From positions 1-50,116 of IMG/VR virus record IMGVR_UViG_3300021136_000014: a stretch of 50,116 nt of DNA. The stretch is one strand, 5' to 3'. This document shows positions 1 through 50,116 of the stretch, piece after piece. Under the pieces are notes generated by a model. It searched no databases. It had not been told where the DNA came from and saw only the letters and a program-made list of their open reading frames with translations. Source of the stretch: a virus. The translations under genes were made by a program, and so were the position numbers. How positions within the stretch are numbered: the stretch's first letter is position 1; every line of letters starts with the position of its first letter.

Positions 1-8
1 TTTTAAAT

Positions 9-866
9 ATGCAAATTAAGAATGATAATATAGATATAAAAGAACGTATAAAAGATGAATACTTGAAATGCGCTACAGACCCAGTGTATTTCATGAAGAA
101 ATTTTATATGATTCAACATCCTCAAAGAGGTCGACAAATGTTCGATCTCTATCCTTTTCAAGAACAAGTACTGAAATTATTTCAAAAACATTCTGATTCG
201 ATTATTAATAAGTCAAGACAATTAGGAATATCTACACTAGTTTCTGCTTATTCTTTATGGTTAATGATGTTTCAAAGGGATAAAAACGTTCTTGTAATTG
301 CGACTAAGCAGGAAACTGCAAAAAACATGGTAACTAAAGTAAGATTTGCTTACAATAATTTACCTGATTGGATGAAAAAAATAGCCAAATCTACTTCAAA
401 TAATCAACTTAGTCTTAGTTTAAGTAACGGTTCTCAAATTAAAGCAGTATCTGCAGCAGGTGACGCTGGTCGTTCTGAAGCTGTATCATTACTAGTAATA
501 GATGAGGCCGCATTCATTGATAATATTGAAACAATTTACACAGCTGCTAAGATGACCTTAGCTACCGGAGGAGGGTGTATAGCTTTATCGACTCCAAATG
601 GTGTTGGTAACTGGTTTCATGCAACATACTCAAAAGCACAAAAACAAGAAAACGCATTTTTACCTATATCTTTACCTTGGACAGTACATCCTGAAAGAGA
701 CATTGAGTGGAGAAAGCAACAAGATATCGATTTAGGCGTAAGAAACGCAGCACAAGAGTGTGATTGCATCGCTGGAGATTCTGAAATATGTGTTTTAGAT
801 GAATTGACTAAAGAGATAAAAATTATATCTTTACATGATCTATATTCAGACATACATTCTAATTAG
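9..866 (+). CDS. 17 (terL-N): Terminase large subunit, N-terminal ATPase half fused to split-intein N fragment
   Basis: This encodes the ATPase half of the DNA-packaging motor (T4 gp17 family), which pumps DNA into the prohead through the portal. Visible motifs are a deviant Walker A, SRQLGIST (residues 69-76), Walker B LLVIDE (161-166) and the coupling motif STPNG (194-198). Before the nuclease domain, after QECD (residue 252), the sequence becomes an intein N fragment: Cys253 begins the block A-like CIAGDSEI and runs 33 residues to the end. Two consecutive in-frame stops, TAG TGA, close it, so a single sequencing error would not explain the break. The nuclease half is the gene at 1649. The start lies 8 bases into the window; the protein begins much like other far-T4 TerLs (YFMKKFYMIQHP), so it looks complete, although an upstream start cannot be excluded. 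Confidence 0.93.
   Translation: MQIKNDNIDIKERIKDEYLKCATDPVYFMKKFYMIQHPQRGRQMFDLYPFQEQVLKLFQKHSDSIINKSRQLGISTLVSAYSLWLMMFQRDKNVLVIATKQETAKNMVTKVRFAYNNLPDWMKKIAKSTSNNQLSLSLSNGSQIKAVSAAGDAGRSEAVSLLVIDEAAFIDNIETIYTAAKMTLATGGGCIALSTPNGVGNWFHATYSKAQKQENAFLPISLPWTVHPERDIEWRKQQDIDLGVRNAAQECDCIAGDSEICVLDELTKEIKIISLHDLYSDIHSN
765..863 (+). other. Split intein N fragment (IntN), 33 residues
   Basis: The fragment starts at the nucleophilic Cys and contains only the block A region (C-x-x-G-D) plus a short strand-rich stretch ending LYSDIHSN. Ordinary split inteins break near residue 100, so this break is unusually early. From memory it resembles the AceL-TerL split intein of the Ace Lake metagenome, which also lies in a phage terminase and has a 25-residue N fragment. 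The partner C fragment is at 1649-1984. The identification rests on motifs plus the fact that removing both fragments restores a continuous TerL sequence (QECD followed by CDFATSGNTV). Confidence 0.9.
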
Positions 867-879
867 TGATTATGTGGAA

Positions 880-887
880 TATTTATT
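880..887 (+). promoter_or_regulatory. TATTTATT box before the intein-associated endonuclease
   Basis: This matches the box found before most transcription units here, but it lies only 3 bases from the ATG at 891. Either the message is leaderless, the box serves another start, or the match is chance in AT-rich DNA. Confidence 0.35.
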
Positions 888-890
888 AAC

Positions 891-1652
891 ATGAATGCGA
901 TTGCAGATAGAGTAAAAATATCTTGGGAAAAATCTAATAACGCTATTGATAGCATAAAAGATACATATGATTATAGCGCTACTAGAGAATTATTACTGAG
1001 AGACGATTTTTATAAGTCATTATATGGAAAAGGCAAAAATAGAAGTCTTATAAAAGCCGATATGATATTATACAAGTCAATCTATGAACACACTAAAGAT
1101 TTAGAAGTTTTTTTTGTTGCCAGATTTAAAAACAAAATATCGGAAGCATCTATACAATACTATATTTCGTTTTCTAAAAGAGTTAAATTTATAGCTGAGT
1201 ATGATAAAAACTTTTCTTTATTGAAGTGTAATTGTGGAAATTCAATAACATGGCATAAATACTGCAGAAAGTGTCCTGAGTATCATAAAACTCAGACTAA
1301 TAGAAAACACACAGATGCTACTAAATTAAAAATGAGAATATCTACTTTAAAATATATTCATGATGGAAAAGGTCAAATTGTTCCGCGCTATAATAAAAAA
1401 TCTATATCATTAATAGAAAACTTTGGTATTGAAAATAATTATAATTTTTCTCATGCTGAAAATGGAGGGGAGTATTTTATTAAAGAATTAGGATATTTTT
1501 TAGACGCTTATGATCATGAAAATAATATAGTACTAGAAATAGATGAGCTCCATCATTATGATTCAATGGGAAATTTAAGAAAGTCTGATATACGCAGGCA
1601 AAAAGAAATAGAGTCTTTTCTTGACTGTAAATTTTATAGAATAAAGATATGA
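891..1652 (+). CDS. Vsr-like (EDxHD) homing endonuclease inside the fractured terminase gene
   Basis: This 253-residue protein is a probable homing endonuclease that would cut intein-free terL alleles and spread the insertion. A putative zinc-binding cluster is visible at C113, C115, C125 and C128. The C-terminal catalytic region contains GGEYF (E194), LDAY (D205), then EIDELHHYD (216-224) and a SDIRRQ helix, the layout of Vsr/EDxHD nucleases known from fractured-gene split inteins in environmental phage sequence. It is in the same frame as the upstream IntN, separated by tandem stops and 21 further bases. Its stop overlaps the next start as ATGA, suggesting translational coupling to the IntC-TerL half. 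No Shine-Dalgarno sequence precedes the ATG. The next Met is at residue 58, so this start is preferred. Confidence 0.85.
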   Translation: MNAIADRVKISWEKSNNAIDSIKDTYDYSATRELLLRDDFYKSLYGKGKNRSLIKADMILYKSIYEHTKDLEVFFVARFKNKISEASIQYYISFSKRVKFIAEYDKNFSLLKCNCGNSITWHKYCRKCPEYHKTQTNRKHTDATKLKMRISTLKYIHDGKGQIVPRYNKKSISLIENFGIENNYNFSHAENGGEYFIKELGYFLDAYDHENNIVLEIDELHHYDSMGNLRKSDIRRQKEIESFLDCKFYRIKI

Positions 1653-1984
1653 TAGAACTCGTAAAAAATAGTAAATACAAAGTACTAACGCCATCAGGAT
1701 TTCAATCTTTCTCTGCTATAAGGGCATTAAAAAAAGACGCGTACTATAATATTGTATTTTCTAACGGAAAAAGTATTAAGTGTTCTACTAATCATAAGTT
1801 TATTAGAGATGGAATTGAAGTTTTTGTGTATGATTTAGAGATTGGATCTTTTTTAGATGGCAAAAATAATAGCAAAGTAGTTGTTTTAAGCAAAACTTTA
1901 GAAAGCGGGGAAATATTTTTGTATGATCTAGTAAATGTGAATAATGAAAGCATTTTTTATTCAAATGATATAGTTTCCCATAAT
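1649..1984 (+). other. Split intein C fragment (IntC), 112 residues
   Basis: The fragment ends ...NDIVSHN before Cys at 1985. The penultimate His and terminal Asn are the usual splice-junction residues. The block B motif has Ser in place of the common Thr (S-x-x-H). It supplies nearly the whole intein fold, complementing the 33-residue N fragment. The end FLYD...V.ESI....VSHN resembles, from memory, the AceL-TerL C fragment. Confidence 0.9.
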
Positions 1985-2836
1985 TGCGACTTCGCTACTT
2001 CAGGTAATACAGTGATTGAACCAGAAATTTTAAATTGGTATTCAGAGAACATGATTAAAGAACCAATTGATATTGGGGTGTTAGATAGAGCTCTCTGGGT
2101 GTGGGAAGTTCCTGATCCTATGAAATACTATATGGTTGTAGCAGACGTCGCCAGAGGAGACGGGATGGATTATTCTGCGTATCATGTAATTGATGTAGAT
2201 ACTTTAACGCAAGTAGCAGAATACAAAGCTCAAATAGATACTAGATATTTTGCAAATGAATTAATATCTATAGCCACAAAATATAATCGTGCATTATTAG
2301 TGATAGAAAACGCTAATATAGGATGGGATGTAATTCAATCTGTATTAGAAAGTGGATATACTAACATGCACTACAGTCACAGAGCTGACAATAGCGCTGA
2401 TTTTCAAACCTATCTTTCAGTTCATAATGGAAATCATACATTAGTACCAGGATTTACAATGGCAACTAAAATTAGATTAAATGTTATTGAAAAAATGAGA
2501 GACTATATAGAAAATAAACATGTGACAATTAGATCAATAAGATTATTAGACGAATTAAGAGTGTTTATTTGGAAAAATGGTAAGCAACAAGCCATGCAAG
2601 GATATAATGATGATCTAGTAATGGCATTTGCGATTGCAATGTTTTTAAGAGAGACATCAGTACGATACAAAAAAACAGCTGATAGTTTAACTATTGCTGC
2701 AATAACTAATGTTGGTAAAAGTTCTGCTGATTTAGGATTTTATGCAGCAAATAATTATAATGCTCAAAATCCTTGGAGTATGAAAATATCAGCACCAGGA
2801 GGAGATTATCAACAAGATTTAACTTGGCTTATATAA
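1649..2836 (+). CDS. 17 (terL-C): Split-intein C fragment fused to terminase large subunit nuclease half
   Basis: Residues 1-112 are an intein C fragment: it has a block B-like CSTNHKF (45-51), the block F region FLYDLVNV (90-97) and the terminal SHN, followed by Cys113 as the +1 nucleophile. Residues 113-395 are the TerL nuclease domain. They carry D166 (VVADVARGDG), E220 (LLVIENAN) and the late acidic pair D321/D322 (YNDDLVMAF), the RNase H-like metal-binding set that cuts concatemeric DNA. Trans-splicing with the product at 9-866 would give about 535 residues (252 + 283), a normal TerL size. The start overlaps the endonuclease stop by four bases (ATGA), so re-initiation by terminating ribosomes is likely. 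The portal gene follows after 10 bases. Confidence 0.93.
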   Translation: MIELVKNSKYKVLTPSGFQSFSAIRALKKDAYYNIVFSNGKSIKCSTNHKFIRDGIEVFVYDLEIGSFLDGKNNSKVVVLSKTLESGEIFLYDLVNVNNESIFYSNDIVSHNCDFATSGNTVIEPEILNWYSENMIKEPIDIGVLDRALWVWEVPDPMKYYMVVADVARGDGMDYSAYHVIDVDTLTQVAEYKAQIDTRYFANELISIATKYNRALLVIENANIGWDVIQSVLESGYTNMHYSHRADNSADFQTYLSVHNGNHTLVPGFTMATKIRLNVIEKMRDYIENKHVTIRSIRLLDELRVFIWKNGKQQAMQGYNDDLVMAFAIAMFLRETSVRYKKTADSLTIAAITNVGKSSADLGFYAANNYNAQNPWSMKISAPGGDYQQDLTWLI

Positions 2837-2846
2837 CTAAATAATT

Positions 2847-4775
2847 ATGGCACAACCTGAAATAAAAAAAGATAATTTATTCGCATCACTTAGAAGATTA
2901 TTTTCTACTGATGTGATTATTAGAAATACTGGAACTAAAGGCGGAACTGGAATCACAGTAATGGATCCTGATAATATTCAAGCTAATGGTGTTATACAAA
3001 CTAACTCATTAATTGATCGCTTTCATAAAGTATATACGACTTCTACTGCTTATGGAGTCAATTTAAATTTAGCACAAAATTATCAATCAGCCCGTGTACA
3101 AATATACGCTGATTATGATTCAATGGATACAGATGCAATCATATCTTCAGCATTAGATATTATAGCTGATGAGTGTACGTTAAAAGATGAAAATGGAATT
3201 TTATTACAGATTAGATCTGCTGATGAAAATATTCAAAATATACTAGAACAATTATTTTATTCTATACTTAATATAGAATTTAATCTTTGGGGGTGGGTAA
3301 GAAATTTTTGTAAATATGGAGATTTTTATTTAAAATTAGAAATATCTGAAAAATTTGGAATTTATAATGTAATTCCTTTTTCTGCTTATAATATTGTTAG
3401 ACAAGAAGGTTTTAATCCGCATAATCCAAATGAAGTAAGATTTAAATTTGATCCTAATGCTGCACTAGGATCTACTACGGGTTATTCATCAGCATATAAT
3501 AATCAAGACGTTGGAGTTTGGTTCGATAATTATGAAATGGCTCACTTTAGATTTACTGGAGATGTAAATTATTTACCATATGGAAAATCTTATTTAGAAA
3601 ACGCAAGAAAATTATTTAAACAATATACTCTTATAGAAGACGCAATGCTTATTCATAGGATTGTAAGAGCACCTGATAAAAGAGCATATTATGTTAATGT
3701 GGGAGCTATCCCACCTGCTGAGGTTGAAAACTATATGCAAAGAATGATGAACAAGATGAAAAAAACTCCTCTTGTTGATCCTAATACTGGTGATTATAAC
3801 ATGAAGTACAATGTACAAAACATGTTAGAAGATTATTTTGTTCCAAGAAGAGGAAATGAAGATTCTACTAAAATAGAAACAATACCTGGATTAACTTATA
3901 ATGGTATTGAAGACGTACAATACTTTAGAGAAAAAGTGTTTGCTGCTCTTAAAATACCTAAAGCTTTCATGGGATATGAAAAAGATCTAACTGGTAAAGC
4001 CACTTTAGCAGCAGAAGATATTCGTTTTGCAAGAACAATAGAAAGAATTCAAAGAATAATTGTATCAGAACTTAAAAAAATCGCATTAGTTCATTTATAT
4101 GCAAATGGTTATACAGATGAATCAGTAGCTAATTTTCAGTTAAGTTTAACTGGACCTTCTATCATATATGATCAAGAAAGGGTTGCGATGTTGAAGGAAA
4201 AAGTTGATTTAATGAATCAAGCTATGGAAGCTAAGAGTTTACCAAGGGATTACATGTGGAAAAATATCCTAAAAGTGTCAGAAGATGAATTTGCAGAAAT
4301 GGAAGATATGATTATTGAAGATCAAAAAAGAGTATTTAGATATAATCAAATTCAAGAAGAGGGAAATGATCCAGCAGAAACCGGTCAAGCATTTGGAACT
4401 CCACATCAATTAGCAAGTTTATATGGCGGTAAAGGAGATGGTAATTTAGATGTTCCATCAGGATACGATGAAAATGATCCAAATAGACCTACTAAAATAT
4501 CTGGAAGACCTCAAAAATATAAATCTACTTATAAAACAGATGATTCTCCATTTGGAAGAGATAGACTTGGATCTTATGATTTAAAAGCTAATGCAGAGAC
4601 TGGAGAAGATAGTTTTAAACCAAAATTTAAGGGTGGTCCTTTAAATTTAGAAAGTAGGGATACTATGAATTTATATTTACAACATAGAAGTTCTTTACAA
4701 AAAATGTTTCCAAGTAGAAAGACAACTTTATTTGAATCTAGTACATTAGATGAAGATAATATACTAGAAGACTGA
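2847..4775 (+). CDS. 20: Portal vertex protein (T4 gp20-like)
   Basis: The portal forms the dodecameric ring at one capsid vertex through which TerL translocates DNA. The 642-residue protein has the gp20 signature near its N-terminus, YADYDSMDTDAIISSALDII (about residues 90-109), then WGWVRNFCKYGDFYLKLE and the PYGKSYLENARKLFKQY region, as in far-T4 portals. It is about 120 residues longer than T4 gp20 (524); the extra length is a hydrophilic C-terminal tail rich in Gly, Asp, Pro and Lys from about residue 505. The terminase-then-portal order supports the call. There is no Shine-Dalgarno sequence; TAACTAAATAATTATG precedes the coding region. Confidence 0.93.
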   Translation: MAQPEIKKDNLFASLRRLFSTDVIIRNTGTKGGTGITVMDPDNIQANGVIQTNSLIDRFHKVYTTSTAYGVNLNLAQNYQSARVQIYADYDSMDTDAIISSALDIIADECTLKDENGILLQIRSADENIQNILEQLFYSILNIEFNLWGWVRNFCKYGDFYLKLEISEKFGIYNVIPFSAYNIVRQEGFNPHNPNEVRFKFDPNAALGSTTGYSSAYNNQDVGVWFDNYEMAHFRFTGDVNYLPYGKSYLENARKLFKQYTLIEDAMLIHRIVRAPDKRAYYVNVGAIPPAEVENYMQRMMNKMKKTPLVDPNTGDYNMKYNVQNMLEDYFVPRRGNEDSTKIETIPGLTYNGIEDVQYFREKVFAALKIPKAFMGYEKDLTGKATLAAEDIRFARTIERIQRIIVSELKKIALVHLYANGYTDESVANFQLSLTGPSIIYDQERVAMLKEKVDLMNQAMEAKSLPRDYMWKNILKVSEDEFAEMEDMIIEDQKRVFRYNQIQEEGNDPAETGQAFGTPHQLASLYGGKGDGNLDVPSGYDENDPNRPTKISGRPQKYKSTYKTDDSPFGRDRLGSYDLKANAETGEDSFKPKFKGGPLNLESRDTMNLYLQHRSSLQKMFPSRKTTLFESSTLDEDNILED

Positions 4776-4789
4776 TAAAAATAATAGCA

Positions 4790-4797
4790 TATTTATT
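4790..4797 (+). promoter_or_regulatory. Candidate late promoter box TATTTATT
   Basis: The box lies in the 43-base gap after the portal gene, 21 bases before the ATG at 4819. It is one of more than a dozen copies placed before transcription units in this window. Confidence 0.55.
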
Positions 4798-4818
4798 GGT
4801 AGCCGATTTACACACATT

Positions 4819-5670
4819 ATGCCCGTAAAACATAGCAAATACCGTAATACTGGAATTCTTTTTGAATTACTAGTTAGACAGACAACAGCTGATCTTTTAG
4901 AAAATAAAGATTCTAAAGCAGTTAAAATACTCAAAAAATACTTTACCAATACAGATCTTGGTAAAGAATATAATTTGTATAATACTCTAGCAACTAGTAA
5001 AAAATTGAATGAATCTAAAGCAGAAGTGTTAATATCCACTGTAATAGATCAACATAAAAAAATTGATTATCAGTCTTTAAATAGATTAAAATACAATTTA
5101 ATTAAAGAAATTAAAAAACATTATGATTTAAATGATTTCTTTAAAGCAAAAGTAGATCATTATAAATTTTATGCATCTGCCTATACAATATTTGAATCTA
5201 ATCATAGTGAACAATCTGATACAAAACAAATTATTGCTAATAAAATTAATCTTTTAGAAAGGATTAGCAAAGATAACATAAAAGATAAAAAAGTTCCTTC
5301 TTCTTTAGTGGATGAATTAATGAAAGAAGACAAAGAAATTAGATTAATGACCTATAAAATATTGGTAGAAAAATTTAATCAAAAATATGGAACTCTTTCA
5401 ACAAAACAAAAAGCAGTTTTAAAAGAATATATAGAGAGCATTTCAGATACTCAAACTTTAAAAGAATCTTTAAATAAAAGATTAACCTCAATAAAAAAAG
5501 AATTGGTATCTCTCTCAAATAAAGTAGAAAGTCCGGTAGTAAAAATAAAACTTACAGAAGTAATTAAATTAATTACTCCAATAAAAGAAAATATCGGAGT
5601 AAAAGATGAAACTATCGCAGGAATTTTACAGTACTACGATTTAATTGATGAACTAAAATCAATTAACTAA
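4819..5670 (+). CDS. Unassigned capsid-region protein
   Basis: I do not recognise a family with a known function. The 283-residue protein is Lys-rich and looks largely alpha-helical. It has a conserved-looking N-terminus (KYRNTGILFELLVRQTTADL) and a C-terminal half likely to form coiled coils (STKQKAVLKEYIESIS...LNKRLTSIKKELVSLSNKVE). No membrane segment or catalytic motif is visible. It lies between portal and protease, where T4 encodes internal head or core proteins, and is followed without a gap by the next gene. A structural or core role is plausible from position only. Confidence 0.75.
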   Translation: MPVKHSKYRNTGILFELLVRQTTADLLENKDSKAVKILKKYFTNTDLGKEYNLYNTLATSKKLNESKAEVLISTVIDQHKKIDYQSLNRLKYNLIKEIKKHYDLNDFFKAKVDHYKFYASAYTIFESNHSEQSDTKQIIANKINLLERISKDNIKDKKVPSSLVDELMKEDKEIRLMTYKILVEKFNQKYGTLSTKQKAVLKEYIESISDTQTLKESLNKRLTSIKKELVSLSNKVESPVVKIKLTEVIKLITPIKENIGVKDETIAGILQYYDLIDELKSIN

Positions 5671-6207
5671 ATGAAAAAAAAATCCCCAGAAAAAACATTT
5701 TCAGTTCAATTTGCTACTCAAAAACTTAGAGAGGAAGAGTTAGAAGAGGATTTGGGTGGATCTACTACATCAGCGAGTCAAGCATATTTACCTGGATTAG
5801 ATGTTCCAAAAAAGAAATACGCTGGACCTTATCAAAAGAAAGTTAAAAAAGAATCTAAAGATATTACAGGTTGGAAAAATGCTCCTAAAATTCCAAATAG
5901 ACCAACTAAAGGCGGATTTATTTATAAAGATCTATGGAAAGAAGGATCATTAAATGAATCTTATTCTAGTTTTAAAAAACAAACAAAGACAAGAAATGAA
6001 TCTCAACAATTTCATGAAGCTATTAAGTTAGTTAGAAAGAAAATAGATGAGGTTAATAAAATATTAGAGTATTCAAAAAGACTCAAAGAAGAATTTCCTT
6101 ATCAAAATTCTGGTATGCATGAAGCAAAAAGTCATACTAAAAAAACGATAGAAAAATTAAAAACAAAAATTGCGGAAGCATATAAACAAATTAAAAAATT
6201 AAGTTAA
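5671..6207 (+). CDS. Unassigned Lys-rich capsid-region protein
   Basis: The 178-residue protein begins immediately after the previous stop (TAA ATG). Its N-terminal part is low in complexity and contains REEELEEDLGG (about residues 19-29), whose LEE triplets fit the T4-type prohead protease consensus (L/I-x-E). The middle is Pro/Lys-rich, and residues 110-178 form a likely basic coiled coil ending in KIAEAYKQIKKLS. Position and the potential cleavage sites suggest a prohead core or internal head protein, but no family is recognised. Confidence 0.72.
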   Translation: MKKKSPEKTFSVQFATQKLREEELEEDLGGSTTSASQAYLPGLDVPKKKYAGPYQKKVKKESKDITGWKNAPKIPNRPTKGGFIYKDLWKEGSLNESYSSFKKQTKTRNESQQFHEAIKLVRKKIDEVNKILEYSKRLKEEFPYQNSGMHEAKSHTKKTIEKLKTKIAEAYKQIKKLS

Positions 6208-6323
6208 TGGCAATCTCAGATGGCACAAAAAAAAGTTTCGGAAAGAAAAAAATAGGTAAAGCAAAAAAATCTTTCAACAAACATTCTCCTAGACCAAAAG
6301 CCTATAAAGGTCAAGGAAGATAA
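6207..6323 (+). CDS. Small very basic protein, 38 residues
   Basis: A short reading frame starts inside the previous stop (TAATG overlap). It encodes MAISDGTKKSFGKKKIGKAK continuing to a Pro/Lys/Arg-rich end, HSPRPKAYKGQGR, with about 13 Lys/Arg and a single Asp as the only acidic residue. The overlap and the tidy stop 17 bases before the next ATG indicate a genuine gene. Its composition suggests an internal DNA-associated head peptide, comparable in position to the small T4 prohead proteins gp67/gp68, but sequence homology is not evident. Confidence 0.6.
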   Translation: MAISDGTKKSFGKKKIGKAKKSFNKHSPRPKAYKGQGR

Positions 6324-6328
6324 CTGAA

Positions 6329-6336
6329 TATTTATT
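6329..6336 (+). promoter_or_regulatory. TATTTATT box adjacent to the next gene
   Basis: The box ends only 4 bases before the ATG at 6341. If functional it would give a nearly leaderless message; chance occurrence is possible. Confidence 0.35.
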
Positions 6337-6340
6337 GAAT

Positions 6341-7729
6341 ATGACAACCATAGATCTATACAAACAATTAAAAGAGGGTAAAATAACTGAATCTAAGTTC
6401 TTATACGAAGTACGTAGAGATATTAATTTACCTTTTATCACTAATTTAATGTCTTTTAAAGATACTGAACAAGTTCTTAAAAATAAAGGTATTATTAAAG
6501 AGTGGTCAAAAGAAAATCAAGAAATTACTGCTACTATAGATCGATTAAATCCTTATAGATTTAAAAGAGCAATGGAATTTGAACTAAATAAATGGGGTGA
6601 TAAGCCATTTGATGAGTCTACTTATATTAAACTTAGATCTAAAGTAGCTAAAAAAATGGCTTCTGATCCAATGGCATATAGAGAAACCGAGTTTATGAAT
6701 TCAAAACAGATCGAGAAAGAAGATGAATCACTTAAAATGGTACCTCTTAAAAAAGAAAATACTCGTGATGATAAGAATCAGATGAGAAAGATTAAAGGGC
6801 AAGAAACTCATAAAGCTCAACATGCTCCTAAAACTGAAAATAAAAAAGGAAAACCAAAAGGCGTTAAAGAATTAACTTATCATGCCAAAAAAGCAAAAGG
6901 TATTGCTGAAGTAATGCCAGAAACTAAAAAAGAAAAGATAGTTGAAAGCTTATTTGGTGGCATTTTTAAAAAAAAAGTTAAGTTAAACGAGGACACTCAT
7001 CATAAATTTGGAATAGGTCAATTAGTACCTTTACCAGATACAGATAGAAAAGCTTTTGGTTGTGAATCTGGCACAATAAAAGATATTAAAGGCGGCACTT
7101 TACATTTAGAATTAGAGGTCACAGATGAACAAGGACAGCCTATAGAAATTACAAGACAAGTAAATGTAATAGAACATCAACTTGGAGGAAGAGATGAAGT
7201 TCAAAAAGATATAATTACAGAACCAGTAAAAAATAGTGAAGGTAATAGTTTTACAACTGGCCAAGAAGTATTAGATGATAGAGGTAAAAAAGTAACTATC
7301 GGAGGATTCAAAAAGGATCAATATGGAAAAGTTCAAGCATTAATAAAATCTTCTGAAGGTGGAATGTTTTATTCTGGAATTAGTCTAGATGGATTATCTC
7401 CAATAAAAAGCAAAGAAACTCCTGAGAATGATAAAGAGTATAGAGATAGAGTTTTTGGTAAACTTCCTAATGTTGGTGCAACATCTATTAGAAAGGAAGA
7501 TAAAATGAAAGAAGTTTTTAAGAAACTAAAAGAAATTTCTAAAAATAATAATTTAAAAGAGGGTAAGAAAAAAATTAAAAAAGAATCCGAAGATGTTGTA
7601 CAAGCAGATGATAGAGAATCTGGAAACCCAGTGACTTTAGCGACTGTTCCATCAGGCCAAGGAGAAAAAGCATTAGAAAAATATAAAAAATCAGGTGCTA
7701 ATTCAGCTAAAGTAATTTCAGTAAATTAA
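6341..7729 (+). CDS. Unassigned capsid-region protein, 462 residues
   Basis: The ATG at 6341 (MTTIDLYKQLKEG) is preferred over a TTG six bases upstream. The N-terminal 90 residues look helical and folded (YRFKRAMEFELNKWGDKPF). A long Lys-rich, probably disordered stretch follows at about 115-220 (KKENTRDDKNQMRKIKGQE). The middle, about 225-355, contains two glycine-rich beta stretches that resemble one another: FGIGQLVPLPDTDRKAFGCE and FTTGQEVLDDRGKKVTIGGF. The C-terminus is again Lys-rich. No enzyme motif is visible. It sits just before the prohead protease, so an assembly or internal head role is possible but unproven. Confidence 0.72.
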   Translation: MTTIDLYKQLKEGKITESKFLYEVRRDINLPFITNLMSFKDTEQVLKNKGIIKEWSKENQEITATIDRLNPYRFKRAMEFELNKWGDKPFDESTYIKLRSKVAKKMASDPMAYRETEFMNSKQIEKEDESLKMVPLKKENTRDDKNQMRKIKGQETHKAQHAPKTENKKGKPKGVKELTYHAKKAKGIAEVMPETKKEKIVESLFGGIFKKKVKLNEDTHHKFGIGQLVPLPDTDRKAFGCESGTIKDIKGGTLHLELEVTDEQGQPIEITRQVNVIEHQLGGRDEVQKDIITEPVKNSEGNSFTTGQEVLDDRGKKVTIGGFKKDQYGKVQALIKSSEGGMFYSGISLDGLSPIKSKETPENDKEYRDRVFGKLPNVGATSIRKEDKMKEVFKKLKEISKNNNLKEGKKKIKKESEDVVQADDRESGNPVTLATVPSGQGEKALEKYKKSGANSAKVISVN

Positions 7730-7731
7730 TT

Positions 7732-8364
7732 ATGAAACAACTATTAATAGAGCATTCATTATTTCTTCCTATATCTAATTTATCAGAAGGAAGAAAAAAT
7801 ATACATGGCAACATGGTAGTTGTTGGTCAAGTACAGGCTAGCGATAAACCAAACGCGAATAAAAGAATTTATCCGTACGAAATATTAGAAAAACAAGTAG
7901 AAAAATATATCGCTGGTCCAATTACTGAAAATAGAGCTCTAGGAGAATTAGATCATCCAGATACTTCTGTAATTAATTTAAAAAACGTTAGTCACAACAT
8001 ATTAGAACTTTGGTGGCAAGGAAAAGATCTTTACGGTAAAATAGAAATATTACCAACTCCATCTGGGAATATATTAAGACAACTATTTGAAAATAATATA
8101 ACTGTTGGGATCTCATCTAGAGCTATGGGATCAGTTTCTCCAATTGGAGAAGGTATTGTTAAAGTTGAAGACGATCTTGACCTAATATGCTGGGACTTTG
8201 TTTCTACACCTTCAACTTATGGAGCTTACATGAAACCAGTAAATAATCGAGGTTTACAAGAGTCTTACGATAGAAACATAAAACTAGAAGACAAATATAG
8301 TCGAGCAAATAGAATGATCTCTGATATCATATGTTCTGTTAGCGGTATTTGTTGCATAAATTAA
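7732..8364 (+). CDS. 21: Prohead maturation protease (T4 gp21-like)
   Basis: This is a serine protease that assembles inside the prohead, degrades the scaffold and trims capsid proteins after L/I-x-E. The length (210 residues) matches T4 gp21 (212). The catalytic His region GELDHPDT (H75) and the Ser region VGISSRAMGSV (S128/S129) are in the expected order. The N-terminal VVGQVQASDKPNANKRIYP is also typical of the family. It is two bases downstream of the previous stop and upstream of its substrate, the scaffold. No Shine-Dalgarno sequence is present. Confidence 0.92.
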   Translation: MKQLLIEHSLFLPISNLSEGRKNIHGNMVVVGQVQASDKPNANKRIYPYEILEKQVEKYIAGPITENRALGELDHPDTSVINLKNVSHNILELWWQGKDLYGKIEILPTPSGNILRQLFENNITVGISSRAMGSVSPIGEGIVKVEDDLDLICWDFVSTPSTYGAYMKPVNNRGLQESYDRNIKLEDKYSRANRMISDIICSVSGICCIN

Positions 8365-8404
8365 ATATTTTTTTAGTAAACTTACGTTTTACAAAAAAAG
8401 TCTA

Positions 8405-8412
8405 TATTTATT
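8405..8412 (+). promoter_or_regulatory. Candidate late promoter box for scaffold and capsid genes
   Basis: TATTTATT in the context CTATATTTATTCG lies in the largest gap of the window. It is 104 bases before the scaffold ATG, so transcription from it would create an unusually long leader that contains two hairpins. Confidence 0.6.
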
Positions 8413-8516
8413 CGTATATGCGTTACCACAAATCTACAATGTAACGCTACTCGTATAAAATACACATATTGCTTCAATCTCAATAAGCAATCGGAATCAA
8501 ACAAACAATTATTAAA
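8413..8516 (+). promoter_or_regulatory. Structured 5' leader of the scaffold-major capsid unit
   Basis: Two perfect inverted repeats lie in tandem: GCGTTAC (8420-8426) with GTAACGC (8441-8447), loop 14; and ATTGCTT (8468-8474) with AAGCAAT (8485-8491), loop 10. Twenty-five A-rich unstructured bases then lead to the ATG at 8517. Neither stem is followed by a T run, so they are not terminators. A role in mRNA stability or translation of the most highly expressed virion genes is inferred. Confidence 0.6.
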
Positions 8517-9764
8517 ATGCAAGAAAACTTGTACACACAGGCAATCGCTGATGCAAAAGCATTAAGAGCTGGCGCTATCGCTAACGCAAAAGCAACATTG
8601 CAAGAACAATTTTCTTCTCAAGTAGAAGAAGCTGTTAAAAAATCAATGCGTGAAGATCTTGAAGAAGATTTGGAAGAAGATTTAGAAGAAGAAAAAACTC
8701 CTGGAGCTTATGGTCCTGGAAAAGAAAAAACTTATTCTCAACATCCAAAATTTCCTAAAGGTTACAAAAAAACTGCCATCGAAGACGATTTACACGAAGA
8801 TCTTGAAGAAGATTTAGAAGAAAACGAAGAAATGGAAGAATCTCACAAAATGGAAGAGCGTAAACATCGTAAAAAAATGGAAGAGCGCAAAAAGAAAATG
8901 GAAGAAAAGCGTCATCACATGGAAGAAGATCTTGAAGAAGATTTAGAAGAAAGCGAAGATCTTGAAGAAGATTTAGATGAATCATCTCTTGAAGAAATCT
9001 TAGGAGAACTTGAAGAAATGGATGAAGACTTAGAAGAAAATGATGGTCTTGAAGAAGACGAAGAAGAAGAAGGTTACATGCATGAAGATGATGAAGAAGA
9101 AGGCGAAGAAGAAGGTGGAGAAGATGAATTCGGTGACGAAGAATCTGAAGAAGGTGAAGACGATGAAGAAATCGTTCTAACTTTTGGCCAACTTAAACAA
9201 GCTTTAGCTCCATTTATCGGAGGCGAAGAAGGTGGAGAAGAAAGTGAATATGGTGATGAAGAAGGCGAAGAAAACGATGCTGATCTTGATGAAATTCTTG
9301 GAGAAGAAGATCTTGAAGAAGAATTAGAAGAAAGAAAGCATAAAGTTGAAGAGCGTAAGCATCAACATAAAGTTGAAGAAAGAAGAAAAATGGAAGAAAG
9401 AAAGCACAAAAAAGAAATCGAAGAAGCTAAAAAAGCTATCGAAGAACTTAGAGGCTCATTACATGAAGTTAATCTTTTAAATGCTAAACTTCTTTACATG
9501 AACAAAATATTCAAAGCTAAATCTTTGAATGAATCACAAAAGAAAAGAGTTGTTAGTGCTTTTGATAGAGCATCAAATGTTAAAGAAGTTAAAAATATCT
9601 TTGCTACATTAAATGAATCTATCTCTGCTCCTAAAAAACAACTTAGAGAAAGCTATAACGGTTTTGCATCTAAACCAGCTGGATATGCACCAAAACAGAA
9701 TATTACTGACGCAGATCCATTTGTTACAAGAATGCAACAGTTGGCGGGAATTAAAAAATACTAA
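8517..9764 (+). CDS. 22: Prohead core scaffold protein (T4 gp22-like), strongly acidic
   Basis: This is the internal scaffold around which the capsid shell forms and which gp21 destroys on maturation. It has 415 residues against 269 in T4. The C-terminal block, about residues 310-370 (NAKLLYMNKIFKAKSLNESQ ... FDRASNVKEVKNIFATLNES), is the conserved gp22 portion. The expansion lies at about 48-285: repeated DLEED/EEDLEE units, then near-pure Glu/Asp/Gly, with MEER(K/H) basic patches. More than a dozen L-E-E triplets fit the L/I-x-E protease consensus. The end FVTRMQQLAGIKKY is also typical of T4-like core proteins. Major capsid follows after 22 bases, so the two are probably one transcript. 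Confidence 0.9.
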   Translation: MQENLYTQAIADAKALRAGAIANAKATLQEQFSSQVEEAVKKSMREDLEEDLEEDLEEEKTPGAYGPGKEKTYSQHPKFPKGYKKTAIEDDLHEDLEEDLEENEEMEESHKMEERKHRKKMEERKKKMEEKRHHMEEDLEEDLEESEDLEEDLDESSLEEILGELEEMDEDLEENDGLEEDEEEEGYMHEDDEEEGEEEGGEDEFGDEESEEGEDDEEIVLTFGQLKQALAPFIGGEEGGEESEYGDEEGEENDADLDEILGEEDLEEELEERKHKVEERKHQHKVEERRKMEERKHKKEIEEAKKAIEELRGSLHEVNLLNAKLLYMNKIFKAKSLNESQKKRVVSAFDRASNVKEVKNIFATLNESISAPKKQLRESYNGFASKPAGYAPKQNITDADPFVTRMQQLAGIKKY

Positions 9765-9786
9765 AATAAAAAATTAAATTACAATT

Positions 9787-11502
9787 ATGGCAAACTTAGT
9801 ACAATCATTACTAAATGAGTCTGCTCAAAACGCTGCTCAAGCTACCTTTACAGTTGCTCAGAGATTAGCTAAAAAATGGGGCAAGTCAGGTCTTTTAGAA
9901 GGTCTGCAAGACTACGATCGCAATAACATGGCGATGATCCTTGAGAATCAAGCGAAACAATTAATCGTTGAAACTTCTCAAACAAATGGTAACGTTTCTC
10001 AAGCAAACGGTGCTACTTTTACACCAGGTACTGGTGAACAATGGGCTGGAGTTGCTTTACCATTGGTAAGAAAAATCTTTGGACAAATTGCTGCGAAGGA
10101 ATTCGTTTCAGTTCAACCAATGAACTTACCTGCTGGTTTAGTATTCTTCTTAGACTTCCAATACGGAGGTGCTAATGGAACTGCTTCTCCTTTTGGATAT
10201 AACGGTTCTTTATACGGTGCACAAACTGCTAACTTCGGTAACGCTGCTTCTGGTGGTTTATACGGTGCTGGTACATTTAACTATTCATTGAACCCTTTTA
10301 GTGCATCTATTAGTGCTTCTGCGATTGCATCTGCTTCTGCAGTGCCTTTCTCAGCTATTAACTTTGATGCTAGCTATAGTGCTTCTTTGGCTGCTGGTCA
10401 AATTTTCACTGTTACTATTAATAACGTGTCTGTAACTGTTCCTGGTATTAACTATAATGGCGTAAGAGCTTTTGAATTAGTTTCAGGATCTGCAATTACT
10501 GTTTCTACAACTTTAAATCAGTTTACTAAATACACTGGAATCCCAGCTCAAGGTGGTACTGATATTTTAACTTTTGTAGTAACTGGTTCTTTAACTGGAG
10601 CTCAAGCTAACCAAATTACTGGTTCTGCTACTACTACTCTGTACTATAACAAAATGACTGACTTCAATGCAAGAGGTGATTTTGAAGATAGAACAGCTAC
10701 ACAAGGTTTCTCTGTTCCTAACGCATACAGTCCTTCTCAGATCTATATCCCAGAAGTAAACGTGCAAATGAGAAGCCAAACAATTTCTGCTAAAACTCGT
10801 AAATTAAAAGCACAGTGGACTCCAGAGTTTGCTCAAGACTTGAATGCTTACCATAGTTTAGACGCAGAAGCTGAATTAACAGGTTTATTATCTGAGTACA
10901 TTTCTTTGGAAATTGACTTAGAGGTATTGGATATGTTAATTCAAAATGCTCCTACTGTATTACAGTGGTCAGCTAAAATCGGTAACCAAATTGATCCAAC
11001 TAATACTTTCTTCCAGTCTAACACTGCAGGAGCTTATTACAATCAGATGACTTGGTTCCAAACAATTGGTATTAAATTACAAAAAGTTTCTAACTTGATT
11101 CACCAACGTACTTTACGTGGTGGTGCTAACTTCATGGTAGTTTCTCCAGCAGTGGCTACAATCCTTGAGTCAATCCCAGGATTTGCAGCTGATACTGACG
11201 GTGCAGCAGATACAATGAAATATGCATTCGGAGTTCAGAAAATTGGTAGTTTAAATAGCCGTTACAAAGTTTACAAAAATCCATACATGTTGGAAAACTT
11301 CATCCTATTAGGATTTAGAGGTAATCAATTCCTTGAGTGTGGAGCTGTATATTCTCCTTATGTTCCATTGATCATGACTCCATTGATTTACGATCCTACC
11401 ACTTTCACTCCGCGCAAGGGCATCATGACTCGCTATGCGATGACGATGATCAGACCGGAATTTTATGGCGGTGTTCAAGTAGCGGATTTAAACATTGTCT
11501 AG
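9787..11502 (+). CDS. 23: Major capsid protein (T4 gp23-like)
   Basis: This is the hexameric shell protein. The 571-residue protein (T4: 521) begins with a propeptide. QLIVE at residues 58-62 offers an I-x-E protease site, close to the T4 cut at residue 65. Typical gp23 sequence surrounds an extra Ser/Ala/Thr/Gly-rich stretch at about 170-290 (FSASISASAIASASAVPFSA), which may be a surface insertion domain. The C-terminal half has the HK97-fold capsid segments (KLKAQWTPEFAQDLNAYHSL; GANFMVVSPAVATILESIPGF; TFTPRKGIMTRYAMTMIRPE). Codon use is visibly less A/T-ending than in neighbours, consistent with high expression. A strong terminator follows. Confidence 0.95.
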   Translation: MANLVQSLLNESAQNAAQATFTVAQRLAKKWGKSGLLEGLQDYDRNNMAMILENQAKQLIVETSQTNGNVSQANGATFTPGTGEQWAGVALPLVRKIFGQIAAKEFVSVQPMNLPAGLVFFLDFQYGGANGTASPFGYNGSLYGAQTANFGNAASGGLYGAGTFNYSLNPFSASISASAIASASAVPFSAINFDASYSASLAAGQIFTVTINNVSVTVPGINYNGVRAFELVSGSAITVSTTLNQFTKYTGIPAQGGTDILTFVVTGSLTGAQANQITGSATTTLYYNKMTDFNARGDFEDRTATQGFSVPNAYSPSQIYIPEVNVQMRSQTISAKTRKLKAQWTPEFAQDLNAYHSLDAEAELTGLLSEYISLEIDLEVLDMLIQNAPTVLQWSAKIGNQIDPTNTFFQSNTAGAYYNQMTWFQTIGIKLQKVSNLIHQRTLRGGANFMVVSPAVATILESIPGFAADTDGAADTMKYAFGVQKIGSLNSRYKVYKNPYMLENFILLGFRGNQFLECGAVYSPYVPLIMTPLIYDPTTFTPRKGIMTRYAMTMIRPEFYGGVQVADLNIV

Positions 11503-11514
11503 TAATAGATAAAG

Positions 11515-11522
11515 TATTTATC
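11515..11522 (+). promoter_or_regulatory. TATTTATC near-match box after the capsid gene
   Basis: A variant of the TATTTATW box lies 13 bases after the capsid stop and upstream of the terminator, so it probably drives nothing. It is listed as a weak, possibly chance, copy. Confidence 0.2.
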
Positions 11523-11540
11523 ATACTCCTTAAAAGAAAG

Positions 11541-11568
11541 TACCCCAATCTAATTGGGGTATTTTTTT
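11541..11568 (+). terminator. Intrinsic terminator after the major capsid gene
   Basis: TACCCCAAT (11541-11549), a 3-base loop, and ATTGGGGTA (11553-11561) form a perfect 9-bp stem, followed immediately by seven T residues. This is a textbook rho-independent terminator. It would insulate the capsid transcript from the PhoH-neck unit. Confidence 0.93.
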
Positions 11569-11582
11569 GTTGGTTACTTTGA

Positions 11583-11590
11583 TATTTATA
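11583..11590 (+). promoter_or_regulatory. Candidate late promoter box TATTTATA
   Basis: The box lies just downstream of the capsid terminator and 46 bases before the phoH-like ATG, a sensible position for restarting transcription. Confidence 0.55.
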
Positions 11591-11636
11591 CCTATAGTAT
11601 TATAAACAGCTATTATTAATCACTCTTAATCCTTTT

Positions 11637-12305
11637 ATGAAAGAACCTAATAGAGAAAGAAAAAGCGAAATAAAATCAATAAATGCATTACAATTAAACG
11701 AAGAACAAAAAGCAGCAAAAAAATTAATAGTAGAAAATCAAATAGTTATAATAACAGGTAGAGCTGGAAGTGGTAAATCATTAGTGTGTGCCCAAGCAGC
11801 ATTAGATTTTTTAAAAAAGAAACAAATTGGATGCATTTATAACACGAGAGCCGCAATTGAAGTAGGTAAGAGTTTAGGTTTTTTGCCTGGAGCTTTGAGT
11901 GAAAAATTTGATCCTTACATGGAAGCTTTACTTGAAAATATTTCTAAGTGTTGTTCTGATAAAAATGAAGTAACTAAATTAGTACAAGACGAAAAAATTA
12001 AAGCATTACCAGTACAGTTTATTAGGGGTAAAACAATTGATGATATTTTAATTGTTGAAGAAGCTCAAAACTTAACTAAAGGAGAAATGTTAGCTATTTT
12101 AACTCGTTTGGGTAAAAATGGTAAAATAGTAATAAATGGTGATAATGAACAAACTGATATTAGAACATCAACAGGCGAAATTAATGGTTTAACATATGTT
12201 ATTGGATTATCTAATAGAATAGATGAAATTAAATATATTAACTTAAAAGAAAACCATAGATCTGATTTAGTTGGAAAAATATTAGAAGTAGAATACGGTA
12301 AATAA
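11637..12305 (+). CDS. phoH: PhoH-like P-loop ATPase
   Basis: The 222-residue protein is a P-loop NTPase of the PhoH family, common in marine phages and predicted to have ATPase or RNA-related activity; its role in infection is unsettled. Walker A is GRAGSGKS (41-48) and Walker B is ILIVEEAQN (about 137-145). A later INGDNEQTD and the LKENHRSDLVGKIL end resemble sensor and arginine-finger regions of helicase-like ATPases. It lies between the capsid terminator and the neck genes, where no T4 homologue would be, so it is an accessory gene. The neck gene follows after 9 bases. Confidence 0.9.
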   Translation: MKEPNRERKSEIKSINALQLNEEQKAAKKLIVENQIVIITGRAGSGKSLVCAQAALDFLKKKQIGCIYNTRAAIEVGKSLGFLPGALSEKFDPYMEALLENISKCCSDKNEVTKLVQDEKIKALPVQFIRGKTIDDILIVEEAQNLTKGEMLAILTRLGKNGKIVINGDNEQTDIRTSTGEINGLTYVIGLSNRIDEIKYINLKENHRSDLVGKILEVEYGK

Positions 12306-12314
12306 AAATAAATA

Positions 12315-13520
12315 ATGGCAAACCCAATCATATATACTGGAAGCGCACAACCCATAGCTGGAAATACTCCATTTGGATTTTATGATGGAGATACAAAATT
12401 TCAATCAGATGGTCCTAAAGTAGCAAATTATGTTGCTATTAAATTGGGGTATCCTGTGATGGAAGTAGAACTTCAAGATACTCAAATTTATGCGTGTTTT
12501 GAAGAAGCAGTTTCTGTGTATAGTGAAGAAGTATACCAATCAAAAATAAAGGACAATTATCTTTCTTTAGAAGGAGAATCTACTGCTTCTTTATTGAATA
12601 ATCAATTAGTTGTTCCAACTATCAATTCTATTGTAAATATTGCTGATAATTATGGAGCTTACGTTGGAGTTGGTGGATTGATTGAGTGGTATACTGCGTC
12701 TTTATATCTTAGTCAAAGTGTACAACAGTACGATTTACAAGCTTGGGGAATTCAAAATGGATATATATCTTCTAGTGATAGAATGATTATTCAAAGAATA
12801 TTTTATGATGCTGATCCTGCAATTAATCAATATTACGATCCTTATATTGGAGGTTCTTTAAATTATCAAGGAGCAACAGAAAATTTTGGATGGGCGAGTT
12901 ATTCACCCGGATTGAATTTTCAACTATTTCCTGTATATTGGGATATCCAAAGAATACAAGAAATTGAAATGTCTAATCAAGTTAGAAGATCTGCTTTTTC
13001 GTTTGAATTAACAAATAATAAATTAAAAATATTTCCAGTACCAAACTCAGATGGACAAGTACTCTGGTTACAATATTCAAAGAAAAGTGATTTATCTAGT
13101 ATATCTGGAAATAGTCCTTATGGATCAAATCAAGGATTAATAACAAATCCATCAAATGTTCCTTATGGATCAATAACATATGGACAAATAAATCAACCTG
13201 GTAGACAGTGGATTTATGAATACACACTTGCATTAGCATCTGAACTTCTTGGATTAATCAGAGGAAAATATACAACGGTAGCGATACCAGGATCAGAAGT
13301 TACTTTGAATGGAGCAGATTTAATTTCAAAGGGAAAAGATGCTCAAAATTCTTTAAGAGAAAAACTAAGACAAGATTTAGCCGATATGAGTAGACAATCT
13401 CAATTAGAAAGACAACAATCAGAAAATGCTTCTATATCTGACACATTAAATCAAGTACCGTTATTTATATATATAGGAAGTTATTTGATATTTATATTAA
13501 ATGGAGGATTTATATGGTAG
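12315..13520 (+). CDS. 13: Neck protein (T4 gp13-like) with an altered C-terminus
   Basis: This head-completion or neck protein joins the filled capsid to the tail. The N-terminal region GFYDGDTKFQSDGPKVANYV ... ELQDTQIYACFEEAVSVYSE is characteristic of gp13 in marine T4-like phages, and the middle contains WDIQRIQEIEMSNQVRRSAF. Length is 401 residues against 309 in T4. The last part, NQVPLFIYIG, looks like the usual end of the family. It is followed by 13 hydrophobic residues (SYLIFILNGGFIW) encoded by the promoter/Shine-Dalgarno region of the following endonuclease gene, with which it overlaps by 7 bases. The native stop was probably displaced by that insertion; this is inference. Confidence 0.88.
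   Translation: MANPIIYTGSAQPIAGNTPFGFYDGDTKFQSDGPKVANYVAIKLGYPVMEVELQDTQIYACFEEAVSVYSEEVYQSKIKDNYLSLEGESTASLLNNQLVVPTINSIVNIADNYGAYVGVGGLIEWYTASLYLSQSVQQYDLQAWGIQNGYISSSDRMIIQRIFYDADPAINQYYDPYIGGSLNYQGATENFGWASYSPGLNFQLFPVYWDIQRIQEIEMSNQVRRSAFSFELTNNKLKIFPVPNSDGQVLWLQYSKKSDLSSISGNSPYGSNQGLITNPSNVPYGSITYGQINQPGRQWIYEYTLALASELLGLIRGKYTTVAIPGSEVTLNGADLISKGKDAQNSLREKLRQDLADMSRQSQLERQQSENASISDTLNQVPLFIYIGSYLIFILNGGFIW
13489..13496 (+). promoter_or_regulatory. TATTTATA box before the inserted endonuclease gene
   Basis: The box lies inside the 3' end of the neck gene, 17 bases before the ATG at 13514. A second copy lies at 13462-13469. It could drive the endonuclease independently of the neck gene. 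Confidence 0.45.
13503..13508 (+). promoter_or_regulatory. Shine-Dalgarno GGAGGA of the gp13-gp14 endonuclease
   Basis: GGAGGA lies 5 bases before the ATG at 13514, a near-perfect Shine-Dalgarno sequence. It is exceptional here, because structural genes in this window lack one, and it fixes the start. Confidence 0.75.
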
Positions 13521-14290
13521 AATGTAAAATTTGCAATAAGCAATATAAAATAATAACTAATCAACATTTAAGTAAGCATAATATAACATCTGCTGAATAC
13601 TTAATAAAATATCCAAACGCGATTTTATTAAGTGAAGAAACTAGAGAAAAGTATAAAGCCGGTACGATTAATTATAATTTAAATTTTGGATGTCCTATAA
13701 AAGGAATAAAAAAAACAAAAGATCATAAAGAAAAATTAAAAAAGATAGCTAATAATAGATCTAAAGAACATTATAATAAAATCCATAAAAATAAAGATAG
13801 AAATAAAAAAATTTCTAAATCTAAAAAAGAGTGGTGGGATAATAAAACTTTAGATGAACGTTCTAAATTTGTAACTGAAAAAATTATTCCTAAAATAATA
13901 GAAAATGAAGGTTTAGATTCTTGGCATAGAAGATTAAGGATTGCTGGAATTTTAGGTCATAATATGATTAAAGAAAAAGGTAAAAAGAAAATAGCAAATT
14001 CATTTGAGACCGAGATGATAAATAAAATAAAAAGTTTTAATTATACTTGTATAGATCAATTTGAGATAGATAATTACTATTATGATTCTTATTTGCCAGA
14101 AAAAAATTTAATAATAGAATTTGATGGAGATTATTGGCATGCAAAATCTTTAGATGATTGTATCAATGATAGACTAAAAAATCAATGGCGTATTGATAGG
14201 TATAAAGATCAACTAGCAATTAAAAAAGGATATAATATAATTAGGATTAGAGAAAGTGAAAAAGATAAATTATATACTATAATTACATAA
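13514..14290 (+). CDS. EDxHD/Vsr-like homing endonuclease between neck genes
   Basis: This 258-residue, Lys-rich protein has an N-terminal zinc finger (C4, C7, H18, H22 in CKICNKQYKIITNQHLSKH) and a middle section resembling DNA-binding repeats of phage homing endonucleases (KKTKDHKEKLKKIANNRSKE). Its C-terminal nuclease is of the Vsr-like type: SFETEM, YYYDSYLPE, LIIEFDGDYWH, then RIDRYKDQLAIKKGYNIIRI. It shares this layout with the endonuclease at 891. It would be a freestanding homing gene spreading between gp13 and gp14 loci. It overlaps the neck gene by 7 bases and ends 1 base before gp14. Its composition is more AT-rich than its neighbours. Confidence 0.85.
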   Translation: MVECKICNKQYKIITNQHLSKHNITSAEYLIKYPNAILLSEETREKYKAGTINYNLNFGCPIKGIKKTKDHKEKLKKIANNRSKEHYNKIHKNKDRNKKISKSKKEWWDNKTLDERSKFVTEKIIPKIIENEGLDSWHRRLRIAGILGHNMIKEKGKKKIANSFETEMINKIKSFNYTCIDQFEIDNYYYDSYLPEKNLIIEFDGDYWHAKSLDDCINDRLKNQWRIDRYKDQLAIKKGYNIIRIRESEKDKLYTIIT

Positions 14291-14291
14291 T

Positions 14292-14786
14292 ATGGCAATA
14301 TTTGGATCTACTAGAGATGTATTAATGTTCAAAGGAATAACTTATGAATTCGTAGAAAATGTTGCTAGCCAACAGTGCGGATATTATAAAGTTATGCTTC
14401 CTGATACTCCACCGAATGTATATGGTGAAGCGATGGAAAAACAATATATAGGACCTGTATTACTTTGGACTTTAATAGAAAGAGGTGATTATGGATCTCA
14501 AGATTGGAATGATCAATCAACAGATATAATTAGAACTGTTAAATTTAGATTTTTTAAAGATCATTTAATTACCGCAAATGTTATTCCTGAAATTGGAGAC
14601 GTAGTAATGTACAATGAAATGTATTATGAAGTTGATAATGTAAATGAGAATCAAAAAATATTAGGTAAAGATCCAAATTATAGTTATTCTCAAGGACTAG
14701 ATCAATTCGGATCATCTTTTTCAATGATACTGGACGCGCATTATACTAGTCCTGATAGACTTAACATACAACAACAAAGAACATAA
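14292..14786 (+). CDS. 14: Neck protein (T4 gp14-like)
   Basis: This is a head-tail connector protein. MAIFGSTRDVLMFKGITYEF at the start and GDVVMYNEMYYEVDNVNENQ, GKDPNYSYSQGLDQFGSS and ILDAHYTSPDRLNIQQ near the end are the conserved blocks of gp14 in marine T4-like phages. At 164 residues it is shorter than T4 gp14 (256). It begins one base after the inserted endonuclease and runs 3 bases short of gp15, so it is probably co-transcribed with both. Confidence 0.85.
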   Translation: MAIFGSTRDVLMFKGITYEFVENVASQQCGYYKVMLPDTPPNVYGEAMEKQYIGPVLLWTLIERGDYGSQDWNDQSTDIIRTVKFRFFKDHLITANVIPEIGDVVMYNEMYYEVDNVNENQKILGKDPNYSYSQGLDQFGSSFSMILDAHYTSPDRLNIQQQRT

Positions 14787-14789
14787 TAA

Positions 14790-16052
14790 ATGGCAAACCA
14801 AATAACTAGACCGCAGAACAGACAAGAGTTCATGGATAAATTGGTTATGCCCTATTTACCTAGCGAAGGAAATCCGAATCAAGTATTTTCTGAGCCTGAA
14901 AAATTAGGACAGCCAGAAATAAATCGAGCGCTTGAAAGAACATTAAAAAATGATACCACTAAAGATTTTTCAATTGGAATAAAAGATTTTGACGAAGCTT
15001 TAAAATACTATTTTGATAACGTATTAAAACTATCTGTAGTACAAAATGGATCTAGAGTAAATGTTCCTATTTTATATGGTAATCAAGAGAATTGGAAAGA
15101 TATTCAATTAGAGGGTTATTTAAGAGACAGAGCGGGAAAAATGATGGCGCCTATGATGTTTTTTAGAAGAACTGGAATAGAACCGAATACTGCACTTGGT
15201 TTTAAATTGGATGGTAATCAAGCACATAATCTTCAATTTTTTGAAGCAGGATACAATAGAAGAAACGTATATTCTAATTTTAATCTTTTAAATTCAAGAG
15301 TTCCTTCAAAAAAATACATGGTATCTGTAACTCCTGACTATGTTACTGTGAGCTACACCTGCTTAGTCTGGACATATTATGTTGAGCAGATGGATAAACT
15401 TATAGAATCTTTAAACTTCGCATCTAGAAGTTACTGGGGAGACAAAAATAAGTTTTTATTTTATACATCTATTGATAACTTTGAAGAAACTTTACAATAT
15501 AATATAGGTACAGATAGATCTGTAAGAACTCAATTTACTTTAAAATTAAACGGGTATTTAATACCTGATTCTATAAATGCAAAAATGGCTGCAGGCACTA
15601 GAGTTTTTGGTGTTTCTAATATTAATTTTGGACTTGAAATAGCTAATAGTGTAGAACAATTCCAAGCAAATTTAGCAAAACCAAAATCATCTACTATCGC
15701 ATCAGTGGCAGCAAATGATTCTGTGAATGTAACAAATATAACAAATGTAACATACAGTGGAATTCCTCCATTAGTAGCAGATTATGTACTTTTAAATAAA
15801 CAAGTAAAAGGAAGCTATGTATCATTAAATACCGCTATATTCTCAGGATGGGCTACTCCTCCATCAGGCATGCCAGCAAATACATCAGATAATTTTACCT
15901 TTTTTGTAAATACGACATATATAGAAAAAGTTGCTATTGTAAGTTTTGTAGACAATGGAAATGGAACTAGCACGTTAACAATAGATCCATCAACATTAGG
16001 ATACGGTTTTGAATCAACAGATACAATATACGGTATAGGTAAATTTGCATAA
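14790..16052 (+). CDS. 15: Tail completion / sheath stabiliser (T4 gp15-like)
   Basis: This protein caps the top of the tail for joining to the head. The layout fits gp15: NVPILYGNQENWKDIQLEGY (about residues 87-106), then VTVSYTCLVWTYYVEQMDKL and QFTLKLNGYLIPDS, which correspond to the T4 blocks RVPITYAS, YELSIFTRYEDDMFQIVE and SLTFEVNGWMYP. It has 420 residues against 272 in T4. The extra material is an N-terminal extension of about 80 residues and a C-terminal Thr/Asn/Ser-rich domain from about residue 300 that may be exposed on the neck. Confidence 0.78.
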   Translation: MANQITRPQNRQEFMDKLVMPYLPSEGNPNQVFSEPEKLGQPEINRALERTLKNDTTKDFSIGIKDFDEALKYYFDNVLKLSVVQNGSRVNVPILYGNQENWKDIQLEGYLRDRAGKMMAPMMFFRRTGIEPNTALGFKLDGNQAHNLQFFEAGYNRRNVYSNFNLLNSRVPSKKYMVSVTPDYVTVSYTCLVWTYYVEQMDKLIESLNFASRSYWGDKNKFLFYTSIDNFEETLQYNIGTDRSVRTQFTLKLNGYLIPDSINAKMAAGTRVFGVSNINFGLEIANSVEQFQANLAKPKSSTIASVAANDSVNVTNITNVTYSGIPPLVADYVLLNKQVKGSYVSLNTAIFSGWATPPSGMPANTSDNFTFFVNTTYIEKVAIVSFVDNGNGTSTLTIDPSTLGYGFESTDTIYGIGKFA

Positions 16053-16054
16053 GT

Positions 16055-19000
16055 ATGTCATCAATTAAAAGTAAACAGTTATTATACCCTTTAAGTGGAT
16101 CTTTTACAGGTTCATTTAGTGGATCTTTTTTAGGTAACATAATAGGAACCGCGAGCGTTGCTTCTAATGCGATATCAAGTTCTTATGCCTATACTGCATC
16201 TAGCGCAATAAGTTCAAGTTACGCTTATACCGCGTCTTCTGCAATAATAGCGTCAGCCTCTTTAATAGCGACATCTGCTTCTTACGCATTTACTGCTTCT
16301 AGCACTATTAACGCATTTTCTGCATCATATTCTCAAACTTCATCGTTTGCTAACACTTTTACTGTAGCGGGAACTTTAACAGCTCAAACGTTAGTCGTAA
16401 CAACTATAAGTTCTTCAGTAGAATATAGTAGTGGATCTAATATATTCGGTAATTCTCTTACAAATACACAAGTATTTACAGGATCAGTTAGTATTACTGG
16501 ATCTCTTAGCGTAAATAATATATCTGTACTTCTATCAAATCAAACAAGTTCTATAAGTGTATTATCTGCCTCTTACGCGTATACAGCAAGTTCTGCTATC
16601 AGTTCTAGTTTGTCTCAAACTGCTTCTTATGTTTTAAATGCAGTAAGTAGTTCTTATTCTTATACCGCTTCTAGCGCAATTAGCTCATCATTTGCAAATA
16701 GTTCAAGCGTAACCTATTCAGGTACCGGTTCTTTTACTGGATCTTTTGTTGGAGTATACACTGGAAGTTTATTTGGAACTAGTTCTCAAGCAATATCTAG
16801 TTCTTATGCTTATACAGCATCATCTGCAGTATCAGCTTATACTGCATCTAGTGCTATCTTTGCTTCTGCATCTTTAATAGCAACTTCAGCATCTTATGCT
16901 TTTACTGCTTCAAGTGCTATATCTAGTTCATATGCATCTACGGCGTCTGCTTCAATAATCGCAATATCCTCATCTTATAGTTACACTGCAAGTTCTGCTG
17001 TAAGTTCTTCTTACGTCTTGAATGCTGTGAGTTCTTCTTACGCTTCTACAGCTTCTTATAGTTTATCAGGAAACGGATTTCCATTTTCAGGTTCAGCTGT
17101 TATTACCGGTAGCTTACTTGTATCAAGTAGTTTAGGAGTGACAGGTAGTGTATCTATAAATGGATTCTCTTCTTTCTACGGTAGCATTTCAGGATCTCAA
17201 CCAATTACTAATCCATCTTCCTCTATAGTATTAATCAGCGGCAGTATTCTTCCCAACTCAGGCTCTACATCAGGTGGTAGTTCAGTATTGGTAAATACTG
17301 CGTTATCTGCTTCAGCTAATGGTCAAACGCTAGTAGGATTAGAAATTCTTCCAGCCTATAATACAGGAAGTTTTACTGGTATACTGAAATACGGACTAAA
17401 AGTAGAAGGAATTTATCTTGGACAAGTAACAGCACCTTCTAACTATAATATAGCTATTGGTTCAAATAATAGTAATGGTAACGGATTTACACTTCAAAAC
17501 TTAACATCCGGTGTAAGAAATATTGCAATTGGAGGATACGCTGGTGGACAAATTACTACAGGTACTGATAATACTATAATAGGTTATAACGCAGGTGTTC
17601 AAAGAACATACGCTGGAGCCGGTTCTTCTAACGTTATTGTAGGTAATAACGCTGGTTTTTATGGTCAAGCTAATAATACTGTTGTTATAGGATACAATGC
17701 AATTAATAACTCTAACGTATCAGATGGTGTAGTAGCAATTGGAGCTAATATCACACTTGGATCTGGTGTTGGAGTTGCACAAAATAATATTATTATAGGT
17801 AATAGTGCTTCTACTACTGGTATTTCAGGCGGAAACCAAATAGCAATAGGTGCAAGTGCAGTCGGTTTAGGCGTAAACACAACAGTAATAGGTAATAGTT
17901 CTACTACTACATCAGCAATAAGAGGTAACTTAATTTTAGGATCATTAACAGGTTCTAACTATTTACTAGATTCAGCAGGTACATCAAGACTTCAAGGTCT
18001 TACAGGTTTTAATACAATAAACCCTCCATCATCGGTAGTAGCGACTCCTGTAACATCAAGTGGTAACTTAGCTGACGGTACTTACTACTATAAATTGGTA
18101 TCGATAGACGCTCTTGGAAACACATCGTTACCAAGCGCAGAGGTATCCGCAAGCATATCAGGAAGTAGCGGTTCAGGATCAGTTAACCTTACTTGGACGT
18201 ATCCAAACTATGCTACAGCTATCAGAGTTTATCAAGGTACAAATAGTGGTAGTGAAAATAAGTATTTTACTTCCCCAGGATTTACTTCGTTTACAGATAC
18301 GGGTAGTGCAGGTACAGCGGGGTCGGTACCAACTTCTAATAACACTGTAGTGTCCTATATTAATACTTCCAATCAGTTTATATTAGGAGCTTACGGTACA
18401 GGACAGAACCAAGGCGGTGGGTTTGCGTTCTCTCCTAACGGTACTGCGGGTGGTGTAAATTTTAACACGCAAGGTATTTACGGAAGAATATGGTCAAATC
18501 CTCAAGGAACAGTACAAAACACATACGATCAACCTAGTTCTGTTGGATTTGTAGCAATTTTTGCAGGAGGTTCTGTTTGGTACGGTACGATGAATAGCAA
18601 TGGTGGTGCTGTAAAATACAACGCAAGCATAACCGGAGCAAACAAAGACCATATCTGGTATACTAACTTTAACGAGCAGATGCGTTTATTCTCTTCCACA
18701 GGAAACTTAGGAGTAGGAGTAGGTGGTAGTGATGCAGGTTATAGATTAGATGTAAACGGAACAGCAAGAATACAAGCAGGATTAATAGTATCAGGGTCTA
18801 CAACTTTAACTGGCTCATTTAATCTAATAGGTAACGAAATAATTAGCGGTAGCTCTACTGCAACCGGTGGATACACAGGATCTTTATTCGGTACTGCATC
18901 GCAAGCAACTTCTGCTAGTTACGCTTATACGGCTAGCTCGGCAATTAACGCTTCTTCTTCGTTGACCGCTATTTCTGCATCTTACGCTGCGAACAGTACA

Positions 19001-20422
19001 ACTGCATCTTATGCATTAACTGCTTCTTATTTAAATCCTTTATCACAAAGCGTAATCATAACAGGATCTATAACAGGATCAGGTGATATGCTGTTAGGAG
19101 GTTCATTAGGTATAGGTAGTACAAGTTTGACAGGGTATAATTTACATATTGGGAAAAATATAACAGGAGCAGTTACGGCTTATGGCATAATGCAAGATGG
19201 TGTAATACAATCAGATGTAACTACAATATTTTATTTTAATAGAACATTAGCGCAAACGCAAGCTGCTGCATTTACACTGCCTAATTTAACTCACTATTTT
19301 GCTTCACAAGGAACATTTGGCGCAGGTAGTACAGTAACTAACCAAACAGGATTTCACGTTGCCAGCACTTTATCAGGTGCAACAACTAACTATGGTTTTA
19401 GAGGCCAACTAGCATCTTCAGGTTCTAACAACTATAACTTATACATGGATGGTACTGCTCCAAACTACTTAGCAGGTTCATTAGGTATTGGTTATAATGG
19501 TGCTGCTTTACCTTACAACAACCTATTTATCTCTAAAAATTTAGGCGGTAGTATAGATTCAGTTCACGTTAACGTTAACGGTGTTATCCAATCAGACGTT
19601 ACTAACTCAGCGATATATTATCGTTCAAGTGTTTCTACAGCGGCTGCTTCATTTACTTTAACGACATTGCAACATTATATAGCAAACCAAGGTACAATTG
19701 GTGCCGGTAGTGTTGTTACAAACCAATACGGATTTACAGCAGCAAATACACTTTCAGGTGCAACTAACAACTATGGTTTCTATGGTAACTTAGCAACAAG
19801 TGGTTCTGCAAACTGGAACTTGTACATGAATGGTACTGCACCTAACTACTTAGCAGGATCTACAACCATAGCGAACAATTTAAATATCACCGGTTCCCTA
19901 TTAACAACAGGTTCATTTACCTTAATAGGTAATCAGATAATATCAGGTAGCTCAACAGCAACCTTAGGATACACAGGTTCATTATTAGGAACTGCATCAT
20001 ATGCCGCACAAACACTAACAGCATCATATGCTAACAATGCAACTACTTCATCTTATGCAGTAGTAGCTACTACAGCATCATATGCTCAAATATTTAATAT
20101 AGGTGGTGCTCAAATGCAATATGCTACTGCTACAAACCCAGGTAATACTAACACAAACATATTTACTACAGCTACTGGCTCATTTACATCAGCATTCTAC
20201 AACTATACTGTGTATAGTGGTTCAAATGCTAGATCAGGCCACATAATGGCTGTATGGACTCCTAATACATCTCCAAGCTATACTGAATATTCAACAGTTG
20301 ATATAGGCTCTACATTAGCAGTAACAGCATCATTTGCTATAGTAACAGGAGCAGCACAATTTAATATTACAGTCAATACAACTGGTACTTGGGCTATTAA
20401 AGGTACCGTAACTTATATCTAA
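16055..20422 (+). CDS. Giant Ser/Ala/Thr-rich repeat tail fibre or adhesin
   Basis: This 1455-residue protein is probably a long fibre or host-binding adhesin. Residues about 38-345 are built of repeats around SSSYAYTASSAI and GSLFGTSSQAI. Residues about 465-635 are IAIG/VIG/IIG repeats (NIAIGGYAGG, VIGYNA, IIGNSAS) like the beta-roll heads of YadA-type trimeric adhesins. About 655-755 is a fibronectin/Ig-like domain (DGTYYYKLVSIDALGNTSLP). About 880-905 has NLGVG...GYRLDVNG, a common element in fibres. Two related 125-residue modules follow (1018-1142, 1143-1269), then a beta-rich tip (about 1350-1455). It directly follows gp15 and precedes a sugar-modification island. Trimeric assembly and host binding are inference; no chaperone or intramolecular protease domain is evident. 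Confidence 0.8.
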   Translation: MSSIKSKQLLYPLSGSFTGSFSGSFLGNIIGTASVASNAISSSYAYTASSAISSSYAYTASSAIIASASLIATSASYAFTASSTINAFSASYSQTSSFANTFTVAGTLTAQTLVVTTISSSVEYSSGSNIFGNSLTNTQVFTGSVSITGSLSVNNISVLLSNQTSSISVLSASYAYTASSAISSSLSQTASYVLNAVSSSYSYTASSAISSSFANSSSVTYSGTGSFTGSFVGVYTGSLFGTSSQAISSSYAYTASSAVSAYTASSAIFASASLIATSASYAFTASSAISSSYASTASASIIAISSSYSYTASSAVSSSYVLNAVSSSYASTASYSLSGNGFPFSGSAVITGSLLVSSSLGVTGSVSINGFSSFYGSISGSQPITNPSSSIVLISGSILPNSGSTSGGSSVLVNTALSASANGQTLVGLEILPAYNTGSFTGILKYGLKVEGIYLGQVTAPSNYNIAIGSNNSNGNGFTLQNLTSGVRNIAIGGYAGGQITTGTDNTIIGYNAGVQRTYAGAGSSNVIVGNNAGFYGQANNTVVIGYNAINNSNVSDGVVAIGANITLGSGVGVAQNNIIIGNSASTTGISGGNQIAIGASAVGLGVNTTVIGNSSTTTSAIRGNLILGSLTGSNYLLDSAGTSRLQGLTGFNTINPPSSVVATPVTSSGNLADGTYYYKLVSIDALGNTSLPSAEVSASISGSSGSGSVNLTWTYPNYATAIRVYQGTNSGSENKYFTSPGFTSFTDTGSAGTAGSVPTSNNTVVSYINTSNQFILGAYGTGQNQGGGFAFSPNGTAGGVNFNTQGIYGRIWSNPQGTVQNTYDQPSSVGFVAIFAGGSVWYGTMNSNGGAVKYNASITGANKDHIWYTNFNEQMRLFSSTGNLGVGVGGSDAGYRLDVNGTARIQAGLIVSGSTTLTGSFNLIGNEIISGSSTATGGYTGSLFGTASQATSASYAYTASSAINASSSLTAISASYAANSTTASYALTASYLNPLSQSVIITGSITGSGDMLLGGSLGIGSTSLTGYNLHIGKNITGAVTAYGIMQDGVIQSDVTTIFYFNRTLAQTQAAAFTLPNLTHYFASQGTFGAGSTVTNQTGFHVASTLSGATTNYGFRGQLASSGSNNYNLYMDGTAPNYLAGSLGIGYNGAALPYNNLFISKNLGGSIDSVHVNVNGVIQSDVTNSAIYYRSSVSTAAASFTLTTLQHYIANQGTIGAGSVVTNQYGFTAANTLSGATNNYGFYGNLATSGSANWNLYMNGTAPNYLAGSTTIANNLNITGSLLTTGSFTLIGNQIISGSSTATLGYTGSLLGTASYAAQTLTASYANNATTSSYAVVATTASYAQIFNIGGAQMQYATATNPGNTNTNIFTTATGSFTSAFYNYTVYSGSNARSGHIMAVWTPNTSPSYTEYSTVDIGSTLAVTASFAIVTGAAQFNITVNTTGTWAIKGTVTYI
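16172..16243 (+). repeat. Tandem identical peptide repeat with scrambled codons
   Basis: Two adjacent 12-codon units (16172-16207 and 16208-16243) both encode ISSSYAYTASSA, but 8 of the 12 codons differ synonymously, including Ser switches between the TCN and AGY families. Similar units recur through about 17070 and in the second fibre gene. Confidence 0.9.
19106..19861 (+). repeat. Two tandem about 125-residue fibre modules
   Basis: Copy 1 (19106-19480) and copy 2 (19481-19861) share the order LGIG, VIQSDVT, NLTHYFASQGTFGAGS/TLQHYIANQGTIGAGS, TLSGAT, NYGF and NLYM.GTAPNYLAGS. They diverge in their first 40 residues. They look like an internal duplication of a fibre domain. Confidence 0.85.
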
Positions 20423-20433
20423 AACATAAAAAT

Positions 20434-20607
20434 ATGTATCAAGTACAAATGCAATTTATTCCAGGAAATGATTCAATTTGGGTATTTCAACTAACCCCAA
20501 ATGACCATATTTATCAATACAATAATGAAGTTGATGCTCAAATGCAATCAGATGCTTTACAAGCAGCCGATACAACAGGAAGACAGTATCGTGTGATATT
20601 TATGTAA
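20434..20607 (+). CDS. Small protein between the two fibre genes, 57 residues
   Basis: This short frame starts 11 bases after the giant fibre gene and encodes MYQVQMQFIPGNDSIWVFQL followed by TPNDHIYQYNNEVDAQMQSD and ending GRQYRVIFM. It reads like a complete small alpha/beta protein with normal codon use for the region, and no larger frame competes. Small genes behind fibre genes are often assembly factors, but no such family is recognised here. A 44-base gap containing ACCTTAGGGACAGTGAACTG follows before the second fibre gene. Confidence 0.6.
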   Translation: MYQVQMQFIPGNDSIWVFQLTPNDHIYQYNNEVDAQMQSDALQAADTTGRQYRVIFM

Positions 20608-20651
20608 GTAAAACCCCCACCTTAGGGACAGTGAACTGAGGTAAAATATAA

Positions 20652-22484
20652 ATGGCAAACGAATTTGTAGCGCGTAATGGCGTCATTGCACTTAATAACT
20701 CACAAATAACAGGTTCTCTATCAGTATCTAATGGTATAACAGGGTCTTTATTTGGAACTAGTTCCCAATCTATTTCCAGTTCTTATGCTTATACAGCTTC
20801 ATCTGCAACTAATGCATTTAATGCTATCACAGCTTCTTATGCTTTAAGTGGTGGATCAACAGGAGCTCCTACATTTCCTTATACTGGTAGTGCAATTATT
20901 TCAGGTAGTTTAAATATAACCGGTTCTTTAAATGCTCCAAATATTACTGGATCTTTATTTGGAACATCATCTCAAGCTATCTCTGCTTCTTATGCATACA
21001 CAGCTAGCTCAGCTATTAGTTCATCATTTAGTATTACTTCAAGTATTACTTATTCTGGAACAGGTTCATTTACAGGATCTTTTATAGGTATCCATACAGG
21101 TTCTTTATTTGGAACTGCATCACAAGCTATTACTGCTTCATTAGCATTAACTGCGAGTTATTTATTAGGATCAATAACATCTGCATCATATGCATACACT
21201 GCATCATCTGCAACAAATGCATTCAATGCTGTTACAGCTTCTTACGCATTAGCTGGAGGTAGTGGAGCAAATCCGTTTCCTTATACTGGAAACGCAGTAA
21301 TTACTGGAAGTTTAACAGTATATACAGGAAGTCTTGTATTATTATCTTCTCAATCTGGAATATTATTCAATCAGACTCTATCTCAGTCATTAACTCCTGC
21401 CTCTTCATCAGTTATTTACGGAGTGAATATAACACCTACTTTTGTAAATAGTACAGGTTCTCAGACTCAAACTGCTTTAAGAGTTCAGGCTACATTTACC
21501 GGATCTTTTACAGGATCTGCAACAACAAATAGAATAGTTGATTTTGGAGCAACTTCAGTAGGATCACAATTTACAGTTACAGATCAAACATCAGGATCTA
21601 TTTATATGGTCAATGATGTATCTGGTTTACCTATCATAGAAGCAAAATCAGATTGGACAGTTAATATATGGAACTATCCAAACATAATATTACAAAAAAC
21701 AGGAAGTTTAATAAATATAAGTGGGTCATTAATTGTAACTGGTAGTACAATTACTACAAATGGTGCTACTTTTAATGGTATATTTACTGGTAGTTATGCA
21801 GATGGAACTGTAGTTGATTATAATCCATCATTAGGTCAAGGTAGATTTTTTGTTGGTGCATTAGATAATATTGGTTTTTATAATGGATATGGAGCAACGA
21901 CATCCTCTTTAATGTTTATGTCTGCATCAGGCCTAATATCAGCGTCTTTATTTAGTGGATCATTTATAGGAATTTATACTGGAAGTTTATTTGGAACTGC
22001 ATCACAAGCGGTATCTGCTTCTTATTCTTATACTGCATCTAGTGCGATATCTAGTTCTTATTCTATAACTTCATCATTTTCAAATGGATTTAGAGTATCA
22101 GGTTCAACAAGTTTATCAGGATCATTAGGTGTTTCAGGATCATTATATATACAAAGCAAAATTCCCACTATCATAACTGGTAGTGGAGCTGGGCCAACTG
22201 CACCAATATCTATTACTGGATCTTCTAATGCAGGAATATTTAACTTTAGAACTGGTGCAACTCCTGTGGCATCTAGCATTATTGCAACCGTAACTTATCC
22301 AACGACATTTCCAATAGGATCATCTATAATATTATATCCTGCAAACTCAGGCTCTTCTTTATTGAATACTGGATCAATTCCGTATGCTACTGGAAGTACT
22401 ACTGGATTCACTGTATTTTCTTCAACAACAGCATTAATAGCCTCAGCTTCATATGCATGGAATTATATAGTAATGGGATTCTAA
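20652..22484 (+). CDS. Second Ser/Thr/Ala-rich repeat fibre protein
   Basis: The 610-residue protein is a shorter relative of the preceding fibre. It starts MANEFVARNGVIALNNSQIT, an N-terminus often seen on phage fibre or needle proteins that attach to the virion. It contains repeated GSLFGTSSQ(A/S)ISxSYAYTASSA units (about residues 30-70, 100-125, 150-170 and 440-475). It has a beta-rich middle, about 215-420 (YGVNITPTFVNSTGSQTQTA; FNGIFTGSYADGTVVDYNPS). A C-terminal domain follows, about 495-610, ending SASYAWNYIVMGF. It has no YadA-like head or tandem modules. It is followed by two LamG-like genes. Confidence 0.78.
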   Translation: MANEFVARNGVIALNNSQITGSLSVSNGITGSLFGTSSQSISSSYAYTASSATNAFNAITASYALSGGSTGAPTFPYTGSAIISGSLNITGSLNAPNITGSLFGTSSQAISASYAYTASSAISSSFSITSSITYSGTGSFTGSFIGIHTGSLFGTASQAITASLALTASYLLGSITSASYAYTASSATNAFNAVTASYALAGGSGANPFPYTGNAVITGSLTVYTGSLVLLSSQSGILFNQTLSQSLTPASSSVIYGVNITPTFVNSTGSQTQTALRVQATFTGSFTGSATTNRIVDFGATSVGSQFTVTDQTSGSIYMVNDVSGLPIIEAKSDWTVNIWNYPNIILQKTGSLINISGSLIVTGSTITTNGATFNGIFTGSYADGTVVDYNPSLGQGRFFVGALDNIGFYNGYGATTSSLMFMSASGLISASLFSGSFIGIYTGSLFGTASQAVSASYSYTASSAISSSYSITSSFSNGFRVSGSTSLSGSLGVSGSLYIQSKIPTIITGSGAGPTAPISITGSSNAGIFNFRTGATPVASSIIATVTYPTTFPIGSSIILYPANSGSSLLNTGSIPYATGSTTGFTVFSSTTALIASASYAWNYIVMGF

Positions 22485-22497
22485 AAATAATAGTTTT

Positions 22498-23256
22498 ATG
22501 TCAATATATAAAAATGCACCACCAATAGTAACAAATGGATTAGTATTTTATTTAGATGCAGCTAATTCAATTAGTTATATAAGCGGTTCATCCAATTGGA
22601 TAGATTTAGTAAATGGAATTGGTGCCGGAAGTTTACTTACTTTTAAATACGATCCTTCATATGGAGGGTCTATAGTTGGGAATGGAGCAAATACTCCTGC
22701 TGGGTTTTCTCCTTCAGCTTCAATTAATAATTTAATGCAAAATGCATCTAGTTATTGTGGTTGGTTTAATGTATCTGCTAATACTCCATTTACATTTTAC
22801 TATAAATCAAACAATAATGAAAGTCAAGGTGGATATATAACTTTATTTGATTACTATTCCGCTGCTCCATTCTCAGGAAGTTACGGAAGTGGACTACACG
22901 TTGAAACATATGGTACTAGACAAGTTTATTGGGTATCTAGTTCTATGCCTGTTAATTCATGGTTTAATTTTGTTGTTACTTATGATGGAAATTCCAACAA
23001 TACAGCAGGTACACACATATATATAAATGGAGTTGAAAACAAACAAGTAACGGTAAATCAGAATGGTACACAATCTCCAACAGATGATTCTGCTCAAAAT
23101 ATGTATATAGGAGGTAGCTATGGCCAAGCAACAGATTCAGTAGGAGGTAAGTTATCTGGAAGTTTAAGTATAGTTCAACTCTATAATAGACAATTATCTC
23201 AGGCAGAAGTATTACAAAACTACAACGCACAAAAATCACGCTTTAATTTAACATAA
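22498..23256 (+). CDS. LamG/concanavalin A-like lectin-fold tail protein
   Basis: The 252-residue protein has the laminin-G-like layout: an opening IVTNGLVFYLDAANSISY, the central strand VNSWFNFVVTYDGNSNNTAG, THIYINGVENKQV, and the closing GSLSIVQLYNRQLSQAEVLQ NYNAQ. Such jelly-roll domains bind sugars or proteins and are common in phage tail tips. There is no signal peptide. It is probably a receptor-binding or decoration protein. It overlaps its paralogue downstream by one base (TAATG), showing they are co-translated. Confidence 0.8.
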   Translation: MSIYKNAPPIVTNGLVFYLDAANSISYISGSSNWIDLVNGIGAGSLLTFKYDPSYGGSIVGNGANTPAGFSPSASINNLMQNASSYCGWFNVSANTPFTFYYKSNNNESQGGYITLFDYYSAAPFSGSYGSGLHVETYGTRQVYWVSSSMPVNSWFNFVVTYDGNSNNTAGTHIYINGVENKQVTVNQNGTQSPTDDSAQNMYIGGSYGQATDSVGGKLSGSLSIVQLYNRQLSQAEVLQNYNAQKSRFNLT

Positions 23257-24089
23257 TGGGAGTAACAACACAAAATTCATATTACGTTTCACCACCAATA
23301 GTAACAAATGGATTAGTATTATATTTGGATGTAAGTAACAATAAATGTTATATATCAGGTAGTTCAAATATGTCTAATTTAGTAAACGCATCAACTATAA
23401 CTCAAATTAGCGGTAGTTTAACATATAATAATAATAATGCTGCTAGTTCGTTATATATGAATGGTGTGTCGCAATCTATAATGATTAGTTGTAGCGAAGC
23501 TAGTATGAATAATATGACTGAAACCTATGGATCATTTACTTATTCTTTATGGTTTCAACTTGCTTCAACAGGTTCAAATCAACCTATAGTATTTTTTACT
23601 AAAGGAATATCTGCTAATGGCGCAGGTCAATTTTTAATAATACGAAATGATGTTGGTTCATATCCTGCTAATATATCTATGGTAGTATCTAAATCGGGTA
23701 ATGGTATAGAACATTCAATATCCGCTAGTTATATTAATACAGGCAATACATGGAATAATTTAGTAGCTAGTTATAATGGTGGAATTATGCAAAGTACAGC
23801 GGTATCAGCATCATCTGTTCATTTATATGTAAATGGAATTGAATATGGACAAACATCCGGTTCTAGTGTTCGATTTTATAATTCTGATACTAGTAATAGA
23901 GGAGATGATTCTACAAGTAATACATATTTTGGTTATGAACCTAATACTGAGTATGTTTATATTACTAGCTACCCATCGTATTATTCAGCGTATACTTTAG
24001 GGATGGCTATGGTATACAAAAGGACATTATCTCAAGCAGAAGTACAGCAAAATTTTCAAGCTCAAAAAACAAGGTTTGGATTAATTTAA
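23256..24089 (+). CDS. LamG-like tail protein, paralogue of the preceding gene
   Basis: This protein has 277 residues and the same framework as its neighbour: PPIVTNGLVLYLDVSNNKCY at the start, NTWNNLVASYNGGIMQSTAV, VHLYVNGIEYGQTSG, and the closing MAMVYKRTLSQAEVQQNFQA followed by QKTRFGLI. The outer strands are conserved while the loops between them differ strongly, the pattern expected of duplicated binding domains that have diverged in specificity. It is the last gene before a 54-base gap with two promoter-like boxes and the sugar island. Confidence 0.8.
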   Translation: MGVTTQNSYYVSPPIVTNGLVLYLDVSNNKCYISGSSNMSNLVNASTITQISGSLTYNNNNAASSLYMNGVSQSIMISCSEASMNNMTETYGSFTYSLWFQLASTGSNQPIVFFTKGISANGAGQFLIIRNDVGSYPANISMVVSKSGNGIEHSISASYINTGNTWNNLVASYNGGIMQSTAVSASSVHLYVNGIEYGQTSGSSVRFYNSDTSNRGDDSTSNTYFGYEPNTEYVYITSYPSYYSAYTLGMAMVYKRTLSQAEVQQNFQAQKTRFGLI

Positions 24090-24101
24090 ATACCTATAAG
24101 A

Positions 24102-24127
24102 TATTTATTAAAGTATAGATATTTATA
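24102..24127 (+). promoter_or_regulatory. Two candidate late promoter boxes before the sugar island
   Basis: TATTTATT (24102-24109) and TATTTATA (24120-24127) stand 18 bases apart in the 54-base gap. The second is 16 bases before the ATG at 24144. From here to 34414 the genes overlap or nearly touch, so these boxes probably drive the whole island. Confidence 0.6.
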
Positions 24128-24143
24128 GATATATTAAACTGTT

Positions 24144-25400
24144 ATGAGTAAAATATTTATTTCTATAGCGAGCTACAGAGATCCTGAATTATTACCTACA
24201 ATAAAGGACTGCATAGCAAACGCTAAATATCCTGAAAATTTAATATTCGCCATTGCATGGCAACATTCTCTTGAAGACGAATGGGATACTTTAAAAGAAT
24301 TTAAAGATGATCCTAGATTTAGAATTACTGATATTAACTATGAAGATTCTGAAGGTGTTTGTTGGGCAAGAAATTTAATACAGCAAGACTATAAAGGAGA
24401 GGATTATTATTTTCAATTAGATTCCCATCACAGATTTATTAAACACTGGGATACAGAATTAATTGATATGATCCACTATCTTCAGTGTAAAGGTCATTAC
24501 AAACCAATTCTATCAACCTATTTACCATCATATTTTCCAGATAAAGATCCTGAAGATAGAATTCAAGATGTGTGGATGCTTAACATAGATAGATTTATGC
24601 CACAGGGCGCTGTTTTTTTAAGACCTCAAGGTTTGGATGGTTGGAGAGATTTAAAAGAGCCTGTTTTATCTAGATTTTTGTCTGCGCATTTTATATTCAC
24701 AATTGGAAAATTTGTAGAAGAAGTTCCTTATGACCCTAACTTTTATTTTCATGGAGAAGAAACTTCTTTAGCTGCTAGAGCATACACCTATGGATACGAT
24801 TTATTCAATCCGCATAAAGTTTACGCTTGGCATGAATACACACGCGAAGGAAAGAAAAAACATTGGGATGACAATTCAGAATGGGCAGAAAAAGATAATA
24901 AATCTTATAGTCGTTTTAGAAAATTATTTGAAATGGATCCTGGGTGTGGTCCATGTACTAGAAAGACTTTACAACCTTACGTATTTGGTCCTAATAGAAC
25001 TTTAGAGGATTACGAAAAATACGCAGGTCTAAAATTTAAAACAAGACAGATCCACAAGCACACACTAACTCACAAACCACCTCCAACTATTGGAGATTAT
25101 GAAGAAGGTTTGTGCAGTAAACAAAAAATTTGTATAGACGTTTATAAAGGAAGTTTAACAGAAACTGATTATAATACATTTGCAGTCGCAACATTGGACG
25201 AAAATGGAAACGATCTATACAGGCAAGATTGTGATAAAGATGAAATTAAAAGATTGATGGAAGAAATTCCTGAGGATCAATTTATACACATTTGGAGGGA
25301 TTATGAAGATACAAAAGCTCCACACAGTTGGAGAGTTTGGCCGCACAGTGAATCAAAAGGATGGATGGACGTAATACAACAAGTTATAACCTATGAATAA
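24144..25400 (+). CDS. GlcNAc-transferase-like glycosyltransferase (Skp1 type)
   Basis: The 418-residue protein fits the GT-A family that includes the Skp1 hydroxyproline GlcNAc transferase (Pfam GlcNAc). The nucleotide-binding start IFISIASYRDPELLPTIKDC (3-22), the metal-binding QLDSHHRF (about 91-98), and HGEETSLAARAYTYGYDLFN with PHK and AWHEYTRE (about 200-235) are family hallmarks. The last 100 residues look like an added beta domain (ICIDVYKGSLTETDYNTFAV). It overlaps the next gene by 8 bases. Substrate is unknown; position suggests virion or host-surface glycans. Confidence 0.85.
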   Translation: MSKIFISIASYRDPELLPTIKDCIANAKYPENLIFAIAWQHSLEDEWDTLKEFKDDPRFRITDINYEDSEGVCWARNLIQQDYKGEDYYFQLDSHHRFIKHWDTELIDMIHYLQCKGHYKPILSTYLPSYFPDKDPEDRIQDVWMLNIDRFMPQGAVFLRPQGLDGWRDLKEPVLSRFLSAHFIFTIGKFVEEVPYDPNFYFHGEETSLAARAYTYGYDLFNPHKVYAWHEYTREGKKKHWDDNSEWAEKDNKSYSRFRKLFEMDPGCGPCTRKTLQPYVFGPNRTLEDYEKYAGLKFKTRQIHKHTLTHKPPPTIGDYEEGLCSKQKICIDVYKGSLTETDYNTFAVATLDENGNDLYRQDCDKDEIKRLMEEIPEDQFIHIWRDYEDTKAPHSWRVWPHSESKGWMDVIQQVITYE

Positions 25401-26658
25401 ATTAGAAACAATACTAGTTCATCTTCCATCGTATCGCGATCCAGAGTTAATTCCAACTATAGAAGATGCATTAATAAAAGCAAAATATCCAGAAAGAATA
25501 CATTTTGGAATATGTAGACAATATCATCCTGAAGATGGATTTGATGACACATCAAGATTCGAAGACGACGAAAGATTTCACATTATGGAAGTTTTGTATA
25601 CAGAAGCCAAAGGTTTACCATGGGCAAGGGCTCAAATAAATGAAAATTTATTAACAGACCAAGATTATATTTTACAGTTAGATTCTCATCACAGATTTGC
25701 AGAAGATTGGGATGAAACCTTAATCGATATGCATAATTCATTAGAAGCTGATGGATACAAACCAATTCTAGCGGCTTATTTACCTTTGTACACTCCATTT
25801 GACGATCCTGATGGACGCGCCACAGTACCCTGGCAGCAACAATTCGCATGCTTCTACCCACATGGTACAATATTCATTAGACCAGCTTTATTAGAAGGTT
25901 GGGAAACTATGACAAAGCCACCTATGAGTAGATTTTTATCAGGTCACTTCTGTTTTGCAAGATCAGAATGGGCAAGAGAAATAAAACACGACCCTGACAT
26001 TTATTTTAGTGGAGAAGAGATTAATTTAACTGTTAGATCTTATACTCATGGATACGACTTTTTTCATCCTCATAAAATGATAATTTGGCACTCAACTATG
26101 AGAGAAGAAAGATCAGGTATTTTAAAATGGGATGATGACTCAAAAAATAATATAGATTTTAATAGAAAGCAGGACTATGCAAGAAAAAAAATTAGATGTT
26201 TATTTAGAGTCGAAGAAGACCCAGAAATTGATTTGACTGGTTATGATCTTGGAACTGTAAGAACTTTACGAGATTATGAAAAATACGCAGGCGTTAATTT
26301 TAAAACTAGAGCAGTTCAAAAATACACAGTGGATAATAAGTACCCACCCAATCCATTAATAGAAAATGATGAATTATGGGAACAATCATTTATGGAATCT
26401 TTCTATCATTTAATTAATATAGATAAAAGTCTATTTGCAAGAAACGATTATAAATTTGTTTTAGTTGCATTTGATGATGAAAATGGAAATTCTTTAAAAA
26501 ATACATTTATAGATGATGGAAGACTAAATTATTTTAATCAAGGAAATAATATTCATTACGAAGAATTTTTTTTAACACACAAAACTCCGTCTAAAGTTGT
26601 TTATTGGGCTTATAATGAAGAAGCGGGTTGGTGTGAAAGAGTAGAATACAAAATATGA
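25393..26658 (+). CDS. Second GlcNAc-transferase-like glycosyltransferase
   Basis: A tandem paralogue of the preceding enzyme, 421 residues. It conserves VHLPSYRDPELIPTIEDALI, the metal site QLDSHHRF, the SRFLSGHF segment, SGEEINLTVRSYTHGYDFFH and PHKMIIWHSTMRE, followed by RTLRDYEKYAGVNFKTRAVQ, which matches RTLEDYEKYAGLKFKTRQIH in the first copy. The C-terminal 90 residues are also shared in outline (FVLVAFDDENGNSL). The two copies probably arose by duplication and now transfer different sugars or act on different acceptors. It ends with a 4-base ATGA overlap with the next gene. Confidence 0.85.
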   Translation: MNKLETILVHLPSYRDPELIPTIEDALIKAKYPERIHFGICRQYHPEDGFDDTSRFEDDERFHIMEVLYTEAKGLPWARAQINENLLTDQDYILQLDSHHRFAEDWDETLIDMHNSLEADGYKPILAAYLPLYTPFDDPDGRATVPWQQQFACFYPHGTIFIRPALLEGWETMTKPPMSRFLSGHFCFARSEWAREIKHDPDIYFSGEEINLTVRSYTHGYDFFHPHKMIIWHSTMREERSGILKWDDDSKNNIDFNRKQDYARKKIRCLFRVEEDPEIDLTGYDLGTVRTLRDYEKYAGVNFKTRAVQKYTVDNKYPPNPLIENDELWEQSFMESFYHLINIDKSLFARNDYKFVLVAFDDENGNSLKNTFIDDGRLNYFNQGNNIHYEEFFLTHKTPSKVVYWAYNEEAGWCERVEYKI

Positions 26659-27575
26659 TAAAAATATACATTTTAGAAACTCAATATCAATATTGGGGTT
26701 GGCATGATGTTTTATTAGAATTAGCATTATCAATAAAAGATAAATATAACGCAAAAATAGTACATCAAAAAGGTGGCCATTTAAAATTATCCAATTTTGA
26801 AAATTATATGATGCCGGATTCTGAAATGTTAATTCATAATGAAGATGATGATATATTATATGGAATTCATTGGGGAGAAAATAAAACTAAGTTTTTTGAT
26901 ATTTTTGAAAAAAGAAATAATGAAAAAGATATTTTATTAGTAACTCAATTTTATAATATTTTTCATAAAGCATTTGATAGATCGCAGTATAAATTTAAAA
27001 TAAAAAATACCCCATACTATACGTTTACTCCATGGACTAATCATGAACATTATTACAATAAAAGAAGATTATTAGAATATAAAAATTATGATTCTTTAAT
27101 TGATCAACTATTTTGTTTATTCACTACATATAGAGAAATAGGTGTACAACTCAGAGAAACCGGATTAGTAAGTAAATCACCAGGACTAATGAATATTGAT
27201 GATTATTTAAAATTAGCAATTACATATAAAATGGGATTAGCATTACCTGGAGTAGGAGAAGTTAATTTTAGAGAAATTGAATATATGGCAATTGGTCTTC
27301 CTATGTTAAGAATGGAATATATGACACAATTAAATCCTCCTCTTATACCCAATTATCATTATGTTGCAGTGGATAGATCAAATTTTCCATGGGACATGTA
27401 TGCTGATAGGAACGGTGGAGAAAAATATGTAGAAGCATATTTTAAAAGATATAATGAAGTAAAAAATGACAAAAAATTTTTATCTTTCATATCAAAAAAT
27501 GCTAGAGAATATTACAAAAATTATTGTAGTCCTGAAAATAGAATTTTACACTTATTAAAAATTTTAGAATTATAA
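26655..27575 (+). CDS. Probable GT-B or exostosin-like glycosyltransferase
   Basis: The 306-residue protein looks like a single-nucleotide-sugar GT-B enzyme. The C-terminal portion, GLALPGVGEVNFREIEYMAI GLPMLRMEY (about 196-224), resembles the donor-binding E-x7-E region of exostosin-like and family 1 glycosyltransferases. The N-terminus opens IYILETQYQYWGWHDVLLEL. It shares weak layout with the next gene. Its start overlaps the previous stop as ATGA. Sugar and acceptor cannot be told from sequence. Confidence 0.65.
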   Translation: MIKIYILETQYQYWGWHDVLLELALSIKDKYNAKIVHQKGGHLKLSNFENYMMPDSEMLIHNEDDDILYGIHWGENKTKFFDIFEKRNNEKDILLVTQFYNIFHKAFDRSQYKFKIKNTPYYTFTPWTNHEHYYNKRRLLEYKNYDSLIDQLFCLFTTYREIGVQLRETGLVSKSPGLMNIDDYLKLAITYKMGLALPGVGEVNFREIEYMAIGLPMLRMEYMTQLNPPLIPNYHYVAVDRSNFPWDMYADRNGGEKYVEAYFKRYNEVKNDKKFLSFISKNAREYYKNYCSPENRILHLLKILEL

Positions 27576-27577
27576 AA

Positions 27578-28522
27578 ATGAATTTAATTTTTTATTTTGA
27601 TGAAAATGGAGCAGGAAATCCATATTTTAAATACATATATAATTCTATATTTGATAGATTTAGATTAGAATATCCTGAATATGTAATAAAACATCAACAA
27701 CCAGATTATGTAAATTTAGGTAATTGTCCAGGTTGCCCAGGAGGTATATCTCATTTACAAATAATAAATGAAGAAAATAATAAAACTATTTTAATGTCTT
27801 TTTGGGATCGAGGAATGGATATTTTTTTAAATGGTCTTGGATGGGAAAAATATAATATAGTACAATATATCGGTGGACTTGGAATAAATTTAACTTCTGA
27901 GCAAATAAAAGAAAAATATGGAATTAATCATATAAAATTTCAATATCCTTTAGGCGTAAGAGATAGTTATGAATTTATAGATAATTTAAGAGAGCCATAT
28001 GATCCTGAAAAAAAGATAAGAAAAGCTATATTCATTGGTGCAATATATGCAACAAGAACTGAATTTAATTCTTTTATGAAAAATCATCCTTTAATAGAGA
28101 TTATAGGAAATGATCAAGGATATCATGGAAAATCTTATTTTGAAAAAATGAATCAATATAGAATGGCTATATCTTTTAATGGTAATGGAGAATTATGTTT
28201 AAGAGATTTAGAAATTATGGGTTTAAATCTACCACTAGTTAGAGCAGAATTAAATACTCAATTATATAATAAATTAAATCCAGACTATCATTATTTTAAA
28301 ACAACTGAACCTTGTCCTGATGCACATTTTACATATAGACATATGGATCCAAAATATGTTGCAGATAAATTTATACAAGTAGTAGAAGAAAATATAGATA
28401 ATTATTCGAAACTAAAAGAAATTGCAGATAGTGGATTTAATTATTTTGATTCATATTCTAGGCCTGATTATATAATAGACTTATTTTTTAAATTAATTAA
28501 TATTAATGAGCTCAACTCTTAA
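27578..28522 (+). CDS. Glycosyltransferase-like protein (GT-B layout)
   Basis: This 314-residue protein begins MNLIFYFDENGAGNPYFKYI. It contains a cysteine pair motif NLGNCPGCPGG (about 48-58) and a C-terminal donor-site-like block MAISFNGNGELCLRDLEIMG LNLPLVRAELNTQL (about 197-230) with the same order as the preceding gene. It is probably a related glycosyltransferase; the CPGCPGG motif is unusual. Translation continues into the next gene through a 17-base overlap. Confidence 0.6.
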   Translation: MNLIFYFDENGAGNPYFKYIYNSIFDRFRLEYPEYVIKHQQPDYVNLGNCPGCPGGISHLQIINEENNKTILMSFWDRGMDIFLNGLGWEKYNIVQYIGGLGINLTSEQIKEKYGINHIKFQYPLGVRDSYEFIDNLREPYDPEKKIRKAIFIGAIYATRTEFNSFMKNHPLIEIIGNDQGYHGKSYFEKMNQYRMAISFNGNGELCLRDLEIMGLNLPLVRAELNTQLYNKLNPDYHYFKTTEPCPDAHFTYRHMDPKYVADKFIQVVEENIDNYSKLKEIADSGFNYFDSYSRPDYIIDLFFKLININELNS

Positions 28523-29384
28523 AGAAAAAATTGCCATATGTTATACTTGCGCTGGAGAATCTTATAGAGAAAGTGCATATAAAAGAATAAAAGAAAACTA
28601 TTTCGATGATGACAATTTATATTATTTTATCATCACAGATGATAAAGACTATTTTTCTTCATTAAAAAGACAAAATCTTATAGTTCAAGAATTATCAGAA
28701 TTTTATCCATATTTTCCTGTATTAGAAAAAAATGAATATTTTTTGGAGTCATCAAATAAAAGTGATTATGCAAAAAAATTTGTAGATAGTAATTATTTAT
28801 TTCCTTTTTCTACTTATAGATTTAATATATTTCAAGCTCTTCAATATAAAATAAAAAATGTCTCAATTATGTGTACTGATACTTATTTAGATATAGAAAG
28901 AGTTATAAATGGAAATTTTTTAGATAGTAAAGGATATTTTTATAATGCAGTATCAGAATGGGATGATGAAATTTCTAATAGAAATATGAATTGTATAGTT
29001 GAAATACTAAAAGAAAAATTTAATTTATCTGTTGATAATACTTTAAGAGTTTTAGACGCAGCTGGTAGATTTTATATTGCTAATACCTTAGATGATCTTA
29101 ATAAATTTTTTACAGTTTGGAATACTGTAATTGAAACTTTATATGAAAATGGAAAAATAGATTTATTTAGAGGTCACTATGTTATTAATGATGAATACAT
29201 TTTAGCTCCAATTTATAATGCTTTAAATTTATCTAAAAGAGATGTGCATTGCACTAGTAGAATGTTTGAAGTAAGACATAATGCATTATATGAGAGATTT
29301 TGGAGATTTGGTGGTGATGGAACTATGAAAGAGCACACTGATTATGATGAGTTTTTAAAAATAAATAATTTAACTAATGGCTAA
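28506..29384 (+). CDS. Unassigned glycan-island protein, GT-A-like
   Basis: The 292-residue protein opens KIAICYTCAGESYRESAYKR and YYFIITDDKDYF, followed by SIMCTDTYLDIERV (about 119-132), whose DTYLD could be a metal-binding DxD-like site. It resembles in outline the protein at 31052 (LMCDNDSDIRYD; TEGPFRFYNFESTWHLNRYF against DAAGRFYIANTLDDLNKFF), so the two appear distant paralogues. A nucleotide-sugar glycosyltransferase of GT-A fold is the best guess. It overlaps its upstream neighbour by 17 bases and its downstream neighbour by 8, in keeping with a tightly packed operon. Confidence 0.55.
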   Translation: MSSTLKEKIAICYTCAGESYRESAYKRIKENYFDDDNLYYFIITDDKDYFSSLKRQNLIVQELSEFYPYFPVLEKNEYFLESSNKSDYAKKFVDSNYLFPFSTYRFNIFQALQYKIKNVSIMCTDTYLDIERVINGNFLDSKGYFYNAVSEWDDEISNRNMNCIVEILKEKFNLSVDNTLRVLDAAGRFYIANTLDDLNKFFTVWNTVIETLYENGKIDLFRGHYVINDEYILAPIYNALNLSKRDVHCTSRMFEVRHNALYERFWRFGGDGTMKEHTDYDEFLKINNLTNG

Positions 29385-31059
29385 TATAAGTTATCATGGA
29401 TCCCATAATGGGGGATTAGTTTTAGAAGAAAATGGTGAAATTTTATGTGTTATAGAATTTGAAAGATTCTTAAACTATAAAAATGTAGGAATGGCGCAAT
29501 ATAAAACGCCTAAATACATTATGATATGTTTAGAAGAAATTTTAAAGTGGATAGAAAAAGAATACGGTATTACAGAATTTGAAAATTGTTATTGGTCATC
29601 TACTGATTTCGTCGGAGAAGATTTTGATAGAAGTTATAAATTTTTTAAATCGGAATTATTAATTAATGCAAAAAACTATATACATGGAGATCATCATGAA
29701 TCTCATGCAGCAGGAGTATTTTATCAATCACCATATAAAGAAGCTATAATATTTTCTTTTGATGGTGGTGGTGATGATGGAGAATTTAATATCTATCATG
29801 GAATAAGAGGTCAAGAATTAACTAGATTGGCTCAATTATTAAATCCAACATATAATAGACCTCATTTATATTATAATTTAGGTTTTGCTTATATGATATT
29901 TGGTCAATATTTAAAAGATATTACTTTTGATGGATTAGCTGATGGAAATTTAGTGTGGCCTGGAAAAATAATGGGATTAGTTTCTTATGGTAACTGGAGA
30001 GAAGAGTGGTTAGATGCTTTTATTACATTTTTTAAAGACGATCCAGATGGGCATGAAAATGATTATGTACAAAAAATAAATACACTAGGAGAAAAGATAG
30101 GCGTTATATTCGATATTAACTCTAGATTAGAAGGACAAATTGCTTATGATGTAGCGGCAACAGCTCAAAGAGCTTTTGAAGAATGTTTTATAGAAGTGGC
30201 TAAGCCTTATTTTGAAAAATATCCTAATTTACCTATTTGTATAACTGGTGGATGTGCATTAAATATTTTATTAAATACTAGAATAAAACAAGAATTTAAT
30301 AAAGAAGTTTTCGTTGGACCAAATCCAAATGATTGTGGAATAGCTTTAGGTCTTCTATTAAAACAATTGAAACCAGAAAAACAAGTTGATATTACATATA
30401 AAGGAATTCCTATATTAGACAAAAATATTTTAGCTCAAACACTTTTAGAATATCCAAATGTTAGAAAATTAATGATTAAAGATGGATATTATCATCCATA
30501 TGAACAATGGGATCCAAATGTAATAATCGATGATTTAATTAGTGGAAAAATAATAGGATTAGTTCAAGGAAGATCTGAACATGGTCCAAGAGCTTTAGGC
30601 AATAGAAGTATAATATGTAATCCATCATTTCCAGAAATGAAAGATATATTAAATGTAAAAGTAAAAAATAGAGAGTGGTATAGACCATTTGCTCCAGTAG
30701 TTAGATTAGAAGATGTTTCTGAGTATTTTGATTTTGAAGGTGAATCTAGATGGATGAGCTTTTGTCCTACTGTAAAAAAAGAGTGGAGAGATAAACTAAC
30801 TGCAATCACTCACATAGATGGAACTGCTAGAGTTCAAACTGTTACCGAAGAACAAAATAAATTTTTATATGATTTAATAGGTAAATTTAAAAAAGCTACT
30901 GGAATTGGAGTGCTACTAAATACATCATTTAATGTTAATGGAAAACCTATTTTATCTACATATAAAGATGCTTTTGAAATATACAACAAAACTCAATTAG
31001 ATTGTTTATTATTGGATGATTATTATATAAGAAAAGAAAATTTTAATAAAAATGAATAA
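29377..31059 (+). CDS. Carbamoyltransferase (NodU/TobZ family)
   Basis: The 560-residue enzyme would transfer a carbamoyl group from carbamoyl phosphate, through carbamoyl-AMP, to a sugar hydroxyl. The N-terminal Kae1-like domain shows GDHHESHAAGVFYQSPY (about 106-122), SFDGGGDDGEF and ITGGCALNILLNTRI (about 289-303). The C-terminal domain has QGRSEHGPRALGNRSI (about 396-411), EWYRPFAPVV, and GVLLNTSFNVNGKPI near the end. All active-site blocks appear intact and the length is normal. It lies between GT-A-like genes, so it probably carbamoylates the glycan they build. Overlaps of 8 bases on both sides imply one transcript. Confidence 0.9.
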   Translation: MANISYHGSHNGGLVLEENGEILCVIEFERFLNYKNVGMAQYKTPKYIMICLEEILKWIEKEYGITEFENCYWSSTDFVGEDFDRSYKFFKSELLINAKNYIHGDHHESHAAGVFYQSPYKEAIIFSFDGGGDDGEFNIYHGIRGQELTRLAQLLNPTYNRPHLYYNLGFAYMIFGQYLKDITFDGLADGNLVWPGKIMGLVSYGNWREEWLDAFITFFKDDPDGHENDYVQKINTLGEKIGVIFDINSRLEGQIAYDVAATAQRAFEECFIEVAKPYFEKYPNLPICITGGCALNILLNTRIKQEFNKEVFVGPNPNDCGIALGLLLKQLKPEKQVDITYKGIPILDKNILAQTLLEYPNVRKLMIKDGYYHPYEQWDPNVIIDDLISGKIIGLVQGRSEHGPRALGNRSIICNPSFPEMKDILNVKVKNREWYRPFAPVVRLEDVSEYFDFEGESRWMSFCPTVKKEWRDKLTAITHIDGTARVQTVTEEQNKFLYDLIGKFKKATGIGVLLNTSFNVNGKPILSTYKDAFEIYNKTQLDCLLLDDYYIRKENFNKNE

Positions 31060-32074
31060 GCCAATAGTAGCCACTTGGGGAACTGGCCCCACATACAGAG
31101 ATAGAATAAAACATAATATTCAAAAAGCTATAAATACTGGGTATGATAATATTATGGATTATGTTGTTCTCACAGATAAACCAGATGATTTTTATGAATT
31201 TCAAGATAAGACAAAAAAAATCGTAGAAATAATAAACATTCATGATGCAAGAAAAGATTATGAATGGTCTAAAGAATTAGAATTTATACCTACCGCATTA
31301 GATCAAGAAAATTATGGTAAACAATACATGGAAGCAAGACACAATGGAAAATTGTTTTCTTATTCTTTAAATAGATTTTCTTTGCCTACGATATCTAGAT
31401 TAGGATACACTAAATTTTTAATGTGTGACAATGATTCTGATATAAGATATGATAGAATTACTAGTGGACAAAATACAGAAGAAGAATTTTGGGATCAATT
31501 TAATACTCCTATAAATTCAATGAAAGGATGCGATATAGAAAGTTGGGATGTTAGAACTTTAGATGTTAATGATATTGATGGATTTAGAAATAATTATCTA
31601 TATTCTAATTTAATAATTTCATCTATTCTTACTTATGAATTAGGAAAAAAATTTCCTGATTATCTTAATAAATCTATCTATGTTAAAGATATTATTCAAA
31701 CAGAAGGTCCTTTTAGATTTTATAATTTTGAAAGTACTTGGCATTTAAATAGATATTTCGAAATGTGGCAAGAAGTAATTAAAGTGTCACTATCTAATCA
31801 TTTTATACAAGGTATGCTTTGTGGTGGATCATACATGAGAATCGATAATATTCCAGTCGCAGTAGTAAATAGAATGATGGATATAACACCAATTAATTTT
31901 GAAAAACATTGGCACACTGTTAATATATACGCTCAAGATAGATATTTTATTCCAAGAGGAACTACAGCTGGAGATGGAAGAGCGTTATTTCCTGCAGAAA
32001 ATTTAGAAAAATTTCTTGAATTAAATAAAGACCATATAGACTATTTAAAATCAATGAGTCAGTGGTTAGATTAA
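31052..32074 (+). CDS. Unassigned glycan-island protein, probable GT-A glycosyltransferase
   Basis: The 340-residue protein begins VATWGTGPTYRDRIKHNIQK, and has YVVLTDKPDDFYEF and the metal-site-like FLMCDNDSDIRYDR (about 127-140), suggesting a GT-A nucleotide-sugar fold. The second half has GGSYMRIDNIPVAVVNRMMD. It is a distant paralogue of the protein at 28506. It overlaps the carbamoyltransferase by 8 bases and is followed after 9 bases by the three-domain fusion. Function is inferred from fold-like motifs and neighbourhood only. Confidence 0.55.
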   Translation: MNKPIVATWGTGPTYRDRIKHNIQKAINTGYDNIMDYVVLTDKPDDFYEFQDKTKKIVEIINIHDARKDYEWSKELEFIPTALDQENYGKQYMEARHNGKLFSYSLNRFSLPTISRLGYTKFLMCDNDSDIRYDRITSGQNTEEEFWDQFNTPINSMKGCDIESWDVRTLDVNDIDGFRNNYLYSNLIISSILTYELGKKFPDYLNKSIYVKDIIQTEGPFRFYNFESTWHLNRYFEMWQEVIKVSLSNHFIQGMLCGGSYMRIDNIPVAVVNRMMDITPINFEKHWHTVNIYAQDRYFIPRGTTAGDGRALFPAENLEKFLELNKDHIDYLKSMSQWLD

Positions 32075-32083
32075 AAAATTATT

Positions 32084-34414
32084 ATGAGTTTATTTGTTAA
32101 TGTAAGAAGATTTAAAAATAAGCAAGAAGATGCAACTATAATAAATAATGAACAATTAGATTATTTAGTAACATATGCTTTAGATGTTTTAGATAGAAAT
32201 ATAGAAGGTGATTTTGTTGAATTAGGTTGTTATGTAGGTGAGTCTTCAAAATTTTTAAGAAAGGCATTAGTAGAAACCAAATCAGAAAAGGATTTATATG
32301 TATATGATTCTTTTGAAGGATTACCCCCAGTGTCTATTTATGAAGAAAGCACTGGTTGGAAAGAAGGCGGATTAAAAACTACTGATGAAGTATTAGTAGC
32401 AAATTTTAGACAAAATGGATTAAAACCTCCTATAATAACTAAAGGATGGTTTAAAGATATTCCAGAATATAAATTACCAGAAAAAATTTCATTTGCATTT
32501 TTAGATGGAGATTTTTATGATTCTATATACGATAGTTTAAATAAAATCTATGATAAAGTTTCTGATGGTGGTTATATATGTTTTCACGACTATGATAGAA
32601 ATGATTTACCTGGAGTTAGAGCCGCAATAGAAGATTTTTTTGACGAAAGAGGAGAATCTTTTACTATAATAAAAGCATGTGATCAATTTGCAATAATTGA
32701 AAAAAATAATAAAGTTAAACGATTGAGTATAACAAGAGAAAAATTAACTTTAGTAACTGGCCTATGGAATATAGGAAAATCTGGAAGATCTTTTGATCAC
32801 TATTTAGAGTGTTTTTCAAAACTTTTAGAAGTAGATCAAAATATGTTACTTTTTATTCCTAAAGAATTAGAAGGATTTGTTTGGGAAAGAAGAAATTCGC
32901 ATAATACGTATGTAATATTATTTGAATTATCAGATCTTAAAAATTTATTTAGTCCTTTTTGGGATGATGTACAAAGATTAAGAATTGATGAAAAATGGTA
33001 TGGACAAGCTGGATGGATTCCAAATTCTCCTCAAGGTTCTTTAGAGTGGTATAATCCTATTGTTATGTCTAAATTATCTTTATTACATGATGCAACAATA
33101 CATAATCCATTTAATACGGAAAATTTAGTTTGGATTGATGCGGGTATTTCTAATACTATTAATTATAATTTATTAATAGATACTAATTTTTTCGATAAGC
33201 TTAATGATTATTTAAAACCTTTCTTATTTGTATCTTATCCATATCCGTATTATGGTAAAGGCGTAGGAGAAGTACATGGATTTGAATGGGAAAATATGAA
33301 TCAATTAGCAGGTCAAACTGTAGAATGGATTTGTAGAGGTGGATTATTTGGAGGTACAATAAATTCCATTAAAGAAATGAATGGACATTATTGGCATTTA
33401 ATGAAAAATACATTAGCTCAAAATTTAATGGGCACAGAAGAAAGTTTATTTTCTATTTTAGCTAGTAAATTTCCAAATATTTGTAGACAATCGAGAATTA
33501 ATATCAATGGACACATTCAAGAATTTGTATCTAAAGTATTAGATGGAACTGCAGAATTAGAACGCATCCCAGAAGGATTAAAAAATTCATACATTGATAC
33601 GTCTAATTTAAAACTATCAGTGTATATGCTAACATTTAATTTTCCTCATCAAGTAGAACACACTATTCAAACATGGTTAAAGCATAATAATTGGTTAACT
33701 AATACAAGAAATATTTTAATTGATAATTCAACTAATGAAGAGGCAAGAATAAAAAATAAAGAAATTTGTGATAAATATAATTTTGAGCATATTATCACAA
33801 ATGAAAATACAGGAATAAATGGAGGTAGATTAAGAGCAGCAAAACATTTTCAAGAATCAGATAGTGATTATTATTTATTCTTAGAAGATGATATGGGAAT
33901 TCATGAACCTATAGATGGATTTTGTAGAAATGGATTTAGAACATATATTCCAAATTTATATGATAAAGTATTAAAGATTCTTCATGGATCAGATATTGAT
34001 TTTTTAAAATTATCATACACAGAGGTTTATATGGATAATAATATTCAAGTATCTTGGTATAATGTTCCTCAAAACGTAAGATCAGAATTTTGGCCTGATT
34101 ATGATAAATTACCTATTACTGGATTAGATTCAAATTCTCCAAGAACTAAATTTGATAAAATAGAAGTGGTAGATGGTCTTAGTTATATAACAGGAGAAAT
34201 ATATTATGCTAATTGGCCAACTGTTACTGGTAAAAAGGGAAATCAAAAAATGTTCTTAGATATTGAATGGGCTCATCCTTATGAACAAACTTGGATGAGT
34301 TATATGTTTCAAGAAACTAAAAAAGGCAACATTAAACCAGCTGTATTATTAGCTAGCCCAATAAATCATAACAGAATAGCTCACTATTCCCCAGAAGATA
34401 GAAGAGAAAATTAG
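32084..34414 (+). CDS. Three-domain fusion: TylF-like methyltransferase, HtrL/YibB-like, GT2-like
   Basis: The 776-residue protein joins three modules. Residues 1-210 are a TylF/MycF-type SAM-dependent O-methyltransferase: DFVELGCYVGESSKFLRKAL (binding loop), YDSFEGLP, AFLDGDFYDS, and DGGYICFHDYD. Residues about 213-490 resemble HtrL/YibB (WlaTC) proteins of glycan loci: LTLVTGLWNIGKSGRSFDHY, NPIVMSKLSLLHDA, and LVWIDAGIS. Residues about 508-776 resemble a GT2 transferase: LSVYMLTFNFPHQVEHTIQT, NENTGINGGRLRAA, and YLFLEDDMG with a DD metal site. The parts are normally separate, so this could methylate and extend the same sugar chain. It closes the island; 41 bases follow before the next gene. 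Confidence 0.78.
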   Translation: MSLFVNVRRFKNKQEDATIINNEQLDYLVTYALDVLDRNIEGDFVELGCYVGESSKFLRKALVETKSEKDLYVYDSFEGLPPVSIYEESTGWKEGGLKTTDEVLVANFRQNGLKPPIITKGWFKDIPEYKLPEKISFAFLDGDFYDSIYDSLNKIYDKVSDGGYICFHDYDRNDLPGVRAAIEDFFDERGESFTIIKACDQFAIIEKNNKVKRLSITREKLTLVTGLWNIGKSGRSFDHYLECFSKLLEVDQNMLLFIPKELEGFVWERRNSHNTYVILFELSDLKNLFSPFWDDVQRLRIDEKWYGQAGWIPNSPQGSLEWYNPIVMSKLSLLHDATIHNPFNTENLVWIDAGISNTINYNLLIDTNFFDKLNDYLKPFLFVSYPYPYYGKGVGEVHGFEWENMNQLAGQTVEWICRGGLFGGTINSIKEMNGHYWHLMKNTLAQNLMGTEESLFSILASKFPNICRQSRININGHIQEFVSKVLDGTAELERIPEGLKNSYIDTSNLKLSVYMLTFNFPHQVEHTIQTWLKHNNWLTNTRNILIDNSTNEEARIKNKEICDKYNFEHIITNENTGINGGRLRAAKHFQESDSDYYLFLEDDMGIHEPIDGFCRNGFRTYIPNLYDKVLKILHGSDIDFLKLSYTEVYMDNNIQVSWYNVPQNVRSEFWPDYDKLPITGLDSNSPRTKFDKIEVVDGLSYITGEIYYANWPTVTGKKGNQKMFLDIEWAHPYEQTWMSYMFQETKKGNIKPAVLLASPINHNRIAHYSPEDRREN

Positions 34415-34434
34415 TATTTTTAAATTTTTTAGAA

Positions 34435-34442
34435 TATTTATA
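34435..34442 (+). promoter_or_regulatory. Candidate late promoter box TATTTATA
   Basis: The box is 13 bases before the ATG of a 30-residue membrane peptide and separates the sugar island from the tail genes. Confidence 0.5.
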
Positions 34443-34455
34443 TATGTAATGGACT

Positions 34456-34548
34456 ATGAAGATTGTGTATTTTATAATATCTCTAATAATTTTAATTAGT
34501 CTTCCATTTCTAGCCAATGTATCTATAAAAAAACAAACTAAAAAATAG
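34456..34548 (+). CDS. Small single-span membrane peptide, 30 residues
   Basis: The frame encodes MKIVYFIISLIILISLPFLA then NVSIKKQTKK: one hydrophobic helix of about 18 residues followed by a basic tail. It has its own upstream box and ends 3 bases before the next gene. An inner-membrane orientation with the basic tail in the cytoplasm would obey the positive-inside rule. It could be a holin-like or superinfection peptide, or simply a short chance frame; there is no family match to decide. Confidence 0.45.
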   Translation: MKIVYFIISLIILISLPFLANVSIKKQTKK

Positions 34549-34551
34549 TCT

Positions 34552-34794
34552 ATGTCAGAAGTAAAAAAAATCACAGACGAAGAATTCGCAAAATTAAATC
34601 TTTTAAAACAAGACGCTATAGAAATAGCATCTGCATTAGGAGAATTAAACTATCAAAAAATAATTTTAGAATTTCAAATTGAGGATTTAACAAATAAAAT
34701 TAAAGAAATTCGTTCTAGAGAATCGAATCTATTTCAGGAATTACAATCCAAATATGGAAACGTTTCCATAAATATTAATAATGGAGAATTTTAA
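34552..34794 (+). CDS. Small coiled-coil protein
   Basis: The 80-residue acidic/Lys-rich protein has continuous heptad-like helix from about 20 to 68 (ELNYQKIILEFQIEDLTNKI KEIRSRESNLFQEL) and a short strand-like end (YGNVSININNGEF). Similar short coiled-coil proteins are frequent near structural genes of marine phages, usually without function. It lies 55 bases before the tail sheath gene. Confidence 0.65.
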   Translation: MSEVKKITDEEFAKLNLLKQDAIEIASALGELNYQKIILEFQIEDLTNKIKEIRSRESNLFQELQSKYGNVSININNGEF

Positions 34795-34819
34795 TAAGGT
34801 GTTTTGATCAATAGGTCTA

Positions 34820-34827
34820 TATTTATT
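34820..34827 (+). promoter_or_regulatory. Candidate late promoter box before the tail sheath gene
   Basis: TATTTATT in the context CTATATTTATTAG, identical over CTATATTTATT to the box before the scaffold gene, is 22 bases before the sheath ATG. Confidence 0.6.
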
Positions 34828-34849
34828 AGTAGCTAAAAAAATATCATAA

Positions 34850-36607
34850 ATGGCCGAAACACTCATTAGCCCAGGAGTTTTCTTAAATGAAAACAACCAA
34901 ACCCAAATAACAGCAGGTCCAATAGCGGCCGGCGCTGCTTTAATTGGACCAACCGTATTGGGACCGGTGAATATTCCAACTGTAGTAACTACTTATTCTC
35001 AATACAAGCAATTGTATGGTTCTACCTTCGTTTCTGGAGGTATTACTTTAGAATATTTAACTAGCGTTGCAGCATTAAACTACTTTAACCAAGGCGGTAC
35101 TTCTTTATTAGTAACAAGAGTAGCTTCAGGTTCTTATACGGTAGCTACAGCAAGCATTGCAGCATTAAATGGAACAACAGCTATTCAATTGAATACACTT
35201 TCAGTTGGAACAATAATGAATAATGCTACTGGTTCAACTATTAATGGTGCATTACCTTCTGGTTCAACTGCTAATGTTAGATGGGAAATTGTTGGATATA
35301 ATACTGGATCAGGTAATTTTACTTTAAATATTAGAAGAGGAGATGATTATGAAACTAATAAAAATATATTAGAAAGCTGGTCAAACTTATCTTTAGATCC
35401 AAACCAAACTAATTATATATCATATGTAATTGGAGATCAATATCAAACATTAACTCAGGATGCAAGCACTGGAGCTTATTATTTACAAACTACTGGTAGC
35501 TATGCTAATAAGTCCAAATACGTATATGTATCATCAGTTAATACTACTCCTAACTACCTTAACCAGTTAGGTCAACCTCAAACACAATATACAGCGTCAT
35601 TGCCTAACTCAGGATCTGGTTCTTTAAATGGTGGATTTGGTAGTGCAACTGGACCTTTTTGGGGATCTTATGGATTAGCACCGTTAAACATGTTTGAAAA
35701 TAATCCAACTATAACAGCTGTTTACTCTAATCCAGTAACAAATATCCAAGGAATTTATGGACCTGATTATGATACAGCAATTAGTTTATTAGGTAACCAA
35801 GATCAATATGACTTTAATATTATATATGCACCAGGTTTAACTAATCAAAATGCACCTATTGAAATTACTAACTTACTTAACTTATCAAGTACAAGAGGTG
35901 ATAGTATTTCTGTAGTAGATTTAGTTGGATATAATCAGAATATAGGAACTGTAACAAGCGCAGCTACTAGTTTTGATAATTCATACGGAGCTACTTATTG
36001 GCCATGGATTCAAATTAAATCTTCTGAAACTGGAAGAATGAATTTTGTTCCACCATCAGTATTAGTTCCAGCAGTATATGAATACAATGATAAGATTGCT
36101 GCAGAATGGTGGGCACCAGCAGGTTTAAATAGAGGTGGATTATCTACTGCATTACAACCTGAAAGAAGATTATCTATCACAGATAGAAATAACTTATACG
36201 CTGCGAAAGTTAATCCAATTGCTACTTTTACTGGAGTAGGTACAGTTATCTATGGTCAAAAAACATTAGCAGCTAAAGCCTCTGCTTTAGATAGAGTAAA
36301 TGTTAGAAGACTATTGATTTCTCTTAAGAGATATATTAGACAAATTGGCCAGAATTTAGTGTTCGAACCAAATACTCAAGTTACTTGGAATAAATTCTTA
36401 AATCAAGTTAATCCTTATTTAGAATCTGTACAACAAAGACAAGGTCTTTATGCATTCCAAGTAATTATGGATAGTACTAATAATACACCTGATCAAATAG
36501 ATAGAAACATTTTAGTTGGTAGTATTTATTTACAACCTACAAGAGTAGCTGAATTTATTCAATTAGACTTTAATATATTGCCAACCGGTGCAACTTTCGC
36601 ACAATAA
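34850..36607 (+). CDS. 18: Contractile tail sheath protein (T4 gp18-like)
   Basis: This is the subunit of the contractile sheath around the tail tube. The 585-residue protein starts with the classic MAETLISPGVFLNENNQTQI and IPTVVTTYSQYKQLYGSTFV. It ends in the conserved C-terminal sheath domain: YEYNDKIAAEWWAPAGLNRG, AAKVNPIATF, NVRRLLISLKRYIRQIGQNL VFEPN, and GSIYLQPTRVAEFIQLDFNI. The Ser/Gly/Thr-rich middle (about 85-290) is the variable protrusion domain. At 585 residues it is shorter than T4 gp18 (659). The tube gene is downstream, separated by one unassigned gene. Confidence 0.95.
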   Translation: MAETLISPGVFLNENNQTQITAGPIAAGAALIGPTVLGPVNIPTVVTTYSQYKQLYGSTFVSGGITLEYLTSVAALNYFNQGGTSLLVTRVASGSYTVATASIAALNGTTAIQLNTLSVGTIMNNATGSTINGALPSGSTANVRWEIVGYNTGSGNFTLNIRRGDDYETNKNILESWSNLSLDPNQTNYISYVIGDQYQTLTQDASTGAYYLQTTGSYANKSKYVYVSSVNTTPNYLNQLGQPQTQYTASLPNSGSGSLNGGFGSATGPFWGSYGLAPLNMFENNPTITAVYSNPVTNIQGIYGPDYDTAISLLGNQDQYDFNIIYAPGLTNQNAPIEITNLLNLSSTRGDSISVVDLVGYNQNIGTVTSAATSFDNSYGATYWPWIQIKSSETGRMNFVPPSVLVPAVYEYNDKIAAEWWAPAGLNRGGLSTALQPERRLSITDRNNLYAAKVNPIATFTGVGTVIYGQKTLAAKASALDRVNVRRLLISLKRYIRQIGQNLVFEPNTQVTWNKFLNQVNPYLESVQQRQGLYAFQVIMDSTNNTPDQIDRNILVGSIYLQPTRVAEFIQLDFNILPTGATFAQ

Positions 36608-36619
36608 TAAAAATAATAA

Positions 36620-37558
36620 ATGAAAAATAGTACATTAGTTAGAATCAAAGTACCAAAAGCTTTATACGAATCAGCTCTTAAAAAAGCTTTGATGGAAGCA
36701 AAAGAACCAATCAGAGGTCATAAAGGAAAAAAATATTCCAAAGAAGATGATTATGACAAACCCGCTAAAAAAGTAAATCCTAAAGCTGGTCATAAAAAAA
36801 CTGAACTAGTTGCTAAAAAGAAAAATAGCAAAGTTCATGGAGATACTTATACAGAAAAAGCACCAGTTAAAAAGAGCGAAATGAAAATGACCTCTAATAG
36901 TCCTTTAGCTGAATCAAAGAAAAAGAAAATTAAAGAATCTGATGAATTTGGTAGCTCATTTCCTCAACCAAATAGTTCTAATACAGGAGGTTCTAGATCA
37001 GCAACTTTATATCCAAATAGAAAACCTGAAAAAGATACAAATAGATTAGCTGAAAAGAAAAAAATTAAAGAAAGTTTAGCTGCTGGAGATTGGGGAATTG
37101 CTGCGGGTGCATTGGCCACTTTTTTAGGACTTTCTACTATGATTGTTAAAAACATGTTCAAATACATGAAAGATAATAATCTTAAAGGCATGAAAGGTTT
37201 TATGCAAGCTTATAATGCAGTGGGTAAAGGTGTAACTGGACAAGTTGATCAATCTAAAGGATATCAAAACGAAGGTAAGAAAAAAAAGGTTGAAGAGAAG
37301 AAGAAATATAATTTAAAAGAATTAGCAGCTCATGATGCTTTAGAAAGTGGAGAGTATATAGAGGTGAAAAAAGGCACAAAAGTTCCTGTAGGTAATTCTG
37401 TAATTAGAAAAGACGGAAATTTATTTTTAAATGTTCTTAAAATAATGGGAGATCCATTTAATCCTGAGACTACTTATCTACTTCAATACGATATGGATGG
37501 CGAAAAAGAAAAAGTTAAAAGGAAAGATTTAGAAAAGTATTATATAGTTGAAAAATAA
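36620..37558 (+). CDS. Unassigned Lys-rich protein with one hydrophobic segment and a swapped C-terminus
   Basis: The 312-residue protein lies between sheath and tube. Residues 1-150 are basic and low in complexity (GHKGKKYSKEDDYDKPAKKV). About 155-178 is a hydrophobic helix (WGIAAGALATFLGLSTMIVK) long enough to span a membrane, followed by a Gly/Met/Lys amphipathic stretch (KYMKDNNLKGMKGFMQAYNA). After YQNEGKKKKVEEKKKY (about 215-230) comes an 82-residue beta-rich domain (SGEYIEVKKGTKVPVGNSVI; NPETTYLLQYDMDGEKEKVK). The DNA for the junction peptide is repeated, in frame, just after the stop, indicating the last domain was added secondarily. Function is unknown. Confidence 0.7.
   Translation: MKNSTLVRIKVPKALYESALKKALMEAKEPIRGHKGKKYSKEDDYDKPAKKVNPKAGHKKTELVAKKKNSKVHGDTYTEKAPVKKSEMKMTSNSPLAESKKKKIKESDEFGSSFPQPNSSNTGGSRSATLYPNRKPEKDTNRLAEKKKIKESLAAGDWGIAAGALATFLGLSTMIVKNMFKYMKDNNLKGMKGFMQAYNAVGKGVTGQVDQSKGYQNEGKKKKVEEKKKYNLKELAAHDALESGEYIEVKKGTKVPVGNSVIRKDGNLFLNVLKIMGDPFNPETTYLLQYDMDGEKEKVKRKDLEKYYIVEK
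37264..37309 (+). repeat. Direct repeat copy 1, inside the coding region
   Basis: This 46-base unit encodes QNEGKKKKVEEKKKY. It matches 37561-37606 at all but two positions (37274 G against A, and the final base T against C). The two units are 297 bases apart, exactly 99 codons. Confidence 0.95.
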
Positions 37559-37609
37559 ATTCAAAACGAAAGTAAGAAAAAAAAGGTTGAAGAGAAGAAG
37601 AAATACTAA
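37559..37609 (+). pseudogene. Orphaned former 3' end of the upstream gene
   Basis: Immediately after the TAA at 37556-37558 the same frame continues as IQNESKKKKVEEKKKY and then stops. It has no start codon of its own. The best explanation is that this was the original C-terminus before the 297-base segment carrying the present last domain was inserted or duplicated ahead of it. Confidence 0.7.
37561..37606 (+). repeat. Direct repeat copy 2, just after the stop codon
   Basis: This copy lies in the same frame as the gene that ends at 37558, and reads QNESKKKKVEEKKKY followed by its own TAA (37607-37609). Confidence 0.95.
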
Positions 37610-37617
37610 TAACAAGA

Positions 37618-37625
37618 TATTTATA
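37618..37625 (+). promoter_or_regulatory. Candidate late promoter box before the tail tube gene
   Basis: TATTTATA in the context AGATATTTATACA is 14 bases before the tube ATG. Confidence 0.6.
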
Positions 37626-37639
37626 CAAAATAACGACAA

Positions 37640-38125
37640 ATGCCAATTTTAGATCCATCAGAAATCATGTTTACGAGCTTTGAACCAATTGTTCAAAATC
37701 GCTTCGTATTCTATTTAGACGGTGTACCTTCATATTTGATCAAAAAAGCTGATGCTCCCGGTGTAACATTGGGTGAAATCAAAATTGAACACATTAACGT
37801 CTACCGTAAGTTAAAAGGCAAAGCAGAATGGAAAGACATTGCTTTGGAGTTATATAGTCCAATTTCTCCATCAGGCCAACAGGCTGTAATGGAATGGGTT
37901 AGATTACACCACGAATCTGTAACAGGACGTGATGGTTATTCTGACTTCTATAAAAAAGATTGTAGCTTATCAATTTTAGGTCCAGTTGGAGATATCGTTT
38001 CTGAGTGGATTATTAAAGGAGCTTTTATCAAAGAAACCGGCTTTGGTACATTTGATTGGGCTACTGCAGATCCTACTATGATAACTTTATCACTCGGAAT
38101 GGATTTTTGCGAGCTAAATTATTGA
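37640..38125 (+). CDS. 19: Tail tube protein (T4 gp19-like)
   Basis: This is the subunit of the inner tail tube through which DNA passes. Length is 161 residues, against 163 in T4. Conserved blocks are QNRFVFYLDGVPSYLIKKAD (about 19-38), IKIEHINVYRKLKGKAEW, LELYSPISPSGQQAVMEWVR, and the ending DPTMITLSLGMDFCELNY, which closely matches tube proteins of T4-like phages. Codon use is less A/T-biased than that of its neighbours, as for the capsid gene, in keeping with high expression. A terminator lies 45 bases downstream. Confidence 0.95.
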   Translation: MPILDPSEIMFTSFEPIVQNRFVFYLDGVPSYLIKKADAPGVTLGEIKIEHINVYRKLKGKAEWKDIALELYSPISPSGQQAVMEWVRLHHESVTGRDGYSDFYKKDCSLSILGPVGDIVSEWIIKGAFIKETGFGTFDWATADPTMITLSLGMDFCELNY

Positions 38126-38180
38126 GTTGAATTACTAGAATATTCACTGAACTTAATTTTTAATTTCATAAAACCTCCTA

Positions 38181-38188
38181 TATTTATT
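38181..38188 (+). promoter_or_regulatory. Candidate late promoter box in the terminator loop
   Basis: TATTTATT in the context CTATATTTATTAT, the same extended form as before scaffold and sheath genes, is 17 bases before the endonuclease ATG. Confidence 0.5.
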
Positions 38189-38192
38189 ATAA

Positions 38193-38198
38193 AGGAGG
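38193..38198 (+). promoter_or_regulatory. Shine-Dalgarno AGGAGG of the HNH endonuclease
   Basis: A perfect AGGAGG with a 7-base spacer to the ATG. In read-through mRNA it is sequestered in the terminator stem, whereas a message starting at the loop box would leave it free, so initiation may depend on which transcript is made. Confidence 0.7.
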
Positions 38199-38205
38199 TT
38201 TTTTT

Positions 38206-38967
38206 ATGCTTACAAGTTATTTCAAAATTATTAGACAAGCTATCAAAGAAGATAGATCAAAAGACGGTGAAACTTATTACGAAGCTCACCACATAATACC
38301 CAAATCTTTTGGTAAAAAAAGTTCAACAGTATTGCTCACAGCGGATGAACATTACAGAGTTCACAAAATACTAGTGGAGTGCTTTAAAGATCACTCATTA
38401 TACGCTTATAAAGTATATTGGGCTTTCCATAGAATGTCATATGATGGTTCAAAGACTTTAACAGAACAAGAGTACAAAGAAGCTAGAGAAATTCTTATGC
38501 CCTTGTGGAAAAGGACTAAATCAGAGTCGCACAGAAAAAATATTGGTATTTCTCACAAAGGTAGAAAACAAATTATTAATCCAATTAATGGAGAATTTAA
38601 GTTAGTAGATCCTCTAGAATTAAAAGACTATTTAAGTTTAGGTTGGATTAATAGTAATAGAAGTGTAGGGACAAAAAGATCAGATGAAACAAAAAAAATA
38701 CAATCAACTAAAGCCACTATTAGGCAAACCGGTAAAATAGGGGAAGAATCAAGAGCAAGTAAAGGAATAGTTATATGTGAGAATATAGAAACAGGAGACA
38801 AAATAGAAGCGGGATCTGCTCTTCAAATGTCTAAAAAATTAGGCAATATCCATTATTCAGTTATACACGAAGCTTTAAATGGATCTAACTATGCTAATTA
38901 TAAACCTAGATCTAAACGCAGCAAATACTATAATTTCCTTCAGACCCATAAAATATACTATAAATAA
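38206..38967 (+). CDS. HNH homing endonuclease
   Basis: This 253-residue protein is a freestanding HNH homing endonuclease. The nuclease core is EAHHIIPKSFGKKSSTVLLT ADEHYRVHKIL (about 26-56), with H28/H29 and H49/H53 as the probable catalytic and metal residues. A NUMOD3-like DNA-binding repeat follows (SESHRKNIGISHKGRK, about 106-121) and a C-terminal DNA-binding helix region (GSALQMSKKLGNIHYSVIHE ALNG). It lies between tube and gp26-like genes and belongs to a different nuclease class from the two EDxHD enzymes in this window. Base composition is slightly less AT-biased at its 5' end than its neighbours. Confidence 0.9.
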   Translation: MLTSYFKIIRQAIKEDRSKDGETYYEAHHIIPKSFGKKSSTVLLTADEHYRVHKILVECFKDHSLYAYKVYWAFHRMSYDGSKTLTEQEYKEAREILMPLWKRTKSESHRKNIGISHKGRKQIINPINGEFKLVDPLELKDYLSLGWINSNRSVGTKRSDETKKIQSTKATIRQTGKIGEESRASKGIVICENIETGDKIEAGSALQMSKKLGNIHYSVIHEALNGSNYANYKPRSKRSKYYNFLQTHKIYYK

Positions 38968-38983
38968 AAAAATTGTATTTGTA

Positions 38984-38991
38984 TATTTATA
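38984..38991 (+). promoter_or_regulatory. Candidate late promoter box TATTTATA
   Basis: The box is 16 bases before the gp26-like ATG, in the 40-base gap after the HNH endonuclease. Confidence 0.55.
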
Positions 38992-39007
38992 ATAAACAAA
39001 ACAATTT

Positions 39008-39769
39008 ATGTCCGAATCAAAATTTATGGTGCCTACTGAAATGGTAGACTTGCCAACAAAAGGATTATTATATCCTCCAACCAATCCATTAGCATCAGGA
39101 AGTGTAGAAATTAAATACATGACAGCTAAGGAAGAAGATATATTGACCAATGCGAACCTGTTACGTCAGGGCTTAGCTATTGAGAAGATGCTTAAGTCTG
39201 TTATTAAATCTCCAATCACTTACGAGGACCTCATTATGGGAGACAGAAACGCTATCCTAATAGCAACAAGGATCATTGGATACGGTAAAGATTACCTTTT
39301 AGAGGTAACAAATCCAAACACAGGAGAACTAGAAAAAGTAAACGCTGATTTACAAACATTAAAATATAAGGAAATTGATTTTTCTGTATTTAATAATGGC
39401 GAAGTTACTTACGAATTACCTTACACTAAAAATACGGTAACTTTTAAAATGTTAACTATAGCTGATGATAAAAGAATTGATGAAGATTTCAAATCCATTA
39501 AAAAAGTATTGGGCTATGAACCAGGAGCAAGTGAAAGATTAAAATATCAAATCACTTCAATAAATGGGGATAGAGCTCACAAAACAATTGTTGATTTTAT
39601 CGATTCAGGTGCTTTATTAGCAAGAGACGCTAATCCCTTAAGAAGATACATAGCATCAGTTACTCCAGACGTAGATATGACAACTACGGTTACATTAAAG
39701 GATGGTACTCAATTAGAAGTCGATGTACCTATGACAGCAGAGTTCTTTTTTCCCGGATTTGGTTCTTAA
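39008..39769 (+). CDS. 26: Baseplate hub protein (T4 gp26-like)
   Basis: The 253-residue protein matches the T4 baseplate protein family: MVDLPTKGLLYPPTNPLASG at about residues 12-31, then the hallmark VEIKYMTAKEEDILTNANLL RQGLAIEKML (about 33-62), and IMGDRNAILIATRIIGYGKD. It acts in hub assembly at the centre of the baseplate. It is longer than T4 gp26 (208). It precedes a small protein and the tape-measure-like gene in the same order as the T4 26-51-27-28-29 cluster. Confidence 0.82.
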   Translation: MSESKFMVPTEMVDLPTKGLLYPPTNPLASGSVEIKYMTAKEEDILTNANLLRQGLAIEKMLKSVIKSPITYEDLIMGDRNAILIATRIIGYGKDYLLEVTNPNTGELEKVNADLQTLKYKEIDFSVFNNGEVTYELPYTKNTVTFKMLTIADDKRIDEDFKSIKKVLGYEPGASERLKYQITSINGDRAHKTIVDFIDSGALLARDANPLRRYIASVTPDVDMTTTVTLKDGTQLEVDVPMTAEFFFPGFGS

Positions 39770-39783
39770 TTAATCTAAGGAAT

Positions 39784-40092
39784 ATGGAAAAAATTAAACA
39801 TTGTCCGTTATTCCCAGGCCCAGAATATAGACGAGTCTTTATGAATGAAGTCTTCGAACTTACTTATCATGGGGGAGGAGGTTTCAGTTACTCAGAGGTG
39901 TGGAATATGCCGGTTTCACACCGTCGTTACAATCTAAAAAAGATTAACGAATACCTTGACAAAGTTGAGGAAATGAGAGAACGCGATAAAAAGTTGACGA
40001 ATAAATCTGATCTAACGGAAGTTAAAATACCTGAACACGTGAATAAAGCTTCACAGAAAGAGCCCACGTACGTATCTAAGATCAAAAAATAA
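39784..40092 (+). CDS. Small hub-region protein (gp51 position)
   Basis: The 102-residue protein has a folded N-terminal half (NEVFELTYHGGGGFSYSEVW, then NMPVSHRRYNLKKINEYLDK) and a Lys-rich tail. AAGGAA, 5 bases before the ATG, is a weak Shine-Dalgarno match. It lies between the gp26-like gene and the tape measure, where T4 has gp51, a hub assembly factor, and where many phages have tail assembly chaperones. Either role is possible; sequence similarity is not enough to choose. Confidence 0.6.
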   Translation: MEKIKHCPLFPGPEYRRVFMNEVFELTYHGGGGFSYSEVWNMPVSHRRYNLKKINEYLDKVEEMRERDKKLTNKSDLTEVKIPEHVNKASQKEPTYVSKIKK

Positions 40093-40099
40093 TGGTTGA

Positions 40100-40107
40100 T
40101 ATTTATA
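40100..40107 (+). promoter_or_regulatory. Candidate late promoter box TATTTATA
   Basis: The box is 19 bases before the ATG of the tape-measure-like gene; context GATATTTATATC. Confidence 0.55.
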
Positions 40108-40126
40108 TCTAAGAAAATAACTTTAG

Positions 40127-42604
40127 ATGGCAGACACTACTCCAAATGAACAATCAGGACAACCTGAATTTAATATTTCAGAAGCTAAAGTTCTTAAGAC
40201 TCTTCTTAAAGACATAGCTAAAGATGGGGGATATTATAAAGATAGTTTAAAAGAATCTGTAAAAGAGTTAGATAAAGTACTAAAAAACTATTCTAAAATA
40301 GGAGCAAAATTATCTGCTATTAATGAGTCAGCTATCAATATAAAAGATTTAGAAAAAGAGATCAAATCTACTACTGAGAAAAGATGGGAAAATGATAAAA
40401 AATTATTATCATTAAGCGATAATTTAAAAACCTCAGAAAAAAAACAAGCTGAATCTTATTTAAAAAACATATCTGATAGAGCAATTGCTGAAGCAGCTTT
40501 TAATCAAGCTAGAATTAAAGATGATTTTTCTTTAATGGAATCTTTAAATAAAGCTATAAATAGATATGATAAAGTTATTGCAAAAAAAGAGGACATGATG
40601 TCCATCGACCAATTAGAATATGCGCAAGCTAAAAAAACTCAAGAGACATATGATGAGACTCAAAAAAGATTATTGACTCAAAAAGTCATAGAAAAAGACA
40701 TAGCGAATCAAATTGGTCTTTCTGGTGGAGCTGTTATGAAATTAGCTAAGAATTTTGGTATTGGAGAACAGGCTGCAGAAGCTATGGTCAAAAAAGCCAG
40801 AGATCTAAATAAAGAAGGTAAAAAAATATCATTAGCTGATAAATTTAAAGTTCTTAAAGATGTAGGAAAAGATGCTATTAAAAAAACTTGGGAAGATCCT
40901 TTAGGAAGAGCAGCTATAGTTGCTGCAGGATTGGGTCTTGCTTTTAAAGGAATTGGAAAAGCTGGGAATCTTGTAGGTTCAACTATAGGAAATGCAGGAA
41001 AAGCTATGGGTGGATTAAACGAAAATTCTACAGGTGTAGTATCTAATTTGACAAGTGGATTTTCTGGAATGTTAAAATCTCTTCCTTTAGTAGGTGGATT
41101 AGTAGGAGGGATTGTAGATGGACTTTCTGGAGTTGCTGATTTATTATTGGGTGCAAATGATCAAATAATTAAGGCAGGAAGAAATTTAGGTCTAAGTAGG
41201 GGTGAGGCAGAAAAAATGGCCAATCACTTCCAAGACGTATCGTTTAGAAATAACGATATATACGTTACTTCTAAAAAATTAATGGACACTCAAGTTTCTT
41301 TGGGCGCTCAATTGGGAATTAACAATCAATTAACAGACGAACAACTATCAACTTTAACCAAATTAAAGGACATAGCAGGAATAGACGAACAAACTCAATT
41401 AAGCATAGCGGAGAGCTCTACTATTACGGGTAAAACTGCAAAAGAAACAACTCAAGCAGTTTTAGCACAAGTAGTTGGATTACAAAAAGCAACAGGGATA
41501 AGTTTAAATCAAAAACAAATTTTAAAAGAAGCCTCTTCGTTGGGCGGTTATTTAGGACTTTCTTTCGCTAAATACCCAGGTCAATTATCAAAAGCTTTAG
41601 TAACTGCAAAATCGTTTGGTTTAGAATTAAAACAATTGGATTCAATAGCCGATTCGTTCTTAGATTTTGAATCAAGTATTTCAAACGAGTTTGAAGCACA
41701 ATTATTGACAGGAAAGGACATTAATTTAACCAAAGCTAGGGAAGCATTTTTAAATAATGATTTGGCCACAGCTGCAGGAGAAATAAGTTCTCAAGTTGGT
41801 TCTTCTGCCGATTTCATGAAGATGAATAGAATCCAAGCAGAATCATTGGCAAAAGCCATGGGTATGTCAAGGGATCAATTAGGCGACATGCTTAAAAAAC
41901 AAGAAATATTAGCCAATATTGGTGCAAAAGAAACTGATAGTTCTGCGAAACAGTTCGAACTTGCAAAAAAGAAATACGCAACTCAAAAAGAATTTAATGC
42001 CGCTTTAGGAGATGAAGCTTTCCAAAATATGCAAAACGCTTCTACACAAGAAAAGATTGCTGCGTACATGGATAAATTAAAAACTTCCATCGTTGATTTT
42101 GTTGAAAGATCTGGTTTAATTGATAAAATAGAAAACTTTATAAATTATTTATCGAATCCTCAAAATATGCAAGGAGTTTTAAATACAATCAAAGGAGTTA
42201 TTGCTAGTGCAATAGAGTTCTTTGGTGGAGTAGCTTCTAATGTTGCTTCTTTAATAAGTCATATGCCATTTACTGATACTCAAAAATGGCAAAATATAGC
42301 AGATAAAATAGATCAAGGCACAAATATAGCAGCAGAATCAGTTAGAGGAGTTGGAGGAAATACTTCAATGGAAGGTGGTTCATCTATAACAGATAGAACC
42401 GCAAAAGCCATGGCCCTTTCTGGAATTTCATACATACCAAAAAATATTGCAAATGAAGGTAATTCTGTTGACAAAAGTATAAATTTTCAAATAATACAAA
42501 AACCTGGAAATAAACCAGGAGAAATGTTGTATAGAATAATTAATGAAGACGGAGGTGCAGTATTATATGATTGGCAATCTGGAGTTTACGGATTAACAAA
42601 ATAA
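40127..42604 (+). CDS. Tape-measure-like tail protein (T4 gp29 position)
   Basis: The 825-residue, mostly helical protein has long coiled-coil sections at about 20-245 (KEKDIANQ-type and KSTTEKRWENDKKLLSLSDN) and glycine-rich hydrophobic stretches at about 262-350 (AAIVAAGLGLAFKGIGKAG; LPLVGGLVGGIVDGLSGVA) like those that tape-measure proteins insert into the host membrane. A second helical region (about 360-700) and a short beta-like C-terminus follow. Size, composition and position after hub genes suggest it sets tail length and lines the tube; T4 gp29 has 590 residues. Homology to gp29 is not visible by eye. Confidence 0.75.
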   Translation: MADTTPNEQSGQPEFNISEAKVLKTLLKDIAKDGGYYKDSLKESVKELDKVLKNYSKIGAKLSAINESAINIKDLEKEIKSTTEKRWENDKKLLSLSDNLKTSEKKQAESYLKNISDRAIAEAAFNQARIKDDFSLMESLNKAINRYDKVIAKKEDMMSIDQLEYAQAKKTQETYDETQKRLLTQKVIEKDIANQIGLSGGAVMKLAKNFGIGEQAAEAMVKKARDLNKEGKKISLADKFKVLKDVGKDAIKKTWEDPLGRAAIVAAGLGLAFKGIGKAGNLVGSTIGNAGKAMGGLNENSTGVVSNLTSGFSGMLKSLPLVGGLVGGIVDGLSGVADLLLGANDQIIKAGRNLGLSRGEAEKMANHFQDVSFRNNDIYVTSKKLMDTQVSLGAQLGINNQLTDEQLSTLTKLKDIAGIDEQTQLSIAESSTITGKTAKETTQAVLAQVVGLQKATGISLNQKQILKEASSLGGYLGLSFAKYPGQLSKALVTAKSFGLELKQLDSIADSFLDFESSISNEFEAQLLTGKDINLTKAREAFLNNDLATAAGEISSQVGSSADFMKMNRIQAESLAKAMGMSRDQLGDMLKKQEILANIGAKETDSSAKQFELAKKKYATQKEFNAALGDEAFQNMQNASTQEKIAAYMDKLKTSIVDFVERSGLIDKIENFINYLSNPQNMQGVLNTIKGVIASAIEFFGGVASNVASLISHMPFTDTQKWQNIADKIDQGTNIAAESVRGVGGNTSMEGGSSITDRTAKAMALSGISYIPKNIANEGNSVDKSINFQIIQKPGNKPGEMLYRIINEDGGAVLYDWQSGVYGLTK

Positions 42605-42615
42605 AAAATTAAAAA

Positions 42616-44517
42616 ATGCCATTAGTAGATTTAAAAACATCTCTAAAAAGTTTAAAATTTGGAAAAGATAGACGAGGTGGCGGAAATTCTGCACAACCGT
42701 ATGAAAGATTCTCCATTCCAGATTTACTTGCTACACCACTAATAACAGATTTTTGGCAGAATAATGATACTAATATAGATTACCCACTTAGAGGAGGAGG
42801 ATTATATAATGGTCAATCTTATACATTAAGTGGACAAATAGACAAAGATAGAATCAGTAAATTTTTTAAAGATTCTCCTAGAGGCACTGCTTTTATACAA
42901 AAACAAATTGGATTACAAAAATCTAATCCAAAAATGGAAACTGGTACCGCCAACGTAACTCTTTCTAATATACAAACTTTATTAGGTAGTTTTGGCGCAA
43001 CATTTGGATTTCCTGCAGGATTGGGATCTACTTATGGTGCTGGAGGAAATAATCAAGTTTATAATGATGGAAGAAATACGCTAGCTCAAGTTTTATCTTC
43101 AGGAACTGGAGTTCACATTCCAAGAGCAGGAGCAACTCCAATAAATTTATCTGCTAAATATTATACAGATATAGTTGGAAGTCAGATATACACTACTGAT
43201 GACATAACAAAAGTTAATAGACTTCTTATTTTACAGAATTTAAAAGTTAGATCAAATTTAAAAGCAAATCAAGCTGTTAGATTAACAAATACTAATATGT
43301 TGGCTACAGTAACTAATTTTGGAATATCAACTAGAGCTAGTATATTATTTGATTATTTGGGTGGCCCCGGATCTACATATGGAGATGGATCTACTATTAT
43401 TAGAAGATCAACAAATAGCTCTGATGGATATGATTTAACTCAAAGAAGAGTTGATTTATTTCCTGGAGTATTTACTATGGCCTATGATAAAATAGCGAAT
43501 AATAAAGAATCTACAAAAAATCCTGGAGAAAGAACAGGATATTCTAGAAATAATAGATCTTCTCTTATACAAGATTTTAGACAAGAAATTCCTGGAGTTG
43601 ATTATTTAGCTTGGGATTCTACTAAAGGAGTTGATTATAGATTTTATGATAAAGGAACAGATAAATTAAATGCTCATTTAGCGTACGAATTAACATATAA
43701 TGATCCTTTTACTCAGAATAATAATGAAACTGATGATATGATTAAATTTGGTTTCGAATGTATGAGTAATGATCAATTTGGATTTTCAACGCCTTTAATA
43801 TTTAGAGCTTTTTTAAATAAAGGTATTAGCGATAGCAATACAGCTCAATTAAATCCCTTTAAATATATGGGTAGAGGAGAAACATTTTACACATATCAAG
43901 GATTTGAAAGATCAATTTCTTTTGGATTTAAAATAGTCGCGTTTTCAAAAGACGAATTATTTCCTTTATATAGCAAATTAAATTATTTAGTTTCTCAAGT
44001 TTATCCGGATTACTCTACAACTACCGGAGTCATGAGAGCTCCTTTAATTAAATTAACCATCGGTGATTATGTATATAGAATGCCAGGATTTTTATCATCA
44101 ATAAATTTAAATATTGATGTTAATGCTCCATGGGATTTAAACGAGGATGCAGATAGCGCTCAATTACCTAAAATTATAGATGTAGATATAGATTTTAAAC
44201 CAATATTTGATGAACTTCCTAGAAGATCTACTACGTTAGATGAATACGGAAATATCAATCAAGCAGTATTAGTAGGAGATCTTTCTTCAAAATCTAAAGT
44301 TATTCCTAGAAGTCAAGAAAATGTAATCAGCACTCGTACTCCGATAAGCGGAGTTCCTCCTGCTGCTAGAACTGATACTAATTTTAATCCCGATTCTAAA
44401 AATATTTTAATAAGAAGTCGTAATTTGGGTAATATTGTTAATACTACTTTAATTCCTCCAATTAAACCTGTAAATGTAACGCTTCCTTTTACTAATGCAA
44501 TAATTCCTAATAAGTAA
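42616..44517 (+). CDS. Baseplate structural protein with gp48/gp54-like C-terminus
   Basis: The 633-residue protein probably belongs to the baseplate-tube junction. The C-terminal part, APLIKLTIGDYVYRMPGFLS SINLNIDVNAPWDLN (about 475-510) and LPKIIDVDIDFKPIFDELPR, follows the pattern seen in the tube-initiator proteins gp48/gp54 and LysM-type hub proteins: a short GDY strand, a PWD motif, then an IDV-FKPI strand. The N-terminal two-thirds is Gly/Asn/Ser-rich and not recognised. It is preceded by the tape measure and followed by a LysM-like protein after 2 bases. Confidence 0.6.
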   Translation: MPLVDLKTSLKSLKFGKDRRGGGNSAQPYERFSIPDLLATPLITDFWQNNDTNIDYPLRGGGLYNGQSYTLSGQIDKDRISKFFKDSPRGTAFIQKQIGLQKSNPKMETGTANVTLSNIQTLLGSFGATFGFPAGLGSTYGAGGNNQVYNDGRNTLAQVLSSGTGVHIPRAGATPINLSAKYYTDIVGSQIYTTDDITKVNRLLILQNLKVRSNLKANQAVRLTNTNMLATVTNFGISTRASILFDYLGGPGSTYGDGSTIIRRSTNSSDGYDLTQRRVDLFPGVFTMAYDKIANNKESTKNPGERTGYSRNNRSSLIQDFRQEIPGVDYLAWDSTKGVDYRFYDKGTDKLNAHLAYELTYNDPFTQNNNETDDMIKFGFECMSNDQFGFSTPLIFRAFLNKGISDSNTAQLNPFKYMGRGETFYTYQGFERSISFGFKIVAFSKDELFPLYSKLNYLVSQVYPDYSTTTGVMRAPLIKLTIGDYVYRMPGFLSSINLNIDVNAPWDLNEDADSAQLPKIIDVDIDFKPIFDELPRRSTTLDEYGNINQAVLVGDLSSKSKVIPRSQENVISTRTPISGVPPAARTDTNFNPDSKNILIRSRNLGNIVNTTLIPPIKPVNVTLPFTNAIIPNK

Positions 44518-44519
44518 TT

Positions 44520-44828
44520 ATGTTTAATAGATATCAAAATACATACGCTACAAAATCTCAATCTACTGGAAGTTTATATTTTGTTAATACTATATATCCC
44601 GATATCCCAGTTTCAGATAACGATAATTATGTTATAACAGTAATGGGTGATAGATTAGATATACTTGCTCAAACATATTATCATGACTCTGATTTTTGGT
44701 GGATATTAGCGTCTGCGAATTCTTTAACTGGGGATTCTTTATATCCTCCAATAGGAACTCAATTAAGAATACCTACTGATATATTATCAATAGTGACTAG
44801 TTATAATCAAATAAATTCTGTAAGATAG
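44520..44828 (+). CDS. 53: LysM-like baseplate protein (T4 gp53-like)
   Basis: The 102-residue protein contains YVITVMGDRLDILAQTYYHD SDFWWILASANSL (about 37-69) followed by YPPIGTQLRIP, the LysM-like arrangement of T4 gp53 and related baseplate wedge proteins and of P2 gpX. It probably clamps baseplate subunits around the hub; peptidoglycan binding is also possible. It starts 2 bases after its upstream neighbour and ends 1 base before the next gene. It is shorter than T4 gp53 (196). Confidence 0.7.
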   Translation: MFNRYQNTYATKSQSTGSLYFVNTIYPDIPVSDNDNYVITVMGDRLDILAQTYYHDSDFWWILASANSLTGDSLYPPIGTQLRIPTDILSIVTSYNQINSVR

Positions 44829-44829
44829 A

Positions 44830-47800
44830 ATGGATAATAAAATATCTAATATAATAGGTGCTGCTCTACCTCAATGGTTAAAAAAACAATTGTGGACTAG
44901 ATACACAGAAAATTCATTGAAAAATAGATCTGATGCTAATTTAATATATCTAGCTAATAAAACAGCATGGATAAGAGTTGTATCTTCAGTTAATATAAAT
45001 GGAAGTATAATAGATTCATCTCAGAATAAAGATCTTTCTTTACTTGGAGATATTCAATATTTTAGAGATACTTTGGGACTTACTAATATAAAAGAACCAC
45101 AAGATTTAGCAAAACAATATATTTTATTTGGCGGAACATCTAAATATCTAGGAGCAAATAATCAAACTGCAAATTATCAATTAAGATCAGGAATAGATAA
45201 TGATGGTTCATATGCTATGTTGGGAGAAAATGAAGTTAGTCAATATGGATATCGTCCAATGCCTGGAATAACTGGTGCTCAGATAGAAACTCAAGGTAGA
45301 TTAGGATCAGTTAGAATGGCAACTATAAATTTTAAAGTGTGGGATAAAGTTCAATTAGATATTATAGACACGCTTTATTTTAAATTAGGATATACTATAT
45401 TAATAGAATGGGCAAACACTATTTATCCAGTGAAAGATGAAAAAAACGGAAACGTAGAATATAATTCATCAGAATTTTTTTCTATTGATCCATTTGCCTT
45501 TGGTGCTACTAAAGAATCTATAAATGCTCAGATAGGAATTAATATGAGGAAATCTGAAGGGAATTATGATGGTATGTTAGGAATGGTAACTAATTTTAAT
45601 TTTACTTTTAATCAAGAAGGCGGATATGATTGCTCGATTAAAGTTATAGGATTGGGAAGTTTAGCAGATACTATAAAAATTAATCATGCATCATCTTTAG
45701 AAGAAGTCGCTAAAGATCAAATTAAAAATTATGTAAATTTAATAGATAAACTAGATGCAGAAAAAGCTTATAAAGAAGCTAAAGAAAAACAAGATTTACA
45801 AAATAAAATAATTGAAATACAGAATAATCAAAAAGTAGAAGATTTAAAAAGTAAATCTCCTGATTATATATCTTTAATTAGTCAAAATGCGAGTGCATAT
45901 ACATATTATATAGATTCTTATGGATTTGCAAACAATAAATTTAATTATAATATAGCGCCTTTTTCAAATTATGGAGATGTATATACTGTAGAAAAATTAA
46001 AAGCTATAATTGCAACTAACGAAACTTATTTAAAGGGTACTTCTGTAAAATTAGACATAGCAAAAGCAAATTCAATCTTTGATGTAATAGTACCAGGCGC
46101 AACTATCGCTGATGCATTTTTTACATATGATAAATCCCCTAATCCAGTAAAAAATAAAAATTTTGGAGTTTATTCTTCTGGAAGTATAGAAGTAAATAAA
46201 ACTAGTGATAGTAGAGCATTTTCTAAAATTGAATATATTAGTAATAATATTACAAAAAAACAATTAGAGTTCGTAAATTTTTCAAAAAATCCAACATTCG
46301 CAATAACTTTTGTAATTGCAGGACCTATAGAAATTCAATCTTCTAATAATCAACCACTATTTCAAAAATATGTAGATGATAGAAAAAATTATACTAAGAT
46401 TAAAGATACTGAAACAGATCCTCTAAAACGCGGCGATCCTAAATCTTTTGTAAAATTTAAAGACGGAGATATAATAGCAAAAAAATTATATGATGATCCT
46501 GGAACTGTAGAATTTATAAATAAAAAATTTGATTCTGATTACAACAATGGAAGTTCTATTAAAGAAGTGATTTTTGAAGTAATTAATAATCCTAATACTG
46601 AATGGAAAATAAACAATGTTAGTATTTCTTATAATGATTCGCAATTACCAAATTTTAGTTTAAAAACAGATATAAAAATAGATGTTCCAGTATTTGCTTT
46701 AACAACAATATCAGCCACAAATCAATCGGGATACGCTAATGAATTAAAAGTAAATAAACAATCAACATTTATAACAGTATTTATTATTATTAATGATGTT
46801 GGATTAATAGCTGATATAATTTTTAATAGCGAAAAGCCTCAACAAAGTATAGATTTTGAAAAAGTTAAAATACAACAAGAAAATCAAAATCAGATTACTC
46901 ATACGGAAATAAAAATACAAATACCAGATGAAGCAACTAAAACGCAGCAAGTTGAATCAGCTTTAAAAAATCAATCTAATATAGAATTAGTTCTAAGAGC
47001 AATTGAAATGTATTCTCTTAGTAAAAATTTAGCGCAATCTAATCAATCCATTGATAATCCACAAATGTCAGCATTTAAATTAACTAGCGCTGATAATCTA
47101 CTGTTTTTAAAAAATATATTTTCTAATGGAATTTATAGAGAATTTTTTTATGATTTAATTTCTTCTAATGGTATTACAATAGATAATGCTTGGGGAAGTG
47201 GAGAAACATACATACAAAATTATAAAAAAAGTCCTGATAATGAAAAAATGCAAGTTCTTGCAAAATATGGATTTGCTAGTGCTATATTAGGAGGAAATGA
47301 ACAGGGCATAGCAGGAGGTACTGAAGGAGTGCCTAAAGTAGATTACGAAAAATTATTAGTTTCTTATGTTATTCCATATAATCTAAATGATTCTACCGCT
47401 GGAGATATAAGAATCGTGTATCCTACATATATACAACTAGGATTTTTACTTATGATAATAAATGATCTTTGTACTATTTATGAAGCTGGTGAAGATGGAA
47501 TATCTAAGCATCCAAAACCAATAGTTTATATAGATTATAATCCTGAAACTAATAGATGTTTGAGTCAACAAGCTCAATTTAGTACCAATCCATTTGATTT
47601 CATGATAAAAAATCAATGTCATGTTCAAAAATATGCAGAACTTTTTCCATCTTCTATCATAGATAAAAATAATAATCAAATAGCAAAATCAAGTGAAGCT
47701 AATTCTACTCCTACAGATTTATTTGATGTGTCTAAAGATGATTACTATTCAAGTCAAATGCCTAATTTTAGAGAAGATAACAATTATAGTGGAAAACACA

Positions 47801-49155
47801 TGAGAGTTTTAGTTAGTATAGAATATATTTTAAATATAATAAAAGAGTATACTAAAAATGATGGAACTAATAGCGTTTATTTAAAACCATTTCTAGAGAG
47901 ATTATGTAAAGATATGAATAATTATTTGGGAGCAATAAACGTGTTTAGGGTTGCTTATTATGATTCTTCTAATACGTTGTGTATAGTTGATGATCAGGTT
48001 CAACCTCTACCAAAAGGTCAAACGTCAGTAGATATAAGTAATAAAAATAATAACGGCCCTGATTCAGATGAATTACCTTTATATGGACTTACATCTATAG
48101 CAAGATCTATTAGTATTCAAACAGAAGTTAGTAGTAAATTAGGGAGTATGATCGCTATATCAGCTAATTCTAAAAGTGAAGATCAAGCTTCTATGGGTAA
48201 AAATGCAGGAAGTTTTGGATTTTATAATACTGCATATAAAGATAGATATATACCTACAAAAACTACTGCTACAGATAAAACACTAGATGATAAAAAAAAT
48301 AAAATTGATAATAAATTAGATTCTCTAATTTCAGCTGCGACTATGTTTAATAATACTATAAAAAGTATTTATGGAAGTAGAAATCCATCAAAAGATAACA
48401 TAACGCAAGCTACAAATTTTTATATTGATAGTATAAATAAAGTACAAAACAATAATCCAGCTACTAGAGCATCAGTAATGATTCCAGTATCTGTAACATT
48501 CACAACTGATGGAATTTCAGGATTTCATATGGGATCAGCATTTACCATTCCTGAAAAAATGTTACCATATACTTATTCTACTAGAAAAACTCCTGAAATG
48601 AGAGAGGGTAAAAAAGTGGGATTTGCATCTGTAGGCGTAAGTCATACTATTGCGAATAACACTTGGGAAACTTCTATAAAAGGACAAATGATATTTTTAA
48701 AAGATCCAAATGAATTTTCTGGAGAAGTATCTCAAATACAATATACTACAAAAAAACTTCCTTCTACAACCACGAATAATATAATACCAGATACATATGT
48801 ATCAGCTGGTAATAATGGTATTAGAGCATTAGCTACTGTATATGGATATCCTGGAGATACTACTGGTGATCCAAATTCTTTAAAAGCGATAGGAAATAGA
48901 AATAATAAACTTATAGAAGGATCCTCGGTAGCTTTAAAAGAATCAACAGCGAAATATTTAAATATACTTTTAGGAGGTAAAGTTAAAGTTACATTTAAAG
49001 ATAATACTACTGGTATATTTAGTTACGATGATACAATTCCTGAATATGATGCTGGAGTTAGAGTAGATTTTTATCAACCTAAGATAAAAGCAAATGGTAA
49101 TATACTTACTGGATTTAAATATAATGGAGATAGTATAATCGTAGAAAAAGTATAA
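44830..49155 (+). CDS. Very large baseplate-region structural protein
   Basis: The 1441-residue protein is the largest in the baseplate cluster. About 120-280 includes GYRPMPGITGAQIETQGRLG SVRMATINFKVWDKVQLDII and GYTILIEWANTIYPV. A coiled-coil linker lies at about 290-345 (LDAEKAYKEAKEKQDLQNKI). A long Asn/Lys/Ser-rich region covers about 380-700. A folded region at about 800-1110 has YVIPYNLNDSTAGDIRIVYP and MRVLVSIEYILNIIKEY. The end contains GVSHTIANNTWETSIKGQM, a pattern of hub (gp27/GpD) domains. Similar giant proteins occur in baseplates of marine myoviruses. It may fuse hub and wedge functions; this is inference. Confidence 0.7.
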   Translation: MDNKISNIIGAALPQWLKKQLWTRYTENSLKNRSDANLIYLANKTAWIRVVSSVNINGSIIDSSQNKDLSLLGDIQYFRDTLGLTNIKEPQDLAKQYILFGGTSKYLGANNQTANYQLRSGIDNDGSYAMLGENEVSQYGYRPMPGITGAQIETQGRLGSVRMATINFKVWDKVQLDIIDTLYFKLGYTILIEWANTIYPVKDEKNGNVEYNSSEFFSIDPFAFGATKESINAQIGINMRKSEGNYDGMLGMVTNFNFTFNQEGGYDCSIKVIGLGSLADTIKINHASSLEEVAKDQIKNYVNLIDKLDAEKAYKEAKEKQDLQNKIIEIQNNQKVEDLKSKSPDYISLISQNASAYTYYIDSYGFANNKFNYNIAPFSNYGDVYTVEKLKAIIATNETYLKGTSVKLDIAKANSIFDVIVPGATIADAFFTYDKSPNPVKNKNFGVYSSGSIEVNKTSDSRAFSKIEYISNNITKKQLEFVNFSKNPTFAITFVIAGPIEIQSSNNQPLFQKYVDDRKNYTKIKDTETDPLKRGDPKSFVKFKDGDIIAKKLYDDPGTVEFINKKFDSDYNNGSSIKEVIFEVINNPNTEWKINNVSISYNDSQLPNFSLKTDIKIDVPVFALTTISATNQSGYANELKVNKQSTFITVFIIINDVGLIADIIFNSEKPQQSIDFEKVKIQQENQNQITHTEIKIQIPDEATKTQQVESALKNQSNIELVLRAIEMYSLSKNLAQSNQSIDNPQMSAFKLTSADNLLFLKNIFSNGIYREFFYDLISSNGITIDNAWGSGETYIQNYKKSPDNEKMQVLAKYGFASAILGGNEQGIAGGTEGVPKVDYEKLLVSYVIPYNLNDSTAGDIRIVYPTYIQLGFLLMIINDLCTIYEAGEDGISKHPKPIVYIDYNPETNRCLSQQAQFSTNPFDFMIKNQCHVQKYAELFPSSIIDKNNNQIAKSSEANSTPTDLFDVSKDDYYSSQMPNFREDNNYSGKHMRVLVSIEYILNIIKEYTKNDGTNSVYLKPFLERLCKDMNNYLGAINVFRVAYYDSSNTLCIVDDQVQPLPKGQTSVDISNKNNNGPDSDELPLYGLTSIARSISIQTEVSSKLGSMIAISANSKSEDQASMGKNAGSFGFYNTAYKDRYIPTKTTATDKTLDDKKNKIDNKLDSLISAATMFNNTIKSIYGSRNPSKDNITQATNFYIDSINKVQNNNPATRASVMIPVSVTFTTDGISGFHMGSAFTIPEKMLPYTYSTRKTPEMREGKKVGFASVGVSHTIANNTWETSIKGQMIFLKDPNEFSGEVSQIQYTTKKLPSTTTNNIIPDTYVSAGNNGIRALATVYGYPGDTTGDPNSLKAIGNRNNKLIEGSSVALKESTAKYLNILLGGKVKVTFKDNTTGIFSYDDTIPEYDAGVRVDFYQPKIKANGNILTGFKYNGDSIIVEKV

Positions 49156-49158
49156 ATT

Positions 49159-49800
49159 ATGCCCATAAGATATTATCCTACATTTAGAGTTAAAACGAAT
49201 CAAATTACACGAGGTAAAGAATTTTCCATTAATGGAAAGCCTTATGTTGGGCTTTATTATTCTACTTACGATGGTAAATTTTTTACAGGACCTAATCCTA
49301 ATTTAGGACCTAATGAAGAGTTAAGTAAAATATCTTCTTATAATAATTCAAATCAAGGATTACAGATTTTACAAAATTCACAAGGAAGTACAAAATTTGT
49401 TACTGGATTATCGGCGATTACTGATAACGCAAATAATGTACAAAAAAACATTATTTCATTTTTTCCAAGACCAATTCAAAGCGATTATGATTTGGGTTAT
49501 ATAGATAGATTTTTTGTTAAGCAACAAAATAATAGCGGATATATAACAGAAATATCTAATTTGCAATACACAGAAATAGTTAATGGCGCAGTTGGATATA
49601 ATGTATCTTTATTACAAACTTTAAATATAAGATGGAAATTAACAGGACCATTAAATTCAAAGAGACTAAGTCAATATGATGTTAGAGCAGGTATAATAGA
49701 TACGAATAAAAGATTGGTAGAACAAGCTAATCCAAATTTTTTCGGTATAACAGAATTTATAGGTGGAAATTACTCTAAATTCGCTAAACCTACTGAATAG
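49159..49800 (+). CDS. Unassigned baseplate-cluster protein
   Basis: The 213-residue protein begins MPIRYYPTFRVKTNQITRGK EFSINGKPYVGLYYSTYDGK FFTGPNPNLGPNEEL, a conserved-looking beta-rich opening with many Tyr/Gly pairs. Its second half includes GYIDRFFVKQQNNSGYITEI and TLNIRWKLTGPLNSKR. No membrane segment or enzyme motif is seen. It lies 3 bases after the giant baseplate gene, so it is probably a virion component. It is the last gene before a palindrome and an apparent change of module. Confidence 0.65.
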   Translation: MPIRYYPTFRVKTNQITRGKEFSINGKPYVGLYYSTYDGKFFTGPNPNLGPNEELSKISSYNNSNQGLQILQNSQGSTKFVTGLSAITDNANNVQKNIISFFPRPIQSDYDLGYIDRFFVKQQNNSGYITEISNLQYTEIVNGAVGYNVSLLQTLNIRWKLTGPLNSKRLSQYDVRAGIIDTNKRLVEQANPNFFGITEFIGGNYSKFAKPTE

Positions 49801-49812
49801 ATATATTTCTAA

Positions 49813-49827
49813 CTATCATTATGATAG
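49813..49827. promoter_or_regulatory. Palindrome in the gap before the last gene
   Basis: CTATCAT (49813-49819), one base, ATGATAG (49821-49827) form a perfect 15-base palindrome in the 59-base gap. The loop is too short for a good hairpin and no T run follows, so a protein-binding operator is more likely than a terminator. Confidence 0.4.
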
Positions 49828-49859
49828 CTTATATTTGAATTCAATAAAGGTTATATGGC

Positions 49860-50116
49860 ATGTATTTCATAGTAGAAACTATAGAACAATTTCAAAAAAT
49901 GAGCCCAGTGGACGAATGTTTCGTTCACATAATTACGGGCAATGATAAATTCCACCCGAAATTATCGTATCCAAGTCTATTATATTATAATGATGGCAGT
50001 AAAGGATATATATTTCCATTAAAACATTCAGAAGCTTTTTCTCTTGATTTTAAATTAGTAGAAGATTTTTTATCTAAACATAAAATGATTTATCTTATAG
50101 ATAAAAAATATCATTC
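49860..50116 (+). CDS. Truncated gene, perhaps an exonuclease/DNA polymerase N-terminus
   Basis: The frame is open to the window end (85 complete residues). It begins MYFIVETIEQFQKM and has KGYIFPLKHSEAFSL (about 48-62) and a final YLIDKKYH. From memory, the pattern KGYIFP-HSE followed by L-DKK-H resembles the start of family A DNA polymerase or exonuclease proteins of some marine phages, but this cannot be settled from the fragment. An ATG 5 bases earlier is in a frame that closes after five codons. There is no TATTTATW box upstream, in line with a different expression class. Confidence 0.55.
   Translation, partial: MYFIVETIEQFQKMSPVDECFVHIITGNDKFHPKLSYPSLLYYNDGSKGYIFPLKHSEAFSLDFKLVEDFLSKHKMIYLIDKKYH

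What the first reader, a model, noticed from the sequence alone, without database searches (positions are those of the whole stretch)
9..2836. Terminase large subunit is a fractured gene rebuilt by a split intein
Two separate genes encode the ATPase and nuclease halves of TerL. The first ends in an intein N fragment starting at Cys253, and the second begins with an intein C fragment ending His-Asn before Cys. Removing both fragments joins QECD to CDFATSGNTV, the expected continuous TerL sequence, and gives about 535 residues. Tandem in-frame stops (TAG TGA at 864-869) show the break is real. Packaging in this phage would thus depend on protein trans-splicing of its motor.
Basis: partly seen in the sequence, partly recalled or inferred. 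Interest (0 to 1): 0.92.

Follow-up and report, generated by a model that had tools for sequence, protein, structure and literature searches.

The report
Terminase gene split by trans-splicing intein
In this phage the DNA-packaging motor is encoded in two separate genes whose proteins should be stitched together by a naturally split intein, with a probable homing endonuclease gene sitting in the gap; the arrangement is real and belongs to an already described kind (AceL-TerL/GOS-TerL), but close relatives show that the endonuclease gene is repeatedly lost while the split almost always stays.

Summary
ORF 9-866 is the TerL ATPase half plus a 33-aa IntN (Cys1 at 765). ORF 1649-2836 is a 112-aa IntC (ends His-Asn) plus the TerL nuclease half (Cys+1 at 1985). 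Joining them gives a gap-free 535-aa TerL (60.8 kDa), 88% identical to uninterrupted relatives. IntC matches the solved atypically split TerL intein Cat in sequence (E=2.6e-22) and predicted fold (TM 0.80). The same phage species (99.2% nt) occurs with the HEG and with a 766-nt HEG deletion; both stay split. Among 74 related loci (38 clusters) at this site, 51 carry a full HEG, 8 a remnant or incomplete match, 14 none, and one is a contiguous intein. Synonymous divergence indicates horizontal movement. Trans-splicing and HEG activity are inferred, not shown. This is a new member of a known kind: a fractured terL with an AceL-TerL/GOS-TerL/Cat-type split intein. The more interesting result is the natural deletion series: the split outlives its endonuclease.

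The parts
9..764 (+). TerL N-extein: ATPase half, 252 aa ending ...AAQECD
   Evidence: Pfam Terminase_6N E=6.2e-11; phrog_5989 terminase large subunit E=9.2e-42; 61% identical to Flavobacterium phage immuto TerL
765..863 (+). IntN, 33 aa, CIAGDSEICVLDELTKEIKIISLHDLYSDIHSN, catalytic Cys1 at 765-767
   Evidence: Begins exactly at the insertion point; conserved 30-36 aa IntN in relatives. No hit of its own in the PDB: too short
864..869 (+). Tandem stops TAG TGA ending IntN; L008 has TAC TGA, so the second stop is the one in use there
891..1652 (+). Probable free-standing homing endonuclease, 253 aa: N-terminal helices, Cys4 knuckle (C113, C115, C125, C128; about 1227-1274), C-terminal nuclease-like domain with invariant E194, D205, E216, D218, H222, D233
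   Evidence: 11 relatives aligned; weak Pfam MTES_1575, NUMOD3, DUF559 matches in relatives; Foldseek I-Bth0305I 3r3p E=0.64, TMt 0.50 and Vsr 1vsr among the hits, not significant
863..1628 (+). 766-nt stretch (the HEG) deleted in conspecific contigs L002, L004, L005, L006, which remain split
1649..1984 (+). IntC, 112 aa, own ATG overlapping the HEG stop (ATGA), block-B His49 at 1793-1795 (STNH), C-terminal His-Asn
   Evidence: phmmer CatC 6dsl E=2.6e-22; Foldseek 6dsl E=4.0e-10, TMt 0.80, 41% identity
1985..2836 (+). TerL C-extein: RNase H-like nuclease half, 283 aa, starting with Cys+1 (CDFATSGNTV)
   Evidence: Foldseek T4 gp17 3cpe E=7.7e-13 and G20c/RB49 terminase nuclease domains; 48% identical to immuto TerL
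2847..4775 (+). Portal protein, next gene of the packaging operon (context)
   Evidence: phrog_213 E=1.4e-69

Best explanation
The large terminase gene is fractured into two genes by an atypically split intein of the AceL-TerL/GOS-TerL/Cat type (short IntN of 33 aa, large IntC of 112 aa, split after the first intein helix). TerL-ATPase+IntN (32.3 kDa) and IntC+TerL-nuclease (44.9 kDa) are made separately; IntN docks on the incomplete HINT fold of IntC; Cys1 and Cys+1 carry the acyl shifts, Asn112 cyclises, and an uninterrupted 535-aa TerL is released. The ORF between them is a homing endonuclease gene that most likely cuts intein-free terL at or near the QECD|CDF codons so that the whole IntN-HEG-IntC cassette is copied in. 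Shown by computation: anatomy, homology, insertion point, frame break, conservation, horizontal signal, HEG presence/absence series. Inferred: trans-splicing, endonuclease activity and target site.
For: IntC homology to CatC and fold match to 6dsl plus T4 gp17 in one predicted protein. Catalytic residues conserved: Cys1, block-B S/T-x-x-H, His-Asn, Cys+1. Exact, gap-free empty site in relatives. Seventy-three of 74 related loci at this site are split the same way, one is contiguous. The 19 HEG-bearing loci found carry the IntN-HEG-IntC cassette of terL wherever the flanks are held. HEG dN/dS 0.275 against L011, and IntC dN/dS 0.038 against L008, indicate purifying selection. Element synonymous differences are fewer than extein ones between window and L008 (41 of 178 vs 202 of 474 codons, Fisher P=3e-6), while L008 TerL is closer to intein-free L012. 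No other TerL in large related contigs.
Against: No biochemical evidence. IntN alone has no database hit. The HEG family assignment is weak. The window record is a 50-kb fragment, so an intact terL elsewhere in this very phage is not formally excluded, only unlikely from relatives with larger contigs.
Confidence: 0.93

Rival explanations
1. The halves are joined at RNA level by a self-splicing intron that carries the endonuclease gene, comparable to the spliced terL of ICP1.
For: terL introns with neighbouring HEGs are known (ICP1, PMC10448857).
Against: No Rfam group I/II match in the window, even at relaxed E-value over 600-2200. The flanks are intein-coding and under protein-level constraint (IntC dN/dS 0.04), IntC has its own start codon, and HEG-less alleles keep only a short gap between IntN stop and IntC.
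Confidence: 0.02
2. The two TerL halves work as separate non-covalent subunits and the intein pieces are dead remnants.
For: Genes-in-pieces enzymes that function as two peptides exist, such as a phage ribonucleotide reductase split by a HEG (cited in PMC10448857).
Against: All splicing residues are kept and IntC is under strong purifying selection, including in an allele whose HEG is truncated. One relative (L183) keeps the same intein as a contiguous one.
Confidence: 0.04
3. The break is a sequencing or assembly error in an ordinary contiguous intein.
For: The window is metagenomic; a contiguous relative exists (L183).
Against: Window, L003 and L007 agree over the whole region with 0 differences; conspecific HEG-less contigs and 36 other clusters are also split, with different gap lengths and stop codons.
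Confidence: 0.01

Closest known systems
AceL-TerL, GOS-TerL and Cat-TerL atypically split inteins (PMC11766414, PMC13014065; PDB 6dsl)
   Same: Same host protein (TerL), short IntN / large IntC with split after the first helix (reported 25/104, 37/115, 30/104; here 33/112), Cys1 and Cys+1 as in AceL and Cat, direct sequence and fold homology of IntC.
   Different: New natural sequence (about 41% identity to CatC in the fold alignment); genomic context with HEG shown here; with-HEG and without-HEG alleles within one phage species. GOS-TerL uses Ser1. Splicing measured for those, not here.
Fractured genes of Dassa et al. 2009 (split inteins with free-standing endonuclease between halves; paper cited but not readable here)
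   Same: Two gene halves with split intein pieces flanking a free-standing endonuclease ORF; probable EDxHD-type nuclease.
   Different: Details compared only from memory; HEG family membership not established statistically here.
Aeromonas phage PX29 gp17A/gp17B (GU396103)
   Same: TerL (gp17) split at the equivalent ATPase-nuclease position, annotated as N-intein and C-intein.
   Different: Endonuclease is annotated GIY-YIG and fused to the IntC ORF; here it is an unrelated free-standing gene.
Vibrio phages K469 and VP-1, Escherichia phage kaaroe, Campylobacter phages
   Same: Related IntC in TerL, split genes, in cultured phages.
   Different: K469 and VP-1: equivalent site, but a GIY-YIG-like endonuclease fused to IntN. 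kaaroe and Campylobacter: different site, after the Walker-B acidic residue (DE|CAF).

Membership tests
Atypically split TerL inteins (AceL/GOS/Cat type) | Homologous intein splicing domain with HINT fold | tested here: met
   CatC phmmer E=2.6e-22; Foldseek 6dsl E=4e-10, TMt 0.80
Atypically split TerL inteins (AceL/GOS/Cat type) | Short IntN (15-37 aa) and large IntC on separate polypeptides | tested here: met
   33 aa and 112 aa, separate ORFs; reported ranges in PMC11766414 and PMC13014065
Atypically split TerL inteins (AceL/GOS/Cat type) | Catalytic residues Cys1, block-B S/T-x-x-H, His-Asn, Cys+1 | tested here: met
Atypically split TerL inteins (AceL/GOS/Cat type) | Host protein is phage TerL, spliced product continuous | tested here: met
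Atypically split TerL inteins (AceL/GOS/Cat type) | Demonstrated trans-splicing | not testable with these tools
   needs an expression experiment
Fractured gene with split intein and homing endonuclease | Free-standing endonuclease-like ORF between the two intein halves | tested here: met
EDxHD (Vsr-like) homing endonucleases | Vsr-like catalytic fold and EDxHD residues | tested here: inconclusive
   Invariant E194, D205, E216, D218, H222, D233; 3r3p E=0.64, TMt 0.50, prob 0.72; MTES_1575 best E 4.5e-4 in 3 of 11 relatives
EDxHD (Vsr-like) homing endonucleases | Cuts the intein-free allele | not testable with these tools
   needs an in vitro cleavage assay
Group I/II intron in terL | Intron RNA structure | tested here: not met
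   no Rfam intron match

The most novel reading that the evidence does not exclude
The split state is no longer a side effect of the endonuclease but is maintained for its own sake, for example because two-part TerL assembly times or limits the packaging motor, so that fractured terL persists after the HEG is lost. My survey does not exclude this: of 9 clusters holding HEG-free alleles only 1 is contiguous. It does not prove it either, since random deletions restore frame at most about one time in three (binomial P about 0.14 under that assumption).
Probability: 0.12. Interest if true: 0.7.

Novelty: new member of a known kind. Interest (0 to 1): 0.45.

Why it matters
It gives genomic context, in uncultured phages, to a split-intein class so far known mainly as a protein-labelling tool. 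It also supplies a natural deletion series (full HEG, remnant, none, contiguous) in one gene, which bears directly on the open question of how naturally split inteins arise and why they stay split. Dozens of diverse IntN/IntC pairs with known exteins are a resource for orthogonal split inteins. Annotation pipelines that look for one long TerL will miss or mislabel the gene, which is used as a phage marker.

Tried and rejected
Rfam scan for introns: nothing, only a chance snoRNA-like match. PDB sequence search with IntN alone: no hit; with the HEG or its profile: only chance hits. A mixed IntC alignment (A2) was too diverse to search with, so a closer set (A5) was used. Foldseek of the full HEG model gave no significant hit; the I-Bth0305I and Vsr hits are suggestive only. 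Tested whether HEG-less alleles had become contiguous: only L183 is. Considered selection for the split from its persistence: numbers too small to claim. Comparison of window with L011 showed no excess similarity of the element over exteins (P=0.23), so the recent-transfer signal is limited to window versus L008. Dassa et al. 2009 and the I-Bth0305I paper were not available to read.

Full report
OBSERVATION. The three ORFs at the start of the window were read directly. ORF 9-866 encodes a TerL ATPase half (Terminase_6N E=6.2e-11; phrog_5989 E=9.2e-42) followed by CIAGDSEICVLDELTKEIKIISLHDLYSDIHSN and the tandem stops TAG TGA. ORF 1649-2836 starts with a 112-aa intein C part ending SHN and continues with Cys and the TerL nuclease half. 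It is in the same frame as IntN, behind the two stops, and overlaps the IntC start by 4 nt. No frame is open from 765 to 1984.

IDENTITY OF THE INTEIN. IntC matches chain B of 6dsl, the consensus atypical split intein Cat, at E=2.6e-22. The AlphaFold model of the whole ORF (pLDDT 77) gives significant structural hits both to T4 gp17 and other terminase nucleases (3cpe E=7.7e-13) and to 6dsl (E=4.0e-10, TM 0.80, 41% identity). Catalytic positions are conserved across nine diverse IntC sequences: block-B His invariant with S/T three residues before it in nearly all, His-Asn at the end, Cys+1. Reviews describe AceL-TerL (25/104), GOS-TerL (37/115) and Cat-TerL (30/104) as TerL inteins with the split site after the first helix (PMC11766414; PMC13014065). 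Here the lengths are 33/112.

INSERTION POINT. Removing both fragments leaves AAQECD|CDFATSGNTV. The 535-aa product (60.8 kDa) aligns with no gap near the site to the uninterrupted TerL of L012 (88% identity) and to cultured Flavobacterium phage immuto. Almost all of loci L012-L081 match the query only from the C-extein junction onward, and those examined carry uninterrupted TerL at this site.

NOT AN ARTEFACT. L003 and L007 match the window with 0 differences over the whole region; L083 does so over its overlap. L002, L004, L005 and L006 belong to the same species (99.2% nt over 5.2 kb, except L006 with 4.4 kb) but lack 766 nt, window 863-1628, which is essentially the HEG. Their IntN reads on for a few codons (...DIHSKNFIE) and stops at TAA; IntC keeps its own ATG a few bases later. 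L008 keeps only the last 54 codons of the HEG, and its first stop TAG is TAC, so the following TGA ends IntN. In 11 related contigs of 74-304 kb the only TerL matches are the two fractured halves.

THE ENDONUCLEASE. Nineteen loci with the ORF or a relative were found in viral contigs (43-100% identity), and every one whose flanks are held shows it between IntN and IntC of terL. Its 3' end overlaps the IntC start (by 4-17 nt) in all those measured, which suggests translational coupling (inference). Invariant residues include a Cys4 knuckle and E194, D205, E216, D218, H222, D233. Relatives show weak Pfam hits to MTES_1575, DUF559 and the HEG-associated motif NUMOD3. The model's Foldseek list contains I-Bth0305I (3r3p, E=0.64, TMt 0.50) and Vsr (1vsr), but nothing significant. 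I call it a probable EDxHD/Vsr-like homing endonuclease; the family assignment remains inconclusive. In one relative (L102, same contig as L114) the HEG is fused in frame to IntN.

SURVEY. Of 74 related loci with the upstream half present (38 clusters at 90% IntC identity), 51 have a full HEG, 8 a remnant or incomplete HEG match, 14 none, and 1 (L183) is a contiguous intein. In three clusters, with-HEG and HEG-free alleles coexist. So the endonuclease is lost repeatedly while the split almost always stays. With 1 contiguous of 9 clusters holding HEG-free alleles this is not distinguishable from a simple ratchet in which random deletions rarely restore the frame. Loci were the best 80 of 357 candidates from one pattern scan, so the proportions are not population frequencies.

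MOBILITY. Between window and L008, synonymous differences affect 41 of 178 same-residue codons in the element but 202 of 474 in the exteins (Fisher P=3e-6); pS is 0.24-0.45 against 0.64-0.72. L008 TerL is closer to intein-free L012 (95/93% aa) than to window (89/88%). This indicates that the element moved between lineages after they diverged. IntC dN/dS is 0.04 (window/L008) and HEG dN/dS 0.275 (window/L011), so both are under purifying selection. IntC and TerL distances correlate across clusters (Spearman 0.37, 0 of 999 permutations as high), so inheritance is partly vertical.

PLACE AMONG KNOWN SYSTEMS. TerL is a repeated intein target. Among 50,697 cultured phage records, 310 carry a relative of this IntC, listed mostly under terminase annotations. 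PX29 gp17A/17B are annotated N-intein and C-intein with a GIY-YIG endonuclease. Vibrio K469 and VP-1 have a GIY-YIG-like sequence fused to IntN at the equivalent site. Escherichia phage kaaroe and Campylobacter phages are split at another site after the Walker-B acidic residue. The finding is therefore a new member of a known kind. Best supported mechanism: trans-splicing of TerL by an atypically split intein, with a HEG-driven mobile cassette. Splicing and cutting remain to be shown.

Noticed in passing
L025:917-3997: A different split intein in the same TerL family, inserted after the Walker-B residues (LLVMDE|CAFIDN), with another endonuclease-like ORF (1542-2573) between the halves; kaaroe (L088) and Campylobacter phages (L085) are split at the same place.
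   Followed up: partly
L091:837-3324 (Vibrio phage VP-1): TerL appears to hold two inteins: a contiguous one inside Walker A (SGK|T) and a split one with a GIY-YIG-like endonuclease at the ATPase-nuclease junction.
   Followed up: partly
L103, L141, L146, L148, L150, L158, L159: Insertion point shifted two codons upstream (QE|CDxDF instead of QECD|CDF), as if the element slid over the Cys-Asp repeat.
   Followed up: partly
L102:3113-4741 (same contig as L114): IntN and endonuclease fused in one ORF; the C half is separate.
   Followed up: no
L183: Only contiguous version of this intein found: single ORF through TerL-N, IntN, IntC, TerL-C.
   Followed up: partly
L090:2509-4716 (Serratia phage 3M, Ackermannviridae): Contiguous mini-intein inserted in the TerL Walker A P-loop (QSGK|TT), perhaps also in related Salmonella and Klebsiella phages whose TerL matched IntC.
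   Followed up: no
window 32084-34414: 776-aa ORF with weak DNA methyltransferase matches (phrog_2675 E=1.3e-5).
   Followed up: no
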